Of a DNA stretch of 64,000 bases, positions 1 through 64,000 are shown one piece after another. Under the pieces are notes generated by a model. The model was not told the origin of the DNA, searched no databases, and saw nothing but the letters and a program-made list of their open reading frames with translations. Numbering within the stretch: the first letter of the stretch is position 1; each line of letters begins with the position of its first letter. This DNA is from Gluconacetobacter aggeris. GTDB lineage: Bacteria; Pseudomonadota; Alphaproteobacteria; Acetobacterales; Acetobacteraceae. Both the position numbers and the translations under genes were made by a program. The stretch covers positions 1 through 64,000 of the forward strand of contig NZ_JABEQD010000010.1 in assembly GCF_014174395.1 (NCBI RefSeq), in the 5' to 3' direction.

Positions 1-393
1 CATCCCGATCGGCCCCGCCACCACCGCAGGCGCCATCTCCACCAGCCAGAAGGCAATGCCGAACGCCAGCGGCACCGCGAACACCAGCGCCAGCAGCGTC
101 GTCGCCACCGAGCCGAACACCGGCGCCGCCGCCCCGAAATGCTGCGATACAGGATTCCACACCGTGCTCCACACAAAGCCCGGTCCGAACGCCGACCACG
201 CCGAAAGCCCGCCCCACGCCAGAACCGCGATCAACCCGCCCAGCAGGCCAAGCATCAGCCACCCGGACAGACGTACCAGCCCCGCAAACACAGGGTCCCC
301 CACCCCGCCGGTCGCGCGGGGCTGAACAGGAGAAGCCGCGGCAGACGACGCGGACGAAGACCCGGGCGAAGACGGGGACGATGTTTGATCCAT
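1..393 (-). CDS. pstC: Phosphate ABC transporter permease PstC (N-terminal part, gene runs off the window)
   Basis: The first 131 codons of a gene read leftward out of the window; the stop lies outside. After a Ser/Ala-rich, poorly conserved leader of about 35 residues come a first membrane segment (about 36-60) and the stretch WNPVSQHFGAA followed by a second hydrophobic helix. That arrangement is typical of PstC, the inner-membrane permease that forms the phosphate channel with PstA and PstB. The ATG at 391-393 is the only good start. It sits 132 bp downstream of the nucleoside hydrolase stop on the same strand. I saw no clear Pho box in that gap. The call is based on family pattern memory, and a related phosphonate or molybdate permease cannot be fully excluded. 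Confidence 0.75.
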   Translation of the reverse strand, partial: MDQTSSPSSPGSSSASSAAASPVQPRATGGVGDPVFAGLVRLSGWLMLGLLGGLIAVLAWGGLSAWSAFGPGFVWSTVWNPVSQHFGAAAPVFGSVATTLLALVFAVPLAFGIAFWLVEMAPAVVAGPIGM

Positions 394-444
394 GCGGACT
401 CCGGACAGCAGGACGCCCCACATGGAAGCGACGTCAGGATCGGC

Positions 445-461
445 CGCGCCGGACCGGCGCG
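445..461 (-). terminator. Short GC-rich palindrome after the nucleoside hydrolase gene
   Basis: Arms CGCGCCGG and CCGGCGCG flank a single A. It lies 65 bp past the stop of the nucleoside hydrolase and before pstC on the minus strand. No T-run follows, so a terminator role is only a guess. Confidence 0.25.
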
Positions 462-525
462 AACGCGCGACCATTACTGGAGCGCACCCCGATCCGGCAA
501 CCTTCCATCGCCCCGTCTCAGCGCT

Positions 526-1479
526 TTATGGCGATCCGATGCCAAAGCGCGACAGGCGCTCGATCACCAGATCGAAGTAACCCTCGGCATCCACCCTGTT
601 GAGAACAAGGGCGTTCGGATGCCCGCCGGTCACGCTCCACCAGTCGATCACCGTCATGCCCCGCGTCAGCGTTCCGTGGCATTCGACCGCGACATGCGCC
701 AGCCGGCCGCTGAACAGATCCGGGCGCAGCAGCGCCGCAATCACCGTCGGATCATGCAGCGGCCCGCCATCCGTGCCCCACTGGCGCGCATTGAAGCGCT
801 TGTTGAAGGTCAGCAGGTGATAGAACGCCTCGGCCAACGGCGTGCCGATCGCCCGCAGCCGTGCCATGCGCGCCGCCGTCGTCAGCGCCCGGTGCGTGCA
901 GTCCAGCGGGATCATCGTGATCGGAACGCCCGATTCGAAAATCCGCGCCGCGGCTTCCGGGTCGACATGGATATTATATTCCGCCGCCGGGGTGATGTTT
1001 CCCCCCTCGGTCCGCGCCCCGCCCATCAGCACGATTCCGTGCAGGTGTTCGGCCAGGCGCGGCTCGCGCGCCATTGCCAGCGCGATATTGGTCAGCGGCG
1101 CCAGGCAGCACAGCGTCACGCTGTCGCGCGGGCGGCTCATCACCAGTTCGACGATCCGATCAGGGGCGAAGCCCTCGGCCGCCTGCAGCGAAGGCGGCGG
1201 CAGGTCATAGCCATCGAATCCGGTGGTGCCATGCACATGCTCGGCGGTACGCAGCGCCCCCACCAGCGGCCCCGCCGCCCCGGCATAGACCGGCACATCC
1301 CCCCGTCCCGCCAGTTCCAGCGCCATCAGGGCGTTTCGCGTGGTCAACGCCAGCGGCACGTTGCCCCCCACCGTCGTCAGCGCCAGCACCTCCAGCTCGT
1401 CGGGCGACGCCAGCGCCATGAGGAAAGCGACCGCATCGTCCGGCGACGGGTCAGTGTCGATAATGATGGCGCGCGCCAC
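526..1479 (-). CDS. Inosine-uridine preferring nucleoside hydrolase family protein
   Basis: The 317-residue protein has the normal length for ribonucleoside hydrolases, which split the N-glycosidic bond of nucleosides to ribose and base. The N-terminal calcium/ribose loop reads DTDPSPDDA (residues 8-16; most relatives have Gly in place of the first Ser). TTVGGN follows at 35-40, then VLMGG near 150, AEYNIHVDPEAA near 165, and LHDP near 243, whose His-Asp pair is the usual catalytic/metal site. The start is GTG with a strong GGAGG seven bases upstream. It is the last gene of the ispH-to-hydrolase run, 12 bp after an ABC permease, which suggests the transporter brings in a nucleoside, nucleobase or pyrimidine precursor. 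Substrate preference cannot be read from sequence. Confidence 0.85.
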   Translation of the reverse strand: MARAIIIDTDPSPDDAVAFLMALASPDELEVLALTTVGGNVPLALTTRNALMALELAGRGDVPVYAGAAGPLVGALRTAEHVHGTTGFDGYDLPPPSLQAAEGFAPDRIVELVMSRPRDSVTLCCLAPLTNIALAMAREPRLAEHLHGIVLMGGARTEGGNITPAAEYNIHVDPEAAARIFESGVPITMIPLDCTHRALTTAARMARLRAIGTPLAEAFYHLLTFNKRFNARQWGTDGGPLHDPTVIAALLRPDLFSGRLAHVAVECHGTLTRGMTVIDWWSVTGGHPNALVLNRVDAEGYFDLVIERLSRFGIGSP

Positions 1480-1491
1480 AATATCCCTCCT

Positions 1492-2262
1492 TCAATCGGA
1501 CCGATCGTCCGGCACCCAGTACAGCATCCGCGCCAACGCCCGGTCCACCCCCCACCAGAGCAGCACCGTCATCGTCGCCAGTACCAGCAGCGCCGCGAAC
1601 ATCAGGTCGGTCTCGAAGCGTGTATTGGCCGTCTGCATCAAAAAGCCCAGCCCGGACGACGCCCCCACCCATTCCCCCACCACCGCGCCCAGCGGCGCGA
1701 TCGCGGCGGCCACCCGCAGGCCGGAGGCAAAGGCCGGCAGCGCCGCCGGCAGCCGCAGCCGCAGCAGCACCAGCCCAGGCCGCGCATCCATGCTCCGCGC
1801 CAGATCCAGCCAGCCCGGCGGCGTGCGGCGCAAGCCATCGAAGAAGGACGAGGTGATGGGAAAGAAGATCACCAGCACCGCCATCACCACCTTCGAGGCG
1901 ATGCCGAAGCCGAACCACAGCACCAGCAGCGGCGCCAGCGCAAAGACCGGCACCGCCTGACTGAGCAGCACCAGCGGCATCATCCAGCGCCGCACGGGGG
2001 CCGACGCCATCATCAGCAACGCCAGAACGCCACCGCCCAACGTGCCCAGCAGCAGCCCCGACACGGTTTCCAGCAGGGTCGTTCCCGCCGCGCCAGCCAG
2101 CAATCCACGCTGCGCCCACAGGGCCCGCCCCACCGCTCCCGGCGGCGGCAACAGATAGGGCGGCACCCCGCCCAGCCGGACGATCCCCCACCATAGCAGG
2201 CCCAGCCCGCACAACGTGCCCACCAGCCGGCCCAGCCGCCCCGCGATTCGCCGCATGCTCAT
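1492..2262 (-). CDS. ABC transporter permease, SsuC/TauC/ThiX type
   Basis: This 256-residue inner-membrane protein has about six hydrophobic segments. The motif QAVPVFALAPLLVLWFGFG (about 102-120) is typical of the sulfonate/taurine/hydroxymethylpyrimidine permease family. The cytoplasmic EAA-like loop that docks on the ATPase lies around 154-172. Its ATG overlaps the stop of the upstream ATPase gene by four bases (ATGA), so the two are translationally coupled. No periplasmic binding protein is encoded next to them. A nucleoside hydrolase follows, so transport of a pyrimidine such as the thiamine precursor HMP or a nucleobase is a reasonable inference, but sulfonate transport is possible too. 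Confidence 0.8.
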   Translation of the reverse strand: MSMRRIAGRLGRLVGTLCGLGLLWWGIVRLGGVPPYLLPPPGAVGRALWAQRGLLAGAAGTTLLETVSGLLLGTLGGGVLALLMMASAPVRRWMMPLVLLSQAVPVFALAPLLVLWFGFGIASKVVMAVLVIFFPITSSFFDGLRRTPPGWLDLARSMDARPGLVLLRLRLPAALPAFASGLRVAAAIAPLGAVVGEWVGASSGLGFLMQTANTRFETDLMFAALLVLATMTVLLWWGVDRALARMLYWVPDDRSD

Positions 2263-2996
2263 GGCCCCGCCGCATCCAGCATGCGGCGCAGCAGCACCCC
2301 CTGGGCATGCAGCACGGATTCCTCATCCGCCGGCCGGGGCACCGCGCCCTCCGGCACCGCAATGCCCGCCACACGCACCGGGTCCCCCGCCATCAGCAGG
2401 ATTTCCTGCCCCAGCCGGCAGGCCTCCAGCGGGTCATGGGTAATCAGCACCACCGTGCGCCCATGCAGCGTCTCGGCCGCCAGATCCTGCATCCGCGCCC
2501 GCGTCGCGCTGTCCAGCGCCGAAAAGGGCTCGTCCATCAGCACGACCGGACGATCCTCGTACAATGTCCGGGCCAGCGCCACACGCTGGCGCATCCCGCC
2601 CGACAGTTCGGCCGGCAGCGCCGCCAGCCGGTCGGCCAGCCCCATCCGCCGCAGCAACTCCGCCGCCCGGTCGCGATCGGGCCGCCGGCCGCGCAGCCGA
2701 TCGCCCAGCATCACATTGTCGATCACCCGCGCCCAGGGTTGCAGCAGGTCGCGCTGGCCCATCCAGGCCACCCGGCCCGCCAGCGGCGCGCCGTCATCGG
2801 CCGCGACCGTGCCCACCGCCGGGCGGTCCAGCCCCGCGATCACACGCAGCAGGCTGGTCTTGCCCACCCCGCTGGAACCCAGCAGCACGGAAAACACCCC
2901 GGCCGGCAGCGTCAGGTCCAGTCCGGTGAACAACACGCGCCCGCCATGCGCCACGGCCAGATCCCGCAGCCTCAGCGCAGGTGCCGGTGCCGTCAC
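2259..2996 (-). CDS. ABC transporter ATP-binding protein, SsuB/TauB/ThiZ type
   Basis: A 245-residue nucleotide-binding subunit with every expected motif: Walker [10 protein letters not shown] (40-48), Q-loop near residue 81, signature LSGGM (131-135), Walker B VVLMDEPF (151-158) and the switch His at 187 in LITHD. It powers the permease encoded immediately downstream. The start is GTG, overlapping the rnhA stop by four bases (GTGA), which ties this transporter into the ispH-thrB-rnhA transcription unit. This is an unusual place for it, because the first three genes form a conserved alphaproteobacterial block. No binding protein gene is nearby. Confidence 0.85.
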
Positions 2997-3517
2997 CGGC
3001 GGCGAACGGGATAGGCCAGCCCCAGCGCGTCGCGTGCCGCCGTGGCCAGCCGGTCGACCCGCTCGTTATTCTCGTCGCCCGAATGGCCGCGCACCCAGCG
3101 CCACTCGACCTGGTGGCGCTTGCTGATCTCCAGCAGCCGCCGCCACAGATCCATGTTGGCGACAGGATCGCCCGAGGCATTGCGCCAGTTCCGACGCACC
3201 CAGCCGGTGTGCCAGCGGGTGATGCCGTTGCGCACATATTCGCTGTCGGTATGCAGTACCACGATGCAGGGGCGCTTCAGCGCCTCCAGCGCTTCGGCTG
3301 CCGCCGTCAGTTCCATGCGATTGTTGGTGGTCTCGGCCTCGCCACCCGAAATCTCGCGCTCGGTGCCACGGAATTTCAGCAGCGCCGCCCAGCCGCCCGG
3401 GCCGGGATTGGGCTTGCAGCCGCCATCGGTCCAGATCTCGACCGGCGCGGACGCGTTCGGCACGTCAAGCTCGAATGCGGCATCGGCCTCGATCGGCCGG
3501 TCGGTATCAGACGCCAT
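2993..3517 (-). CDS. rnhA: Ribonuclease HI
   Basis: The 174-residue enzyme cuts the RNA strand of RNA-DNA hybrids. The four acidic catalytic residues are present: D31 in [13 protein letters not shown]69 in NNRMEL, D91 in LHTDSEYV and D155 in NNERVDRLA, plus the flexible-loop histidine H145 in RGHSGD. I chose the ATG at 3517 because a GGAGG lies 12 bases upstream; an in-frame GTG at 3541 would add eight residues. The gene overlaps the end of thrB by 11 bases and the start of the ABC ATPase gene by four, so it is translated as part of the operon. A 20-residue extension before the RNase H fold is ordinary for this group. Confidence 0.95.
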
Positions 3518-4472
3518 AGACCGACGCATCCTCCGCCGCACGATGAAAGCGCAGGCGGCGCAGGTAATCGAGCGGGTCCTTGCGCGTCACCATCGCGCCG
3601 GGTGGCGTGTTCAGCCAGTCATACAGCCGGGTCAGCAGAAACCGCATCGCGGCCCCCGCGGCCAGCACCTTCATCGCCCGCCGCTCGGCCGGACTGAGAG
3701 GCCGCACCGTTTCATACCCCGCGATCAGCGCCCGCGCCCGCTCGGGCACGAACGCGCCATCTTCCTCGAAACACCAGGCATTCAGGCAGATCGCAATGTC
3801 ATAGGCCAGGAAATCGGTGCAGGCGAAATAGAAATCGATCAGCCCCGACACCCTGCCCTCCAGAAAGAAGACATTGTCAGGGAACAGATCCGCATGGATC
3901 TGCCCACGCGGCAACGCGTCGGCTCCCGGCCAGGCCGGCAGGATCGCGGCCAGCGCGGCATCCAGTTCGGCCCCAAGGCCCGGCGACACCGAATCCGCGT
4001 CCGCCCGGCAGGAGTCCAGCAGGGGCGCCCAGGCGGCCGGCCCCAGCCCGTTCGCACGTTCGGCCGTATAATCCCGCCCCGCGACATGCAGCGCCGCCAG
4101 CGCGGCCCCCACCGGCGCACAATGCTCCACCCGCACGTCGCGCGGCCACACACCGGGCAGAAAGGTCGTGATCGCCGCCGGCCGTCCGGCCAGGCTGCGC
4201 AGGGCATCGCCGTCGCGCCCCGCCACCGGGCGCGGGCAGGACAGGCCGTGATCGGCCAGAGCCCCCATCAGCCCCAGGAACCAGGGCAGATCGGCGGGAT
4301 TCACCCGCCGCTCATACAATGTCAGGATAAAATCGCCGTCCGTGGTCCGCAGGACGAAATTGCTGTTCTCGACCCCTTCGGCAATGCCCCGATAAGCCGT
4401 GAGTTCACCGATATCGTAGAGGGACAGGAACGCCCGCAGCGCCCCATCCGACACATCCGTATAGACAGCCAT
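3507..4472 (-). CDS. thrB: Homoserine kinase (aminoglycoside-phosphotransferase-fold type)
   Basis: At 321 residues it matches the alphaproteobacterial ThrB that phosphorylates homoserine on the way to threonine. It belongs to the choline-kinase/APH fold, not the GHMP kinases of enterobacteria. The catalytic segment [11 protein letters not shown] (191-201) carries the catalytic Asp and magnesium-binding Asn, and the DFG-like Asp is in [10 protein letters not shown] (211-220). The N-terminal GVENSNFVL (33-41) forms the nucleotide loop. It begins 15 bp after ispH and overlaps rnhA, the standard ispH-thrB-rnhA order in this class. Confidence 0.95.
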
Positions 4473-4487
4473 GCGAACCGGGCCTGA

Positions 4488-5486
4488 TCAGCCCAGCGGC
4501 GCCGGCAGGCGGAAGGTCACATTCTCTTCCTTGACCGTCCGTTCCTCGATTTCCAGCGTGAAATGCTTGGCCAGCGCCGTCACCATTTCCTGCACCAGCG
4601 CCTCGGGGGCCGAGGCCCCGGCGGTGATGCCCAGCGTGTTCACCCCGTCCAGCACCGACCAGTCCAGGTTGCTCAGGCGCGGCACCAGCAGGGCGCGCGG
4701 CGCGCCGGAGCGTTCCGCCACCTCGCGCAGGCGCTGGGAGTTGGAGGAATTCGGCGAGCCGATCACGATCACGAGGTCGCAACCCGGCGCAATGGCCTTG
4801 ACCGCTTCCTGGCGGTTGGTGGTGGCGTAGCAGATATCCTCGCGCTTCGGCCCTTCGATCAGCGGGAAGCGGCGGCGCAGGATCTCGACGATCTCGGCAG
4901 TGTCATCGACCGACAGCGTGGTCTGGGTGATGAAGGCCAGGCGCGCGGGGTCGGCCGGCTGCACGGTCCGGGCCTCTTCCGCGTCGTTGATCAGGGTCAC
5001 CGCGCCGGCCGGCAGCTGGCCCATCGTGCCCACCACTTCCGGGTGTCCGGCATGGCCGATCATCAGGATGTGGCGGCTCTCCGGGCCACCATCGGCGAAA
5101 TGACGCTCGGCCTCGCGATGCACCTTGGAGACCAGCGGGCAGGTCGCATCCAGATACAGCAGGTTGCGCCGCTCGGCCTCGGCCGGCACCGTCTTGGGCA
5201 CGCCATGGGCCGAGAACACCACATGCGCGTCGGCCGGCACCTCGTCCAGTTCCTCGACGAAGATGGCACCCTGCGCTTCCAGCTCCTCGACCACGGTCCG
5301 GTTATGCACGATCTCGTGCCGCACATAGACCGGCGCGCCATAGCGGCGGATCGCTTCCTCGACCACCCGGATCGCGCGATCCACCCCGGCGCAGAAGCCG
5401 CGCGGCCCGGCCAGAAGAACCTTCAGCGACCGCATGGGCGCCTCGACGGAAGCGGAATCGGAGGTCTGAATCATCTGGTCGGGCAT
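4488..5486 (-). CDS. ispH: 4-hydroxy-3-methylbut-2-enyl diphosphate reductase
   Basis: This 332-residue iron-sulfur enzyme performs the last step of the MEP pathway, giving IPP and DMAPP. The three cysteines that hold the cluster are visible: C32 in [13 protein letters not shown]116 in DATCPLV and C219 in [10 protein letters not shown]. Substrate-binding histidines sit in EIVHN (61) and SAHGVP (94), and the GSPNSSNS loop is at 243-250. The frame is open further upstream to 5555, but the ATG at 5486 gives the usual short leader; a later ATG at residue 18 is also possible. It is the first gene of the minus-strand operon, and the 230 bp before it should hold its promoter. Confidence 0.95.
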
Positions 5487-5717
5487 GGTGTTCCCCAAAC
5501 GGCCGGCGAGCGGTATAGGATACGGGCCGGGGGCTGCGACCGGCCGGCCGCGCATCCCGGTGCTGGTCCGGCCCTACGCAAACCGGGGCCATGGCGCAAG
5601 CCATTTTCCTGTAACCCCGGTGCATTTGGACATACAAGTCCAGCCGGCGCCACACAAGCAGCCCGTCCACATGGCGGTCCCCGCAACCATGACCAAGCAC
5701 GAGACCCCGGAACCCGC

Positions 5718-6317
5718 ATGACCTCCCGCATGACCATCGTCAGCCCGAGCGGCCTTCGCCGCTTTCGCCCCGCCCATCTCAGCGGCCTGGCGATCCTGCC
5801 GCTCGCCATGTCGCTGGCGGCATGCAGCCTGGACAATCCGGATGCCTTCGCACCGTCCTGCCCGATCGTCGAGGTCCCCGGCGCGGCGGCCGACCTCGTC
5901 GCCTTCACCGGCCCGTCGCACGATATCGGCCATCTTGCCTCCCGTGCCAGCGTGACGCGCGTCACCGGCCAGTGCCATAAAGGCGAGGGAAAATCGGCCT
6001 CGGTCGTCGCCGATATCAGCCTGGGCCTGAACGTCACGCGCGGCCCCGGCGCCGGGCGCACGCTCGAAATCCCGTATTTCGTCGCCGTGGTCTATGGCGA
6101 CGAGATCAAGAACAAGAAGCAGTTCACCGAGACGGTGCAGTTCCCGGCCAACGTCACCCAGATGCTGACCCACACCCGCATCGTGCCGATCACGCTGCCC
6201 GTATCCAAGCATGTCACGATCGACGGCTACCGGCTGGAAGTCGGCCTCCAGTTGACGAAGGAGCAACTGGATTACAACCAGACCCACCTGATCGCGCCGA
6301 CCTTCCATCACATGTGA
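5718..6317 (+). CDS. Conserved lipoprotein of unknown function
   Basis: The 199-residue protein has a basic N-terminus, a hydrophobic segment and the lipobox LAAC with Cys at 36, so it should be lipid-anchored in the envelope. After the signal I see a beta-rich body with no catalytic motif; the fragments VEVPGAAADLVAFTG and QCHKGEGK are its most distinctive parts. It is followed by an OPT transporter 100 bp downstream and is divergent from ispH. I do not recognise a family with known function. Confidence 0.75.
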   Translation: MTSRMTIVSPSGLRRFRPAHLSGLAILPLAMSLAACSLDNPDAFAPSCPIVEVPGAAADLVAFTGPSHDIGHLASRASVTRVTGQCHKGEGKSASVVADISLGLNVTRGPGAGRTLEIPYFVAVVYGDEIKNKKQFTETVQFPANVTQMLTHTRIVPITLPVSKHVTIDGYRLEVGLQLTKEQLDYNQTHLIAPTFHHM

Positions 6318-6417
6318 CCAGCAAGCGGCCGCAGGCGCGCAACCATGCCGGCGGCGGCCGGCGCCCGCCCGCGGCCTTCACCGACAGACCAAGCGATATC
6401 AGCGACATGAAGACAGC

Positions 6418-8370
6418 ATGACGGACACCGCCCTTTCCCAGACCGCGCCCGCCCTCAGCCAGCGGGAAATGACCGTGCGCGGTTTTATCCTCGGTGCCCT
6501 GATCACCATCGTCTTCACCGCCTCCAACATCTATCTGGGGCTCAAGATCGGCCTGACCGTCGCGTCGTCGATTCCGGCGGCCGTGATCTCCATGTCCGTA
6601 CTGCGGGCGATGGGCGGCTCCACGATCCTCGAGAACAACATGGTCCAGACGCAGGCCTCGGCGGCCGGCACGCTGTCCTGCGTGTTCGTCTCGCTGCCCT
6701 GCATGATCATGATCGGCTACTGGCAGCATTTTCCCTATCTGGAGACGACGCTGATCACACTGGCCGGCGGCATGACCGGCGTGCTGTTCACCGTTCCGCT
6801 GCGCCGGGCCATGGTGACCAACAGCGACCTGCCCTACCCCGAAGGCGTCGCGGCGGCCGAGATCCTGAAGGCTGGGTCCGAAAGCGGCAGCCCCGAGAGC
6901 CTGCGCGCCCTGCTGACCGGCGGCATCCTGTCGGCCCTGGTCACGTTCGCCACCGGCGGGCTGCGCCTGCTGGCCGACGGCGCGGCACTGACCGCGACCT
7001 GGGGCGGCGCCGTCTTCCGCGCCTCGACCGGCTTCTCGCTGGCCCTGCTGGGCGCGGGCTACCTGGTCGGAATCGCCGGCGGCCTCGCCATGCTGATCGG
7101 CACCCTCATCGCGTGGGACGTCGCGGTCCCGATCCTCAGCGTCCGGCTGCCCAATCCCGGCCACCTCGCCGCCGGCGATTTCGCAACCCAGCTCTGGACG
7201 CACAAGGTGCGGTTCCTGGGCGCCGGCACCATCGCCATCTCCGCCATCTGGACACTGGCCCTGCTGGCGCGCCCGGTCGCGGCCGGCATCCGCGACATGA
7301 TGCACGCCCATGGTTCGGACGGCGAGGACGGGCGCATGCGCGACCTTACGCCGCGCACGCTCCTGCTGCTGACCGGCCTGTGCCTGGCCATCCTGTTCGT
7401 CCTGTTCGTCGCCTTCCAGTATCCCTTCGCCCATGGCGGTGCCATCGTCACGGCGGCGCTGGCGGCGGTGGCGTTCTGCGCCCTGTTCGGCTTCCTGGTC
7501 GCCGCCGCATGCGGCTACATGGCCGGCATCGTGGGGTCCTCCTCCTCGCCCCTCTCAGGCATCGCGATCATCGCCATCGTCCTGGTCGCATCCTTCATGC
7601 TGGTGCTGGAACCGCTGGGCGTCCTGCCCACCGCGATGTCCGCCAACGGCCGGCACCTGGCCGTGGCCTTCGCGCTCTATATCCTCTCGGCCATCGTCGC
7701 CTCCTCGGCCATTTCCAACGACAACCTCCAGGACCTCAAGACCGGTCAATTGGTCGGGGCCTCGCCCTGGCGGCAGCAGGTGGCGCTGCTGGTGGGCTGC
7801 GTCAGCGGCGCCATCGTCATTCCGCCGGTGCTGGAACTGCTGTACCAGGCCTATGGCTTCGTCGGCGCCATGCCCCATGCGGGCATGAACCCCGACCATG
7901 CCCTGCCCGCACCGCAACCCGCCCTCCTGACCACCATCGCCATCGGCATCTTCCAGCACCAGCTCGACTGGACGATGATCCTGATCGGCATCGCGCTGGG
8001 CGTCGTACTCATCGTCGCCGATCTGGGCCTGCGCCGCATCGGCGGGGCCCTGCCGCCGCTGGCGGTCGGCATCGGGCTGTATCTTCCCCCGGCGGTCAGC
8101 GTCACGCTGGCCATCGGCGCCATCATCGGCTGGGCCTGCGCGCGCGGTGCCCGTCAGGCCGAAGGCGGCGTTGCCACCATGCTGGCCTCGGGCTTCATCG
8201 TAGGCGAAAGCCTGACGGGCGTGCTGCTGGCCGGCGTCGCCGGCGCCACCGGCCGCGACGACACGCTGGCCATCCTCTCACCCGACACGACCACGCTGCC
8301 GTCGGTACTGGGATTCCTGGTCTTTGCCGCCATATGTGCATGGTTCGGCCACCGCATCCGCCGCGCCTGA
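6418..8370 (+). CDS. Oligopeptide transporter (OPT) family protein
   Basis: A 650-residue integral membrane protein with about 14-16 hydrophobic segments. The N-terminal NIYLGLKIGLTVASSIPAAV (about 39-58), then GGSTILENNMVQTQASAAG, are characteristic of bacterial OPT proteins, which carry peptides or metal-chelate compounds in symport with protons. The carried substrate is unknown. The C-terminus ends exactly in the left arm of a long inverted repeat (8365-8417), so the stop codon is part of that hairpin. A flavin oxidoreductase gene follows on the same strand. Confidence 0.9.
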   Translation: MTDTALSQTAPALSQREMTVRGFILGALITIVFTASNIYLGLKIGLTVASSIPAAVISMSVLRAMGGSTILENNMVQTQASAAGTLSCVFVSLPCMIMIGYWQHFPYLETTLITLAGGMTGVLFTVPLRRAMVTNSDLPYPEGVAAAEILKAGSESGSPESLRALLTGGILSALVTFATGGLRLLADGAALTATWGGAVFRASTGFSLALLGAGYLVGIAGGLAMLIGTLIAWDVAVPILSVRLPNPGHLAAGDFATQLWTHKVRFLGAGTIAISAIWTLALLARPVAAGIRDMMHAHGSDGEDGRMRDLTPRTLLLLTGLCLAILFVLFVAFQYPFAHGGAIVTAALAAVAFCALFGFLVAAACGYMAGIVGSSSSPLSGIAIIAIVLVASFMLVLEPLGVLPTAMSANGRHLAVAFALYILSAIVASSAISNDNLQDLKTGQLVGASPWRQQVALLVGCVSGAIVIPPVLELLYQAYGFVGAMPHAGMNPDHALPAPQPALLTTIAIGIFQHQLDWTMILIGIALGVVLIVADLGLRRIGGALPPLAVGIGLYLPPAVSVTLAIGAIIGWACARGARQAEGGVATMLASGFIVGESLTGVLLAGVAGATGRDDTLAILSPDTTTLPSVLGFLVFAAICAWFGHRIRRA

Positions 8371-8417
8371 TGGGACATGCGCGCTGGCGGCGATCCAGCC
8401 CACATGTCCCATCAGGC
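8365..8417 (+). repeat. Inverted-repeat element, copy A (overlaps the OPT stop codon)
   Basis: Two perfect 15-base arms, GCCTGATGGGACATG (8365-8379) and its complement (8403-8417), enclose the shared core GCGCTGGCGGCGATCCAGC (8381-8399), which itself can form a five-pair inner stem, GCTGG with CCAGC. The TGA stop of the transporter gene lies inside the left arm. Related elements occur at 15881 and 42794, with different arms but the same core. It may end transcription, but no T-run follows. Confidence 0.7.
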
Positions 8418-8458
8418 CCTGAGAGCGTCGACACGAACGGCAAAAGGAGTTTCGGACG

Positions 8459-9454
8459 TTGATCCCCTTCTCGGTCCTCGACCTGTCCCTGATCGTTCGC
8501 GGCAGTGACGCCGCCACAGCTTTTCGCAACAGCCTCGACCTCGCGCGCCATGCCGAGGCGCTGGGCTTTCACCGCTACTGGGTGGCCGAACATCATGCCA
8601 TGCCGGCCATCGCGTCGGCGGCGACCGCCATCCTGATCGGCCATCTAGCGGCGGGCACGCAGCATATCCGCGTCGGCGCCGGAGGCATCATGCTGCCCAA
8701 CCACGCCCCCTTGATGGTGGCCGAACAGTTCGGCACGCTGGAAAGCCTGTTCCCCGGCCGGATCGACCTCGGGCTGGGCCGCGCCCCCGGCTCGGACCAG
8801 GAAACGATGCGCGCCCTGCGCCGCGACCCCACCAGCGCCGATCGCTTCCCGCAGGACGTCGCCGAGCTGCTGCATTATTTCGCCCCGCCCCAGCCCGGCC
8901 AGCGCGTGCAGGCCGTGCCCGGCGCGGGCATGGATATCCCGGTCTGGCTGCTGGGATCGTCGCTGTTCTCGGCCCATCTGGCAGCCCATCTGGGCCTGCC
9001 CTTCGCCTTTGCCTCGCATTTCGCACCGGACATGATGGAAGAGGCCGTCACGCTCTACCGCCAGCATTTCACCCCATCCGCCCGGCTGGCGCAGCCCTAC
9101 GTCATGCTGGGGCTGAACGTGGTGGCCGCCGACACCGACGCGCAGGCCCGGTTCCTGTTCACCTCGCACCAGCAGCAATTCGTCGCCCTGCGCCGGGGCC
9201 GGCCCGGCCAGTTTCCGCCCCCAGTTGCCGAAACGGAAGGACTATGGACCCCGGCCGAACAGGCCGGAATCGACCGGGCGCTGGCCTGCGCCGTCGTGGG
9301 CGGCCCTGACACCGTGCGCACCGGCCTGGCCCGCTTCATCGCACGCCACCAGCCCGACGAGCTGATGATCGTCGGCGCGATCCACGACCACGCCGCCCGC
9401 CTGCATTCCTTCGCCCTCGCGGCGGCGGCGCGGCACGCGCTGGCCGGGGCTTGA
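8459..9454 (+). CDS. LLM-class flavin-dependent oxidoreductase (luciferase-like, group 1)
   Basis: The 331-residue protein belongs to the bacterial-luciferase-like monooxygenases. The N-terminus IPFSVLDLS and the segments [10 protein letters not shown] (about 40-49), [15 protein letters not shown] and [15 protein letters not shown] (about 97-111) are those of the group often named MsnO8-like. Enzymes of this type use reduced FMN (or F420) and oxygen, but the substrate of this group is generally unknown. The start is TTG, supported by AAGGAG about ten bases upstream. It lies between the OPT transporter and an M3 peptidase with no evident functional link. Confidence 0.85.
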
Positions 9455-9502
9455 CCGCACAGGACCGTGGACGGGCCGTATCGCGAATGCGATGATGCAG
9501 CC

Positions 9503-11179
9503 ATGTCCATCCAATTCGCCGACCTCACTTTCCCTCCCCCCTCCGCCGAAAGCCTCGATGCGGCCTTCGGCGCCGTATCCGCCCTGCTGGACGAAGGCGA
9601 CCGCGCCCAGGCACTGGCCCGCTTCGACGCCGAACGCCGGGCCTATGACAGTTGGGCCTCGATGGTCGCCCTGCGCTTCTCCCAGGACACCACCAGCCAG
9701 CAGGCCCGCTCCGATCGCGACCTGGCCGACCGCCTGACCCCGCACGTGACCGAGCTTGAAGTCGCCATCAAGCGCCGGCTGCTGGATGATCCCGACCGCG
9801 CGGGCCTCGCCACCGCCATCGGCACCCACACGGTCCGCCTGTGGGAAACCGACATCACCACCTTCGATCCGCGCATCCGCGAGGCCCTGGAAGAGGAAGC
9901 CCGGCTGGGCGCCGACTATACCGCCCTGCTGGCGGCCGCACGCGTGACGGTGCAGGGCCAGACGGTCAATCTGTCCGGCCTCGCCCCCTTCGCCGAACAT
10001 CCCGACCGCGCCGTCCGCCACGAGGCCGAGAAGGCGCGATGGGACTTCTTCGCCGCCAACGGGCCCGAGCTGGACCGGATCTACGACCAGTTGGTCCGGG
10101 TGCGCCACGGCATGGCGCGCACGCTGGGCTATGATACCTACACCCCCCTGGGCTACCGGCGGATGCGCCGCGTCGATTACGGGCCCGAGGACGTCGCGCG
10201 CTTTCGCGACGACGTGCTGGCCCATATCGTGCCGCTGGTAAGCGCGATCATGGAAAACCGCCGCCTGACCATGAACTGGGACCGGCTGCATTTCTGGGAC
10301 GAATCGCTGATCGACCCGCTGGGCAACCCGAAGCCGGCCGGCGACCACGACCTGCTGCTGGAACGGGCCCAGACGATGTTCGACCGCATGGGCGGCGATC
10401 TGGGCGCGTTCTACCGCCAGATGGTCGCAGGCGGCTTCCTCGACCTGCGCAATCGCGAGGGCAAGGCCGGCGGCGGCTTCTGCACCGCCTTTCCCAGCGT
10501 CGGGATGCCCTTCATCTTCGCCAATTTCAACGGCACCCAGCACGACATCACCGTCTTCACGCACGAGATGGGCCACGCCTACCAGAACTGGAAGAGCCGC
10601 GACCTGCCGGGGATCGACCTGCTGTGGCCAACCATGGACGCCGCCGAGATCCATTCGATGGCGCTGGAATTCCTCACCTGGCCGCAGATCGACCTGATGG
10701 TCGAGGAGGGGCTGGCCGACCGCTTCCGCCGCATGCACCTGATCGGCTCGCTGAGCTTCCTGCCCTACGCCGTCTGCGTCGATCATTTCCAGCACGAGAT
10801 CTACGCCAACCCCGATATGACGGCCGCCGAACGGCATGAAACCTGGCAGCGCCTGGAAAAGCTGTACCTGCCCTGGCGCGATTACGGCGACCTGTCATGG
10901 CCAGCCGGCGGCGGCCGCTGGCAGGCCCAGGGCCATATCTACCGCTCGCCGTTCTATTATATCGACTACACGCTGGCCCTGTGCTGCGCGATGCAGTTCT
11001 GGCTGCACAGCCGGGCCGACCAGGCAGGCGCGATGGCAATCTATGCCGACCTCTGCGCGCTGGGCGGCTCGCAGCCCTTCACCGGCCTGGTCGACGCCGC
11101 CGGCCTGATCAGCCCCTTCAAGCAGGGCACCCTGGCCGACATCGTGCAGGAGGCCGACCGCTTCCTGCACACGCGCTAA
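9503..11179 (+). CDS. M3-family oligoendopeptidase (PepF-like)
   Basis: This 558-residue cytoplasmic zinc peptidase carries HEMGH (354-358), and the third zinc ligand Glu382 lies in AAEIHS, 28 residues on, as in thimet/oligopeptidase-F enzymes. These trim short peptides in the cell. The C-terminal region ending in KQGTLADIVQEADRF is normal for PepF, so the gene looks complete. The ATG at 9503 gives a leader of normal length. A long inverted repeat begins two bases after the stop. Confidence 0.92.
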   Translation: MSIQFADLTFPPPSAESLDAAFGAVSALLDEGDRAQALARFDAERRAYDSWASMVALRFSQDTTSQQARSDRDLADRLTPHVTELEVAIKRRLLDDPDRAGLATAIGTHTVRLWETDITTFDPRIREALEEEARLGADYTALLAAARVTVQGQTVNLSGLAPFAEHPDRAVRHEAEKARWDFFAANGPELDRIYDQLVRVRHGMARTLGYDTYTPLGYRRMRRVDYGPEDVARFRDDVLAHIVPLVSAIMENRRLTMNWDRLHFWDESLIDPLGNPKPAGDHDLLLERAQTMFDRMGGDLGAFYRQMVAGGFLDLRNREGKAGGGFCTAFPSVGMPFIFANFNGTQHDITVFTHEMGHAYQNWKSRDLPGIDLLWPTMDAAEIHSMALEFLTWPQIDLMVEEGLADRFRRMHLIGSLSFLPYAVCVDHFQHEIYANPDMTAAERHETWQRLEKLYLPWRDYGDLSWPAGGGRWQAQGHIYRSPFYYIDYTLALCCAMQFWLHSRADQAGAMAIYADLCALGGSQPFTGLVDAAGLISPFKQGTLADIVQEADRFLHTR

Positions 11180-11180
11180 A

Positions 11181-11264
11181 GGCTGCTTGCAAAGTCACCC
11201 TGCCGGCGATCCGGCGTGCCGCTTCGCGGCACCCTCACCCGGCAGGCCGACTTTTCAAACAGCC
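11181..11264 (+). repeat. Inverted-repeat element, copy D (after the oligopeptidase gene)
   Basis: Outer arms 11181-11196 and 11249-11264 match at 14 of 16 positions. Inside are a second pair, CCTGCCGG (11199-11206) with CCGGCAGG (11239-11246), and a third perfect hairpin, GTGCCGC-TTC-GCGGCAC (11216-11232). The segment CCGGCGATCCGGC resembles the core of copies A, B and E. Its right half (11226-11264) is 32/39 identical to a half-element at 36224-36262. Confidence 0.65.
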
Positions 11265-11279
11265 TTTCGAATCAAGAAA

Positions 11280-11298
11280 GGCGGGGGAAACCCCCGCC
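11280..11298 (-). terminator. Rho-independent terminator of the thioredoxin-like gene
   Basis: Perfect eight-pair stem GGCGGGGG/CCCCCGCC with an AAA loop, seven bases past the stop at 11306 on the minus strand and followed on that strand by CTTTCTTGATT. Confidence 0.8.
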
Positions 11299-11305
11299 CT
11301 TCCAT

Positions 11306-11818
11306 TCAGGCCCCGCGCCCGTTCCAGCCGGCCAGCAGGTCAACGACCGCCTGGGCCGACATGCGCCGCGCATTCCCCAGTTCCAACGTACCGTCCGGGT
11401 TCAGCAGCCGCCCCTGCGGCGTGACGATCAGCACCGTGGGCACGGCCTTGATCGTCACCCCATAATGCTGGGCGATATCCAGGTTGGTATTGATCCGCCC
11501 GACATTGACCATCACGGTAACGAAATGCGCCGCCACCCAGGGCGCGACCGAGGGCAGCGCCAGAACACCCGACAGCATGCGGCAATCCGGGCACCAGTTG
11601 CCGCCGAAATCGATCAGCACATTGCGGCCGGATTCCTTGGCCGTCTTGAAGGCGGCATCGACCTGCGCCTGCGCACCCTCGGTCGGCCCATAGGGTGCGG
11701 CGACCGGCTTCGGCGTTTCCTGCCCCACCTGGGGCACGGGCGGCAGGTCGGCCAGGGCCGGGGTGGCGGCCAGGCCGGCCATCAGGACGGTCAGGGGAAG
11801 AAGGCGGCGGAAAATCAT
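11306..11818 (-). CDS. Exported thioredoxin-family protein
   Basis: The 170-residue protein starts with a signal peptide (basic MIFRR, hydrophobic core, cut probably after ALA at 23). The thioredoxin fold follows, with active site GGNWCPDCRML (73-83; Cys76 and Cys79) and the cis-proline segment IKAVPTVLIV further on. A CPDC pair and the periplasmic location suggest a disulfide reductase or a DsbD-linked protein. Related proteins in acetic acid bacteria are usually annotated only as thioredoxin-like. It is transcribed alone, with its own terminator. Confidence 0.85.
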   Translation of the reverse strand: MIFRRLLPLTVLMAGLAATPALADLPPVPQVGQETPKPVAAPYGPTEGAQAQVDAAFKTAKESGRNVLIDFGGNWCPDCRMLSGVLALPSVAPWVAAHFVTVMVNVGRINTNLDIAQHYGVTIKAVPTVLIVTPQGRLLNPDGTLELGNARRMSAQAVVDLLAGWNGRGA

Positions 11819-11931
11819 GAAATTCAGTCCATGAAGCCAGGGATGAACAAGGCATAATATCAGGTTAAGATGGATCTTACGCGGCGAAAGCCATACAGAT
11901 CCATCATGACGATAAAAGGATCTTCTCCCGG

Positions 11932-12243
11932 ATGACAGAGGCCGCGCAACCCGGCATCGCCCGCACCCTGATCAAGACCGCCGCCATGGTGGCCGTGACG
12001 GCCGGCCTGATGGCCACCCTGCGCTACAGCGCCCATGTCGCCTACCTGGTCGATCACATTGCCGGAACACGGCTGTGGAGCAGCCTGTATGGCATGACCG
12101 GCGCCTCGGACGCCGAGGCGCGCGAACGGCTGATCGTGATGGGGGTCGCCGTCGCCTGCTTCCTGCTGGCCCTGCCGATCGTGCAGGGCGGCGAATGGGC
12201 AATCGACCGGCTACGCGCGCGCCGGTCCTCAGCCGGGCGGTAA
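11932..12243 (+). CDS. Small hypothetical membrane protein
   Basis: A 103-residue protein with two hydrophobic segments (about 13-33 and 67-85) and a basic C-terminus, RLRARRSS. No family recognised. The coding reality is supported by its own AT-richer upstream region and the lack of a better frame on either strand. Its end overlaps the convergent methyltransferase gene by 15 bases. Confidence 0.6.
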   Translation: MTEAAQPGIARTLIKTAAMVAVTAGLMATLRYSAHVAYLVDHIAGTRLWSSLYGMTGASDAEARERLIVMGVAVACFLLALPIVQGGEWAIDRLRARRSSAGR

Positions 12244-13221
12244 CGGCCCGGCCTGCGCCGCCGCATCGCGGTCCCACAGAAACGTCAGCTCATGCTTGTT
12301 GTGCCACAGATGCAGCACCCGCCCGCCGGCAATCGCGGCGAAGGCGGCAGCGGTCTCGTGGTCGGTGGTGCCCTGGAACTTGATGGTCATCACGATGCGC
12401 CGCGCCGTGCCGCCCGCGATCCAGCGCCGCGCCAGCGCCAGCAGGCGCGTCGGATAGGCGATGATATCGGAGAACATCCAGTCCACCGCCCCCAGTTCGG
12501 CGGGCTCGATCCCGAACGCGCTTTCCCGGCGCAGCGTCACGCCCGGCATCGCCGCCACCTGTGGCGCGAGGTCCGCACGATCCACCGCCACCACGTCCGC
12601 CCCACATTGCGCAATCGCCCAAGTCCACCCGCCGGGCGACGCCCCGAGATCGACGCAGCGTTCGCCCGGCATGGGCCACGCACCCAGCCGGGCGCAGGCT
12701 TCCCATAATTTCAGATAGGCGCGCGAAGGCGGCCCCACCCGATCCTCGACGAACGGCACCACCCCGTTCACGAAGGGCGAGGATTTGCGCGTCGACAGCA
12801 ACAGCGTATCCGGCGCCAGCAGCGTCCACCCGCCCAGATGCCCGGTGGGCGCCGCGGCGGGAAAGACCAGCGGCCGGGCGGCTACCGGCGGCAGGCGATC
12901 GGCAATCAGCGCCGCGCGACGGTGATGGCGCACGGCATGGCAGGCCCAGTTGCGCTGCCGGCCGCGCAGCAGCGCCACCGCCGCGCCGATCGAGGCGACG
13001 GAATGGATCTCGGGCTCCAGCCAGATATCCAGCGCCCATGCCGCCGCAACCGGCGGGCTGGCCGAAAGCGCCAGCCGCCCATGCCACGCCATGATGTCCG
13101 CGCCCTGCCGGCCCAGTTCCTCGGCCAGCGCATCCTCGAACCCTTCGGCCGCCAGATAGGCCCCACGTACCGGGTGCGGCAGCACGACCGGCGCCTCATC
13201 GCCATGAACAGGTGCGGTCAT
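12229..13221 (-). CDS. RlmM-like 23S rRNA 2'-O-ribose methyltransferase (RrmJ/FtsJ fold)
   Basis: The 330-residue protein has an N-terminal RNA-binding part and a C-terminal FtsJ-type methyltransferase domain. The SAM loop is CVDLGASPGGWTWAI (189-203). The catalytic Lys-Asp-Lys set can be placed at K171 (RAYLKLWEA), D252 (MFSDI) and K281 (IKFQG). This pattern fits RlmM, which methylates C2498 of 23S rRNA; the alpha group is shorter at the N-terminus than E. coli RlmM. The start ATG at 13221 overlaps the stop of the DUF423 gene by four bases, so they are coupled. Confidence 0.8.
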   Translation of the reverse strand: MTAPVHGDEAPVVLPHPVRGAYLAAEGFEDALAEELGRQGADIMAWHGRLALSASPPVAAAWALDIWLEPEIHSVASIGAAVALLRGRQRNWACHAVRHHRRAALIADRLPPVAARPLVFPAAAPTGHLGGWTLLAPDTLLLSTRKSSPFVNGVVPFVEDRVGPPSRAYLKLWEACARLGAWPMPGERCVDLGASPGGWTWAIAQCGADVVAVDRADLAPQVAAMPGVTLRRESAFGIEPAELGAVDWMFSDIIAYPTRLLALARRWIAGGTARRIVMTIKFQGTTDHETAAAFAAIAGGRVLHLWHNKHELTFLWDRDAAAQAGPLPPG

Positions 13222-13634
13222 CGGCGCAGCCCGTCCACCGCCAGCAGCAGCCACCCCAGCATCAGCAGGCTGCCACCCGTGGGCGCAACCGGGCCCAGAT
13301 GCCGCCCCGTCACGCCGGTCCAGCCGACGGCACCGCTGAACAGCACCACCCCCAGCGCAAAGGCGGCGCCGGCCAGCAGCAGCGGCACCCGCCGCCCCCG
13401 CACGCACAGCAGAATGCCGACCGCCAGCAGCGCGGGCGCATGCCACATGCCCATCTGCACGGCCTCGCGCGCCAGATCACGGCCCGAGGAAGTGGCGAAC
13501 ATCGCATCGGGCAGGTGCGCTGCCAGCGCGCCGCCCGCCACCGACAGCAGCCCCAGCAGGCCGCCCAGCGACAGGAAAAGCCGGGCCGGGCGCGGCACCG
13601 AACAAACCGAACAAGGAGAACCAGACAAAGTCAT
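13218..13634 (-). CDS. DUF423 family membrane protein
   Basis: At 138 residues with four hydrophobic helices it matches the DUF423 (YgdD-like) family; the segment ALAAHLPDAM after the first helix and QMGMWHAPALL in the middle are family hallmarks. Function unknown. In many proteobacteria this family sits beside rlmM, and here it overlaps the rlmM-like gene by four bases, which strengthens both calls. Divergent from the peptidase gene at 13683, with only 48 bp between starts. Confidence 0.85.
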   Translation of the reverse strand: MTLSGSPCSVCSVPRPARLFLSLGGLLGLLSVAGGALAAHLPDAMFATSSGRDLAREAVQMGMWHAPALLAVGILLCVRGRRVPLLLAGAAFALGVVLFSGAVGWTGVTGRHLGPVAPTGGSLLMLGWLLLAVDGLRR

Positions 13635-13682
13635 CACGACCGGCAGTCTAGCCGGGCGCCCCTGTTGCCGTATAGTCGCCCC

Positions 13683-14630
13683 ATGCCACGCCACGACCTG
13701 TTTCCGGACATCGCGCCGTACGAAAGCGGCACCCTGCCTGTCGGCGACGGGCACGAACTCTATTGGGAACAGGCGGGCAATCCGGCCGGGCGGCCGGTCC
13801 TGTTCCTGCATGGCGGCCCCGGCGCGGGCAGCGGGGCGGTCCATCGCCGCTTCTTCGATCCCACGCACTGGCGAATCGTGCTGTTCGACCAGCGCGGCGC
13901 GGGCCGCTCGCGCCCGCACGCCTCGGTGGTCGCCAACACCACGCCGCACCTGGTGCAGGATATCGAGCGCCTGCGCACGGCGCTGGGCATCGCAGACTGG
14001 CTCCTGTTCGGCGGTTCATGGGGCTCGACGCTGGCACTATCCTACGCCCAGGCCCACCCCGAACGGGTGCGGGCGATGATCCTGCGCGGCATCTTCCTGG
14101 GCCGGCCGAGCGAACTGGACTGGTTCTTCCACGGGCTGGCCCAGGTCTTTCCCGACGCGCATGCGGCCTTCCTGTCGCACCTGCCCGAGCATGAACGCCA
14201 CGATCCGCTGGCGGCCTATTGCCGGCTGCTGTTCGATCCCGATCCGGCGATCCACCTGCCGGCGGCGCGGGCCTGGTCGGGCTATGAGGGCACATGCTCC
14301 ACCCTGATCCCGGCCCCCGCCGCCGTCGCCGGCTTCGCCCGCGACCGCGCGGTGATCGGCCTGGCGCGGATCGAGGCCCATTATTTCCGCCACGGCCTGT
14401 TCCTGCCACCCGGCGGCCTGCTGGCCCATATGGAGCGGATCGCCCACATTCCCGGCATCATCGTCCAGGGCCGCTACGACATGATCTGCCCCTGCACCTC
14501 CGCGTGGGACCTCGCCCGTGCCTGGCCCGGCGCCACACTCAGCCTGGTGCCCGATGCAGGACATTCCGCGCTGGAACCGGGAATCCGCCGGCGGCTGGTC
14601 ACCTGCGTCGAAGAGATGCGCACGCTCTAG
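13683..14630 (+). CDS. pip: Proline iminopeptidase
   Basis: This 315-residue alpha/beta-hydrolase removes N-terminal proline from peptides. The oxyanion-hole motif HGGPGAG (43-49), the nucleophile elbow GGSWGS with Ser112, the acid in GRYDMICP and the catalytic His in DAGHSA near the C-terminus are all present. ATG at 13683. It stands alone on the plus strand and could work with the OPT transporter and oligopeptidase upstream in peptide use, though nothing ties them together except location. Confidence 0.93.
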   Translation: MPRHDLFPDIAPYESGTLPVGDGHELYWEQAGNPAGRPVLFLHGGPGAGSGAVHRRFFDPTHWRIVLFDQRGAGRSRPHASVVANTTPHLVQDIERLRTALGIADWLLFGGSWGSTLALSYAQAHPERVRAMILRGIFLGRPSELDWFFHGLAQVFPDAHAAFLSHLPEHERHDPLAAYCRLLFDPDPAIHLPAARAWSGYEGTCSTLIPAPAAVAGFARDRAVIGLARIEAHYFRHGLFLPPGGLLAHMERIAHIPGIIVQGRYDMICPCTSAWDLARAWPGATLSLVPDAGHSALEPGIRRRLVTCVEEMRTL

Positions 14631-14704
14631 CCGCATCGCCCGAACCCCTTGGGGATGCCCACGTTGGACCTGTGTCCGCCATGCCGGGAAAGGATCAGGG
14701 ACCG

Positions 14705-15253
14705 ATGACGAAACATGATCGCTGGGTGCTCTCCGCATTACTGCTGCCGCTGGCCGCCTGCGCCACCGCACCGAAACCCGCACCCGCGCCGCCGCCCGCC
14801 CTGACCGAGACCGACGCCACGTTCATCGACAAGGCCGCCCGCAGCAACGATTTCATCATCGCGACGGCAAAGCTGGCCGCCACCCAGGCCCGCAACCCGC
14901 ATGTCAAGGATTTCGCCGCCCGGCTGGTCTCCGACCACACAGCCAGCCAGGACCGGCTGAAGGCCATCGCCGACCGGCATGGCACCACCCTGCCCGACGA
15001 TCTGAACACGGACGAGGAACATGTTCTGGACAGTCTGAAGGCCGAAAAGGGGCGTGCCTTCGACCGCGACTTTACTGCCCTGCAGATCGCGGGCCACAAT
15101 GACGCCGCCCCGCTGTTCCAGGCCGAAGCCGCTAGCGGGTCCGACCCGGCCCTGAAAACCTACGCCACCGACATGCAGGCGGCCATCCAGTCCCATCTGG
15201 ACATGGCCAGGACATTGGGCCAACACGGGCACCATCGTCGCCCACATCACTGA
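14705..15253 (+). CDS. DUF4142 domain lipoprotein
   Basis: A 182-residue protein with lipobox LAAC (Cys19), then a Pro/Ala-rich linker, then a ferritin-like four-helix DUF4142 domain seen in DATFIDKAARSNDFII and the heptad-rich segment NPHVKDFAARLVSDHTAS. The family is exported and often linked to stress, but its activity is not established. The C-terminus is His-rich (HGHHRRPHH), which might bind metal. It lies 50 bp before the cobalamin adenosyltransferase gene. Confidence 0.85.
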   Translation: MTKHDRWVLSALLLPLAACATAPKPAPAPPPALTETDATFIDKAARSNDFIIATAKLAATQARNPHVKDFAARLVSDHTASQDRLKAIADRHGTTLPDDLNTDEEHVLDSLKAEKGRAFDRDFTALQIAGHNDAAPLFQAEAASGSDPALKTYATDMQAAIQSHLDMARTLGQHGHHRRPHH

Positions 15254-15304
15254 CCGGAACGAAGCTGCAGCCGGTCCCCCGACCATGAGGAACCGACACG
15301 CACC

Positions 15305-15880
15305 ATGAGCATCCGAATCGATCGCATCGTCACCCGCGGCGGCGATGGCGGGCAGACCGCGCTGGGCGACGGAACGCGGGTGGACAAATCCTGCGCCCGC
15401 ATCGAGGCCCTGGGCGCGGTGGACGAGGCCAATGCCACGATCGGCGTCCTGCGGCTGCATGTGCCGGCATCCTCGCCCGATGCCGCCTGCCTGGCACGCA
15501 TCCAGTCCCTGCTGTTCGATATCGGCGGCATCCTGTGCGTGCCGGAATCCGGCCCGGCCGATACCGACAATTTCCGCGGCGGCGACGCGGCGGTCGCGTT
15601 TCTCGAACAGGCGACGGAACGGCTGCGCGCCTGCCAGGCGCCCCTGCGCAGTTTCGTGCTGCCAGCCGGCAGTCCGGGCGCCGCCCACGCCCATCTGGCC
15701 CGCACAGTGGCCCGCCGGGCAGAACGCCAGGTCGTGACGCTACGCCATGCCGAACCCGTCAGCGCGTCCGTCCTGCGCTGCCTGAACCGGCTGTCCGATT
15801 ATCTGTTCGTACTGGCCCGGCACCTGAACAATGACGGACAGGACGACGTGCTGTGGCATCCCGGCAGCCCGGATATCTGA
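15305..15880 (+). CDS. Cob(I)yrinic acid a,c-diamide adenosyltransferase, PduO type
   Basis: The 191-residue enzyme adds the adenosyl group to cobalamin using ATP. The PduO-family signature is clear: TRGGDGGQTALGDG (10-23) for ATP, LGAVDEANATIG (36-47), FVLPAGS near 118 and ARRAER for the phosphate site. No other cobalamin gene is in the window. The ATG at 15305 is close to the end of the DUF4142 gene, so cotranscription is possible. A long inverted repeat starts with the base after the stop. Confidence 0.93.
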   Translation: MSIRIDRIVTRGGDGGQTALGDGTRVDKSCARIEALGAVDEANATIGVLRLHVPASSPDAACLARIQSLLFDIGGILCVPESGPADTDNFRGGDAAVAFLEQATERLRACQAPLRSFVLPAGSPGAAHAHLARTVARRAERQVVTLRHAEPVSASVLRCLNRLSDYLFVLARHLNNDGQDDVLWHPGSPDI

Positions 15881-16044
15881 GAGCCCGACCGAAAATGCGC
15901 GCTGGCGGCGATCCAGCACGTGTTGCCTGCGCTTCGGTGTTCATGACCATCAAGGCCACTCCACTCCGATGCCTCGGCAAACACATGCCGGACGCGGCTC
16001 CTTGGGCCGCTCTCGCTCGCCAGCCCCCATTTTCGGTCAGGCTC
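15881..16044 (+). repeat. Inverted-repeat element, copy B (long loop)
   Basis: Arms 15881-15897 and 16028-16044 are complementary at 16 of 17 positions. The left arm is followed by the core GCGCTGGCGGCGATCCAGC; the right arm is preceded by CTCTCGCTCGCCAGCCC. This right half matches copy E at 42794-42886 except where GCTGGCG/CGCCAGC here is GCTGGTG/CACCAGC there, a paired change. About 75 extra bases sit in the middle compared with copy E. Confidence 0.65.
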
Positions 16045-16774
16045 TGACAGCGGCGTGCCTATCCGGGCCCACGGGATCTTCATTTTTTCAAATCATGTCG
16101 GCGCACCCGGCATCGCCATCCCGGCGGAATACAGGATCGAGCTAGACATCACGGAAACGTGATGTTTATTATCCCGCCAATTCCAGAACCCGGGGAAAAG
16201 ACGAAAAGCCCCCCTGCTTCCTCCCACATCCCCCCGGTAATCAAGCAGGAAATACCCTACCCATCCAAAATCATCAGGATTTAAACAATAAACAATTACA
16301 ACATTCCAATGCTATACCAAAAATACAATAGAATAGAAGAAAGAATCACCTTCCACAGAAACAAAATCCCACAATGAACACAAAAAATACACAATCTATC
16401 CATTCAATACGGCAATATTCGTAATTATTTACGACAATTTAATTCTAAATATTGCACAAGGGTGAAATTTTGCACATGCGGTATCAATTCAGCGCACAGC
16501 ACCGGAAGAACATGCGATCAGCCCGGCCTTGCATTTTCTTCGGGAAAGAGAGTATATGAAACTTATTGGATCAAATTCTCTTATCCATAATGCGCTTCGC
16601 ACCCACCGGTTCAGAACCGGTTGCCTGCCTTGAACCGGCGGTCGGTCATTCGGCGCAGCGCAACAACAGCTTCCGTTTCGTCCGGAATGAAATGAACAAG
16701 ACAAGAAAAACGCCCCCACATCGGCATATTTTCAAACATTCCCCACGATTTTCATCTCCTGTTTGAGAGCCCCC
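16045..16774. other. AT-rich region without a convincing gene
   Basis: From about 16070 to 16770 the sequence is far richer in A/T than anything nearby. No open frame in it looks coding; those present have odd composition and no start signal. It holds a hairpin terminator (16146-16170), a perfect 17-base palindrome ACCGGTTCAGAACCGGT (16605-16621), and presumably the promoter of the coiled-coil gene at 16775. It may be transferred DNA or a long regulatory region. Confidence 0.6.
16146..16170 (+). terminator. Hairpin terminator with GAAA tetraloop
   Basis: Perfect eight-pair stem ACATCACG/CGTGATGT with a stable GAAA loop, followed by TTATTATC. It lies 265 bp beyond the adenosyltransferase stop on the plus strand. 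Confidence 0.6.
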
Positions 16775-17440
16775 ATGTCCGCATCCTATAACGATACCTT
16801 CCCCTTTTCCGCAGATACCGAACAGCCCGACATCGACAATCGCGATGAGGTCAACGAACAGGCGCTGCGTCTCGCCCTGTCCCGTCTCGGTTCGAAACAA
16901 TCCACCCCGGCTTCCTCCGCGCCATCGGCGCCCCGCGCCAACGCCCGTCCCTTCGATGCGGCACAGCGGCGGCGGAAATTCGTCCAGGACGGCGATGTCC
17001 GGGTCGAACATCATGTCCTGAACCGCCCCACGGCCCGCGCGATGCATGCGCCGCAGGACGATGGCGGCGAAATCGAGCGCCTGCGCCAGCAAGTCAAGCT
17101 GCTGCAAAAGCAGCGTGACGATGCCGACCGCGCCAGCCACGATGCCCAGACCAGCCTGCGCTCGCTGGAAACCCGCATCGGCCATGCCGATATCATCCTG
17201 GCCGAAGCTCAGGCCGGACTGGCCAGCCGTGACGAGGAAATCCGCGCCCTGCGATCCAGCCTGTCCGCGGCCCGTGCCGAAATCGCCCGCCTGACAGAGG
17301 AGCTTTCCACTCCCAGGACGCGCGCCGCGGCCCCCCAGCCGCCCAGGCCCGCACCGGTTCCCCGTCCCCGCCGCGCCCCGGCCCCCGAGGTGCTCGAGGA
17401 CGAACCCGAGCCCGTGAAATGGTGGATCAGGAAGAAATAG
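16775..17440 (+). CDS. Coiled-coil protein of unknown function
   Basis: A 221-residue soluble protein: acidic N-terminus, then a basic patch (RRRKFVQDGD near 70), a long heptad coiled coil (about 98-182, with IERLRQQVKLLQKQRDD as its start), a Pro/Ala-rich linker and a short tail ending EPVKWWIRKK. No enzyme motif. The last residues, with two Trp and four basic residues, look like a peptide docking or membrane-contact motif. The ATG at 16775 was preferred over an upstream TTG. A membrane protein gene follows 70 bp later, so the two may act together. Confidence 0.75.
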   Translation: MSASYNDTFPFSADTEQPDIDNRDEVNEQALRLALSRLGSKQSTPASSAPSAPRANARPFDAAQRRRKFVQDGDVRVEHHVLNRPTARAMHAPQDDGGEIERLRQQVKLLQKQRDDADRASHDAQTSLRSLETRIGHADIILAEAQAGLASRDEEIRALRSSLSAARAEIARLTEELSTPRTRAAAPQPPRPAPVPRPRRAPAPEVLEDEPEPVKWWIRKK

Positions 17441-17513
17441 GCCCGATCATCCGGACAATACGGCCCGTTCGCGCGGATTGGCGCGCCGGCCCTTGATCCG
17501 CGGCACGCGGAGC

Positions 17514-17987
17514 ATGCCCCGCTTTTCCATCATGCTTGAACGGCTCGCGATCGTCCTGGTCATCGCCAGCATGGCCGGCGCGGCCGCAATCCTGATGATG
17601 GCGCCGCTGGTCAACGGGCTTTTCCTGCTGCTGCGCGATATTTTCGGCATCCTGTTCCTGCCCTTTTCCTTCCTGTTCGGCATGGCCGGACAGACGGACC
17701 ATGCGCGGGTCATGGGCAATGTCGTCGGCGGCATGGGGATGGAACTGCTCTCTCACCCCCTGCGCACACTGGCCGCCGCCATCGCCAGCGCCGCCAGCGC
17801 CGTGCTGTTCGTCGTGGCGCTCAGCGCAGCCGGCCGCATCGTCATGGCCGCCTCGCTGGCCGCCGGGCTCGTGGCCTTCTGGCTGGCCGGCGCCGCGACG
17901 GGAATGATCCTGCTCCCCGGCCTGATCATCGAAATCCTGTACCTTCTGCGCCCTGCCCGCCCCGGCGGTACCATGCCGGGCGAGTAA
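17514..17987 (+). CDS. Small multi-pass membrane protein of unknown function
   Basis: The 157-residue protein has about five hydrophobic segments, an Ala/Gly-rich C-terminal half and no polar catalytic motif. The middle segment FRDIFGILFLPFSF-like stretch (about 40-58) and the charged TDHARVMGN loop are distinctive but not familiar to me. ATG at 17514 is preferred to a TTG at 17478. It is followed 33 bp later by a strong hairpin terminator and likely forms a unit with the coiled-coil gene upstream. Confidence 0.65.
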   Translation: MPRFSIMLERLAIVLVIASMAGAAAILMMAPLVNGLFLLLRDIFGILFLPFSFLFGMAGQTDHARVMGNVVGGMGMELLSHPLRTLAAAIASAASAVLFVVALSAAGRIVMAASLAAGLVAFWLAGAATGMILLPGLIIEILYLLRPARPGGTMPGE

Positions 17988-18020
17988 CGATTATGAGCAG
18001 GCACGACATAGGCAACCGGA

Positions 18021-18042
18021 GGCCGAAGGGTCGCCTTCGGCC
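18021..18042 (+). terminator. Hairpin after the membrane protein gene
   Basis: Nine-pair perfect stem GGCCGAAGG/CCTTCGGCC with loop GTCG, 33 bp past the stop at 17987. No clear T-run, so it could stop or just stabilise the transcript. Confidence 0.55.
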
Positions 18043-18215
18043 CCGTATGCCGCCAGTGGCTTTCCCCCGCGCCTCGGTAAAGGCGCGGGTCACGGTCGTC
18101 AGATTGGCGCCCAGATATTCCGCAATCGTCCGCTGGGGCGGCAGCCACCCCCACGCCGTTTCCGGCCCGGCATGCTATCCTCCCGCACCGACGACCCGGT
18201 TACGAGACACAGAGC

Positions 18216-19466
18216 ATGACCCGACCCGCCTCCCCCACGGCCTATCGCACACTGGACCCGGCCGGCATCCGCGCGTTTCTCGCCGCCCAACCCGCCCTTG
18301 CGGCGCGCCTGGGCGGCCAGCCCGACGTGTGGCGGGTGCACGAGGTCAGCGACGGCAACCTCAACAATGTGTTCCTGGTCGACGGCCCGGCCGGCGGCAT
18401 CTGCTTCAAGCAGTCCCTGCCCCATGTCCGGGTCGACCCGAATTGGAAAATGCCGCTGGACCGCACGGCGTTCGAGGCCGCCTATCTGCGCGCCGTCCGC
18501 CCCCATGTCGGCGACCTGACGACCGAATTGCTGCATTTCGATCCCGACCTGTTCGTGCTGGTGGTCGAAAGCCTGGACGGCCATGTGGTGCTGCGCCATG
18601 GGCTGATGCAGGGCGGCGACTGGCCCGACGCGGCGGCCGCCATCGGTCGCTTCGTCGCCCGCGCAACCTTCCCGACCTCGCCGCTGGCCCTGAAATTCGA
18701 GGATGCGTCGACCCTGCTGGCCCCCTTCGCCCGCAATCACACGCTCACCCGCATCACCGTCGACCTGGTGCTGACCGACCCGTACCACCCCCACCCGCGC
18801 AATCGCTGGCTCAGCCCGGAACTGGATGCCACGGTGGCCGCCCTGCGCGCCGATCCGGCCGTGCGCCGACGGGTGGGACAGATGCAGGCCCGTTTCCTCA
18901 CCTGCCAGCAGGCCCTGCTGCATGGCGACCTGCACACCGGCTCGGTCATGGTCTCGGGCAGCGACACCCGCGTCATCGACGGCGAGTTCGCCCTCCCCGG
19001 CCCGATCGGCTTCGATTGCGGCCTGTTCGTCGGCAACCTGCTGATGCACCTGTTCGCCACTCCCGCGCCCGAGGGCCGAGCCCGTGCGCTTCGCGACATC
19101 GACCGGTTCTGGACCCATTTCCGGCAGGATTTCACTACCCTCTGGACCAACGCGATCGCATGCGGCCAATCCGGCGACGCCTACGCCGCCCCCCTGTTCC
19201 GCGACGATCCCGCATCCCTGCAACAGGTGCAGACCCAGTTCCTCGACGACATCGAAGCCGACACGATCGCCTTCGCCGCGCTGGAAATCATCCGCCGCAC
19301 CACCGGCTACGCCCACGTCGCCGATTTCGACCTCATCACGGACCGCACCGCCCGCGCAGCCAGACAGGAAGCCGCCCTGCGCCTGGCCCGCGACATGCTG
19401 GCAGAACCGGCACGCACACCCACCATCTCGGCACTCGGCGCGCTGGCCGCCGCACGGGCGGCCTGA
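18216..19466 (+). CDS. mtnK: S-methyl-5-thioribose kinase
   Basis: The 416-residue kinase of the methionine salvage pathway phosphorylates methylthioribose. The family features are visible: EVSDGNLNNVFLV (43-55) as nucleotide loop, LHGDLHTGSVM with the catalytic Asp238, and IDGEFALPGPIGFDCG carrying the metal-binding Asp-x-Glu unique to MtnK. Length is normal. The usual partner mtnA (isomerase) is not next to it; the following gene is an ABC-F ATPase 92 bp downstream. Confidence 0.92.
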   Translation: MTRPASPTAYRTLDPAGIRAFLAAQPALAARLGGQPDVWRVHEVSDGNLNNVFLVDGPAGGICFKQSLPHVRVDPNWKMPLDRTAFEAAYLRAVRPHVGDLTTELLHFDPDLFVLVVESLDGHVVLRHGLMQGGDWPDAAAAIGRFVARATFPTSPLALKFEDASTLLAPFARNHTLTRITVDLVLTDPYHPHPRNRWLSPELDATVAALRADPAVRRRVGQMQARFLTCQQALLHGDLHTGSVMVSGSDTRVIDGEFALPGPIGFDCGLFVGNLLMHLFATPAPEGRARALRDIDRFWTHFRQDFTTLWTNAIACGQSGDAYAAPLFRDDPASLQQVQTQFLDDIEADTIAFAALEIIRRTTGYAHVADFDLITDRTARAARQEAALRLARDMLAEPARTPTISALGALAAARAA

Positions 19467-19558
19467 ACGCACGCCGTGCCGCCCCACTGTTTACGGGGTA
19501 CAAGGGCTGCGCAATAAGGGCGCTCCCGCTCCGCCCCCCCTTCGGCATCTGAGGCCCC

Positions 19559-21181
19559 ATGATCCGTCTCGACACTATCAGCAAGCATAATGGCCATCGC
19601 GTCATCTTCATCGAGGCCTCGGCGGCGCTGCAGAAGGGCGAGAAGATCGGGCTGGTCGGCCCGAACGGCGCGGGCAAGACGACGCTGTTCCGCCTGATCA
19701 CCGGCCAGGAAGAACCGGATGAAGGCCATATCCTGACCGATCGCGGGGTCACTGTCGGCTTCTTCAACCAGGACGTGGGCGAGATGTCGGGCCGCAGCGC
19801 GGTCGCCGAGGTGATGAACGGGGCCGGCCCGGTGGCCGAGATCGGGGCGGAACTGGCCGAGCTGGAAACGGCGATGGCCGACCCGGAACGGTTCGACGAG
19901 CTGGACACCATCCTCGAACAGTTCGGCGAGGTCCAGGCCCGCTTCGAGGAACTGGGCGGCTACGCGCTGGACGGGCGCGCCCGCGAGGTCCTGCACGGGC
20001 TGGGCTTCAGCCAGGAAATGATGGACGGCGATGTCGGCCGCCTGTCGGGCGGATGGAAGATGCGCGTGGCGCTGGCCCGCATCCTGCTGATGAAGCCGGA
20101 CGTGATGCTGCTCGACGAACCGAGCAACCATCTCGACCTGGAAAGCCTGATCTGGCTGGAGCAGTTCCTGGCCGGCTATGACGGCGCCCTGCTGATGACC
20201 TCGCATGATCGCGCCTTCATGAACCGCATCATCAACAAGGTGATCGAGATCGACGGCGGCGTCCTGACCAGCTTCTCGGGCGATTACGAATTCTACGAGC
20301 AGCAGCGCGCCCTGAACGAGAAGCAGCAGCAGGCGCAGTTCGACCGCCAGCAGGCGATGCTGGCCAAGGAAGTCGCCTTCATCGAACGCTTCAAGGCCCG
20401 CGCGTCACATGCCGCACAGGTGCAGAGCCGGGTCAAGAAACTGGACAAGATCGACCGCGTCGAGCCGCCGAAGCGCCGCCAGACGCTCGCCTTCACCTTC
20501 CCGCAAGCCCCCCGGTCGGGCGACGCGGTCGTCAATCTGCGCGGCGTGGACAAGACATACGGCAGCCGGGTGATCTATCAGGATCTCGACCTGCTGATCC
20601 GCCGGCAGGAGCGCTGCTGCGTACTCGGCGTCAACGGCGCAGGCAAATCGACACTCTTGAAGCTGGTCACCGGCACCACCGAACCCGATGCCGGCACGGT
20701 CACGCTCGGCGGCAGCGTCAAGATGGGCTATTTCGCCCAGCACGCCATGGACCTGCTGGACGGCGACCGCACGATCTTCGAAACCCTGAACGACGCCTTC
20801 CCCCTCGCCGCCCAGGGCTCGCTCCGGGCGCTGGCCGGCGGTTTCGGCTTCTCCGGCGACGATGTCGACAAACTCTGCCGCGTGCTCTCCGGCGGCGAAA
20901 AGGCCCGCCTGGTCATGGCGCTGATGCTGTACGATCCGCCGAACTTCCTGGTGCTCGACGAACCGACCAACCATCTCGACATCGCCACCAAGGAAATGCT
21001 GATCACCGCCCTGGCCGATTATGACGGCACCATGCTCTTCGTCTCGCACGACCGTCATTTCCTGGCCGCCCTGTCCAACCGCGTCCTGGAACTGACACCG
21101 GAAGGCATCCATCGCTACGACGGCGGCTATACCGAATATGTCGCCCGGACCGGCCGCGAAGCGCCAGGCCTGCATGCCTGA
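19559..21181 (+). CDS. ABC-F family ATPase (ribosome-associated type)
   Basis: A 540-residue soluble protein with two ABC domains and no membrane part. Walker A motifs are GPNGAGKT (34-41) and GVNGAGKST (about 357-365); signatures are LSGGW (162-166) and LSGGE (443-447); each Walker B is followed by EPSNHLD or EPTNHLD. The inter-domain linker (about 240-300) is charged and helical, with NEKQQQAQFDRQQAML, like the P-site tRNA interaction motif of EttA/Uup/YheS proteins. It should act on the ribosome during translation. The exact subfamily (YbiT- or Uup-like) cannot be settled by eye. Confidence 0.9.
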   Translation: MIRLDTISKHNGHRVIFIEASAALQKGEKIGLVGPNGAGKTTLFRLITGQEEPDEGHILTDRGVTVGFFNQDVGEMSGRSAVAEVMNGAGPVAEIGAELAELETAMADPERFDELDTILEQFGEVQARFEELGGYALDGRAREVLHGLGFSQEMMDGDVGRLSGGWKMRVALARILLMKPDVMLLDEPSNHLDLESLIWLEQFLAGYDGALLMTSHDRAFMNRIINKVIEIDGGVLTSFSGDYEFYEQQRALNEKQQQAQFDRQQAMLAKEVAFIERFKARASHAAQVQSRVKKLDKIDRVEPPKRRQTLAFTFPQAPRSGDAVVNLRGVDKTYGSRVIYQDLDLLIRRQERCCVLGVNGAGKSTLLKLVTGTTEPDAGTVTLGGSVKMGYFAQHAMDLLDGDRTIFETLNDAFPLAAQGSLRALAGGFGFSGDDVDKLCRVLSGGEKARLVMALMLYDPPNFLVLDEPTNHLDIATKEMLITALADYDGTMLFVSHDRHFLAALSNRVLELTPEGIHRYDGGYTEYVARTGREAPGLHA

Positions 21182-21220
21182 CGCTTTATCCACAGGCGAC
21201 CGCCAGCCACAGACCGGCCC

Positions 21221-23578
21221 TCAGAACTCCGCCGAAAGGGTGAAGTGGTAGACGCGCGGCAGGCCCGCATACAGGGTTGATGCCGCGCCCGACGTCCCGC
21301 TCGGCGCACCCGTATAAACCGATGCCCAATACCGTTCGTTGGTCACGTTGCTGACGCCGAAACGCGCGACCCACGGAAACCGGGCGACATGGAAGGCATA
21401 GCGCGTACCCAGTTCCAGCGTCGTGTACGATCCGGTATGCAGCGTGTTGGTCACGTTGGCCGCGCGGTTGCCCATATAATGGATACCGGCATTGAAGGCC
21501 CAGCCCGACGCGAAGGCGCCCAATGAAGCCGGCAGGCGGTAATCCAGCAGCAGACTGGCCTGCAACGGTGCCGCGCCCACAATCTCCTTGTTGTCATAGG
21601 CGGCGGTCCTGCTGTCGACCAGTTCCGCATCCAGCCAGGTCATGCCGGCAAGAACCGAGAGGTTCGGCAGCACTTCGCCCGAAACCTGGGCTTCCACCCC
21701 ATAATTGCGCTGCGTTCCGCCATATGTGTAGGTCTGGCACGTCGTGCCGCCCGCGCACGTGCCATTTGCCGCGCCGACATACATCGCATAAGGCGACGTC
21801 ATGCGGAAACCCGCAATGTTGAGCTGCATTTTCTGATAGCGCAATTTATAGCCGACTTCATATTCTTCCGAATGCGCAATCGGCAATGCGATGTTTGTAT
21901 TGGTATAATATTGACTGTTCGGCGTCACCGGCCCCGCCTCGACCGACCGTCCATAGGTAAAATAGAAGGTCTGGTTGTCGGTCGGTTTATACATCAGGCT
22001 GGTCGTCGGGCTGAAAGCCGCGTCGGCCGAAAAGGTCTTTTTCAGCGCACTGCTGGCATTCAGCGCGCCCGCCTGGTCGATCCAGCTCCAGGCGAGCGTA
22101 CCCATGATCGACCAATGTCTGTTGATCGTCAGCGTATCGCCCACGATAATGGACTGGCTGGTAATGGTACTGGACTTGTAACGACCCCGATAATAAGGCT
22201 GCGTGCCGCTGATGGGCGCGGCAGCATACATATTGTATGTTCCCAGGCTCTGCGCAGGTGTTACCGCACGTGTCGGGTTATAATTTCCCATCATGTACCC
22301 GTTGGTGCCGATGACCAGGTCATGCCTGATCGGCCCGGTATAAACACGGCCGTTGAAATACGCCATGTTGCTGCCGACGCGGAAATCGTTTGCCGTCGTT
22401 GTCGCAGTGGCCTTCGCAGAATAGAACCCATCCGTTCCGCCAGCCGCGGTCAGCGTATCGCTGATACCGAAGGACTGCCGCATGGCATCCTGGTAGAGCC
22501 CACCCAGCGTAAAGCTCCAATCCTCGCTGATCTGATGCCTGACCTTGGCGAGGAACGTATTGGTCTCCATGTTATAGCCGCTCCAGTCAGGAGCCAGACG
22601 CTTGCCCAGATCAGGTGCCTCGGGCAATTGCCCGCCAATACCGGTGGGGTTGGCGGCGGTGCCGGCAGGAATCCCGAAGCCTGGCGCCAGGCCACGCGCG
22701 GCGTAGGTATAATGGCTGGCGTCAATCTCGATAACCGTCCTGTCGTCCAGGTGGATATCGAAATCGGCGCTGACCATTTCGCGCCGTATCCAGCTTCCCG
22801 ACGCGTAGGCCGTGCCATCGGCATGCAGCATGTTCAGGCGGTAGCCAAACCAGCCATTCCTGCCGACACGACCGGAGATATCGCCATTGACGATGGGGGT
22901 GCCGATGGAATCCACCCCGACCGAAAGCCGTTCGGTCCGCCGGTCGGTCGGGCGCTTGAGCGTATATTCAAAGACGCCGGCCGGATTCTGCGGCCCATAC
23001 ATCGCCCCGGCCAGACCGTTGAGGACTTGCAGGTTATCGACCCATTCGGCCGGATAAGGGGTGGTGGACACCACGTTCAGCCCGTCAAGGCGGGAATTGG
23101 CGACCACATCGGCCTCGAACCCGCGCGACTGCGGGCGGGACGTATTGGGGTCGCCCCGGATTTCGAGCTGCACCGAGGGCAGATACTGCGCCATGTCGTT
23201 GATGTTGCGGATCTGCTGGTTGACCACAACGTCATGCGGAACGCCCATGATGGAATAAGGCGTATCCAGCGTGTCCCGATTGCCCAGCGGCCCGAGATAG
23301 ACGCTCTTGTTCATATATTTGGCGGCCGTGCCGTCCGCCGCATGATGGCCATGAACGGTCACGGTCTCGCCGTTGGAACCATCCAGTATCCCGGCGATCG
23401 GGGCCGTGGTGGCCGATGTTCCGGCAGCCGGCGTCCTGGCGGGGGGCGTTTTTACGGCGGCCAGGCTGCCAGTCCTGCCCTGCGGTGTGGAAGCAGGCGG
23501 TGCAGCCAGCGCCGAAGTGGCCAGCAGAGAGGCGCCAAACGTGCCGGCGATGAACAGGGCATGAAAACGATGGGGCAT
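21221..23578 (-). CDS. TonB-dependent siderophore-type outer membrane receptor
   Basis: At 785 residues, with a signal peptide (cut near ALA, 26), a plug domain and a 22-strand barrel ending in Phe (SAEF). The plug shows PYSIMGVPHDVVVNQQIRN and the RGF-type motif SRGFEADVV followed by LDGLNVVS, then VLNGLAGAMYGPQNPAG, typical of ferric siderophore receptors of the FhuA/FoxA kind. Its ligand is unknown; no siderophore synthesis or TonB/ExbB genes are nearby. Transcribed alone on the minus strand; an ATATAC-N16-GTATAT inverted repeat at 23653-23680 may be its operator. Confidence 0.9.
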   Translation of the reverse strand: MPHRFHALFIAGTFGASLLATSALAAPPASTPQGRTGSLAAVKTPPARTPAAGTSATTAPIAGILDGSNGETVTVHGHHAADGTAAKYMNKSVYLGPLGNRDTLDTPYSIMGVPHDVVVNQQIRNINDMAQYLPSVQLEIRGDPNTSRPQSRGFEADVVANSRLDGLNVVSTTPYPAEWVDNLQVLNGLAGAMYGPQNPAGVFEYTLKRPTDRRTERLSVGVDSIGTPIVNGDISGRVGRNGWFGYRLNMLHADGTAYASGSWIRREMVSADFDIHLDDRTVIEIDASHYTYAARGLAPGFGIPAGTAANPTGIGGQLPEAPDLGKRLAPDWSGYNMETNTFLAKVRHQISEDWSFTLGGLYQDAMRQSFGISDTLTAAGGTDGFYSAKATATTTANDFRVGSNMAYFNGRVYTGPIRHDLVIGTNGYMMGNYNPTRAVTPAQSLGTYNMYAAAPISGTQPYYRGRYKSSTITSQSIIVGDTLTINRHWSIMGTLAWSWIDQAGALNASSALKKTFSADAAFSPTTSLMYKPTDNQTFYFTYGRSVEAGPVTPNSQYYTNTNIALPIAHSEEYEVGYKLRYQKMQLNIAGFRMTSPYAMYVGAANGTCAGGTTCQTYTYGGTQRNYGVEAQVSGEVLPNLSVLAGMTWLDAELVDSRTAAYDNKEIVGAAPLQASLLLDYRLPASLGAFASGWAFNAGIHYMGNRAANVTNTLHTGSYTTLELGTRYAFHVARFPWVARFGVSNVTNERYWASVYTGAPSGTSGAASTLYAGLPRVYHFTLSAEF

Positions 23579-23652
23579 GAATCTGGCGCATCCGGACTAT
23601 GAACAAAGAACGTAAGATGTGTTTTTCTGCCCGCCCTGAGACGGGGCTGTCT

Positions 23653-23680
23653 ATATACCTCCGTACATAGATCTGTATAT
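23653..23680 (-). promoter_or_regulatory. Possible operator/promoter region of the TonB receptor gene
   Basis: The half-sites ATATAC and GTATAT are 16 bases apart in an AT-rich stretch 75-100 bp upstream of the receptor start. It does not resemble a standard Fur box. Weak evidence. Confidence 0.25.
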
Positions 23681-23855
23681 GGGTGGATATAATCACAGAC
23701 TGTTGCCGGAATAATACAGGTCCGCGAAACAGGATGCTGGAAGAATGCCCATGGCGTTCGTCCACCCGGGCGACCTTTCAGCGGGCCAGGGACGAAAGGA
23801 TGGATATGGCCATCCCCCTGGCTTCCACGCTTGCCGTCATCCTCTTACCGCAGGC

Positions 23856-24743
23856 ATGATCACTCTCATGCGCCGTTTCCTGCCGATCCTCGCCCTGCTC
23901 CTGCCCAATGCGGCGGCGGCGGCACCAAGCCCCAGCCCCTCCGAGATCGTGGCCCACGCGCCCGACGCCGCCTGGGCCGACGTGCCACCGGACCGGCTGC
24001 TGGTCATGACGCTGGCCGACGGCGCGCAGGTCGCGATCGAACTCGCCCCCCAATTCGCACCAATCCACACCGGCAATATCGTGCATCTGGCGCGCGCGCA
24101 TTGGTGGGATGGCGGCGCGATCATCCGCGTGCAGGACAATTATGTCGTGCAATGGGCCGCGCGCGACGAAAAGGCCAAGCCCCCCGCAGGCTTTATCGCC
24201 CATCCACCAGCGGAATATGATCGCACGCGTCAGGATATTGCCATTCGTCCGCTCGGCTTTCCCGATCCCTACGCGCCATCGACCGGGTTCTCGTCAGGAT
24301 GGGCCGTCGCCGCGGATGGCGACCGGGTCTGGCTCCCCCACTGCTACGGCATGGTCGGCGTCGGGCGCGACATGCCCCCCGATACCGGCGACGGGCAGGA
24401 GCTGTACGCCGTCAACAGCGAAGCCCCCCGCCAGCTCGACCGCAATCTCGCCATCGTGGGGCGGGTTCTCACCGGCATGGAGCGTCTCGGCGCATTGCCG
24501 CGCGGCACGGCCGCCCTGGGCTTTTACGCCAGCAAGGCCCGGAACGTCGCGATCCGGAGCATCTCGCTCGCCGCCGACCTGCCCAGCGCCAGGCAGCCGC
24601 ATCTTCAGGTCATGCGCACCGACAGCCCCACATTCACGGATTACCTGAACGCCCGCGCCAACCGTACGGACCCGTTCTTCGTCCGCCCCGCCCATGGCGT
24701 CGCGCTGTGCAATGTGCCGGTGCCTGTGCGGCTGAAACCGTGA
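23856..24743 (+). CDS. Exported cyclophilin-type peptidyl-prolyl isomerase
   Basis: The 295-residue protein has a signal peptide (MRRFLPILALLLPNAAAAAP), which favours a start at 23856 or the ATG four codons later. A cyclophilin domain follows: TLADGAQVAIELAPQFAPIHTGNIVHLARAH is the first strand/helix, with a later FSSGWAVAADGD. Several canonical active-site residues are altered (the usual FHR motif is not obvious: IIRVQDNYVVQ), so catalytic strength is uncertain; it may act as a periplasmic chaperone. Convergent with the aminotransferase gene, from which two hairpin terminators separate it. Confidence 0.8.
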   Translation: MITLMRRFLPILALLLPNAAAAAPSPSPSEIVAHAPDAAWADVPPDRLLVMTLADGAQVAIELAPQFAPIHTGNIVHLARAHWWDGGAIIRVQDNYVVQWAARDEKAKPPAGFIAHPPAEYDRTRQDIAIRPLGFPDPYAPSTGFSSGWAVAADGDRVWLPHCYGMVGVGRDMPPDTGDGQELYAVNSEAPRQLDRNLAIVGRVLTGMERLGALPRGTAALGFYASKARNVAIRSISLAADLPSARQPHLQVMRTDSPTFTDYLNARANRTDPFFVRPAHGVALCNVPVPVRLKP

Positions 24744-24752
24744 AGTCGCGTT

Positions 24753-24774
24753 GTTCTTTTTTGAAAAAAAGAAC
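24753..24774 (+). terminator. Terminator of the cyclophilin gene
   Basis: Stem GTTCTTTTTT/AAAAAAGAAC closed by a two-base loop, ten bases beyond the stop; the plus-strand transcript has a U-rich side arm. Confidence 0.5.
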
Positions 24775-24783
24775 CAAAAAACT

Positions 24784-24838
24784 TTTGTTCGTTCAGGGAC
24801 CTTGTGCCGGGGGCACAAGATTTCCCTGAACGAACAAA
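24784..24838. terminator. Strong bidirectional terminator between convergent genes
   Basis: Sixteen perfect pairs (24784-24799 with 24823-24838) are extended by CTTGTGCC/GGCACAAG (24801-24808 with 24812-24819). The outer part is A/T-rich on both sides, as needed for termination in both directions. It lies between the cyclophilin gene and the minus-strand aminotransferase. Confidence 0.8.
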
Positions 24839-24845
24839 TCTTCCT

Positions 24846-26060
24846 CTATCGCAGGCCGGCTACGAAATCGGCGATCCGCGCGCAGGCTTCACGCAGCACA
24901 TCGTCACTGGTGGCGCAGGAGAGGCGCAGGTAAGACCCCAGCCCGAAGGCGCTGCCATGCACGCAGGCCACATGCTGCTCGTCCAGCAGGGCGCGGGCAA
25001 AATCCTCATCCGTCCGCACCGCCTGCCCGCCCCGGCTGGTCCGCCCCAGGCAGCCGGCAATGCCCGGATAGGCATAGAACGCCCCCTCCGGCATGGCGCA
25101 GGTGACGCCGGGAATGGCGCGCAGAGCCTCCACCACCATCGTGCGGCGCCGCGCATAGGTATCGCGCATCTCCGCGATCAGCGACGCCGGCCCATCCAGC
25201 GCGGCAGCGGCGGCAGCCTGCGCGACCGAACAGATGCCCGAGGTCGCATTGCCCTGAATCCGCGTCATCATGCGGATCAGCCGTTCCGGCCCACCCGCAT
25301 AGCCCACGCGCCAGCCGGTCATGGCGTAGGATTTCGACACCCCGTTCACCGTCAGGATGCGCGACGCCAGATCCGGCGCCACGGCCGCCAGCGAATGATG
25401 GCGCGCCCCGTCGAAGACCAGATGTTCGTAGATCTCGTCGGACAAGATCCACGCTTGCGGATAGCGGCGCAGCACCTCGGCCACGGCTTCCAGATCCGTC
25501 AGCCCCATCACCGCCCCGGTCGGATTGCTGGGAAAGTTCAGCACCACCCAGCGCGTGCGCGACGACATCGCAGCCTCAAGCGCCGGGGCGGTCAGACGGA
25601 ATCCGTCTTCCTCGCGACATTCGGCCGCCACCGGCACGCCGCCGAACAGCCGCGCCGCCAGCGGGTAGCTGACCCAGTAGGGTGCGGGGATCACCACCTC
25701 GTCGCCGGCATCGATGGTCGCCATGAAGGCGTTGAAGATCACCTGCTTGCCGCCGTTGGAAACCATGATCTCCGACAGCGCGTATTCCAGCCCGTTCTCG
25801 CGCGCGAACTTGCGCGCGATCGCGGTCTTCAGCGCCGGGGTGCCATCGACGGGCGGATATTTCGTCTGCCCGTCCAGCGCGGCCCGATGCGCGGCCTCGA
25901 TCACCGCGCGCGGGGTGGCGAAATCCGGCTCGCCCAGCGCCAGCGACAGCACCTCATGCCCCTCGGCCCGCAGCGCCCGCGCCCGCACCGCCATGGCGAT
26001 GGTGGCGGGCGATTCCAGCCGCCCGGTGCGGGCGGCGAAGCCGGGCTCCTCCGATGTCAT
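24846..26060 (-). CDS. Aspartate/tyrosine/aromatic aminotransferase, class I (paralogue 1)
   Basis: This 404-residue PLP enzyme of the alphaproteobacterial AatA type has PLP-lysine K243 in GVSKSYAMTGWRVGY, the NPTG motif at 179-182, the phosphate-binding GGKQ (103-106) and PAPYWVSYP (126-134). It lies ten bases downstream of a second, related aminotransferase on the same strand. The two align along their whole length but are clearly diverged, so the duplication is old. Likely transaminates aspartate or aromatic amino acids; which one is not visible. Confidence 0.88.
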   Translation of the reverse strand: MTSEEPGFAARTGRLESPATIAMAVRARALRAEGHEVLSLALGEPDFATPRAVIEAAHRAALDGQTKYPPVDGTPALKTAIARKFARENGLEYALSEIMVSNGGKQVIFNAFMATIDAGDEVVIPAPYWVSYPLAARLFGGVPVAAECREEDGFRLTAPALEAAMSSRTRWVVLNFPSNPTGAVMGLTDLEAVAEVLRRYPQAWILSDEIYEHLVFDGARHHSLAAVAPDLASRILTVNGVSKSYAMTGWRVGYAGGPERLIRMMTRIQGNATSGICSVAQAAAAAALDGPASLIAEMRDTYARRRTMVVEALRAIPGVTCAMPEGAFYAYPGIAGCLGRTSRGGQAVRTDEDFARALLDEQHVACVHGSAFGLGSYLRLSCATSDDVLREACARIADFVAGLR

Positions 26061-26070
26061 GTACCGGTCC

Positions 26071-28354
<2,284 letters not shown>

Positions 28355-28456
28355 GCCCCCGCCTCCCTTGCGGAAACGCGGAATATTTGCGATATGGATT
28401 GAAGGTTCTCAACGGCGCATATCATTCGGCGTTCGGATTTTGAGTAACAACGCCTG

Positions 28457-29053
28457 GTGATGGTGTGGCGGCATCGCGAAAGGATGCGCCCCTTGCTTGC
28501 TGGCAGTCCACATTATCCGGCCCTGGTCCTGAACGCCGATTTCAGGCCGCTTTCCTATTTTCCGCTCTCGCTCTGGTCATGGCAGGATGCCATCAAGGCG
28601 GTGTTCCTCGACCGGGTCTCGGTCCTCAGCGAATATGACGAGGAAGTCCGCTCTCCCAGCCGGTCGCTCCGATTACCCAGCGTCATCGCGCTGAAGGATT
28701 ATATCCCGACCGCCCGCCGACCCGCCTTCACCCGCTTCAACGTCTTCCTGCGCGACAATTTCTCCTGTCAATATTGCCTTGATCGCCTGCCGACCCACGA
28801 TCTGACGTTCGACCACGTCATCCCCCGCTGCAAGGGCGGCCGCACCACGTGGGAAAACGTCGTCACCGCCTGCAGCCCCTGCAATCTGATGAAGGGCTCG
28901 CGGATGCCGTATGAACTCCATATGTATCCGCGCCGCACGCCCGCCCAGCCTTCCACCTGGGAATTGCAGGAAAACGGGCGCTCCTTCCCGCCGAATTACC
29001 TGCATGAGAGCTGGCGGGATTATCTATACTGGGACAGCGAACTGGATACCTGA
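28457..29053 (+). CDS. HNH endonuclease
   Basis: The 198-residue protein carries a cysteine-bearing HNH nuclease fold: SCQYCLD (first zinc pair), FDHVIPRCKGG (catalytic His), WENVVTACSPCNLMKG (Asn and second zinc pair). The family is widespread in alphaproteobacteria as a single-copy chromosomal gene, so it is probably a housekeeping DNA/RNA-processing nuclease and not a mobile element. The frame opens with GTG-ATG; the ATG at 28484 just before RPLLAGSPHYPALVLNAD is an alternative start. Confidence 0.88.
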   Translation: MMVWRHRERMRPLLAGSPHYPALVLNADFRPLSYFPLSLWSWQDAIKAVFLDRVSVLSEYDEEVRSPSRSLRLPSVIALKDYIPTARRPAFTRFNVFLRDNFSCQYCLDRLPTHDLTFDHVIPRCKGGRTTWENVVTACSPCNLMKGSRMPYELHMYPRRTPAQPSTWELQENGRSFPPNYLHESWRDYLYWDSELDT

Positions 29054-29071
29054 CGGCTCCCGCTCCCGCAC

Positions 29072-29116
29072 GCCTTTCCCGGCAGGCTGCCCGTGGCGGA
29101 GCCTGACCGGAAAGGC
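29072..29116. terminator. Hairpin between the convergent HNH and chemoreceptor genes
   Basis: Arms 29072-29088 and 29100-29116 (GCCTTTCCCGGCAGGCT and its near complement, 15/17) with an 11-base loop, located between two convergent genes. No long T-run on either side. Confidence 0.55.
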
Positions 29117-29182
29117 GCGATGGCCGCGATCAGTCATGCGTTTTCCACGGCCGAATATCAGGTTCGGCCGCCGCGGCGCCCC

Positions 29183-31075
29183 TCACCCTGACAGCAGCGC
29201 CGGTTCCACGGTGGTTTTCCTTACCGCGACAGCCGGTCCGGGACCGCGCGCCTCCGGCAGACGGAATGTTTCAACCAGACCGTCGAGCCGCCGCCCCTCA
29301 GCGGCCAGCCGCCGGGATGTTTCGCTGAATCTCTCGGCAACATTCGTGTTCTGCTGCGTCGTCTGATCCAGCGAACCCACGGCGGCATTGATCTCCGACA
29401 GGCTGGACGATTGCTCCTTCGCCGCCACGGCGATGGCATCCAGATGCCCCCCCATCTCGCCGATAAAATCGGAAATCGTGCGCAGCGCCCCGCTGCAATC
29501 CCTGACCCGGCTCGAGCCATCCTTCACGTCGGCGGTAGTCGCGCGGATCACGCTCCGCACATCCCGGGCGGCATCGGCGCATTTCTGCGCGAGCAGGCGC
29601 ACTTCGCTGGCCACCACGGTGAAGCCCCTGCCCGCCTCCCCGGCCCGAGCAGCCTCGACACTGGCATTCAGCGCCAGGATATTGGTCTGGAAGGCAACAT
29701 TGTCGATCATGTCCACGATCGCGGCGATCCTCTCCGATCCCCGTTCGATCCGGCTCATCGCCTCTTCCGTCTCCAGCGTGACGGTGCGCGAGGTCGCCGC
29801 CGCCTCGCGCGCCCGCACGCCGATCCGGTGGGCATTTTCCGACCGCTCCGCCGTATCCGCCACGCTCCGGACGATCCCCGACACCGCCGCGTTCGTCTGC
29901 TCCAGCGCCGCGGCCTGACGTTCGGTCCGGCGCGCCAGATTCTCCGCCCCGGCCGCCAGTTCATGAGTCCCGTCGCGGATCACGCGGACGGCGCCCGACA
30001 TCTGGCCGAAGGCCGCGCCAAGCTGGGCCAGGGACTGGTTGAAATCACCGCGCAGGGATTCGAATTCCGCCGAGAACGGGGTCGTGATCTGGAAGGAGAG
30101 ATCGCCGCCCGCCATCCGCCTCAGCCCGTCCGCCAGCGCGCTGGTGGCCCGCAGCAGCCATTCCCGCGCCTCCGCCTCGGCCTGCTCCTGAATGGCGGCA
30201 CGCTCGGCCTCCGCGCGCCGGCGCTGGCCCTCGGCATCCCGCTCCAGTTCCTGCTTCGCAATCGCGGCGACACGAAAGACCTCAAGCGAACGGGAAATCG
30301 CACCGATCTCGTCCGTCCTGTCCATCGGAAAGACCAGGTCCGTCTCGCCGCCCGCCAGCCTGGTGATGGACGTATTGATCCACTGCAGCGGCCGCAGAAT
30401 CTTGTACAGAACCACAAGAACCGCCACCAGCATCACGACGAACAGCACGGAATAAGCCGCATAGACCCGTCGGATCGTCGTCCTGTAGACAGCCTCCGAC
30501 TGAACACCATACGAGGCCGCATCCTTGATGCTGCCATCGAGGAACGAAGTCAGGGTCTCCGAAACCGTTTCCTCCGCATCGACCAGATCCTGGCCGGCCG
30601 TAGCAATGGCGTGGGCATGGTCCCGGGCAACCGACCAGGCCTTGAACGTCTCGTCGTGCAGGTCCTTGTACTGGTACCATTGCTCCTGAATGTTATGGAA
30701 CAGCGCCTGCTCGCGATCCGTCGTGATGAACGGAACATACTGGTCGATGGCATGGGCGATCTTGTCCGAGGCCACGTCGCTCTCGCCCGAGAGCTTCGTG
30801 AAATCATCCTGCGACGACGCGGTAAGCTGCGTGATTTCGATGCCCCGGAAATTCTGGATCTCGGTGCGCAGGGTCGAAAGTGCCTTGATGCTCGCAAGCG
30901 ACTTGTTGGTAATCGCCTCGACCCGGCCATTCACATAGGTCAGGCCCCCTATCGAAAACAACCCGGAGAACACACAGGAAAGGGCGATAAAAAACAGAAC
31001 GATACTCAACGACCCTTTGATGCCAAGCGATCGCACAGGCCACCCTTTCGCTCTATCTGGCGCCCGTTTCCCCAC
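29183..31075 (-). CDS. Methyl-accepting chemotaxis protein
   Basis: At 630 residues this is an inner-membrane chemoreceptor. TM1 (about 19-41), a helical ligand-binding domain with a TarH/4-helix-bundle look (about 45-205), TM2 (about 209-228), HAMP (about 229-281), a second HAMP-like helical segment (about 315-365), and the signalling hairpin with FQTNILALNASVEAARAGE near 510-530. The tip is slightly unusual (NASVEAARAGEAGRGFTVVASEVR). No che or flagellar genes are nearby, so its pathway is elsewhere. GTG start. The AT-rich 200 bp upstream probably hold the promoter. Confidence 0.92.
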   Translation of the reverse strand: MGKRAPDRAKGWPVRSLGIKGSLSIVLFFIALSCVFSGLFSIGGLTYVNGRVEAITNKSLASIKALSTLRTEIQNFRGIEITQLTASSQDDFTKLSGESDVASDKIAHAIDQYVPFITTDREQALFHNIQEQWYQYKDLHDETFKAWSVARDHAHAIATAGQDLVDAEETVSETLTSFLDGSIKDAASYGVQSEAVYRTTIRRVYAAYSVLFVVMLVAVLVVLYKILRPLQWINTSITRLAGGETDLVFPMDRTDEIGAISRSLEVFRVAAIAKQELERDAEGQRRRAEAERAAIQEQAEAEAREWLLRATSALADGLRRMAGGDLSFQITTPFSAEFESLRGDFNQSLAQLGAAFGQMSGAVRVIRDGTHELAAGAENLARRTERQAAALEQTNAAVSGIVRSVADTAERSENAHRIGVRAREAAATSRTVTLETEEAMSRIERGSERIAAIVDMIDNVAFQTNILALNASVEAARAGEAGRGFTVVASEVRLLAQKCADAARDVRSVIRATTADVKDGSSRVRDCSGALRTISDFIGEMGGHLDAIAVAAKEQSSSLSEINAAVGSLDQTTQQNTNVAERFSETSRRLAAEGRRLDGLVETFRLPEARGPGPAVAVRKTTVEPALLSG

Positions 31076-31288
31076 ATGATGGACGCACGCCGCCGCCCAC
31101 GGCCGGAATGGCGGGGATACGCGCGCGACCCTACAGTCAATCCGCCGAGCGAATTATGAAGATTATATTTACTTTGCCGATCGACCGTCGGTGGAGCGGC
31201 ACGCCGGCACCATCCTTGACCCAGATCATGGAATCCGGGCGGGCGCTCTCATCATACTGCACCCCCTTTCTGATCATGGAGCGCCGTC

Positions 31289-32056
31289 ATGGCACGTGTT
31301 TCCGGCAAAGTCGCGATCGTCACCGGCGCATCCCTCGGCATCGGCAAGGCCGCCGCCCTGATGCTGGCCCGCGAGGGCGCCAAGGTCGCCGTCGCCGACC
31401 TGAAGGAAGATGAAGGCCACGCCGTCGTGGCCGAAATCGAGGCGGCCGGGGGCGAGGCCCTGTTCGTCCCGCTGGATGTCAGCCGCGAAGATGAGTGGAC
31501 GCTGGCCATCGCCGCTGTCCTGGCGCGCTTCGGGCGGCTGGATATCCTGGTCAACAATGCCGGCATCGCCTATTCCGGCACGGTGGAAAGCACCAGCCTG
31601 AACGACTGGCGCCGCGTGCAGTCGATCAATCTCGACGGCGTCTTCCTGGGCACGAAGGCCGCCGTCGCCGCGATGAAGGACCATGGCGGGTCGATCATCA
31701 ACCTGTCCTCGATCGAGGGGCTGATCGGCGATCCGACCCTGGCCGCCTACAATGCCAGCAAGGGCGGCGTGCGCCTGTTCACCAAATCGGCGGCCCTGCA
31801 TTGCGCCCGCTCCGGCTACCGGGTCCGCGTCAACTCGGTCCATCCCGGCTATATCTGGACCCCGATGGTCCAGGGCCTGACCGGCGAAACCGCCGACCAG
31901 CTCGCCGCCCGCAAACGGCTGGAGGCGCTGCATCCCGTGGGGCATCTGGGCGAGGCCGACGACATCGCCTACGGCATCCTCTACCTCGCATCCGACGAAT
32001 CGAAATTCATGACCGGCAGCGAACTGGTCATCGATGGCGGCTATACCGCCCAGTAA
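31289..32056 (+). CDS. Short-chain dehydrogenase/reductase (alcohol dehydrogenase-like)
   Basis: A 255-residue classical SDR with TGASLGIG (12-19), NNAG (89-92), catalytic Ser141 and YNASK (Tyr154, Lys158). D37 in VAVADLKED favours NAD(H). The overall pattern, especially HPGYIWTPMVQ and GSELVIDGGYTAQ, resembles the secondary-alcohol dehydrogenases (R-specific ADH and cyclohexanol dehydrogenase types). Preceded by GGAGC seven bases before ATG. It stands alone between a chemoreceptor and the HU gene. Substrate not determined. Confidence 0.85.
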   Translation: MARVSGKVAIVTGASLGIGKAAALMLAREGAKVAVADLKEDEGHAVVAEIEAAGGEALFVPLDVSREDEWTLAIAAVLARFGRLDILVNNAGIAYSGTVESTSLNDWRRVQSINLDGVFLGTKAAVAAMKDHGGSIINLSSIEGLIGDPTLAAYNASKGGVRLFTKSAALHCARSGYRVRVNSVHPGYIWTPMVQGLTGETADQLAARKRLEALHPVGHLGEADDIAYGILYLASDESKFMTGSELVIDGGYTAQ

Positions 32057-32217
32057 GCACCGGTTTTACGGGGCGAAGAGCCGCCGCAAGCAGCTTTTCG
32101 TCCACATACGCTTCAAAAGGCGATGTTCCAGGCACATTTCGTTACGATGGGATTAGACATTTTTCCGGTCCCGCTGCTACCGTCCCGACATCTTTAACCA
32201 TTGGGACACGCTCCTCC

Positions 32218-32487
32218 ATGAGCAAGGCTTTCATCGCCGCCGTTCTTCAGGATTCTCTTAACTGCACGGGCGTTGCCGCCGGCAAGGCCGCCAACGACCT
32301 GATCGATGCGATCGTGGCCACGTTGCACGAGGAAGGCGGGTTCACGCTCCCCTCCTTCGGCACGTTCACCGTGCACAAGACGAAGGCCCGCAAGGCACTC
32401 AATCCCCGCACCGGCGAGTCGGTGAAGGTCAAGGCCGGCAAGACCGTCCGCTTCAAGGCCAGCCCGAACCTCAAGAAGGCGGTCTGA
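32218..32487 (+). CDS. HU-family DNA-binding protein
   Basis: This 89-residue histone-like protein bends DNA and compacts the nucleoid. It has the family motif LPSFGTFTVHKTKARKALNPRTGESVKV (positions 44-71), with the DNA-minor-groove arm including NPRTG. Length is right. It has its own upstream region of 160 bp. Compared with the canonical HU, the N-terminus (SKAFIAAVLQDSLNC) is unusual, so it may be a secondary HU paralogue. Confidence 0.9.
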   Translation: MSKAFIAAVLQDSLNCTGVAAGKAANDLIDAIVATLHEEGGFTLPSFGTFTVHKTKARKALNPRTGESVKVKAGKTVRFKASPNLKKAV

Positions 32488-32614
32488 CCCCCCCAACCGG
32501 CATCGGAGGGGCGGCCGGTCCGCCCCCATGCATCCTTTGCGGGACCGGCCGCGTTCCCATCCGGGACCGGCCGGGCGGAATGGCTCCGCCCATCGCCTTG
32601 GGAAAGCCCCCGCC

Positions 32615-32899
32615 ATGCCCACCCAGCACCCGCGCCTGACGATCCGCTACTGCACCCGCTGCAACTGGCTGCTGCGCGCGGCCTGGATGGCGCAGGAACT
32701 CCTCTCGACCTTCGGCGCCGCGCTGGGCGAGGTCGCACTGATCCCCGACGACAGCGGCGGCCGCTTCGAGATCATGCTGGATGACAGCCTGCTGTGGGAA
32801 CGCACGCGCGACGGCGGCTTCCCCGGCCCGAAAGAACTGAAGCAGCGCGTGCGGGACATTGTAGATCCGCAACGGTCCCTAGGCCACACCGACCGCTAG
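32615..32899 (+). CDS. Rdx/SelT-SelW-SelH family selenoprotein-like redox protein (Cys form)
   Basis: A 94-residue thioredoxin-like protein with the CTRC motif (Cys13, Cys16) right after the first strand (LTIRYCTRCNWL), followed by GGRFEIMLDDSLLWERTRDGGFPGPKELKQ, the typical Rdx family C-terminal half. In animals the second Cys is selenocysteine; here it is Cys. Redox role is inferred. The stop overlaps the left arm of a perfect 22-base inverted repeat. Confidence 0.88.
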   Translation: MPTQHPRLTIRYCTRCNWLLRAAWMAQELLSTFGAALGEVALIPDDSGGRFEIMLDDSLLWERTRDGGFPGPKELKQRVRDIVDPQRSLGHTDR

Positions 32900-32971
32900 G
32901 AGGCGGCTGCAAAAGCCCCGCTGGCGCCAGCCACGCTTCCACTCACCATCGGGGCTTTTGCAGCCGCCTCC
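32899..32971 (+). repeat. Inverted-repeat element, copy F (perfect 22-base arms)
   Basis: Arms 32899-32920 and 32950-32971 are perfectly complementary over 22 bases (start GGAGGCGGCTGC). The left arm begins on the last base of the Rdx gene stop codon. The loop starts CTGGCGCCAGC, itself palindromic and loosely like the core of the other copies. A run of four A/T pairs inside the stem would give a plausible transcription stop. Confidence 0.7.
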
Positions 32972-33071
32972 ACCCTCCACGAACCCTGCGCGCTCCGGGC
33001 ATCGTTTCTACCCCCACATTCCACTTCATCGCGCTTCGCAGTAAGAGGGGCTGACGTTCGACGACCGGAGC

Positions 33072-33554
33072 ATGTCCATGACCCACCAGCCTGCCGATCA
33101 ACGCGTCACCCCCGACGACCTGCTCGGCGCTGTCGAGGCGATCCTGGCCGGAGAGCCCGATCTCATCGCCAATGCGGCGAATGTCGCCGCCCTGCTGTTC
33201 GAGGCGCTGCCCCGCATCAACTGGGCCGGCTTCTATTTCCTGCGTGACGACCAGTTGGTCCTGGGGCCGTTCCAGGGCCGGGTCGCCTGCACCCGCATCC
33301 CGCTGGACAAGGGCGTCTGCGGCGCCGCGGCCAGCCGGCGCGAGACCATCGTGGTGGCGGATGTCCACGCCTTTCCCGGCCACATCGCCTGCGATGCGGC
33401 CTCGGCCTCGGAAATCGTGGTTCCGCTCATCGCCGGCGACCGGCTGATCGGGGTGCTGGATATCGACAGCCCGATCCGCGACCGCTTCACGCCGCAGGAC
33501 CGGAAACGTGTGGAAGAGGTGGCCGCACTGCTCGTCCGCGCTCTTCCGGCATGA
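33072..33554 (+). CDS. msrC: Free methionine-(R)-sulfoxide reductase (GAF domain)
   Basis: A 160-residue single GAF-domain enzyme that reduces free methionine-R-sulfoxide. The three redox cysteines of the family are Cys73 (VACTRI), Cys83 (KGVCGAA) and Cys107 (GHIACDAAS), and the active-site acidic pair sits in SEIVVPL and LDIDSP. Its 3' end overlaps that of the convergent diguanylate cyclase gene by 68 bp, an unusually long tail-to-tail overlap. Confidence 0.93.
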   Translation: MSMTHQPADQRVTPDDLLGAVEAILAGEPDLIANAANVAALLFEALPRINWAGFYFLRDDQLVLGPFQGRVACTRIPLDKGVCGAAASRRETIVVADVHAFPGHIACDAASASEIVVPLIAGDRLIGVLDIDSPIRDRFTPQDRKRVEEVAALLVRALPA

Positions 33555-35124
33555 CGCCCCGCTCCAAGGTCACCACGGCGGTGCCATCGCGGGGCAGGTC
33601 GGCATGGAAGGCCACCGTATTCCGGCCCGCAGCCTTGGCGTGATACATCGCATGGTCCGCGCACGATAACAGATACGCCGGTGTATCGGCATCGTCCGGC
33701 ACCGCCGCCACCCCGATGCTGGCCGTCACGGGATAGGTGACGGCATCGACGCGGAAGCCGCCGCGAAACTTCAGCAGAAACGCATCGATCAGCCTCCTGA
33801 CCACGTCCCCACGCGGATCGGCCAGCATCAGTGCGGTGAACTCGTCGCCCGACAGCCGCGCCACGACTCCCATCGCCCCGACACCGTCCTCGGTCGCATC
33901 GCGCACCGTGGCGGCCAAGGCATTCGCCACCGCGCCCAGCAGCGCATCTCCGGTCCGGTGACCATGCACGTCATTGACCTGCTTGAAATTGTCCAGGTCG
34001 ATGAACAGCATCGTCAGCGGACGGCCGGTCGTGGCGCTGATGTGAAAGAACTGGTCCAGCTTGTCGTTGAAATAGATCCGGTTGCCGATCCCGGTCACCG
34101 AATCCGTCTCGTACAATTGTCGGATCTGGCGCAGCGATCGCGTCAACTGGCCATGCAGCATCCGCACATTCGCCGCCAGCCGGCCGACTTCCCCCATGTC
34201 GGGCACGTCGATATCGTTCCGGCGATTTTCCATGATCGCCGTCACCTGGCGGTCCAGTTCCTCGACCGGTGCGATGACATAGCGGCGCACCAGCATCATC
34301 AGCACCCACACCGACACCAGGCTGAGGCCGATGACGAACAGGCCGGTCACGGCGGCAAAGCGCGTCAGCGGGCCGCGCAGATAGGCGACGGAGGGGGTTT
34401 CATGCGCATAGAGGCCCGGAGCCAGCGCGATACCGGCGGATAATTCCCGATACGATATCTGCGGCGTGCCGCCCAGTTCGACCGGCGCACCATATTCATG
34501 GGCCATGGTGCGCCGGATCATCTCGAAACGGCGGGGCCGCACCGCAACCTGCATAACGAGCGACTGATCCGGCTGCGGCCCCACAAGCCCCACGCCACCG
34601 GTACGCGCCTGCACTTTCCCCGCCATCACCAGATAGGTCGTGCCGTCTCCTTCGGTCACCAGCCCCGAACGCGAGGCCACCTCGTCGTTCAGCACCGCAT
34701 GCGCGAATGCCGACTGGCCCGTCCCCAGCGTCTGGAACGGGTCGGACCCGTTGTCGAAATAGAAGATCTGCCTGCCGTCCGACTGAAAGATGCTGCACGA
34801 CACGCTCGTCCCGTCATTGGGAACCAGCGATTGCAGACTGTCCTGGACACCGATCGCCAGAACCCTCGTCCGGTATTCGGCGTCGCTTTCATCGATAAAG
34901 GTCAGGAAGGCGGAGCTGTTGCGCACGACATACAGCAATTGCGAATCCAGCGCCGCATATTCGGCATAGGCGCTCTGGAGCTGTGACAGATTCTGCTGAA
35001 GCCTGGCCATGTTCTGCGTGATCAGGGCATGGCGATAGCCCAGATACGCCGCCCCGCCCGCCAGGATATGACCCAGCAGGACGATGGGGAACAGGACCGC
35101 GAACGCGCGTCTATTGAGTGTCAT
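33487..35124 (-). CDS. Membrane diguanylate cyclase with periplasmic sensor domain
   Basis: The 545-residue protein reads: TM1 (9-29), large periplasmic domain (about 30-255), TM2 (256-279), HAMP (280-333) and GGDEF domain (about 338-505). The active-site motif is SGDEF (425-429), accepted in many active cyclases. The segment DLDNFKQVNDVHGHRTGD (376-393) is intact. The product-inhibition RxxD site normally five residues upstream is absent (GAMGVVA). There is no EAL domain. Its ATG overlaps the end of a PotD-like binding protein gene by 14 bases, so it is translationally coupled to it and may read that protein's ligand state, like MbaA reads NspS in Vibrio cholerae. Confidence 0.9.
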   Translation of the reverse strand: MTLNRRAFAVLFPIVLLGHILAGGAAYLGYRHALITQNMARLQQNLSQLQSAYAEYAALDSQLLYVVRNSSAFLTFIDESDAEYRTRVLAIGVQDSLQSLVPNDGTSVSCSIFQSDGRQIFYFDNGSDPFQTLGTGQSAFAHAVLNDEVASRSGLVTEGDGTTYLVMAGKVQARTGGVGLVGPQPDQSLVMQVAVRPRRFEMIRRTMAHEYGAPVELGGTPQISYRELSAGIALAPGLYAHETPSVAYLRGPLTRFAAVTGLFVIGLSLVSVWVLMMLVRRYVIAPVEELDRQVTAIMENRRNDIDVPDMGEVGRLAANVRMLHGQLTRSLRQIRQLYETDSVTGIGNRIYFNDKLDQFFHISATTGRPLTMLFIDLDNFKQVNDVHGHRTGDALLGAVANALAATVRDATEDGVGAMGVVARLSGDEFTALMLADPRGDVVRRLIDAFLLKFRGGFRVDAVTYPVTASIGVAAVPDDADTPAYLLSCADHAMYHAKAAGRNTVAFHADLPRDGTAVVTLERGVMPEERGRAVRPPLPHVSGPAA

Positions 35125-36232
35125 GGATCGCCAGCAGGGCACTGAGGATACGGCGCCGCAACGGCAGGCTGTCGGTCGGAAAGGGCCCGCGATAGATGAT
35201 GGGATAGCCCGGCGGCGGATAGATCTGCGGGTCGTCGCGCATCGTATCCGGCAGCAATGCGGCCGCATGCGGGTTGGTCGGCGGCTGGCGCAGGAAGATC
35301 GCATTCGCCGCCCCATTGTCCGGCTGCGCCAGAAACGCGACGAACCGTTCCGCCAGGCCCGGATTATGCGCACGCTTCAGCACGACCAGGCAGTCGGTCC
35401 ACACCATCGCCCCCTCGCGCGGCGTCACGAAACGCCAGACCTCCTTTCCCCCGCCGGCCATGTTCAATGTCTTCTGGTCTCCCGTTCCGCCCAGGCCGAT
35501 AAAGATCTGGCCCCTTACATCCCGACGCTGCTGCGCGGTCGATGGCAGCCCGTAGGTCAGCACGGCGGGCGCCTGCGCGCGCAGCAGTTCGAAGGCCCGC
35601 CGCAGGTCTCCCGGATCGCCGCTGTTCATCGGGCGTCCCATGAAATTCAGGGCGGCGGCCAGCAATTCCTCCTGGTCGTCGGTCATGGCGATATGCCCCA
35701 CCAGGGCGGGCCCCGGCTTCAGCAGGTCCGCCCAGGATTGCGGGGCCTCCTTCAGACGATCGGCGCGATAGACAATTCCGGTATTCCCCCAGCTATAAGG
35801 CACGCCGTAACGCCCGCACATGCCGCGCCACCGGTCCTCGCTCCGCGCCGTCTCGGGCAGCGACAGGCCGGACTGGTCCAGCAGCAGCCCCCGCGCGCCA
35901 AATGCCTGAACATGCGCACTGTCGATCACGGCCAGATCGACCGGCGCATTGACATTCGCGATCAACAGGTCCCGCCGGTCTCCATTATCAAAGACGATCT
36001 GGTTGATCTCGACGCCGGTCATGGCTGTCCATGCCCGCACCAATTCGGGACTGATTCCCCATTTCCAGACAAGCAGGTTCAAGGCATTGGCATGCGCCTC
36101 GAAAGGCCGCAGGACCGACAGGACCAGCATGAAAACGCCTGTCCCCAGCAGGACAGGCCAACGGGAAGACCGGCCCGCCGATGCCCCGACGCGACCAGCC
36201 GCCCACGCCGCACTCAGCCCCCGGCGGCACAC
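35111..36232 (-). CDS. PotD-like periplasmic solute-binding protein
   Basis: A secreted binding protein of the spermidine/putrescine (PotD/PotF) class: ALNLLVWKWGISPELVRAWTAMTGVEIN is the mature start, DLAVIDSAHVQAFGARGLL and PYSWGNTGIVYRADRL are class hallmarks, and WTDCLVVLKRAHNPGLAERF closes the second lobe. The signal peptide core is WPVLLGTGVFMLVLSVLRP with cleavage after AHANA. The true start is unclear: a GTG at 36232, an ATG at 36130 (short signal) and a TTG at 36298 are possible. The first codons lie in a half copy of an inverted-repeat element (36224-36262). No ABC transporter subunits accompany it, only the diguanylate cyclase. Confidence 0.75.
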   Translation of the reverse strand: MCRRGLSAAWAAGRVGASAGRSSRWPVLLGTGVFMLVLSVLRPFEAHANALNLLVWKWGISPELVRAWTAMTGVEINQIVFDNGDRRDLLIANVNAPVDLAVIDSAHVQAFGARGLLLDQSGLSLPETARSEDRWRGMCGRYGVPYSWGNTGIVYRADRLKEAPQSWADLLKPGPALVGHIAMTDDQEELLAAALNFMGRPMNSGDPGDLRRAFELLRAQAPAVLTYGLPSTAQQRRDVRGQIFIGLGGTGDQKTLNMAGGGKEVWRFVTPREGAMVWTDCLVVLKRAHNPGLAERFVAFLAQPDNGAANAIFLRQPPTNPHAAALLPDTMRDDPQIYPPPGYPIIYRGPFPTDSLPLRRRILSALLAIHDTQ

Positions 36233-36262
36233 CCGCCCGGCAGATCGCCCTTTCAAACAGCC
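36224..36262 (-). repeat. Half copy of the inverted-repeat family at the binding-protein gene start
   Basis: 32 of 39 bases match the right half of copy D (11226-11264), including GGCAG and TTTCAAACAGCC. I could not find its partner arm nearby. On the minus strand it supplies one possible GTG start of the solute-binding protein gene. Confidence 0.55.
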
Positions 36263-36298
36263 TTCCCGACAGGCGCGCACGCTATACCAATCCGTCAA

Positions 36299-36682
36299 AA
36301 AATCGCCTCGTCCGGCAGTGTTGTGTCCGCATGCCCATATCGGTCGTCACAACGAAGAAAGACGAGCAATCTCAACCGAGCCGCCGCCAAGTATCGCCGA
36401 CGTGCTATTACGCATTTCGCTCTCGCAATCAACTCTCCGGAAGAGGCGGCGCACGCGGCAGGCTGGAATTGCCGAACGCCTTATAATCCCTACCACAATC
36501 GCGCACACACGACAGAAGTTTATTTCGATCTTGAATCAATGATTATAATTGACGGCAATATTGATAACAATGATGCGCCCCTGGATCGCGGAGAGCGATC
36601 GCACCCCTCCCGCGCACCGTCCATGCTTTCCCGCCCCCACCGGTTTGGATAGTCTGGCCGCCCGTCCAGCGAAGGTTCGCGC
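36299..36682. other. Intergenic region between divergent binding-protein and P450 genes
   Basis: The region is moderately AT-rich near 36480-36570 and should hold divergent promoters. TTGACG (36293-36298, minus strand) could be a -35 box for the binding-protein operon. One short reading frame contains a peptide resembling an HD/PDEase motif (NPYHNRAH) but no full domain. No confident gene seen. Confidence 0.5.
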
Positions 36683-38032
36683 GTGCTCGACTCCTCCCCC
36701 CTCGTTCCACCGATGCCGCCTCTCCTGTCGGAAGGCGCCGGGGGCCTCCGCGTGCTGGCGGCGCTGCGCCGCAACGGCTATTCGGCCTTTCCGCCCCGTT
36801 GCCTGACGGAACCGGTCGTCAGCCTGCGCGCGCTCGGCCGTCCGCTGGTGCTGGCCGCCGGGCCCGACTCCATGCAGACCATCCTGACATCGGATGCCGG
36901 GCATTATCGCCGCATGCGCGTCGGCCAGCGCGTTCTCAGCCCCATCGTCGGGCGCGGCCTGCTGGTCAGCGAGGGCGATACGTGGCGGCGGCAGCGCCGC
37001 GCCATGGCCCCGGCCTTCACCCCGCGCACGGTGCCGGTGCTGGCCGGGCATATCGCCGCCTGCGCCGAACGGGGTTGCCGCGATCTGGACACCGACCGGC
37101 CGGTCGATCTGTTTTCCGCCATGCGCCGCCTGGCGCTGGATGTCGCTGCGGTGTCCATGTTCTCGCTGGATATCGGAGCGTTCGACCAGCCCCTGCGCGA
37201 TTCCGTCACCCGCTTCATGACCGGCATCGGCACCCCGCGCCCGTCCGACTTCCTGCTCCCGCCCGGCACGCCCACACTGCTGGGCTGGCGGCGCGCGCGT
37301 TTCCGCCGCCAATGGGTGGCGCTGGTCGGCCAAATCATCGCCGCCCGCCGCACGCCGGGTCAGGCAGAGGCCCCACGCGACCTGTTCGACCTGCTGCAGG
37401 CGGCATTCGGCGACCAGGACGGCGGCACCACCTCCGAACTGATCGACGAAGTCGCCACCATGATCGTCGCCGGGCACGAAACGACGGCGTCGGTCCTGTT
37501 CTGGGCCTGCCTGCTGCTGGCCCAATCCCCCCGCTGGCAGGACGAAGTGGCGCGGGAAGCGCGCGACAAGGACCTGACACCCGATGGCGCCGCCACCTCC
37601 CTGCCCGCCCTGCACGCCACCACCGCCGTGGTGCGCGAAACGCTGCGCCTCTATCCACCCGCCTTCATGAGCGGCCGGGAAACGGTGGGCGAGACCGAAC
37701 TCTGCGGCCACGCTCTGCCCGGCAACGCGATGGTGCTGCTGCCGTTCTGGATGCTGCACCGCAATCCCGCCTTGTGGCACGCCCCCGCGCAATTCGATCC
37801 CCAGCGCTTCCTGGACCGCCCCGATCCGCCGCGTTTCACCTTCCTGCCGTTCGGCGCCGGTCCGCATGTCTGTATCGGCGCGCAACTGGCCATGACCGAG
37901 GCCGTGCTGGTGCTGGCACGGCTGCTCCAGGATTTCGCCCTCACCCTCGCCGACCATCGGCCGGTGCTGCCGGTGGGGGTGCTGTCGACGCGGCCCGACC
38001 ACGCCCCGGCCTTCCGGCTGCGCCGCCGCTGA
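36683..38032 (+). CDS. Cytochrome P450
   Basis: This 449-residue heme monooxygenase has every class motif: I-helix oxygen-activation AGHETTAS (about 263-270), K-helix ExxR in RETLRLYP, the PERF-like FDPQRFLDRP, and heme loop FLPFGAGPHVCIGAQLA (Cys near 398). No membrane anchor. The sequence is of the bacterial class that resembles CYP102-like/CYP4-like fatty acid or terpenoid hydroxylases, substrate unknown. GTG start; a later ATG at 36713 is an alternative. No ferredoxin or reductase gene is adjacent, so it borrows a redox partner. Confidence 0.92.
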   Translation: MLDSSPLVPPMPPLLSEGAGGLRVLAALRRNGYSAFPPRCLTEPVVSLRALGRPLVLAAGPDSMQTILTSDAGHYRRMRVGQRVLSPIVGRGLLVSEGDTWRRQRRAMAPAFTPRTVPVLAGHIAACAERGCRDLDTDRPVDLFSAMRRLALDVAAVSMFSLDIGAFDQPLRDSVTRFMTGIGTPRPSDFLLPPGTPTLLGWRRARFRRQWVALVGQIIAARRTPGQAEAPRDLFDLLQAAFGDQDGGTTSELIDEVATMIVAGHETTASVLFWACLLLAQSPRWQDEVAREARDKDLTPDGAATSLPALHATTAVVRETLRLYPPAFMSGRETVGETELCGHALPGNAMVLLPFWMLHRNPALWHAPAQFDPQRFLDRPDPPRFTFLPFGAGPHVCIGAQLAMTEAVLVLARLLQDFALTLADHRPVLPVGVLSTRPDHAPAFRLRRR

Positions 38033-38059
38033 CAGCACGCCCCTCCGCGCGACTGGCGG

Positions 38060-38839
38060 TCAGCGATACACCATCCCGCCATCGATCAGGACCGATTGGC
38101 CGGTCATGTAATCGGAATCTGGGCCCGAGAGGTACGACACCAGCCCCGCCACATCCTCCGGCGTTTCCGCGCGGCCCAGGGCGATGCCGTCGACATATTT
38201 GCGGAACGTCGCCCCCTTCTCCGCCCCCGTGATCTCGGAGAACAGCCGGTCGATCTCCACCCACATATCCGTCCCCACCACACCGGGGCAGTAGGCGTTC
38301 ACCGTAATGCCCTTGCTGGCATATTCCTTCGCCGCCGCCTGGGTCAGCCCGCGCACGGCGAATTTCGTCGCCGAATAGACGCCCAGCAGCGCAAACCCGT
38401 CATGCCCCGCGATCGAGCATGCATTGATGATCTTGCCTTTCCGGCCCAGGGCGATGAACCGGTCGGCCGCCGCCTGGATGCCCCACAGCACGCCCTGGAC
38501 ATTGATGCGGAAAATCCGCTCCACATCCTCCGGCGTTACCGACGCCAGCGCCTTGACCTGCGCGATGCCGGCATTGTTGACCATGATGTCGAAACCGCCC
38601 AGCACCTGCGCGGCGTGGCCGACCGCCGCCCGCACCTGCTCGCGGTCGCCCACATCGGCGACAAAGATCGTGGCCCTGCGCCCGATCGCCTCGATCTCGG
38701 CCGCCACCGAGGCCAGCGCCTCGGCCTTGAGATCGACCAGCGCCACATCGGCGCCGTCCCGTGCCAGGCGCAGGGCAATGCCCCGGCCAATTCCCTGGGC
38801 CCCGCCCGTGACCAGCGCGACTTTTCCTGCGATTGCCAT
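38060..38839 (-). CDS. Acetoin/2,3-butanediol dehydrogenase-type SDR
   Basis: At 259 residues, a classical SDR with TGGAQGIG (11-18), NNAG (88-91), Ser142, Tyr155 and Lys159. D36 in ALVDLKAE points to NAD(H). The long match to meso-2,3-butanediol dehydrogenase/diacetyl reductases ([32 protein letters not shown] pattern and [12 protein letters not shown]) suggests it interconverts acetoin with diacetyl or butanediol. An acetolactate synthase gene lies 4.3 kb away, so the two may serve acetoin metabolism. Separate promoter region of 300 bp with two competing hairpins. Confidence 0.82.
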
Positions 38840-38947
38840 GCAATCTTCTCCCCTTCAGCCATGCGAACCGCCGGCTACCGGGCATGAGATCGCCACAGGC
38901 GCATGCGGCGCGAAAGAGGCCGCACCCCCTCTCTCGCGCCCTCGTGA

Positions 38948-38983
38948 CAGGTCCGCGCAACACCTGTCGCGGACCTGCGACAG
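38948..38983. promoter_or_regulatory. Two mutually exclusive hairpins upstream of the acetoin-type SDR
   Basis: CAGGTCCGCG (38948-38957) can pair with CGCGGACCTG (38968-38977), or CTGTCGC (38964-38970) with GCGACAG (38977-38983); the second uses bases of the first. They lie 109-144 bp before the SDR start and downstream of dps on the minus strand. Could be an attenuator or simple terminator. Confidence 0.35.
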
Positions 38984-39096
38984 TGGCCGGTGGAGAGAAC
39001 ATCAAGGGCGGGATCACGATGGCCGGACGGCGGCCACCGGAAACATCACGCCCGCCCCACGACAGTACCGCACAAGGGCACTGTCGCCGGACGAAG

Positions 39097-39133
39097 GCGG
39101 CGCGCGCGGTCCCTACAGGGACGCGCGCGCCGC
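39097..39133 (-). terminator. Hairpin directly after the dps gene
   Basis: Sixteen-pair GC-rich stem with one bulge (39097-39113 and 39118-39133), loop TACA, five bases past the dps stop on the minus strand. Confidence 0.6.
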
Positions 39134-39137
39134 GCCG

Positions 39138-39683
39138 TCAGTCATTGCCGCCAAAGGCCGGGCGCGTGGATTCGAACAGGAACCATGTCCGGCGCTCGGT
39201 TTCGTCGATCCAGACTTCCAGCAGGCTCGCCGTCGCCACGTCGCCGCCCTCGTCGCAGATCGCATGCACCGCGCGCAGGCGGCCGGTCAGCGCCAGATTG
39301 TCCTCGCGCAGCTCGGCCAGCATGTCTTCCGGGGTGACATAGAGCGCATCATTGTCCGCCACCTTGGTCAGGCGGCTGATCTCGCCGATCGAATGCAGGG
39401 TCGTACCCCCCAGCTTGCGCGCGCGCTCGGCCAGCGGATCTGTCATGGCGAAGATCTGGTCGCTCTGCTCGTCCAGCAGCACATGGAAGTCGCGGAAATG
39501 GCGGCCGCTCATATGCCAGTGGAAATTCTTGGTCTTGATATAGAGCGCGAAGACATCGGCCAGAACCGTCCGCAAACCGGCGGAAATGGCCTCGACCGCG
39601 TCTTTCTTCAGGTCGGTCGGTGTCCCGAGATAGGTGTGAACATGGGCCTCGCCGACAGCCAGGGCCTTGGTCTTGTTCGACAT
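39138..39683 (-). CDS. dps: DNA starvation/stationary-phase protection protein Dps
   Basis: The 181-residue ferritin-like protein binds DNA and stores iron using peroxide. The inter-subunit ferroxidase site is visible in KNFHWHMSGRHFRDFHVLLDEQSDQI (52-77), with His55, His67 and the Asp-Glu pair 71-72. The Lys-containing N-terminal tail (SNKTKALAV) could contact DNA. ATG at 39683 has GGAGAA six bases before it; an ATG at 39695 is also in frame. Upstream lies a 390-bp region with a candidate sRNA on the other strand. Confidence 0.93.
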   Translation of the reverse strand: MSNKTKALAVGEAHVHTYLGTPTDLKKDAVEAISAGLRTVLADVFALYIKTKNFHWHMSGRHFRDFHVLLDEQSDQIFAMTDPLAERARKLGGTTLHSIGEISRLTKVADNDALYVTPEDMLAELREDNLALTGRLRAVHAICDEGGDVATASLLEVWIDETERRTWFLFESTRPAFGGND

Positions 39684-40072
39684 TGTCTTCTCCATGAACA
39701 TGACGTTCGACAGGCCATGTGGGCATCGGCCGCGATATCGGCAACCCCGATCCCCGGCTGTCACGCAACAATCATATCCGGCATGCGCAGGCATCCCGGC
39801 TCCGGAATCCTGCGGATTTCCGGACCGCCCTATCCAATAGACCAATATCCCGACGGCCTGCCCTTCCCGTCAGCCGTCGCGCATATCCCCATCCCGGGCA
39901 TGCCGCCTTTTATGTTGCAATTGATATTCATTCTTACTATTGGTCAGGAACTCACGGCGTCACGACAGTTTCCCAACCGTCGATTTCCCAACCCTCGCGC
40001 CGTGAAACCTCTCGCGGCATCGCCATCCTCCCGATGGCGGTGCCGTTTTTTCATCCGTCGCGCGACCGATCC
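39684..40072. other. Intergenic region between dps and an Old Yellow Enzyme gene
   Basis: Holds the dps promoter (minus strand, first 150 bp), an AT-rich box at 39909-39943 and a plus-strand orphan terminator at 40015-40051 that no plus-strand protein gene explains; see the ncRNA candidate. Confidence 0.6.
39944..40051 (+). ncRNA. Candidate small RNA with CCTCCC terminator loop
   Basis: A 13-pair terminator stem (40015-40027 with 40033-40045, one T-G pair) is followed by TTTTTT (40046-40051) on the plus strand, yet the neighbouring genes both read minus. The stem loop is CTCCC, giving ATCCTCCCGAT, which is complementary to ribosome binding sites. Upstream is an AT-rich patch with TTGCAA (39915-39920) and TATTGG (39938-39943) 17 bases apart. 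A second hairpin CACGGCG/CGCCGTG (39953-39959, 39998-40004) and a duplicated TTTCCCAACC lie inside. Layout resembles alphaproteobacterial anti-Shine-Dalgarno sRNAs (CcsR/cuckoo, AbcR types). The 5' end is a guess. Confidence 0.45.
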
Positions 40073-41173
40073 TCAAACCGAGAACAGATCCCGGTACCGC
40101 GACGGCTGGCAGCGCAGATACTGGTCCGGCGCCTTCACCCGCGCCCCCAGATGCGCCGCCGCATGCCATGGCCAGCGCGGGTCATACAGGATCGTCCGCG
40201 CCAGCCCGACCATGTCGGCATCTCCGGTGGCGACAATCGCCTCGGCCTGGTCGAAATCGGTGATCAGCCCCACCGCCACCACCGGCACATCCACCTGCTG
40301 CCGCACCGCGCGGGCCAGCGGAACCTGATAGCTGGGCGCCACCGGAATATCCTGCAACGGGCTCAACCCCGCGCTGGAAACATGCACGGCATCGCACCCG
40401 CGCGCCTTCAGGCCCTGCGCAAAGGCCACGGTCTGGTCGATCGTCCAGCCCCCCTCGACCCAGTCGGTACCCGAAACACGGACCGAGACAGGCCTGTCGG
40501 GAAAGGCCTGGCGCACGGCATCGAACACTTCCAGCGGAAAGCGCATCCGGTTTTCCAGCGTGCCGCCATATTCATCCTCCCGCTGGTTGGACAGCGGCGA
40601 GAGAAACTGATGCAGCAGATAGCCATGCGCGGCATGAAGCTGCACCAGATCCAGCCCCAGCCGCGCCGCCCGCTTCGCCGATGCCGCAAAGGCCTCGCGC
40701 ACCCGCCGCATCCCCTCGCGATCCAGGGCGTCCGGCGCATGCGTATCCGGCGTAAACGCCAGCGCGGACGGCGCCACCGTCCGCCATCCGTTCGCGGCAT
40801 CGGGCGCGATCTGCCGCCCGCCCTTCCATGGCACCTCGCACGATGCCTTGCGCCCGGCATGGGAAAGCTGGATGCCGACCGGCATGCCCGACCACGCCCG
40901 CACACTGTCCAGCACGCGGCGCAGCGCCTCTTCCGTGCCGTCATCCCACAATCCGACATCGCCATAGGTGATGCGCCCCTCGGGCAGCACCGACGTGGCC
41001 TCGATCGTCAGCAGGCCGGCACCCGACAGCGCCAGATTGCCCAGGTGGATCAGATGCCAGTCCGTCATCCGGCCCTCGACCGCCGAATACTGGCACATCG
41101 GGGCGATGACGATGCGGTTGCCCAGCGTCAGCCCGCCGATCCTGATCGGCTGGAACAGCCTCGATTGCGGCAT
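40073..41173 (-). CDS. NADH:flavin oxidoreductase, Old Yellow Enzyme family (NamA/YqjM type)
   Basis: A 366-residue FMN barrel that reduces activated C=C bonds. The N-terminus LFQPIRIGGLTLGNRIVIAPMCQYSA carries the Cys of the YqjM group (MCQY), the active site HAGRKAS and LHAAHGYLLHQFLSPLSNQREDEYGG fit the thermophilic-like OYEs, and QLH is present. 35 bp before it on the same strand is a LysR regulator gene, so the two are probably cotranscribed. The in vivo substrate is unknown. Confidence 0.92.
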   Translation of the reverse strand: MPQSRLFQPIRIGGLTLGNRIVIAPMCQYSAVEGRMTDWHLIHLGNLALSGAGLLTIEATSVLPEGRITYGDVGLWDDGTEEALRRVLDSVRAWSGMPVGIQLSHAGRKASCEVPWKGGRQIAPDAANGWRTVAPSALAFTPDTHAPDALDREGMRRVREAFAASAKRAARLGLDLVQLHAAHGYLLHQFLSPLSNQREDEYGGTLENRMRFPLEVFDAVRQAFPDRPVSVRVSGTDWVEGGWTIDQTVAFAQGLKARGCDAVHVSSAGLSPLQDIPVAPSYQVPLARAVRQQVDVPVVAVGLITDFDQAEAIVATGDADMVGLARTILYDPRWPWHAAAHLGARVKAPDQYLRCQPSRYRDLFSV

Positions 41174-41208
41174 GGATGCCCTCCCTCGATGTTTCGGCGA
41201 GTCTCGCC

Positions 41209-42135
41209 TTACGCGGCCCGGTAGGAAAACCCGCCGCAGCGCCTCAGATATGCGCGCAATTCGCGCAGGAACACATCCACATTCGCCCGCGCCCCCTGGC
41301 GGTGAGGCCGCAGCGCGTAGAAATCGATCCCTTCCCCCGAAAGCTCCGGCAGGACATGCACCAGCTTGCCGGATTTCAGATCGTCATGGACATCGCACAT
41401 CAGCTTGTAGGCGATCCCCTGCCCCGACAACGCCCAGTCATGGATGACCTCGCAGCTCGTCGAGGACAGGCGCGGCTGCACCGTGACCACCTCCCGGTTC
41501 TCCTCGTCGCCGAACGCCCAGCGATTGACCAGGGTCATCGACTTGCTGCGCCGCAGGCACAGGCAATCATGTGCCGCGAGGTCCTGCAGCGTGGCGGGGG
41601 CAGGATGGTGCGCCAGATAGCCCGGCGAGGCGCAGAGAATGCGCGTCGTCGAGGCCAGATGCGTCACGATGGCGGTCGGCATGTCGGGCATGCCCAGCCG
41701 CACGATCAGGTCGAGGCAGTCGCCGAATTCGTGCCGCCCCTCGCTGACCAGCGCCAGCCCGATCTTCAGCTCCGGATAGCGTTCGTTGAAGGCTTCGACG
41801 AAGGGCGCGATCAGGCGGCGCCCCAACTCCAGGGGCGCGCCGATATTCAGGCTGCCTTGCGGCATCCGCTCGGCCGACGCGATCTCGGCTTCCAGATCGG
41901 TGATGTCGGTGACGATCCGCAGCGCGCGTTCGTACAGGATCTGCCCCGTCTCGCTCAGCTTGAACCGCCGCGTGCTCCTGTTCACCAGGCAACTGCCCAG
42001 CCTGCCCTCCAGCCTGGCCAGCCGGCGCGATATCACGGCCGGAGAGGTCCCCATGCCGCGCGCGGCCTTCGTCATGCTCTGCGCCTCGGCCAGCATCACG
42101 AAAAACCTCAGATCGCCGACCTCATCGTAGATCAT
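41209..42135 (-). CDS. LysR-family transcriptional regulator
   Basis: This 308-residue regulator has a winged HTH at the N-terminus (LRFFVMLAEAQSMTKAARGMGTSPAVISRRLARLEGRLG pattern, residues 8-47) and a substrate-binding domain from about 90. It belongs to the CrgA/YhjC-type subgroup often tied to quinone or electrophile response. It is followed by an Old Yellow Enzyme gene on the same strand and divergent from a lipocalin-like gene, either of which could be its target. Upstream is a 200-bp AT-rich segment. Confidence 0.9.
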   Translation of the reverse strand: MIYDEVGDLRFFVMLAEAQSMTKAARGMGTSPAVISRRLARLEGRLGSCLVNRSTRRFKLSETGQILYERALRIVTDITDLEAEIASAERMPQGSLNIGAPLELGRRLIAPFVEAFNERYPELKIGLALVSEGRHEFGDCLDLIVRLGMPDMPTAIVTHLASTTRILCASPGYLAHHPAPATLQDLAAHDCLCLRRSKSMTLVNRWAFGDEENREVVTVQPRLSSTSCEVIHDWALSGQGIAYKLMCDVHDDLKSGKLVHVLPELSGEGIDFYALRPHRQGARANVDVFLRELRAYLRRCGGFSYRAA

Positions 42136-42352
42136 TTTTCCGACGGCTCCGATTTTTGTCGATTCAGCATAAATCTTTTGTCCCGTTTTTGATAGAAAAA
42201 ATCACGAAAACGGCATATACCTTCCATATACCCATGAATATTTATCCACAAAACGACCCTGTAAACAATTAACAAAAGAACAAGTAAAATATTTACAGAC
42301 GCCACACGGCTCCCCTTACTTGATTCTTGCTTCAAGAGGAACCATTCGGAAA
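42136..42352. promoter_or_regulatory. AT-rich divergent promoter region (LysR / lipocalin-like)
   Basis: A 217-bp stretch much richer in A/T than neighbours, between the starts of two divergent genes, with several T-tracts and T-N11-A type spacings that a LysR regulator might bind. No exact operator called. Confidence 0.5.
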
Positions 42353-42802
42353 ATGACGCGGGTACACGGTGAGAATTCCAGCGATCTGGCACAGCAGCTT
42401 ATTGGCACGTGGAAGCTTGTTTCCTACCAGGTAGAGGACAAGAAAAGCGGCGAAATGATCGAGGCCATGGGCGATTGCCCGCGCGGACGGGTCATTTTTA
42501 CCGCGGATGGCTGGGTCGCCTTCAACCTGGAAGGCAGCCTCCGCCAGCCCGCCGTGACAGACTGGGACCGCGCGCAGCTCATGAAAACCCTCGTCGCCTA
42601 TATCGGCCGCTACCGGATCGAGCACGATCAATGGATCACGCGCGTCGAGACGGCCTGGGCCCCCGAATGGGTGGGCACGGAACAGCGGCGGACCGTCACC
42701 GTGGACGGCGCCCATGCCACCGTCGTCACCCCCTGGCGCGAAATGCCCAACTGGGCCGATCGCGGTCCCTCCCGCAGCCTCATCCGCTTCCGGCGAGCGT
42801 GA
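42353..42802 (+). CDS. Lipocalin-like domain protein
   Basis: The 149-residue protein fits the short lipocalin-like (DUF1348/Lipocalin_5 type) fold: LIGTWKLVSYQVEDKKSGE, then DCPRGRVIFTADGWVAFNLE and YIGRYRIEHDQWITRVETAW. These proteins likely bind a small hydrophobic ligand and are often near oxidoreductases. No signal peptide. ATG at 42353 with AGAGG upstream. Divergent from the LysR gene. Its stop codon is part of the left arm of inverted-repeat copy E. Confidence 0.78.
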   Translation: MTRVHGENSSDLAQQLIGTWKLVSYQVEDKKSGEMIEAMGDCPRGRVIFTADGWVAFNLEGSLRQPAVTDWDRAQLMKTLVAYIGRYRIEHDQWITRVETAWAPEWVGTEQRRTVTVDGAHATVVTPWREMPNWADRGPSRSLIRFRRA

Positions 42803-42886
42803 GCGGAAATGCGCGCTGGTGGCGATCCGGCGCGCGTTTCCTGCGCGGCACTCTCGCTCACCAGCCCACATTTCCGCTCACGCTCG
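42794..42886 (+). repeat. Inverted-repeat element, copy E (overlaps the lipocalin stop codon)
   Basis: Arms 42794-42811 and 42869-42886 are complementary at all 18 positions. Core GCGCTGGTGGCGATCCGGC follows the left arm; CTCTCGCTCACCAGCCC precedes the right. The GCTGGTG/CACCAGC pair differs from copy B by a compensatory change. The TGA stop (42800-42802) lies in the left arm. Confidence 0.7.
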
Positions 42887-43115
42887 AACCAGGGGGCGTG
42901 CATGCATATTGCGGGAGGCAGCACGCCACGAATTGCCGATTGAGCGCACATCCCGAATCTGTTCCGATGGCATTCATCCGGACGGATTTCGCTGCGGGGA
43001 ATGTCCTCACATCGTGACGGACCTGATCGTGATTTGAATAGTCTCAGGCCTTTCCTCCCCTGTTCTTTCCGGACAACGATGCATGGCAGGTTCAGCCCTG
43101 TCCGGAGATGATCAT
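42887..43115 (+). other. Region upstream of the acetolactate synthase-like gene
   Basis: Between repeat copy E and the ATG at 43116. Holds a mild AT-rich patch near 43015-43080 that is the likely promoter. No gene seen. Confidence 0.5.
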
Positions 43116-44753
43116 ATGACAAAGGCATCCGACCTCCTCGTCGCGTCCCTCGAGAACGAGGGCGTCGATCGGATTTTCGGCATTCCCGGCGAAGAGAATC
43201 TCGATATCGTCGAATCCCTCCGCACCTCATCGATCAGGCTGACGATCACCCGCCACGAACAGGCCGCCGCCTTCATGGCCGCGACCCATGGCCGCCTCAC
43301 GGGCCGGCCGGGCGTGTGCCTCGCAACGCTCGGCCCCGGCGCGCTCAATCTCGCGACCGGCGCCGCCTACGCCCATCTGGGCGCAATGCCGATGGTGATG
43401 CTGACAGGGCAGAAGGCGATCCTGTCCGAACGCCAGGCCCGCTTCCAGATCGTCGATGTCGTGGCGACGATGCGCCCGCTGACCAAGATGGCCCGGCAGA
43501 TCGTCTCCGCCCACATGATCCCGACCCTGATCCGCGACGCCTTCCGCGTGGCGGCCGAAGAACGCCCCGGTCCGGTCCATCTCGAACTGCCCGAGGATAT
43601 CGCGCGCGAAGAATGCGGCAATCCGGCGCTGATCCGCCCGCACGCGATCGACGCGCCCGTCGCCAGTGAGGCTGCGATCCGCATCGCGGCCGACCTGCTG
43701 CGTTCCGCCCGGCGCCCCCTGGTCATGCTGGGTGCCGCCGCATCCCGCCCGCGCCTGGCCGGCAAGCTGCATGAATTCTTCTCGCGCACGCGCCTGCCCT
43801 ATTTCACCACGCAGATGGGCAAGGGCGCGGTGGGCGGATGCAGCGATCTCTATATGGGCACGGCTGCCCTCAGCGAGCGCGATTACGTCCACGAGGCCAT
43901 CGAACGCGCGGACCTGATCCTGACGATCGGCCACGACACCGCCGAAAAGCCGCCCTTCATCATGGGCGCCAACGGGCCGGACGTCGTGCATTTGGGCTAC
44001 GAGCCCGCCCATGTCGAGCAGGTCTATTTCCCGCAGACCGAAATCATCGGCGATATCGGCGCCTCCCTGTCCCGCCTGGCCGACCAGGTCGCAGGCCGCC
44101 TTGCCAACGCCGACGCCCTCCTGGGCCTGCGCGACGGCATCCTCGACCATATCCTGGAAGGCTCCACCGACAATCGCTGGACACCGCAGCGCGTCGTCGC
44201 CGATATCCGCAGGGTGATGCCGCAGGACGGTATCGTGGCGCTGGATAACGGCATGTACAAGATCTGGTTCGCGCGGAACTACCGCACCAGCGTCGCCAAC
44301 ACGCTCCTGCTGGACAATGCCCTGGCCACCATGGGTGCGGGCCTGCCATCGGCCATCGCGGCCGCCATCCTCTACCCCGACCGGCGCGTGCTGGCCGTCT
44401 CGGGCGATGGCGGGTTCATGATGAACAGCCAGGAAATCGAAACCGCCGTCCGCCTCAGGCTCAATCTCGTCTCCCTGATCATCGATGACGGCGCCTTCGG
44501 CATGATCCGCTGGAAGCAGGCGGTCGATCATTTCCCCGATTACGGCATGACATTCGGCAACCCCGATTTCGTCAAATATGCCGAATCCTACGGCGCCAAG
44601 GGCCATTTCGTCGAAAAGATCGAAGATTTCGCGGCAACTCTCGAACGCGCCTTCGTCGAGGGCGGCGTGCAGATCATCGCCATCCCGATCGATTATTCCG
44701 ACAATATCCGCGTGCTGATCGACGAATTGGGCAAGCGCATCCCCGTTACCTGA
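43116..44753 (+). CDS. Acetolactate synthase-like thiamine-diphosphate enzyme (catabolic AlsS type)
   Basis: The 545-residue enzyme has the ThDP-activating Glu48 in TRHEQAAAFMA, the ThDP-binding SGDGGFMMNSQEIETAVRL near 432-452 and the AlsS-like C-terminus VPIDYSDNIRVLID-type. It resembles the FAD-free catabolic acetolactate synthases that condense two pyruvates to 2-acetolactate as the first step to acetoin. No small regulatory subunit gene follows. 200 bp on is a hydroxy-acid oxidase gene, which could supply pyruvate from lactate. Other ThDP activities (benzoylformate or oxalyl-CoA decarboxylase) are less likely. Confidence 0.82.
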   Translation: MTKASDLLVASLENEGVDRIFGIPGEENLDIVESLRTSSIRLTITRHEQAAAFMAATHGRLTGRPGVCLATLGPGALNLATGAAYAHLGAMPMVMLTGQKAILSERQARFQIVDVVATMRPLTKMARQIVSAHMIPTLIRDAFRVAAEERPGPVHLELPEDIAREECGNPALIRPHAIDAPVASEAAIRIAADLLRSARRPLVMLGAAASRPRLAGKLHEFFSRTRLPYFTTQMGKGAVGGCSDLYMGTAALSERDYVHEAIERADLILTIGHDTAEKPPFIMGANGPDVVHLGYEPAHVEQVYFPQTEIIGDIGASLSRLADQVAGRLANADALLGLRDGILDHILEGSTDNRWTPQRVVADIRRVMPQDGIVALDNGMYKIWFARNYRTSVANTLLLDNALATMGAGLPSAIAAAILYPDRRVLAVSGDGGFMMNSQEIETAVRLRLNLVSLIIDDGAFGMIRWKQAVDHFPDYGMTFGNPDFVKYAESYGAKGHFVEKIEDFAATLERAFVEGGVQIIAIPIDYSDNIRVLIDELGKRIPVT

Positions 44754-44951
44754 AGCGCCCCCGACCGGGCAGAAATCCGGCGCGCCCTTCATGCACAGGG
44801 CGACAAGACGATATCCGAACCCCATCGGCCGCCCGGCGTTCACCCTGTCGGGGCTAACGCCGTCCGGCCGCCTTGCATCGTCCGGCACCAATTCCCCCTC
44901 ATGCCGATTTTCCGGCCCGGTTTCACGCCTGATCCCGCCGCAAGGAGTGCC

Positions 44952-46160
44952 ATGACCGCTTACTCCCCCGTCCAGGTAAAGCCGCCATCCACACTGGCCA
45001 CGCCCCGCCGCCTCGAGCGCTTCCTGTGTCTCGATGATTTCGAGACCGTCGCCCGACGGCGCCTGCCCCGGCAGATCTATGGCTATTACTCGGGGGCTGC
45101 GGAGACCAACCGCTCCCTGCGCGCCAATCGCGAGAGCTACGCCGCGCTCGCCCTGCTGCCGCGCGTGCTCGTCGATACGCGCGCGCGCTCGACGGTGGCG
45201 TCCCTCTTCCGCAAATCCTTCAGCCTGCCGGTCGGCATCGCGCCCATGGGCCTGTCCGCCCTGTCATCGTTCCGGGGCGACATCGTCCTGGCGCAGGCCG
45301 CGGCCGCCGAGGACGCGCTGATGGTGGCCAGCGCCACCTCGCTCACACCGCTGGAAACGATGGCCATCGAGGGCGGAACGCGCTGGTTCCAGGCCTATCT
45401 TCCCGGCGACAGAGAACGCATCGGGGCAATGCTCCGCCGGGTCGACGCGGCAGGGTTCGAGACGATCGTCCTCACCGCCGACGTGCAGGTTCCCGCCAAT
45501 CGCGAGAACAATGCCCGCACCGGCTTCTCCATGCCCCTTCGGCCCACCCCGCGCCTTTTCTGGGACGGGGCACGTCGTCCGCGATGGTCGCTCGGGACGT
45601 TCCTCCGCACACTCGCGCGCGGCATGCCGCATTTCGAGAACATGGATGCATTTCGCGGGCCGGCGATCCTCTCGCGCTCCGCCGAGCGCAATATCGGCAC
45701 CCGCGACGGGCTGTGCTGGGAACATGTCGCCTTCATGCGCGACAACTGGAAAGGCCGGCTCGTCGTCAAGGGAATCCTTTCGCCCGAAGATGTCGCGCTC
45801 GCCCGCACGGCAGGTCTCGACGGCGTCTGGCTGTCCAATCATGGCGGACGCCAGCTCGACTCGGCCATCGCCCCGCTGCTCATGCTGCAGGAGGCCGCGC
45901 GCGAGGCAGGCGAGATGGCGGTACTGATCGATGGCGGCATCCGGCGCGGCACCGACGTACTCAAGGCCCTGGCGCTGGGTGCGGATTTCGTCTTCGTCGG
46001 CCGGCCGTTTCTGTATGCCTCGGTCGCGGCGGGCACGGCCGGGGTGCGGCACGCGCTGCATCTGATGCGGGCGGAAATCGCGCGCGACATGGCGATGCTT
46101 GGCGTGAACACGATCGGCGAACTGTCCCCCGCCCATGTCCGCCGCTTCGCGGCCCCGTGA
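44952..46160 (+). CDS. FMN-dependent alpha-hydroxy-acid oxidizing protein (LldD-like)
   Basis: A 402-residue FMN enzyme of the lactate dehydrogenase/glycolate oxidase/mandelate dehydrogenase family. The catalytic His is in LSNHGGRQLDSA, with the FMN phosphate site DGGIRRGTDVLKALALGA; DVQVPANRENNARTGFSMP is typical of the membrane-associated lactate/mandelate subgroup. ATG has AAGGAG six bases upstream. It follows the acetolactate synthase-like gene, suggesting lactate to pyruvate to acetolactate. The loop that attaches LldD to the membrane is not clear. Confidence 0.88.
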   Translation: MTAYSPVQVKPPSTLATPRRLERFLCLDDFETVARRRLPRQIYGYYSGAAETNRSLRANRESYAALALLPRVLVDTRARSTVASLFRKSFSLPVGIAPMGLSALSSFRGDIVLAQAAAAEDALMVASATSLTPLETMAIEGGTRWFQAYLPGDRERIGAMLRRVDAAGFETIVLTADVQVPANRENNARTGFSMPLRPTPRLFWDGARRPRWSLGTFLRTLARGMPHFENMDAFRGPAILSRSAERNIGTRDGLCWEHVAFMRDNWKGRLVVKGILSPEDVALARTAGLDGVWLSNHGGRQLDSAIAPLLMLQEAAREAGEMAVLIDGGIRRGTDVLKALALGADFVFVGRPFLYASVAAGTAGVRHALHLMRAEIARDMAMLGVNTIGELSPAHVRRFAAP

Positions 46161-46300
46161 AAGGCGGGGTCGAACGCACATGTCCTGCGGGAAGGCCGGG
46201 GCTCCGCTCAAACGCGCGAGGGGCCGGGGGGCCACATACCCTCACGCCCCTCCGTAAAACATGGCCCCGCCCCGCACGTCGTCCCGATGGACCGAGAAAC

Positions 46301-47338
46301 TCACACGCGCATGCCGCCGGTCACATGCTTGTTGGCCACGGCGGAAATCGAAACCGGAATGCCCGCAGCCTGCATGCCAGCGCCCGAAAGGCGCGGGGGC
46401 GCCCCAATCCCCAGTGCGGCCATTTCCTTCCCTGCGACGGCACGAAGCTGCTCGGGCTTATAGCCCATTTGGGTGAATGCCCGGAGCAGCATCGCGCACC
46501 CCATGCGGACGGTATTCCAGGGCAGCTTCGAACGTCCCGCGACGCTGAACAGCCCGATCGCATTGCGTATGCGTGCCTCGAAGTCGCCAACCCGCCTGCC
46601 ATCGGTCAGATAGCCGCCATAGACATGCATTCCCTGGGGATGGTTCTCGAAACAGGCCATCAGCCCGCGTACTTCTTCCCTCGGATCGACCTTGTCCTCC
46701 GCGAACGTATCGTAGATCGGGCCGCTATAGAGCGGCCTTGTATGGGTCATCGGCACTTCATCCACGATCGCCGCGCGGTAGGCGGGCGCCTTCATCAGCA
46801 TCGCCCAGATCAGATCCGTGCCCCAGCCCGTGAAATGCCGCTCGAACATCGGCAGAAGCGTGCGCAGATAGGACGATTTGATGCAGCACGCCATGGATTC
46901 AAGAAAAGTACTGTACCGAAGCCGAAAACCCGGCATCCGCAGGACGACGGCGTGCGAAAGGTAGCTTTCGATCGTCATGGCCGGCTGCGCCATCGTCAGG
47001 TCATATTCCACCGCGATCTCGAACAGCCGGTTGATATCCGCCGCCTCCATCAGCACATCGTCATCGGGGAGCATGATATACTCATAACGATCCAGCAGCT
47101 CCGGATTGGCCCTGAAATGGCGTGCGATACTGTCCCACTTGGTACCGTAATCGAATACCGGCGGCAGATCGCCATCCTGGCAGAGTGAAACATCCTTGGC
47201 ATACGAATTCAGTTGCAGGTCCCAGTTCCGCGTGACCGTCCTGTCCGCGATCCAGCTATGGTGCAGCGACTTGTCACCAACGCGACCAAGGACGAGAAAG
47301 CGCCTGTTTTCAGATTGAATATTTTGTTCCGGTTTCAT
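46301..47338 (-). CDS. DUF707 family protein, probable glycosyltransferase-like
   Basis: The 345-residue protein has the DUF707 pattern: NRRFLVLGRVGDKSLHHSWI at the start, YEYIMLPDDDVLMEAADINRLF (about 85-106) with a DDD metal-like motif, and FTGWGTDLIWAMLM. Related proteins are often found in polysaccharide gene clusters and are thought to be glycosyltransferases of GT-A-like fold. It is the last gene of the nucleotide-sugar cluster. No signal peptide or membrane helix. Confidence 0.7.
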   Translation of the reverse strand: MKPEQNIQSENRRFLVLGRVGDKSLHHSWIADRTVTRNWDLQLNSYAKDVSLCQDGDLPPVFDYGTKWDSIARHFRANPELLDRYEYIMLPDDDVLMEAADINRLFEIAVEYDLTMAQPAMTIESYLSHAVVLRMPGFRLRYSTFLESMACCIKSSYLRTLLPMFERHFTGWGTDLIWAMLMKAPAYRAAIVDEVPMTHTRPLYSGPIYDTFAEDKVDPREEVRGLMACFENHPQGMHVYGGYLTDGRRVGDFEARIRNAIGLFSVAGRSKLPWNTVRMGCAMLLRAFTQMGYKPEQLRAVAGKEMAALGIGAPPRLSGAGMQAAGIPVSISAVANKHVTGGMRV

Positions 47339-47527
47339 CACAAATCCTCCATGACTGGAAGCTGACGATCTCATGCGAACTGCCGGAGGCGGGGCATGCG
47401 GCCCGTGACGAAAAATGCGCATGACCCACGCGGCGATGATTGTACTGGACCGGCCCATCCTCTAAGTCGGAACAACGCCGATGGTTCCTCCATGGCCGAA
47501 GCGCGATTCCCTGCCGCTGCGGAATAT

Positions 47528-48076
47528 TCAGAAAATCGGCGGCGCCCCCCGTTGCAGGAACGGCCAGGAGGCATCCTTCGGCGAGACACCGCTTACATCC
47601 AGAGGCCACGAAATCCCGACCAGCGGATCGTCGTGGCGCAGGCCACCCTCCATGCTGGGCGTATAGGCGGCACTGACGGGATAGAAAACCTCGACATCAT
47701 CCGTCAGCGTCTGGAAACCATGGGCAAAGCCGGGCGGCACATAGAGCAGCCGGTGATTTTCGGCGGTCAGATGAAAGGCTTCATGCTTCAGGTAGGTCGG
47801 CGATGTCCCGCGCAGATCCACGATCACATCGACGATCTCCCCCCTCGTGCAGCGCATCAGCTTGGCCTCGGCATAGGCACCACGCTGGAAATGCAACCCC
47901 CGCACAGTGCCCTTGCAGCGCGAAAAGGACATATTGTGCTGCACGAAATCGGAAATCAGCCCATGTGCCGCGAATTCCTCCCGGCACATCATCCGGGCGA
48001 AGAAACCACGGTCGTCACCCCGTGGCTCCGGCTCGATCAGCATTGCATCCTTCAGCGTGGTTTCATGAAAGATCAT
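47528..48076 (-). CDS. rfbC: dTDP-4-dehydrorhamnose 3,5-epimerase-like protein
   Basis: The 182-residue cupin has the RmlC pattern: VQHNMSFSRCKGTVRGLHFQ with catalytic His62, DVIVDLRGTSPTY, YVPPGFAHGFQTL and Tyr132 (FYPVSAAY), the general acid. True RmlC acts on dTDP-sugars. Here the partners are CDP-type (RfbF) and no rmlA, rmlB or rmlD are next to it, so it may epimerise a CDP-4-keto-hexose. It overlaps the upstream SAF-domain oxidoreductase gene by 14 bases. Confidence 0.82.
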   Translation of the reverse strand: MIFHETTLKDAMLIEPEPRGDDRGFFARMMCREEFAAHGLISDFVQHNMSFSRCKGTVRGLHFQRGAYAEAKLMRCTRGEIVDVIVDLRGTSPTYLKHEAFHLTAENHRLLYVPPGFAHGFQTLTDDVEVFYPVSAAYTPSMEGGLRHDDPLVGISWPLDVSGVSPKDASWPFLQRGAPPIF

Positions 48077-49421
48077 AAACCACCTCTTCGACCACGACGG
48101 AAGGCGCGAAGACGGCCTCCTGCTCCGCATAAAGCCGGTCGATCGTCCGCCCTTCGGGCACATCGATATCGGCGAAGGTGATGGGCCGGTCCCGCGGAAT
48201 GGGCCTGTTCACCCGCCCGCCGATCGCAAGTCCCAGCGGGATCAGGTTTTCCGCCCGGATCGTCTCGATATTCTCGATCATGCCATAGGCTTCGAACCCG
48301 CCGAGCGCGGAGATGACATCCCCCGGCGCGAGATCCTTCTTGGCCAGCGCGATGACACCGACGCTCGGCCCCGCCAGCGGCGTCAGCGTCGCATCCCCGA
48401 ACAGCACCGCCCGCGCGACCGAACCCGGAACCTCGAAATGGCACAGGTGGAAGGGGGTGTAGAAACAGTAATAAGGCCCCGGCCCCATCTTGTAATAATT
48501 CAGGAAATGCCGTTGCCGCGCATCCTCCATCGTCCCGATGACGAACACACCGGGACCGGGCCGCGCACCGATCACGTAATCGACAAAGCCCGGGCCGCCG
48601 GCGGCGAGATGCGCGTCGAGATAGGCGGCGAAGGCGCTGGTCGTCTCCTCAAGCGGCACCAGCGGCGCATAAGGATCTCCGCCGGAGAAATCCGGCCCGA
48701 TCATCCCGCGCCTCGCCACCTTCATGCCGGTGCCATTGGCAATCACCGTCTGCTCGAACGAGATCTTCGTGCCATCGGCGAACGACGCCGCCATGGCCGG
48801 GTCCAGGCCCCATTTCTGCGCGAAGGACACCTGCGTGTCCGGCGTACGATACGGGTCGTACAGTCCCTTGATGCTGCCGCACAGTACCGGCCGGACGCCG
48901 ATCCCTTCCATGAAGCGCACCAGATTCATCATCACGCCCGGCTGGTCGCCATCGCCTGCGGTATAGACGACACCGGCCGCATCCGCCTTCACCTTCAGGA
49001 TCGGACCGATGGTGCCATCGAGTTCCGCATTCACCTGGATCAGGTGCTTGCCCCCCTCGATCGCGGCCAGCACCGCACGGGCGGCATATTCCATCGATCC
49101 GGTCGCCTCGATCACGGCATCGATGCCTGTCGCCCCGGCCAGCAGCAGCGGATCGCCGGTGACCGCCCGCGCCCCCGCCGCAAGGGCGGCGTCAAGGGCC
49201 GCGCCGTCCGGGCACCAGACCGGATCGAGTCCGAGTTCGGTAAAGACCGCCTCGCCATTCGCGCGCGTGCGGTTGGCCACCGCGACGACGCGCATGCCGG
49301 GTGTCGCAATCTCGATGGTGCGGGCAATGGCCCGCGCCTGGGTGCCCGCGCCGACGATGGCGACGGTCACAGGCCGCCCTTCCGCCTCGCGCTTTTTCAG
49401 TGCCGTATCGACGATGATCAT
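48063..49421 (-). CDS. NAD(P)-dependent oxidoreductase with SAF domain (homoserine-dehydrogenase-like)
   Basis: At 452 residues, an N-terminal Rossmann fold (VAIVGAGTQARAIARTI, 19-35) and catalytic region (VIEATGSMEYAARAVLAAIEGGKH), then a C-terminal SAF-type beta-clip (KKDLAPGDVISALGGFEAYG). The protein resembles homoserine dehydrogenase-like oxidoreductases found in sugar clusters next to RfbF and RmlC homologues. Substrate unknown; a C-2 or C-3 step on a nucleotide-keto sugar is inferred. It lies between rfbF (142 bp upstream) and the RmlC-like gene, with which it overlaps. Confidence 0.75.
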   Translation of the reverse strand: MIIVDTALKKREAEGRPVTVAIVGAGTQARAIARTIEIATPGMRVVAVANRTRANGEAVFTELGLDPVWCPDGAALDAALAAGARAVTGDPLLLAGATGIDAVIEATGSMEYAARAVLAAIEGGKHLIQVNAELDGTIGPILKVKADAAGVVYTAGDGDQPGVMMNLVRFMEGIGVRPVLCGSIKGLYDPYRTPDTQVSFAQKWGLDPAMAASFADGTKISFEQTVIANGTGMKVARRGMIGPDFSGGDPYAPLVPLEETTSAFAAYLDAHLAAGGPGFVDYVIGARPGPGVFVIGTMEDARQRHFLNYYKMGPGPYYCFYTPFHLCHFEVPGSVARAVLFGDATLTPLAGPSVGVIALAKKDLAPGDVISALGGFEAYGMIENIETIRAENLIPLGLAIGGRVNRPIPRDRPITFADIDVPEGRTIDRLYAEQEAVFAPSVVVEEVVYDLS

Positions 49422-49562
49422 GTTCCGGCTCCTGCCAGTTGTGTCATTTCCGATGGTCTCGCGTCACACGGCTCCGTCCGCCGTGCGATGCGCATGCCGT
49501 CCCCGGACGCTCTCCCGGCGATGACACGCTCTCCGCCATGGCGTGCGTGAGGCCGCCGCCTG

Positions 49563-50342
49563 TCAGTCGGACCATACTTTCCAGGGCGCTGCCTTGGTTG
49601 CCCACGCCGCCTCCAGGACCTGCTTGTCGCGCAGCGTATCCATGCTCTGCCAGTAGCCGTTGTGTACGAAGCTCGAGAGCTTGTCGCGCGCGATCAGCCG
49701 ATCCATCGGCTCGGCTTCCCATGTGGTCAGATCGTCGTCGATCAGATCGAAGATCTCAGGTTCGCACACAAAGAAACCGCCATTGATCAGCCCGCCATCC
49801 CCAGCCCGCTTCTCGCCGAAGCCGCGCACGGCGGCGCCGTTGTCGCTGAGATTCAGCGCACCGTAACGGCCGGGCTGGACCACTGCCGTCAATGTGCACC
49901 ACGTATCGCGGGATTTGTGAAATGCCACGAGATCGCTGATGTTCACATCGCTCACGCCGTCGCCATAGGTCAGGCAGAACGTGCCGCCTTCCAGATAGCG
50001 GCGCGCCCGCCGGATGCGTCCGCCCGTAAGGGATTCCTTGCCGGTGTCCAGCACCGTGATGCGCCAGTTCTCGGCCTGCGCCTGCAGCCAGTCCACTTCC
50101 CCGGTGCCGAGGTCGATGGTGAAATCACTGAGCGATGCCCGATAGCGCATGAAATAATCGCGGATGAAATCGACGCGATACCCGCCCAGGACGACGAAGT
50201 CCGAAAATCCGTAATGGGCGTATATCTTCATGATATGCCATAATATCGGCCGGCCGCCGATCTCGGCCATGGGTTTTGGGCGGATCATCGTCTCCTCGCT
50301 GAGCCTCGTTCCAAAACCGCCGGCTAGTATCGCGACCTTCAT
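49563..50342 (-). CDS. rfbF: Glucose-1-phosphate cytidylyltransferase
   Basis: The 259-residue enzyme makes CDP-glucose from CTP and glucose-1-phosphate. The nucleotide loop AGGFGTRLSEETMIRPKPMAEIGGRPILWH (residues 7-36) is diagnostic of RfbF (DdhA), and GDGVSDVNISDLVAFH contains the metal-binding Asp. This is the first step to 3,6-dideoxyhexoses or other CDP-sugars. No CDP-glucose 4,6-dehydratase (rfbG) gene is adjacent, but an SDR of unknown specificity is encoded just upstream. Confidence 0.93.
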   Translation of the reverse strand: MKVAILAGGFGTRLSEETMIRPKPMAEIGGRPILWHIMKIYAHYGFSDFVVLGGYRVDFIRDYFMRYRASLSDFTIDLGTGEVDWLQAQAENWRITVLDTGKESLTGGRIRRARRYLEGGTFCLTYGDGVSDVNISDLVAFHKSRDTWCTLTAVVQPGRYGALNLSDNGAAVRGFGEKRAGDGGLINGGFFVCEPEIFDLIDDDLTTWEAEPMDRLIARDKLSSFVHNGYWQSMDTLRDKQVLEAAWATKAAPWKVWSD

Positions 50343-50374
50343 GTCCCCACCCCTCCCATTTTCATGTTATTGGC

Positions 50375-50443
50375 CCGTCTCCCGCCCATGACGGGAGACG
50401 GCGCCAGGCGGAATACGCAGCGCGCGCCTCTCAGGGGCGCGCG
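50375..50443 (-). terminator. Paired hairpins between the SDR and rfbF genes
   Basis: CCGTCTCCCG/CGGGAGACGG (50375-50384, 50392-50401) and CGCGCGCC/GGCGCGCG (50421-50428, 50436-50443, crossing the SDR stop). They could cause partial termination between the first gene and the rest of the cluster. Confidence 0.55.
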
Positions 50444-51486
50444 GATGCCTGCCAGACCAGCGATGAATCGAGGCGCCCCGCTTCCATATGCGCTTCCAGA
50501 ACCTTGAGGCGGATCAAGGGCGAATTGCGGAAATCCGCATTGCCGAAATGCATGCGTTCCAGCCCCGCCTTCAGCTCTTCGATGGAATCGCGCAGCGTCA
50601 CCTGCGGCTGGTGATCGGGCGCGAGTGATTTGTAGAGCCCGAAATCGACCCGGTAAGACCGGCTGTCCACCGGTGCTTCGGTATTGACGCTGACCTCGGT
50701 CCCCGGCAGCGCCTCGGCTACCGCATCAGCGATCTCGCGCACCTGATAGTTGCGGTCGTCGCTGCCGACATTCACCGCCAGGTAGCGCCCACCCGCCTCC
50801 GCCGAGCGGTCCACCGCCCAGTCGATCGCGCGCGCCATGTCGGCGGTATCGATCATCGGCCGCCACGGGGTTCCATCCGAAAGCACGCTGAGTTTGCCGG
50901 TCACCATGGCGGATGCGACGAAATCATTCAGCACCAGATCGAGCCTCAGCCGGTCGGACATGCCGCAGGCAGTAGCGAAGCGGAGGCTGGTGATCACCAT
51001 GTCGGTGTCGATCTGCTCCAGCGCCTTTTCCGCGCCGATCTTGGATCGGGCATAGGCCGTCACCGGATTGACCGGATCGGTCTCCTTGCGCGGACCGCCC
51101 TCGGCGATGCCGTAGATGCTGCAGCTCGACGCAAAAACGAAATTTTTTACGCCCGCGGATGCCGCGGCCCGAGCCAGCGCGATCGTGGTATCCTGGTTGA
51201 TGTCGTATGTGATCTTCTCGAATTTGTGTCCCATCGGATCGTTCGATATGGCGGCGAGCTGAACGACCGCGTCATATCCGGCAAGCCGCTCGGGCGTGAT
51301 GGACCGCACGTCGCCATAGAACTGCGCATCGAGATTCTGTTCCGGTAGGCGCGTGGCACCGGTCAGGCAATGGGCGAAATAGGCATTGTCGAAACCATGC
51401 AGCACCGCATCGGGCCGGGCATGCCTCAGATATTTGCATACCGTGGATCCAACATAGCCCATATTTCCGGTAATCAGTATTCGCAT
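50431..51486 (-). CDS. NAD-dependent epimerase/dehydratase (nucleotide-sugar SDR)
   Basis: A 351-residue extended SDR: Rossmann glycine motif TGNMGYVGS (6-14), catalytic Ser in FASSCSIYG, Tyr-Lys in YARSKIGAEKAL, and the late R-type RPMIDTADMARAI seen in sugar epimerases/reductases. The ligand is probably a nucleotide-sugar. Given RfbF next door, it may act on a CDP-hexose (dehydratase or 2-epimerase/4-reductase step). First gene of the minus-strand cluster, with a 480-bp AT-rich upstream region. Confidence 0.8.
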   Translation of the reverse strand: MRILITGNMGYVGSTVCKYLRHARPDAVLHGFDNAYFAHCLTGATRLPEQNLDAQFYGDVRSITPERLAGYDAVVQLAAISNDPMGHKFEKITYDINQDTTIALARAAASAGVKNFVFASSCSIYGIAEGGPRKETDPVNPVTAYARSKIGAEKALEQIDTDMVITSLRFATACGMSDRLRLDLVLNDFVASAMVTGKLSVLSDGTPWRPMIDTADMARAIDWAVDRSAEAGGRYLAVNVGSDDRNYQVREIADAVAEALPGTEVSVNTEAPVDSRSYRVDFGLYKSLAPDHQPQVTLRDSIEELKAGLERMHFGNADFRNSPLIRLKVLEAHMEAGRLDSSLVWQASARP

Positions 51487-51971
51487 CGCAACCTGTTCCT
51501 CACCAGCGGCTAAGGTTCTCAATCCGCGACCTGCCGAAATATCGGCGCATTATTATTGTATCGACAAACTTTCATGAAACTGCCGATCAATGCCGGCACA
51601 TCCCACAATTCACGAAGAGCTGAAAAACCACACACTCAGGGCGGCTCGTCAGCTTCGTGACAAAAGATTAAAGTATTCGGAAGAGAAAGGTTTCGCTATC
51701 CGCCAAAAAAATTTTGCTGTTTTTAAGAAGAGTTTTTTCGTTTTCGACCAGATCTCAAGTCGTAAAAAAAACGTTAAAATATCGAATATTATGCTTTCGC
51801 ACCCAAACTTCAGTAACAGGTACGAGATATCGTCCCGGATACCATATTCGGGCGATCGGACGAGCCGCCCCGGGTCATGCTGAACGAGCGCGGCGGCCCG
51901 CCCACGCCGGGCTGGCAAGCCGCATGAATCCTGCTCGCGTGGCGCGATGAGGCAGATGCCGTGATCCCCCG
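51487..51971. other. AT-rich intergenic region upstream of the sugar cluster
   Basis: About 51550-51840 is strongly AT-rich and should hold the sugar-cluster promoter(s). No coding frame looks genuine. It grades into the aldo-keto reductase remnant at 51972. Confidence 0.5.
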
Positions 51972-52311
51972 GCCCTGAACCAGGTGGAACTTCACCCGTT
52001 CTTCACCCAATCGGCCGTTCGCGAATACGACCGGACGTCGAGCATCGTGACCCAGGCCTGGTCGCCCATCGGGGGCGTCATGCGTTACCGGGGTGATGAC
52101 AGGCCGCCGGAAGACGATCCGCTGGCACACCCCACCATCATGGCAATCGGACGAAAATACGACAGGGCCCCGGCGCAGGTCATCCTGCGCTGGCTTCGAC
52201 TTCACGCTTACAGCCGACGACATCGCCGCGATCGAGACCCTGGATCGCAGCCGGCGCGGCGGCCCCGATCATCTTCCCGATGCATTCTACAACCGCACGA
52301 TCCCCGACTAA
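51972..52311 (+). pseudogene. Aldo/keto reductase remnant
   Basis: The frame from 51972 encodes ALNQVELHPFFTQSAVREYD and on to QVILRW near 52190, a typical mid-to-late AKR segment. The next frame then gives [21 protein letters not shown] up to a normal AKR end and stop at 52311. The stretch that should link them (about 25 residues with the PKS motif) is missing and the frame changes. The N-terminal two thirds, including the catalytic Tyr, are also gone. A dead gene. Confidence 0.75.
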
Positions 52312-52321
52312 GGGGCAGTCT

Positions 52322-52852
52322 GCACAGTCACCCGCCGACGCCAGCAGCGGCCTCGGCGAGGCCGCCGCGCGCCATCTGGCAGCCAACGGGGCGAAGCTGG
52401 TTCTCGGCGCGCGCCGCCTCGACCGGCTCCACGTCCGCCCCGGCAACGCCGTCTATGCCGCAACCAGGGCCGCCGTGCTGATGTTGTCGGAGGGCCTGCG
52501 GCAGGAAGCCAAGCCCCACAACATCCGCACGACGGTCATCTCGCCCGGGGCCGTCCAGTCCGAACTGCCGCAGAGCGTCATGGCCCCCGATGCCGCGCGC
52601 AACATCGCGGCGTTCTACAAGAGCTACGCCATCCCGGCGGACAGCTTCGCCCGCGCCGTCGCCCTCGCTATCGGCCAGCCGGACGACATGGACATCAACG
52701 AAATCCTCTTCCGCCCCACCGCGCAGGAATTCCAACCGGCCAGGGAAGACAACACCAACGCCCCGGCACACCCTCAGCTAGATCGCGCGCTCACCCGACC
52801 CGCCTCCCGCATCGGGCTTCGGCGGCGTCAGCCGCCACGCATTTTCCTTTGA
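52322..52852 (+). pseudogene. Short-chain dehydrogenase remnant with internal deletion
   Basis: The frame encodes [24 protein letters not shown], the SDR cofactor loop, but after RRLDRL it jumps directly to [25 protein letters not shown], the active-site Tyr region. About 100 residues (the NNAG and Ser segments) are missing in frame. The catalytic Lys is Arg (YAATR). Normal family end at QEF is followed by 38 extra codons. Non-functional by inspection. Confidence 0.75.
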
Positions 52853-52966
52853 CCATCCAAATCATTCATGACAACACAAGAAAATTCTTCTTTCGATCAA
52901 GCCGGAACATAAGCCCGGCAAGCCGCCGCCAGCCGGTTCGGCCCATCAATCGGATCCATCCGCCTT

Positions 52967-53629
52967 ATGAACAGTGACGGGCCAGCGCCCAACGATGCCT
53001 CGCCCCTTGCCTATATGCGCCAGAAGATGGACCAGGCCGATTCAGCGTTCAGGCGCGATCTGCAAGCCGCCACCGGCGAGGCCGATCTCGTTCTTCTGGC
53101 CCGGCGCATTCTCCGGCTCTGCGATGAGGTCGCGGAGACGTTGAAACGCCTCAGCCCCACCGCGCCGCTAGCCTGCACGAAGGGCTGCGATACGTGCTGC
53201 CACAGCCTTGTGCAGGTCAATCCGCTGTTCGCGATCCTCGCCGTTCACGAGGCACGGCACACATTCCCGCCGGAGCGCCTCCAGCTCCTGAAGGAACGGC
53301 TGGCCTCGCCTCCAGCTTTCTGTCCGTTCCTCTTCGATGGAAGCTGCGCGATCTATGCCGCCCGCCCCATGGTGTGCCGAGGCTATTACAGCCTGAATTT
53401 CGATCTCTGCCGGCAGGGAGAGTTCTGCGAGAAGCCTCTCGGCTATCAGGGCGACCAGGCGCACGCCGCCCACCAGTTCATGATCTTCCTGTTCGCACTG
53501 GAAAAACGCCTGGAAAGCATCGAAACCGAGTTCGGCCTCCAGGACGATCCCGTCTTTCTCAACATGGCGGCACGCACGCTGCTGGAAACACCCGGCGCGG
53601 CCGAGCGCTGGCTGGCCGGCGCCCGGTAA
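52967..53629 (+). CDS. YkgJ-type cysteine cluster protein
   Basis: A 220-residue protein with the zinc- or iron-sulfur-like cysteine pattern of the YkgJ family: ACTKGCDTCCHSL (about 69-81), then CPFLFDGSCAIYAARPMVCRGYYS (about 119-142). Function not established. ATG start without a strong ribosome site. It follows the two pseudogenes and precedes the LysR locus, apparently unrelated to both. Confidence 0.85.
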   Translation: MNSDGPAPNDASPLAYMRQKMDQADSAFRRDLQAATGEADLVLLARRILRLCDEVAETLKRLSPTAPLACTKGCDTCCHSLVQVNPLFAILAVHEARHTFPPERLQLLKERLASPPAFCPFLFDGSCAIYAARPMVCRGYYSLNFDLCRQGEFCEKPLGYQGDQAHAAHQFMIFLFALEKRLESIETEFGLQDDPVFLNMAARTLLETPGAAERWLAGAR

Positions 53630-53920
53630 AAGCACGCCCCCTCGGGCGGTCCCGCACTCTACCCGGCAGAGCCGCCGCACCGGCCACGCACCGAAGCACA
53701 GGGAACCCACCGGGCCGCTCGTCCGTTGACCTATGCTTTTTTATGCACAAGGCATGCCTGCGGGCCATTTGAAATTGCACGCTCATTACGGGGATGCTTC
53801 GATACGATCGTTGGTCGCTATTTTTTCTATCAACACTCTATTTTGGTAATTATACGGAGCCGATCGTATTATATCAGCCGCGATACGTTGTTATTCATAT
53901 TGTCATAAGGCTCAGTAGAA
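53630..53920. promoter_or_regulatory. Intergenic region with AT-rich promoter of the LysR/ureide-type locus
   Basis: After a GC-rich 3' stretch, 53725-53915 becomes AT-rich with repeated TAT and TTG motifs, marking the likely promoter of the 53.9-64 kb operon. No gene seen. Confidence 0.5.
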
Positions 53921-55177
53921 ATGGAACTGCCGGCCCTGATCTATTTTACGAGCCTGATCAACGAGGGCTCCGCCGCCTCGGCCGCCCCGGTGCTTGGCGT
54001 CAGCGCATCCACGCTCAGCCACAGCGTGTCCGCCCTGGAGCAGGCCATGGCGACATCGCTGCTGTCCCGCTCGTCACTGCGCCGGGGCAGCAGGGCCGTC
54101 ACGACCGCGCAGGGCGAGAGCCTATACCGTTCCGCCCTGCACCTGCTGGGCTGGTGCCTGACCCTGATCGAGGACGATAATCGTTCCCACCTGGCCCCGC
54201 CGGAACGCGACACCGCCGGCCCGCTGCCGACGCATCGCCTGCGCGCATTGCTGGGCTCGGGCCTGACGCTGCGCATGATCGGCTATTTCCTCTCCGTTTA
54301 CGAAACCCGGCGGATCGCCGCCGCCGCGCAGCGCCTGTCGCTGACCCAGCCCACGCTCTCCCGCCAGATCGGCCGGCTGGAGACGATTCTCGGCCGGACA
54401 TTATTTGTACGCAGCCCCCATGGCGTCATGCCGACGGCAGAGGCCGAGGCGCTGCGCCAGGGCTGCCAGCAGGTGGACCAGACTCACCGGCAGATCATGC
54501 GCGACGAGAATTTCAGCTATTTCCGCGCGTTCAGGACCCTGAAGCTCGCATCGATGATGCCGACCAGCAGCGACAGTTCCCTGACATTCCTGCTGGCCAA
54601 TCTGGTCCGGCTGTGGCGCCACCGCCGCTACCAGCCGCCCCTGACGATCTCGACCATCGCCGCGCCGCAGATGGTGGAGGGGCTGCTGGACGGACGGTTC
54701 GATGCCGGCCTGTCCGACCTGATCGACATCCCGCTGGACCTCGACAGCGCGGAACTGGAAAAATCCGCGATCTTCCTCGTCTTCGGCCGGGCGCACAGCC
54801 CGCCGCCGGGCCAGACGCCCCGGATCGCCCTGGCCTCGTACCTGCTGACGGTGCCCGCCCTGGGCACGGGGCTGCGCCGGGTCACGGACCGCTATCTGGA
54901 CCAGGAAGGCATTACACCGGGCGGCATCTTCGAGACCCAGTCGCTTTCGCTGATGCTGCGCCTGGTCGAGGACGGCACCTGCTGCGCCATCCTGCCCGCC
55001 GGCTCGTTCCGCTCCCATGCGGTCCATGCCGTCCCCCTGCCCGACCGCTACCGGATGACGACGCGCCTGATCTGGAAGAAGGAGCACCCCAACCTCGCCA
55101 TCATCGGCCGGTTGCAGGCCGGCCTGGCGGAAATCCAGGCCGAGGCCGGCTCGGCGGGACGGAAATCCGTCGCATGA
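53921..55177 (+). CDS. LysR-type regulator with two HTH domains
   Basis: At 418 residues it is about 110 longer than usual. Residues 1-70 (YFTSLINEGSAASAAPVLGVSASTLSHSVSALEQ) form one LysR-like winged HTH, and residues 115-175 (YFLSVYETRRIAAAAQRLSLTQPTLSRQIGRLE) a second, better conserved one. The co-inducer domain starts near 205. The joining segment (75-110) is Pro/Arg-rich. It begins a plus-strand locus, and its stop overlaps the next gene by four bases (ATGA), so it is probably autoregulated along with the locus. The first HTH is degenerate and may bind a second site or serve dimerisation. Confidence 0.85.
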   Translation: MELPALIYFTSLINEGSAASAAPVLGVSASTLSHSVSALEQAMATSLLSRSSLRRGSRAVTTAQGESLYRSALHLLGWCLTLIEDDNRSHLAPPERDTAGPLPTHRLRALLGSGLTLRMIGYFLSVYETRRIAAAAQRLSLTQPTLSRQIGRLETILGRTLFVRSPHGVMPTAEAEALRQGCQQVDQTHRQIMRDENFSYFRAFRTLKLASMMPTSSDSSLTFLLANLVRLWRHRRYQPPLTISTIAAPQMVEGLLDGRFDAGLSDLIDIPLDLDSAELEKSAIFLVFGRAHSPPPGQTPRIALASYLLTVPALGTGLRRVTDRYLDQEGITPGGIFETQSLSLMLRLVEDGTCCAILPAGSFRSHAVHAVPLPDRYRMTTRLIWKKEHPNLAIIGRLQAGLAEIQAEAGSAGRKSVA

Positions 55178-56526
55178 GCAGCACCGCCTCCATCCTCTCC
55201 CCCGCCCTGCGCCGCCGGCGCCAGATCACGCTCCTGCTCCTGATGGCGGCCGGATGCGTCAGCTATATCGATCGCGCCGCCCTGTCGGTCAGCAATACGG
55301 CCGTGATGGCCGACATGCACATGTCCTACACCCAGATGGGCCTGCTGCTGTCGGTCTTCGCCTGGGCCTATCTCGCCGGGCAGATCCCGACGGGCCTGCT
55401 GGCCGACCGGTTCGACAGCCGCTTCCTTCTGGGGGCGGGCCTGGTCCTCTGGTCGTGCGCGCAGATGGGCTTCGGTCTGATGCACGGCATCGCCGGCCTG
55501 TTCGTCGCGCGTATCGGGCTGGGACTGGGCGAAACCCCCTTGTTCCTGTCCGGCACCCGCGCGCTGGTCCGCTGGTACCAGCCTCGCGAACGCGGGCGTC
55601 CGCTCGGCCTCTTCAACGGGTCCGCCGCCCTCGGGCCGGCCCTGGCCCCGCCGCTGCTGCTCGCGATCATGGCGCTCTGGGGCTGGCGGGGCATGTCGGT
55701 CGCGATCGGTGCCGCCAGCCTGGTGCTGGCCTTCGTGTGGATCCGCTTCTATCGCGACCCCGCCGACCTGACTCTGAGCGCCGCGATGCGCAAGGCCCTG
55801 CCCCGCCCCGGCGCCCCGGTGCCGGCGAGCATCGTGCAGTCGCTGCGCGCCGATCTCGGCTATCTGCTGCGCCGGCGTTCAAGCTGGGTCCTGACGGCCG
55901 GCTATGCCGGCGTGATCTATCTGACCTGGCTCTACGCCACATGGATGCCCGCATGGCTCCAGACCTCCCGCCACCTGACGATCGGGCAGGCCGGGATGCT
56001 GTCCGCGCTGCCGCAATTCTGCGGTTTCGCGGGCAACGTGCTGGGTGGGGTGGTCGTCGACCGCCTGGCCGCCCGGGGCGTGGGGCTGCTGAATGCCTGC
56101 CGCGCCCCGCTGGTGCTGGCCATGCTGGTGGCCGCCATCGCGACCACGCTGACCACGCTGCACACGCCATTGGCGGTCATGATCGCCTTCATGGCCATCG
56201 CCCTGTTCGCGGGCGGCCTGGCCATCAGTTGCGGCTGGATGCTCGGCACCGTGATCGCGGCCGAACACCGGGTCGCGACCCTGCAGGCCATCCAGAATAC
56301 CGGGGGCTCGCTCGGCGGCGCACTGGCCCCGGCCATCACCGGGCTGCTGGCCGACAGGTTCGGCAGCTTCACCCCGTCCCTGCTTACCGCCGGCGCCATC
56401 GGACTGGGCACCGTCGCGATCTACCAGATCGGCCTGCGCCCGGAAGACGTCGCCGCGCACGCCTCCCTGCCGAACGGCCAGCCGCCATCCCGCCTCCCAG
56501 GCGCCACAGGATGCAACAAGGAATGA
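55174..56526 (+). CDS. MFS transporter, anion:cation symporter-like
   Basis: The 450-residue carrier has 12 predicted membrane helices. CVSYIDRAALSVSNTAVMADM with the helix 1-2 region, and LLADRFDSRFLLGAG at the loop 2-3 motif, fit the ACS family (organic anion or sugar-acid carriers). It overlaps the regulator by four bases. The stop is five bases before a TonB receptor gene. The substrate is probably that of the locus, a charged small organic compound. Confidence 0.85.
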   Translation: MSSTASILSPALRRRRQITLLLLMAAGCVSYIDRAALSVSNTAVMADMHMSYTQMGLLLSVFAWAYLAGQIPTGLLADRFDSRFLLGAGLVLWSCAQMGFGLMHGIAGLFVARIGLGLGETPLFLSGTRALVRWYQPRERGRPLGLFNGSAALGPALAPPLLLAIMALWGWRGMSVAIGAASLVLAFVWIRFYRDPADLTLSAAMRKALPRPGAPVPASIVQSLRADLGYLLRRRSSWVLTAGYAGVIYLTWLYATWMPAWLQTSRHLTIGQAGMLSALPQFCGFAGNVLGGVVVDRLAARGVGLLNACRAPLVLAMLVAAIATTLTTLHTPLAVMIAFMAIALFAGGLAISCGWMLGTVIAAEHRVATLQAIQNTGGSLGGALAPAITGLLADRFGSFTPSLLTAGAIGLGTVAIYQIGLRPEDVAAHASLPNGQPPSRLPGATGCNKE

Positions 56527-56530
56527 CCCG

Positions 56531-58921
56531 ATGACATCACGACGGATTCTCGCGCTCTCCACCATGCTCGGCGGCCTCGCGATCGCACCCCAGCTCCACG
56601 CCGCATCCCCCACGCCGGAGGCCCGCCGCACGCCTGCCCCGGCACAGGCGACCTCGCGCCCGAGCGCCCCGGCCACCACCCATCGCGCCGCCGGCACGAC
56701 CGGCGCGGGCAAGGCGGCAGCCGGCACCCCGGCCCCCGCCAACGAGGCCATCTCGGTCTTCGGCCATGGCTCGACCCGGCAGATGACCAGCGTGACGCGC
56801 ACCATGATGCAGCAGAGCGTGCCGGGCACCTCGCCGCTGAAGGTCCTCAGCCAGCTTCCGGGCGTACTCTACCAGTCCGCCGATCCGTTCGGCGCCTATG
56901 AATATTCCAGCCAGATGTTCATGCGCGGCTTCAACCAGTCGCAGCTCGGCTTCACGCTCGACGATATTCCCCTCGGCGATCAGCAGTTCAACAATTACAA
57001 CGGCCTGTCCGTCACACGCTCGATCATCTCCGACGATGTCGGCGGCGTCGACGTCTCGCAGGGCGCCGGCGCGATTGACGTGGCCTCGACCAGCAACCTG
57101 GGCGGCGCGATCCAGATCCGTTCGATCGATCCGTCCCATGTGCGCGGCGGCACGGTCGCCCAGACCTTCGGCAGCAATTCGACGATGCGGACCTACGCGC
57201 GCTTCGAAAGCGGCGATCTCAATCCAACCGGCACCCGCTTCTACGTCGCCTATGCCCGGCTGAACGGCAATCTGTGGAAGGGCGGCGGCTACGATCATTC
57301 GGACCAGGTCAACGCCAAGCTGGTCCAGCCGCTGGCGCGCGGCTCGTCCCTGAAACTGTTCTTCGACTGGAGTTCGATCCAGCAGTTCGACTATCAGGAC
57401 ATGACCAAAAACTGGCTGAACACGGTCGGCCCCAACCTGGCGAACTACTACCCCGACTATACGGCCGCGTACAACGCGGCACGCGGGACCTATCCCGCGC
57501 CCCTGCAGAAAACGAACGACCCGTTCGATGCCGCCTATTACGCCGGCACCGCCAACCGCACCGACTATCTCGGCGGGCTCACGCTCGACGAAAATCTCAG
57601 CGAGACGCTCAACTGGAAGACGACGTTATACGGCCACGCCAATAACGGCTACAGCACCTGGACGACGCCCTACATGCCCTCGCCCAACGGCGCGCCGCTC
57701 TCCCAGCGTATCCAGACGCCCAATGTCGCACGCGGCGGCTTCCAGAGCGCGGTGACATGGAAAATCGCACGCCATGCCGTCAATGCCGGCGTGTGGTACG
57801 AATACGGCAATTTCAACGAAGGCCGCTATTTCTCCGAAGCCCCGCTGCTGGGCCAGGGCACGCTCGGCAACCCCACCACCGGCTTCCCGGCCGACAAGGT
57901 GTTCGCGACGGCCTGGCAGGAAGCGTTCTCGACCCGGACCTTCGTGTTTCACCTGCAGGATACCTACAAGGTCACGGACAATTTGACGATCAATGCCGGA
58001 TTCAAGTCCATGATCGTCAATTCCGGCAATTCGGTGCCGACGCAGGACGGCACCATCAACGGCACGCGGGTCGCTCAGGGGCATCTGGAGGCCTCGAACG
58101 CCTTCCTGCCGCAGGTCTCGGCCAACTGGCGCTTCCTGCCGCATAACGAACTGTTCTTCGATGTGTCGCACAATATGCGCACCTTCCCGCTCGACGGGTA
58201 CGGCACCAACGTATCGGCCACGCCATGGACCGCGTCGCAGGCCTCGTTCCAGGCCACCCGCAACACGCTGAAGCCCGAAACCGACTGGGTCTATGAAGGC
58301 GGCTACCGCTACACCTCGCCCCTGATCAGCGCGCTGGCCTCGCTGTATCGCGTCAATTTCTCCAACCGCCTGCAATTGATCACCAGCCAGGCCGGCATCA
58401 ATCCGGTCACCGCGGTGCAGAATGTCGGCGGGGTCACGACCAACGGCGCCGAGGCCAGCGTGACGCTGCGCCCGGTGCGCGGGCTTTCGATCTACAATTC
58501 GTTCTCCTACGCCCATTCGACCTACGACCAGAATGTCATGACCGCGACGGGGCCGCAGCCGACGCGCGGCAAGCTGGTGCCGAACTACCCGCAATTCATG
58601 TATAAGGGGAACATCTCATACGCCATCGGCAATTTTGACGCCCATGTCGATGGCACCTACCTGTCCCGCCGCGAGCTGACCTACACCAACGACCTGCGCG
58701 TGCCGGGCTATTTCCTGATGAATTTCGGCATGCGCTATCATTTCGGCCAGGTGGGGCCGTTCAAGGGCCTGACGGCCAGCTTCAACGTCTACAACCTCAC
58801 CAACAAGACCTACATCGCCACCACGAACGAGCTGGGGAACAATTTCGTCAATACGGACTTCAATTATTTCCTGATGGGCGCTCCTCGCCAGTTCTTCGGC
58901 ACCGTCAGCGCGGATTTCTGA
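56531..58921 (+). CDS. TonB-dependent outer membrane receptor
   Basis: The 796-residue protein has a signal peptide (cut after QLHA, about 24), an Ala/Pro/Thr-rich linker, a plug domain (about 68-200, with LKVLSQLPGVLYQSADPFGAYEYSS and MRGFNQSQLGFTLDDIPLGDQQF) and a beta-barrel ending in Phe. The plug has the usual RGF motif. It sits in the operon with two MFS carriers and three catabolic enzymes, so it probably imports the pathway substrate and not iron; that is inference from location. Confidence 0.88.
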   Translation: MTSRRILALSTMLGGLAIAPQLHAASPTPEARRTPAPAQATSRPSAPATTHRAAGTTGAGKAAAGTPAPANEAISVFGHGSTRQMTSVTRTMMQQSVPGTSPLKVLSQLPGVLYQSADPFGAYEYSSQMFMRGFNQSQLGFTLDDIPLGDQQFNNYNGLSVTRSIISDDVGGVDVSQGAGAIDVASTSNLGGAIQIRSIDPSHVRGGTVAQTFGSNSTMRTYARFESGDLNPTGTRFYVAYARLNGNLWKGGGYDHSDQVNAKLVQPLARGSSLKLFFDWSSIQQFDYQDMTKNWLNTVGPNLANYYPDYTAAYNAARGTYPAPLQKTNDPFDAAYYAGTANRTDYLGGLTLDENLSETLNWKTTLYGHANNGYSTWTTPYMPSPNGAPLSQRIQTPNVARGGFQSAVTWKIARHAVNAGVWYEYGNFNEGRYFSEAPLLGQGTLGNPTTGFPADKVFATAWQEAFSTRTFVFHLQDTYKVTDNLTINAGFKSMIVNSGNSVPTQDGTINGTRVAQGHLEASNAFLPQVSANWRFLPHNELFFDVSHNMRTFPLDGYGTNVSATPWTASQASFQATRNTLKPETDWVYEGGYRYTSPLISALASLYRVNFSNRLQLITSQAGINPVTAVQNVGGVTTNGAEASVTLRPVRGLSIYNSFSYAHSTYDQNVMTATGPQPTRGKLVPNYPQFMYKGNISYAIGNFDAHVDGTYLSRRELTYTNDLRVPGYFLMNFGMRYHFGQVGPFKGLTASFNVYNLTNKTYIATTNELGNNFVNTDFNYFLMGAPRQFFGTVSADF

Positions 58922-58932
58922 CCGGAACCGTC

Positions 58933-60297
58933 ATGACGCAACAGCCACAGGGACGAAACGGAAAAGCGCTGATTGCCGCTGCCTGCATCGGCAATCTTCT
59001 GGAGTGGTACGATTTTTCGGTCTACGCCCTGTTCGCGCCCTATATCGCCCATGCGCTGCTGCCCCCGGCCGACCGCCTGTCGCAACTGGCGCAGGGCCTG
59101 CTGGTCTTTGCCCTGGGGGCGGTCGCCCGCCCCCTCGGCGCGCTGCTCCTGGGCCAGCTTGCCGACCGAAGGGGGCGCGGCCCGGCACTGATGCTGACCT
59201 GCCTGCTGATGGGGGCAGGCACGGCACTGATCCTGTTCGACCCGCCCTATGCCACGGCAGGGCGCGCCTCCATCGTCATCCTCTGTCTTGCGCGGCTGTT
59301 GCAGGGCATTTCGGCGGGCGGCGAGATCGGCGGCGCCGCCTCCTTCCTGGTCGAAGGCGCGAACAATGGCCGCCCCGGCTTCGCCGGCTCGTTCCTGCAG
59401 GCCACCATGGGCCTGTCCAACATGCTCGGTGCCGCCGTCGCCGTAGGCCTGACCGCGCTGCTGAGCGATGCACAGATGGCCCAGTGGGGCTGGCGGGCAC
59501 CTTTCGCCGTCGGGCTGCTGATCGTCCCCTTCGGCATCATCCTGCGTCGCGGCAACGCGGCACCGAAGCGCCCTGCCACCGACCATGGCCCCATCCTGCG
59601 CGACCTGGCCCGCCACCATGGCGGCCGCTTCGTCGCGGCACTCGGCCTGTCCCTGCTCTGGGGTGCCGCACCCTATGCGCTGGTCATCTACCTGCCGCTT
59701 TACGCCCAGCGATTCAGCGGCGTCATCCCCCATGGCAGCTATGTCGCCGCGCTGGCCGGCAATCTCGCCCTGGTCGCCGGTTCGCTGACGGCGGGGGCGC
59801 TGGCGGATCGGATCGGCGTCCGGCGGCTGCTGGTGGCGGCGACGCTGATGCTGATCGCCCTCCCCGGCCCGATCCTGGGCCTCCTGAAATACGATCACGG
59901 CACGGCCGCGATGATCGCGGTCGCGGCCAGCCTGTGCGGCCTGGTGGCGCTGTTCGTCGGCGCCGCCCCGCTCGGCATCGCCAGCCTGTTCCCGACCCGT
60001 ATCCGCGCGACCGGTATCGCCCTGTCCTACAACGCCTCCGTTTCGCTGTTCGGCGGCTTCGCCCCTGCGCTGCTCGCCAGCCTCGGCCTGGCCTGGCACG
60101 GCATGCCCAGCCCGGCCCTTTATGTCGCGCTCGCCGGGCTTCCGGCCCTGGCGGCGCTGCTGTCACCGCCCTTCGCCCCCGCCCGCACAGCCCGGATTGC
60201 AGAAAATTCTATAGGCCTTGCACAAAAAAGCATAACCGCGCCGATACCCCGGAATGGGAGACTGGCTTCGGCAACCAGGGACGAAACGCTGTCGTGA
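58933..60297 (+). CDS. MFS transporter of the metabolite:H+ symporter (MHS) type
   Basis: A 454-residue 12-helix carrier. GNLLEWYDFSVYA at helix 1 and PLGALLLGQLADRRGRGPAL at the 2-3 loop are the hallmarks of the MHS family (shikimate, proline-betaine, dicarboxylate carriers). 11 bp after the TonB receptor. Its stop overlaps the GTG start of the lyase gene by four bases, so they are coupled. It may import the substrate or export a product. Confidence 0.88.
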   Translation: MTQQPQGRNGKALIAAACIGNLLEWYDFSVYALFAPYIAHALLPPADRLSQLAQGLLVFALGAVARPLGALLLGQLADRRGRGPALMLTCLLMGAGTALILFDPPYATAGRASIVILCLARLLQGISAGGEIGGAASFLVEGANNGRPGFAGSFLQATMGLSNMLGAAVAVGLTALLSDAQMAQWGWRAPFAVGLLIVPFGIILRRGNAAPKRPATDHGPILRDLARHHGGRFVAALGLSLLWGAAPYALVIYLPLYAQRFSGVIPHGSYVAALAGNLALVAGSLTAGALADRIGVRRLLVAATLMLIALPGPILGLLKYDHGTAAMIAVAASLCGLVALFVGAAPLGIASLFPTRIRATGIALSYNASVSLFGGFAPALLASLGLAWHGMPSPALYVALAGLPALAALLSPPFAPARTARIAENSIGLAQKSITAPIPRNGRLASATRDETLS

Positions 60298-61829
60298 CCC
60301 CCATCTCCCTTTCCGGCGAAACGCTGCCGCTGACCCGGCTCACCGCCATCGCCGATGGCGCGCCGGTCACGCTGGGCCCGGACGGCATCGCCCGCCTGCG
60401 CATGGGCGAACGGGCACTGCACGAGGCCCTGGCCCGGGGCGACGGCATCTACGGCACCACCAGCATGGTGGGCGCCTTCAAGGATCACGGCGTCACGGAT
60501 GACGACCGGCCGAAATACGCCCTGCGCCTCCTGCGCTCCCACCTGCTCGGCACCGGGTCCTACCTGCCGCGGCGGGTGGTCCGGGCCGCGATGGCGATCC
60601 GCCTCAACACGCTGCTGACCGGTCACGCCGGGGCCAGCCTCTATCTGGCTACGGCCCTGGCGGACCTGCTGAATGCCGGAATCACCCCCGCCGTGCCCGA
60701 ATACGGGTCGATCGGCTGCGCGGATGTCGGCCTCATGAGCCATATCGGCGCGACCCTGCTGGGCGAGGGCCTGGCCTTCGCCCCCGAAGACGGCCCGGCG
60801 CTGCCCTCCGCAACCCTGCTGGCGCGGTTCGAACTCAAGCCCATGGTGCCCGGCCCGAAGGACGTGATGTCGGTCCTGTCCAGCAATGCGCTGGGGGTCG
60901 CGGGGGTGGCGCTGGCCGCGGCCGACCTGCGGGGCCGCCTGCCGCTGCTGCTGCACGTCTTCGTCCTGGCCGCCGCGGGTTTCGGCGCCTTCGGCATCCC
61001 GTGGGAAACCGCCCGCCTGGACGGGCTGCGGGACGAAGCCCGCATCGCCCGCTACCTGCAAGGGCTGACAAGTCCCGGCGACTGGACACCACGCCGCAAC
61101 CTGCAGGACCCGTTGAGCTTCCGCTGCATGCCGCAGATCGCAGGCGCCCTGGTCGCGGCGCTCGATCGCGTCGAGGCCACGCTGGCCCACAGCATCGCCC
61201 ATGCCGACGACAACCCGATCCTGTTCGACGGGCGGGCCATGACCTCCGGCGCCTCCCTGCCGCTCGCCCTGGCGCTGGACGCGCAGGCGCTGGTGATCGC
61301 GCTGTGCCATTACGCCCGCAGCACGCTCGGCCGCATCCTCGCCTCCTGCCGCGAGGATCTGTCCGGCCTGCCGCGCAACCTCACGCTCGATCCCGGCCGG
61401 CAGGTCGCCTTCGGCGCCGCGACCAAGCTGGCCGCCGACCTCACGACCGCGATCCTGCGCGAATCCACCCCGGCCTCGCTCTACCAGATCCCCGTCGCCA
61501 ACGGGTTCGAGGACGAGGCCAGCTACCTGCCCTCGGTCGCCCGCGCGCTGGGCGTGCAGATGGACCTGCTCTCCCCTCTGATCGCGCTGGAAGCCATGGC
61601 CGCCCGCCAGGCCATCCGCCTGTCGGACGCCAGGCCGACCGGCAGCCCCGGCGCATTGCTGGCCGAACTCGACCGTCATGTGCCGCTTCTGGACGATAGC
61701 GGCGCCGTGTCCGACGCCGTGCATCGCACGGAAGATATCCTGGTCCGCTTCGCCACCCGCCTTGCCGACCCGCTCCCGGCGGATCTCGCCTTTCCGCCAC
61801 CCCCGTTTCAGGAGAATGCCCGTGCATGA
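60294..61829 (+). CDS. HAL/PAL-family aromatic amino acid lyase homologue lacking the MIO triad
   Basis: The 511-residue protein has the full fold of histidine/phenylalanine ammonia-lyases: IYGTTSMVGAF with Tyr53, the helix around GSIGCADVGLMSHIG (138-152), GPKDVMSVLSSNAL, QDPLSFRCMPQ (271-281) and HADDNPILFDG. The Ala-Ser-Gly triad that cyclises into the MIO electrophile should lie at GSVGASGD; here the segment is GSIGCAD, so Ser is absent. The Tyr of QDxYSxR is Leu274. It therefore cannot act as a normal ammonia-lyase by the known mechanism. GTG start overlapping the carrier gene. Function unknown; location suggests a step before ring opening. Confidence 0.8.
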   Translation: MTPISLSGETLPLTRLTAIADGAPVTLGPDGIARLRMGERALHEALARGDGIYGTTSMVGAFKDHGVTDDDRPKYALRLLRSHLLGTGSYLPRRVVRAAMAIRLNTLLTGHAGASLYLATALADLLNAGITPAVPEYGSIGCADVGLMSHIGATLLGEGLAFAPEDGPALPSATLLARFELKPMVPGPKDVMSVLSSNALGVAGVALAAADLRGRLPLLLHVFVLAAAGFGAFGIPWETARLDGLRDEARIARYLQGLTSPGDWTPRRNLQDPLSFRCMPQIAGALVAALDRVEATLAHSIAHADDNPILFDGRAMTSGASLPLALALDAQALVIALCHYARSTLGRILASCREDLSGLPRNLTLDPGRQVAFGAATKLAADLTTAILRESTPASLYQIPVANGFEDEASYLPSVARALGVQMDLLSPLIALEAMAARQAIRLSDARPTGSPGALLAELDRHVPLLDDSGAVSDAVHRTEDILVRFATRLADPLPADLAFPPPPFQENARA

Positions 61830-63186
61830 CCTGCTGTTCAAAGGCCATGTCGTCACCGCGAATACGGTGCTCGAAAATGGCTGGGTGGCCGTCGATGCCG
61901 GCCGCATCAGCCACGTCGGCCAGGGTCTCCCTCCCACCGCCCGTCAGGTCGAGGATCACGGCGACGCGCTGATCCTGCCCGGCGCCATCGACGCGCAGGT
62001 CCATTCCCGCTCGCAGAAGGGGCAGGAAGATTTCGTATGGAGCACCCGCGCCGCCGCCGCCGGCGGCGTCACGACGATTGCCGATATGCCCTATGATGAC
62101 GGGTTCCTGGTCTGCACGGCCGACAATCTGCGCCAGAAGGCGCGGGAAGCCGGTGAGCAGGCCCGCGTCGATTTCGCGCTGTGGGGCACCATCGCCCCCG
62201 ATGACGGCCCGCACCATATCCCCGAAATGGCGCGGGCCGGCGCCTGCGGCTTCAAATTCTCGACCTTCGGCACCGATCCCGTCCGCTTCCCCCGCATCCC
62301 GCCGGACCTGCTGGCCGCCTGTTTCGAATCCGTGGCCCAAACCGGCCTGATCGCCGGCGTGCATAACGAGGATGACGAAATGGTCCGCGCGCGGATCGCG
62401 GCGGTGACCCGCTCGGGCATCACCGACTGGCGCGCCCACGGCCTGTCCCGCCCGGCGCTGGCCGAAACGCTGGCCATGGCCCAGATCTACGAGACGGCAG
62501 CCGCCACCGGCTGTTCGGGCCATGTCGTCCATTGCTCGGTCGCACGCGGCTATGCGCTGTGCGAATCCTATCGTCGGCAGGGGTTCGATACGACGATCGA
62601 AGCCTGCATCCACTATCTGGTGCTGGACGAGGAGCATGACGTCGCCCGGCTGGGCGGCCGCGCCAAGATCAATCCCCCCATCCGCCCCCGCGCCGAGGTC
62701 GAAGGCATCTGGCACCATCTGGCCGCCGGCAACGTCACGATCGTCTCGACCGACCATGTGTCCTGGTCGCTGGCCCGCAAATCCGACCCCGACATGCTGA
62801 AGAACGCGTCCGGCGTGCCGGGACTGGACGTAATCTATCCCCTCCTGCTGACCGAACTGTCCCGCCGCAACCTGTCCCTCACCCACGCCAGCCGGCTGCT
62901 GTCGGAAAACCCGGCCCGCCTGTTCCGCCTCACCGCCGGCAAGGGCGGGCTGGCCCCGGGCCGGGACGCCGACATCACCATCGCCCGGCGCGAGACCTGG
63001 CGCTACGACCCAGCCGCCAGCGACAATGTCCTGACGGACTGGAGCCCCTATGCGGGCCGCGAACTCGACTGGCGCATCGCCGGAACATGGCTGCGCGGGC
63101 AACAGGTCTTCGACGGGCGGACCGTCCTCGCCACACCGGGCACCGGCCGCTTCGTCACGCCCGAACAGCCCTCCGGCCTGCGATGA
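61822..63186 (+). CDS. Cyclic amidohydrolase, allantoinase/hydantoinase/dihydroorotase type
   Basis: The 454-residue protein of the amidohydrolase superfamily aligns best with allantoinases. Metal-site residues from the GTG start: D57, Q59 and H61 in GAIDAQVHSR (the first His of DxHxH is Gln), the carboxylated Lys145 in CGFKFS, His181 in VHNEDD, His237 in VVHCS, and Asp in STDHVS. The C-terminal SPYAGRELDWRIAGTWLRG matches the family. It opens cyclic ureides or hydantoins. GTG at 61822 has GGAG seven bases upstream, so it is preferred to ATG at 61816. It overlaps the lyase gene by eight bases. Confidence 0.85.
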   Translation: MHDLLFKGHVVTANTVLENGWVAVDAGRISHVGQGLPPTARQVEDHGDALILPGAIDAQVHSRSQKGQEDFVWSTRAAAAGGVTTIADMPYDDGFLVCTADNLRQKAREAGEQARVDFALWGTIAPDDGPHHIPEMARAGACGFKFSTFGTDPVRFPRIPPDLLAACFESVAQTGLIAGVHNEDDEMVRARIAAVTRSGITDWRAHGLSRPALAETLAMAQIYETAAATGCSGHVVHCSVARGYALCESYRRQGFDTTIEACIHYLVLDEEHDVARLGGRAKINPPIRPRAEVEGIWHHLAAGNVTIVSTDHVSWSLARKSDPDMLKNASGVPGLDVIYPLLLTELSRRNLSLTHASRLLSENPARLFRLTAGKGGLAPGRDADITIARRETWRYDPAASDNVLTDWSPYAGRELDWRIAGTWLRGQQVFDGRTVLATPGTGRFVTPEQPSGLR

Positions 63187-64000
63187 GCATCGCCACGCAC
63201 GTCCGGCCCGACCGGCTCCAGGCCGATCTCGACGCCCTGGCCGCCATTACCGATCCCGGCCGCCCCCATACGCGCCGCTCCTTCTCGCCCCGCTTTCTCG
63301 AAGGCCGCGCATGGCTCGCGACGCGCTTCCAGCAGGCCGGCCTCACCACCCAAATCGACGAGTCCGGAAACCTGATCGGCCGCCGCGGCGGCACCACGCC
63401 CGGCCTCGGCACGCTCATGACCGGCTCGCATTCCGACACGGTGCCCGATGGCGGCCGTTTCGACGGCATTCTCGGCGTCCTGGCGGCGCTGGAGGCCGCA
63501 CGGGCCTTCGCCGATGCCGGGATCGCCCTGCGCCACGACCTCGAAATCGTCGATTTCCTGGCCGAGGAACCCAGCGATTTCGGCCTGTCCTGCATCGGCA
63601 GCCGTGGCATGGCCGGCGCCTTGTCGGCCGAGCATCGCACCCTGCGCGCCCCGTGGGACGAAAGCCTGGCCGACGCCCTGGCCCGCATGGGCGGCGATCC
63701 CGGCCGGCTGGACACACCGCGCCGCACCGATATCCGGGCTTTCTTCGAACTGCATATCGAACAGGGCATCGTCCTGGAGCAGGCACAGACCCAGATCGGC
63801 GTGGTCGACGCCATCGCCGGCGTCACCCGGCTGGAAATCGTCTTCTCCGGCCGCGCCGACCATGCCGGCACCACGCCGATGGACCTGCGGCAGGACGCCG
63901 CCGTCCCCGCCGCCGCGATCGTCGGCTTCGTCCACCAGCGGGCCAGCGCGCTGGCCCGCTCCGGCGCAGGCCATGTCACAGCTACCTGCGGCGTGCTCGC
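63183..64000 (+). CDS. N-carbamoyl-L-amino-acid / allantoate amidohydrolase (5' part)
   Basis: 272 codons of a zinc amidohydrolase of the M20 fold (hydantoinase/carbamoylase family); the end is outside the window. Metal and substrate motifs are present: GSHSDTVPDGGRFDGILG (81-98), DFLAEEPSDF with the catalytic Glu pair, ELHIEQG and ADHAGTTPMDLRQDA. It hydrolyses N-carbamoyl compounds to amino acid, carbon dioxide and ammonia, so it would follow the ring-opening enzyme directly. Its ATG overlaps the previous stop by four bases. Confidence 0.88.
   Translation, partial: MSIATHVRPDRLQADLDALAAITDPGRPHTRRSFSPRFLEGRAWLATRFQQAGLTTQIDESGNLIGRRGGTTPGLGTLMTGSHSDTVPDGGRFDGILGVLAALEAARAFADAGIALRHDLEIVDFLAEEPSDFGLSCIGSRGMAGALSAEHRTLRAPWDESLADALARMGGDPGRLDTPRRTDIRAFFELHIEQGIVLEQAQTQIGVVDAIAGVTRLEIVFSGRADHAGTTPMDLRQDAAVPAAAIVGFVHQRASALARSGAGHVTATCGVL

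Follow-up and report, generated by a model that had tools for sequence, protein, structure and literature searches.

A nine-gene operon predicted for ergothioneine catabolism in Gluconacetobacter aggeris, with a TonB-dependent receptor and a double-HTH LysR regulator

A five-step bacterial catabolism of ergothioneine was reportedly described by Beliaeva, Leisinger and Seebeck in 2021, and an ergothionase of Burkholderia sp. HME13 is said to have been characterized by Muramatsu in 2013. The available part of PMC13405746 states that ergothionase works without the MIO group, citing the Burkholderia enzyme and the Treponema denticola structure. For uptake, a bacterial ABC importer specific for ergothioneine is presented in the available part of a 2022 Nat Commun paper (PMC9732360).

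The locus examined here is predicted to encode the same five activities as the five-step pathway, four of them by equivalog models. It differs in having a TonB receptor, two MFS transporters and a double-HTH LysR regulator in the operon, and in a lyase that falls on a separate branch of a free tree. Dedicated bacterial uptake is a theme shared with the ergothioneine importer; there, as far as the available part of PMC9732360 goes, the system is an ABC transporter of a Gram-positive, whereas here it comprises a TonB receptor and MFS proteins of putative function. Histidine utilisation (HutH, HutU) employs homologous lyase and hydratase folds. By contrast, the lyase of this locus has no MIO triad, the hydratase is of the thiourocanate type, and a desulfurase, a hydantoinase and a carbamoylase follow. 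The pathway itself is known, and the uptake and control genes of the operon look new.

Operon layout and pathway enzymes

The window, i.e. the whole stretch of DNA that was analysed, spans positions 1 to 64000 of a contig of 164829 bases, and the sequence to its right could therefore be read as well. The operon consists of nine genes, all on the plus strand, in the order LysR, MFS, TonB receptor, MFS, ErtA-D-E-C-B. Seven of them lie at least partly inside the window, and ErtC and ErtB lie outside (numbering is continued beyond 64000).

53843-53872 (L002 1843-1872), plus strand: sigma-70-like promoter match with 9 of 12 consensus bases, some 50 bases ahead of the LysR gene
53921-55177, plus strand: LysR-type regulator with a pair of N-terminal HTH_1 domains and a single substrate-binding domain (Pfam HTH_1 twice, LysR_substrate)
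55174-56526, plus strand: ACS-type MFS transporter (PF07690, MFS_1); ATGA overlap with the LysR gene
56531-58921, plus strand: TonB-dependent outer-membrane receptor (PF07715, Plug, and PF00593, TonB barrel, each above its cut-off); 4-bp gap before it
58933-60297, plus strand: MHS-type MFS transporter (Pfam MFS_1/Sugar_tr); 11-bp gap before it
60294-61829, plus strand: ErtA, MIO-less HAL-fold lyase, predicted ergothionase (PF00221, Lyase_aromatic, above cut-off); GTG start, GTGA overlap
61816-63186, plus strand: ErtD, hydantoin-5-propionate amidohydrolase (Pfam Amidohydro_1, NF058538); 14-bp overlap with the lyase gene
63183-64436, plus strand: ErtE, N-carbamoyl-L-glutamate amidohydrolase, an M20 amidase (Peptidase_M20, NF058540); ATGA overlap, gene cut at 64000 by the window edge
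64464-65570 (beyond the window), plus strand: ErtC, thiohydantoin desulfurase, 1107 bases (NF058529)
65574-67232 (beyond the window), plus strand: ErtB, thiourocanate hydratase, 1659 bases (NF058530)
67290-68336 (beyond the window), minus strand: Rieske-type protein gene, convergent, downstream of ErtB

The promoter match is weak: the region has 3, where shuffles lead one to expect 1.5. ORF coordinates and junctions, together with Pfam, agree with the initial annotation in its account of seven plus-strand genes joined by overlaps or by gaps of 11 bp or less. Its hydantoinase and carbamoylase pair also holds, the two proteins belonging to Amidohydro_1 and Peptidase_M20 and passing the ErtD and ErtE models. 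Ergothioneine breakdown had been named as an analogue that does not have this set of genes: it is indeed the nearest analogue, and the reservation falls away, inspection to the right of 64000, as had been proposed, having located the two remaining enzymes, the thiohydantoin desulfurase and the thiourocanate hydratase, just past that position.

Four of the five enzymes, all but the lyase, exceed NCBIfam equivalog cut-offs of ergothioneine catabolism: ErtD (NF058538, 758.4 bits, cut-off 600), ErtC (NF058529, thiohydantoin desulfurase, 593.2 bits, cut-off 440), ErtB (NF058530, thiourocanate hydratase, 989.1 bits, cut-off 930) and full-length ErtE (NF058540, 554.5 bits, cut-off 520). Because these four pass and the lyase is nearest to the T. 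denticola ergothionase (see below), the operon very probably encodes the five-step route already known to lead from ergothioneine to glutamate, with nothing new in its chemistry, as far as can be predicted from sequence.

The substrate class first proposed, a cyclic ureide or hydantoin, was half right: hydantoin-5-propionate and N-carbamoylglutamate would be intermediates, not the substrate. A new cyclic ureide or hydantoin route, to which the presence of a hydantoinase and carbamoylase pair might point, is extremely unlikely, since the thiourocanate hydratase and thiohydantoin desulfurase in the operon leave no step missing, and the allantoin models score below cut-off (AllB/allantoinase TIGR03178, 279 versus 358; AllC/allantoate deiminase TIGR03176, 231 versus 598) while those for ErtD and ErtE pass. 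The allantoin route was rejected on these scores; histidine and free hydantoin routes were likewise rejected, with model scores under cut-off and the MIO triad absent from the lyase. For ErtE, the margin over the equivalog cut-off is small (554.5 versus 520).

The genome encodes one PF00221 protein and one urocanase-family match, and contains no match to the EgtD-type domain PF10017, to which the search for synthesis genes was confined. For these reasons, the bacterium is predicted to have neither ergothioneine synthesis nor the usual histidine route via these genes.

We suggest, with high confidence for a sequence-based prediction, that the nine genes serve the use of ergothioneine as a source of nitrogen, carbon and sulfur. 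By homology, ErtA would convert ergothioneine to thiourocanate and trimethylamine without an MIO group, ErtB would hydrate thiourocanate to thiohydantoin propionate, ErtC would remove the sulfur as H2S to give hydantoin-5-propionate, ErtD would open the ring to N-carbamoyl-L-glutamate, and ErtE would release L-glutamate, CO2 and NH3. Conserved linkage is the basis for the remaining roles: the TonB receptor might carry ergothioneine, or a complex of it, across the outer membrane, the MHS-type MFS might be the ergothioneine permease of the inner membrane, the ACS-type MFS might move a pathway compound in or out across the inner membrane, and the double-HTH LysR might switch the operon, with ergothioneine, thiourocanate or a later intermediate as its signal.

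The MIO-less lyase

At the MIO site the window lyase reads GSIGC-AD versus GSVGASGD; the A-S-G triad is replaced and the site is one residue shorter, as expected of the MIO-less HAL homologue first recognized here. None of the NCBIfam models that the lyase matched is for ergothionase; the matches were to HAL-type models, far under their cut-offs (hutH, 194 versus a cut-off of 539), and seven further lyases from other loci, all devoid of the ASG triad, were likewise below NCBIfam cut-offs. Its best PDB match by sequence is 6s7j, the T. denticola ergothionase (182 bits). Foldseek and VIA-align both place 6s7j first for the predicted fold, the AlphaFold model of which falls below a pLDDT of 50 over the lost MIO site (residues 139-144) and over residues 399-408. 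In these fold matches, the margins of 6s7j over HAL-type enzymes are modest.

With the T. denticola ergothionase (PDB 6s7j, 6s7q) the window lyase shares the HAL fold, the lack of MIO, and identity at nine of nine compared active-site positions, which were chosen from HAL active-site positions rather than from the structure paper, plus K377 and L273 from the alignment. The H82/N197 pattern of 6s7j is retained. By contrast, the two enzymes are only 28% identical in the structural alignment, and the lost MIO site is CAD in the window lyase and EGD in T. denticola. ErtA is predicted from these comparisons to be an ergothionase (ergothioneine trimethylamine-lyase).

The lyase had initially been regarded as a novel, non-canonical kind, a view that is contradicted by the solved structure of an MIO-less ergothionase (6s7j). 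In the free lyase tree, the window lyase and related alphaproteobacterial enzymes (18 rows) stand apart from the T. denticola ergothionase clade (4 rows). A separate, new kind of lyase would still be too strong a claim, as a joint clade with the T. denticola ergothionase is not rejected (p-AU 0.482), although the free tree does not recover it.

Placement outside the T. denticola clade might also indicate that the substrate is S-methyl-ergothioneine or ergothioneine sulfonate rather than free ergothioneine, and related pathways do exist (the S-methyl models of NCBIfam, and a sulfonate pathway cited in the available part of PMC13405746). This is very unlikely. The S-methyl pathway was rejected on model scores, both being below cut-off (NF058531, S-methyl thiourocanate hydratase, 753 versus 880; NF058532, S-methyl thiohydantoin desulfurase, 280 versus 450), whereas the free-thione models pass. 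A desulfurase would be unexpected where sulfonate can depart as sulfite, and the conserved H82/N197 pattern argues against either substrate. Free ergothioneine is the substrate that we favour.

Conservation of the operon and its TonB receptor

A sample of 83 loci was compiled from the best 80 of 351 relatives in a search of genome contigs, together with the window, L034 and L129. A sample of the best 80 favours close kin, and many of the loci are from Rhizobium. All 16 acetic acid bacterial loci of this sample (best 80 of 351 plus these three) have the complete set of nine, with order and strand unchanged. Among them is L034, the nearest locus by place from another genus of the same family, with identities to the window from 51% (LysR) to 82% (ErtC). 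Neither neighbour of the operon, the CxxCxxCC gene on its upstream side or the Rieske gene on its downstream side, has a match in L034. The nine-gene order is kept in another genus and throughout the 16 acetic acid bacterial loci, which makes the layout more than chance. The compact catabolic operon of the initial annotation is thereby upheld, and the conserved neighbourhood that had been set beforehand as its test was found.

The other 67 loci, which are not from acetic acid bacteria and are again among the best 80 of 351 relatives, contain ErtD in 62, ErtE in 64, ErtB in 65 and a lyase match in 56 cases, one being a true HAL. The MHS-type MFS is present in 7 (six near-identical Pseudochrobactrum-type loci and one of Trinickia), and the TonB receptor and ACS-type MFS in none; 54 of the 67 span at least 7 kb on either side of ErtC, and elsewhere an absent gene may be off the end. 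Within 397 family genomes, the same 8 have both ErtC (81% identity or higher) and the lyase (53% or higher), with weaker matches to ErtC (35-59%) in 7 more and to the lyase (31-35%) in 10 more. ErtC homologues at 57-59% identity are found in other genera of the family, and no other ert gene was nearby in the 3 of 5 such loci that were inspected.

Neither MFS transporter reaches the cut-off of its nearest NCBIfam subfamily, which is TIGR00893 (ACS/D-galactonate; 219 bits, cut-off 395) for the ACS type and TIGR00883 (metabolite/H+ symporter, ProP-like; 276 bits, cut-off 443) for the MHS type. Judged by ErtC, 6 of 14 genomes of the genus have the operon. A receptor orthologue 75-81% identical is encoded in 5 of the 8 others (G042, G215, G247, G277 and G300), all without an ErtC match. 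In three of these ert-less congeners the genes near it are those of an XRE regulator, an ACS-type MFS, a desaturase-like protein and a PhnD-like protein. In the receptor tree, non-ert copies occur in two places among the ert copies, and the starred branches require two changes or more. When plasmids were searched with the receptor, all 16 records found were relatives below 60% identity.

Because ert-less congeners carry orthologues that are interleaved with ert copies in the tree, a receptor for this pathway alone is disfavoured, and to call it exclusive to ergothioneine would be too strong. Most simply, ert and non-ert settings would share a ligand, or a receptor with another ligand would have been reshuffled. 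The ert enzymes might thus act on ergothioneine while the TonB receptor and the ACS-type MFS import other cargo (e.g., a metal chelate or another betaine) and are merely carried along. This would fit the orthologues of the ert-less congeners, their gene neighbours and the interleaved tree, and ergothioneine is small enough for porins. It fits less well with the fixed position that receptor and MFS occupy within the operon in all 16 loci from acetic acid bacteria (best 80 of 351 plus the window, L034 and L129), or with the receptor of L034 being better conserved (70%) than the lyase (53%). We rate such a carried-along transport part at clearly under an even chance. Conserved linkage makes ergothioneine the receptor's ligand in our preferred reading, at about even chance.

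No paper treating ergothioneine, hydantoin and TonB together was found in the literature searched, and papers with both ergothioneine and 'TonB-dependent' concern other matters, to go by titles and abstract openings. The initial annotation had found the TonB receptor unfamiliar in such a layout; the literature searched gave no description of it either, and an outer-membrane receptor as part of an ergothioneine operon looks new.

A LysR regulator with two HTH domains

The genome has 62 HTH_1 matches in 61 frames, and the LysR of the operon is the only frame with two. The 83 loci (best 80 of 351 plus the window, L034 and L129) contain 29 LysR-type frames, spread over 28 loci, at 1.5 kb or less from an ert gene. 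Two HTH domains are present in 25 of these frames, as counted with an HTH profile derived from the same regulators; the counts lack independence, with six near-identical Pseudochrobactrum-type loci and many Rhizobium loci lacking a LysR frame that close. Farther off, the figure in the same loci is 7 of 64; the operon's own regulator in the window, in L034 and in L129 accounts for three of the seven.

The double-HTH LysR comes in two forms. The shorter, at about 385-515 aa, is built as HTH-HTH-ligand domain; in the longer, at about 605-670 aa, some 300 residues separate the two HTHs. Pfam identified two HTH_1 stretches in the window LysR and in 9 of 10 members of each of two sets of other regulators. 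The exceptions are L053, with one HTH_1 when trimmed to the start codon and two in the stop-to-stop frame, and L156, with one and an annotation without urocanate hydratase. The locus end truncates the LysR gene in the 13 named loci from acetic acid bacteria; the copies read at full length are those of the window, L033, L034 and L126-L130.

Two plasmid loci annotated with an amidohydrolase, DUF917 (ErtC) and a urocanate hydratase, and no lyase, also have a double-HTH LysR, beside TRAP transporters. We therefore consider thiourocanate or a later intermediate more likely as the putative LysR ligand than ergothioneine itself. A search for literature on LysR proteins with two HTH domains found none, as judged by titles and abstract openings, and a LysR with two DNA-binding domains in an ergothioneine operon looks new. 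Taken together, that acetic acid bacteria actively import ergothioneine via a dedicated TonB receptor, and that alphaproteobacterial catabolism is controlled by an undescribed class of double-HTH LysR sensing ergothioneine or thiourocanate, is a tentative proposal that we place a little short of even.

The puzzling layout of lyase, hydantoinase and carbamoylase would thus be the visible part of a complete ergothioneine catabolism. An acetic acid bacterium whose own genome has no sign of making ergothioneine, by the PF10017 search, is predicted to consume this fungal antioxidant. If the receptor does take ergothioneine, it would provide an outer-membrane route for a compound without such a route in the literature searched. 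The tandem-HTH LysR proteins may serve as a marker for ert loci, and raise the question of why two DNA-binding domains are used for ergothioneine.

Lyases related to ErtA

The Acetobacteraceae hold a further group of HAL-like proteins that lack the MIO-forming ASG triad (loci L136-L141, L143 and L145). In this group the triad site mostly reads AGD, and position 82 is R in 8/8 rows. Among five of these loci, widened to 14-20 kb, homologues of ErtB, ErtC and ErtD were found in none, and a weak ErtE-like match was found in one.

Ergothionase homologues of the EAD type are encoded at:
L076 14132-15772, Trinickia
L062 5649-7271, Pseudochrobactrum

Judged by eye, the N-termini of both resemble signal peptides, which would fit a periplasmic location of the lyase in these two genera. 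Record L074 bears the title Bacillus subtilis SK6B4. Its ert locus is almost identical to that of Pseudochrobactrum, and the record is probably mislabelled or contaminated.

Gene neighbourhoods in Gluconacetobacter

Downstream of the ert operon, and convergent to it, lies a cluster with a Rieske-type oxygenase, an 8-oxoguanine-deaminase-like amidohydrolase (NF009059 score above cut-off) and two SsuA-like binding proteins, which are in tandem and related to each other. In three Gluconacetobacter genomes without the operon, genes near the orthologue of its TonB receptor encode an ACS-type MFS transporter, a regulator of the XRE type, a protein resembling fatty-acid desaturases and a PhnD-like binding protein.

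L002 15290-19850 (contig C10 67290-71850), convergent cluster
L131 4980-11447 (also in L132 and L133), receptor-orthologue neighbourhood

Long LysR regulators and plasmid loci

In three LysR proteins of 605-617 aa, the second HTH lies at about residue 310, and Pfam recognises only a single ligand domain in each:
L062 12832-14646
L049 918-2738
L054 5311-7161

On two plasmids, genes for ErtC, an amidohydrolase and a urocanate hydratase lie close to a TRAP transporter:
L155 8353-13805, Paracoccus aminophilus pAMI4
L157 8357-13809, Thalassospira marina plasmid

No lyase is annotated within the stretch in either plasmid. It is possible that these gene sets serve the use, as food, of thiourocanate made by others.
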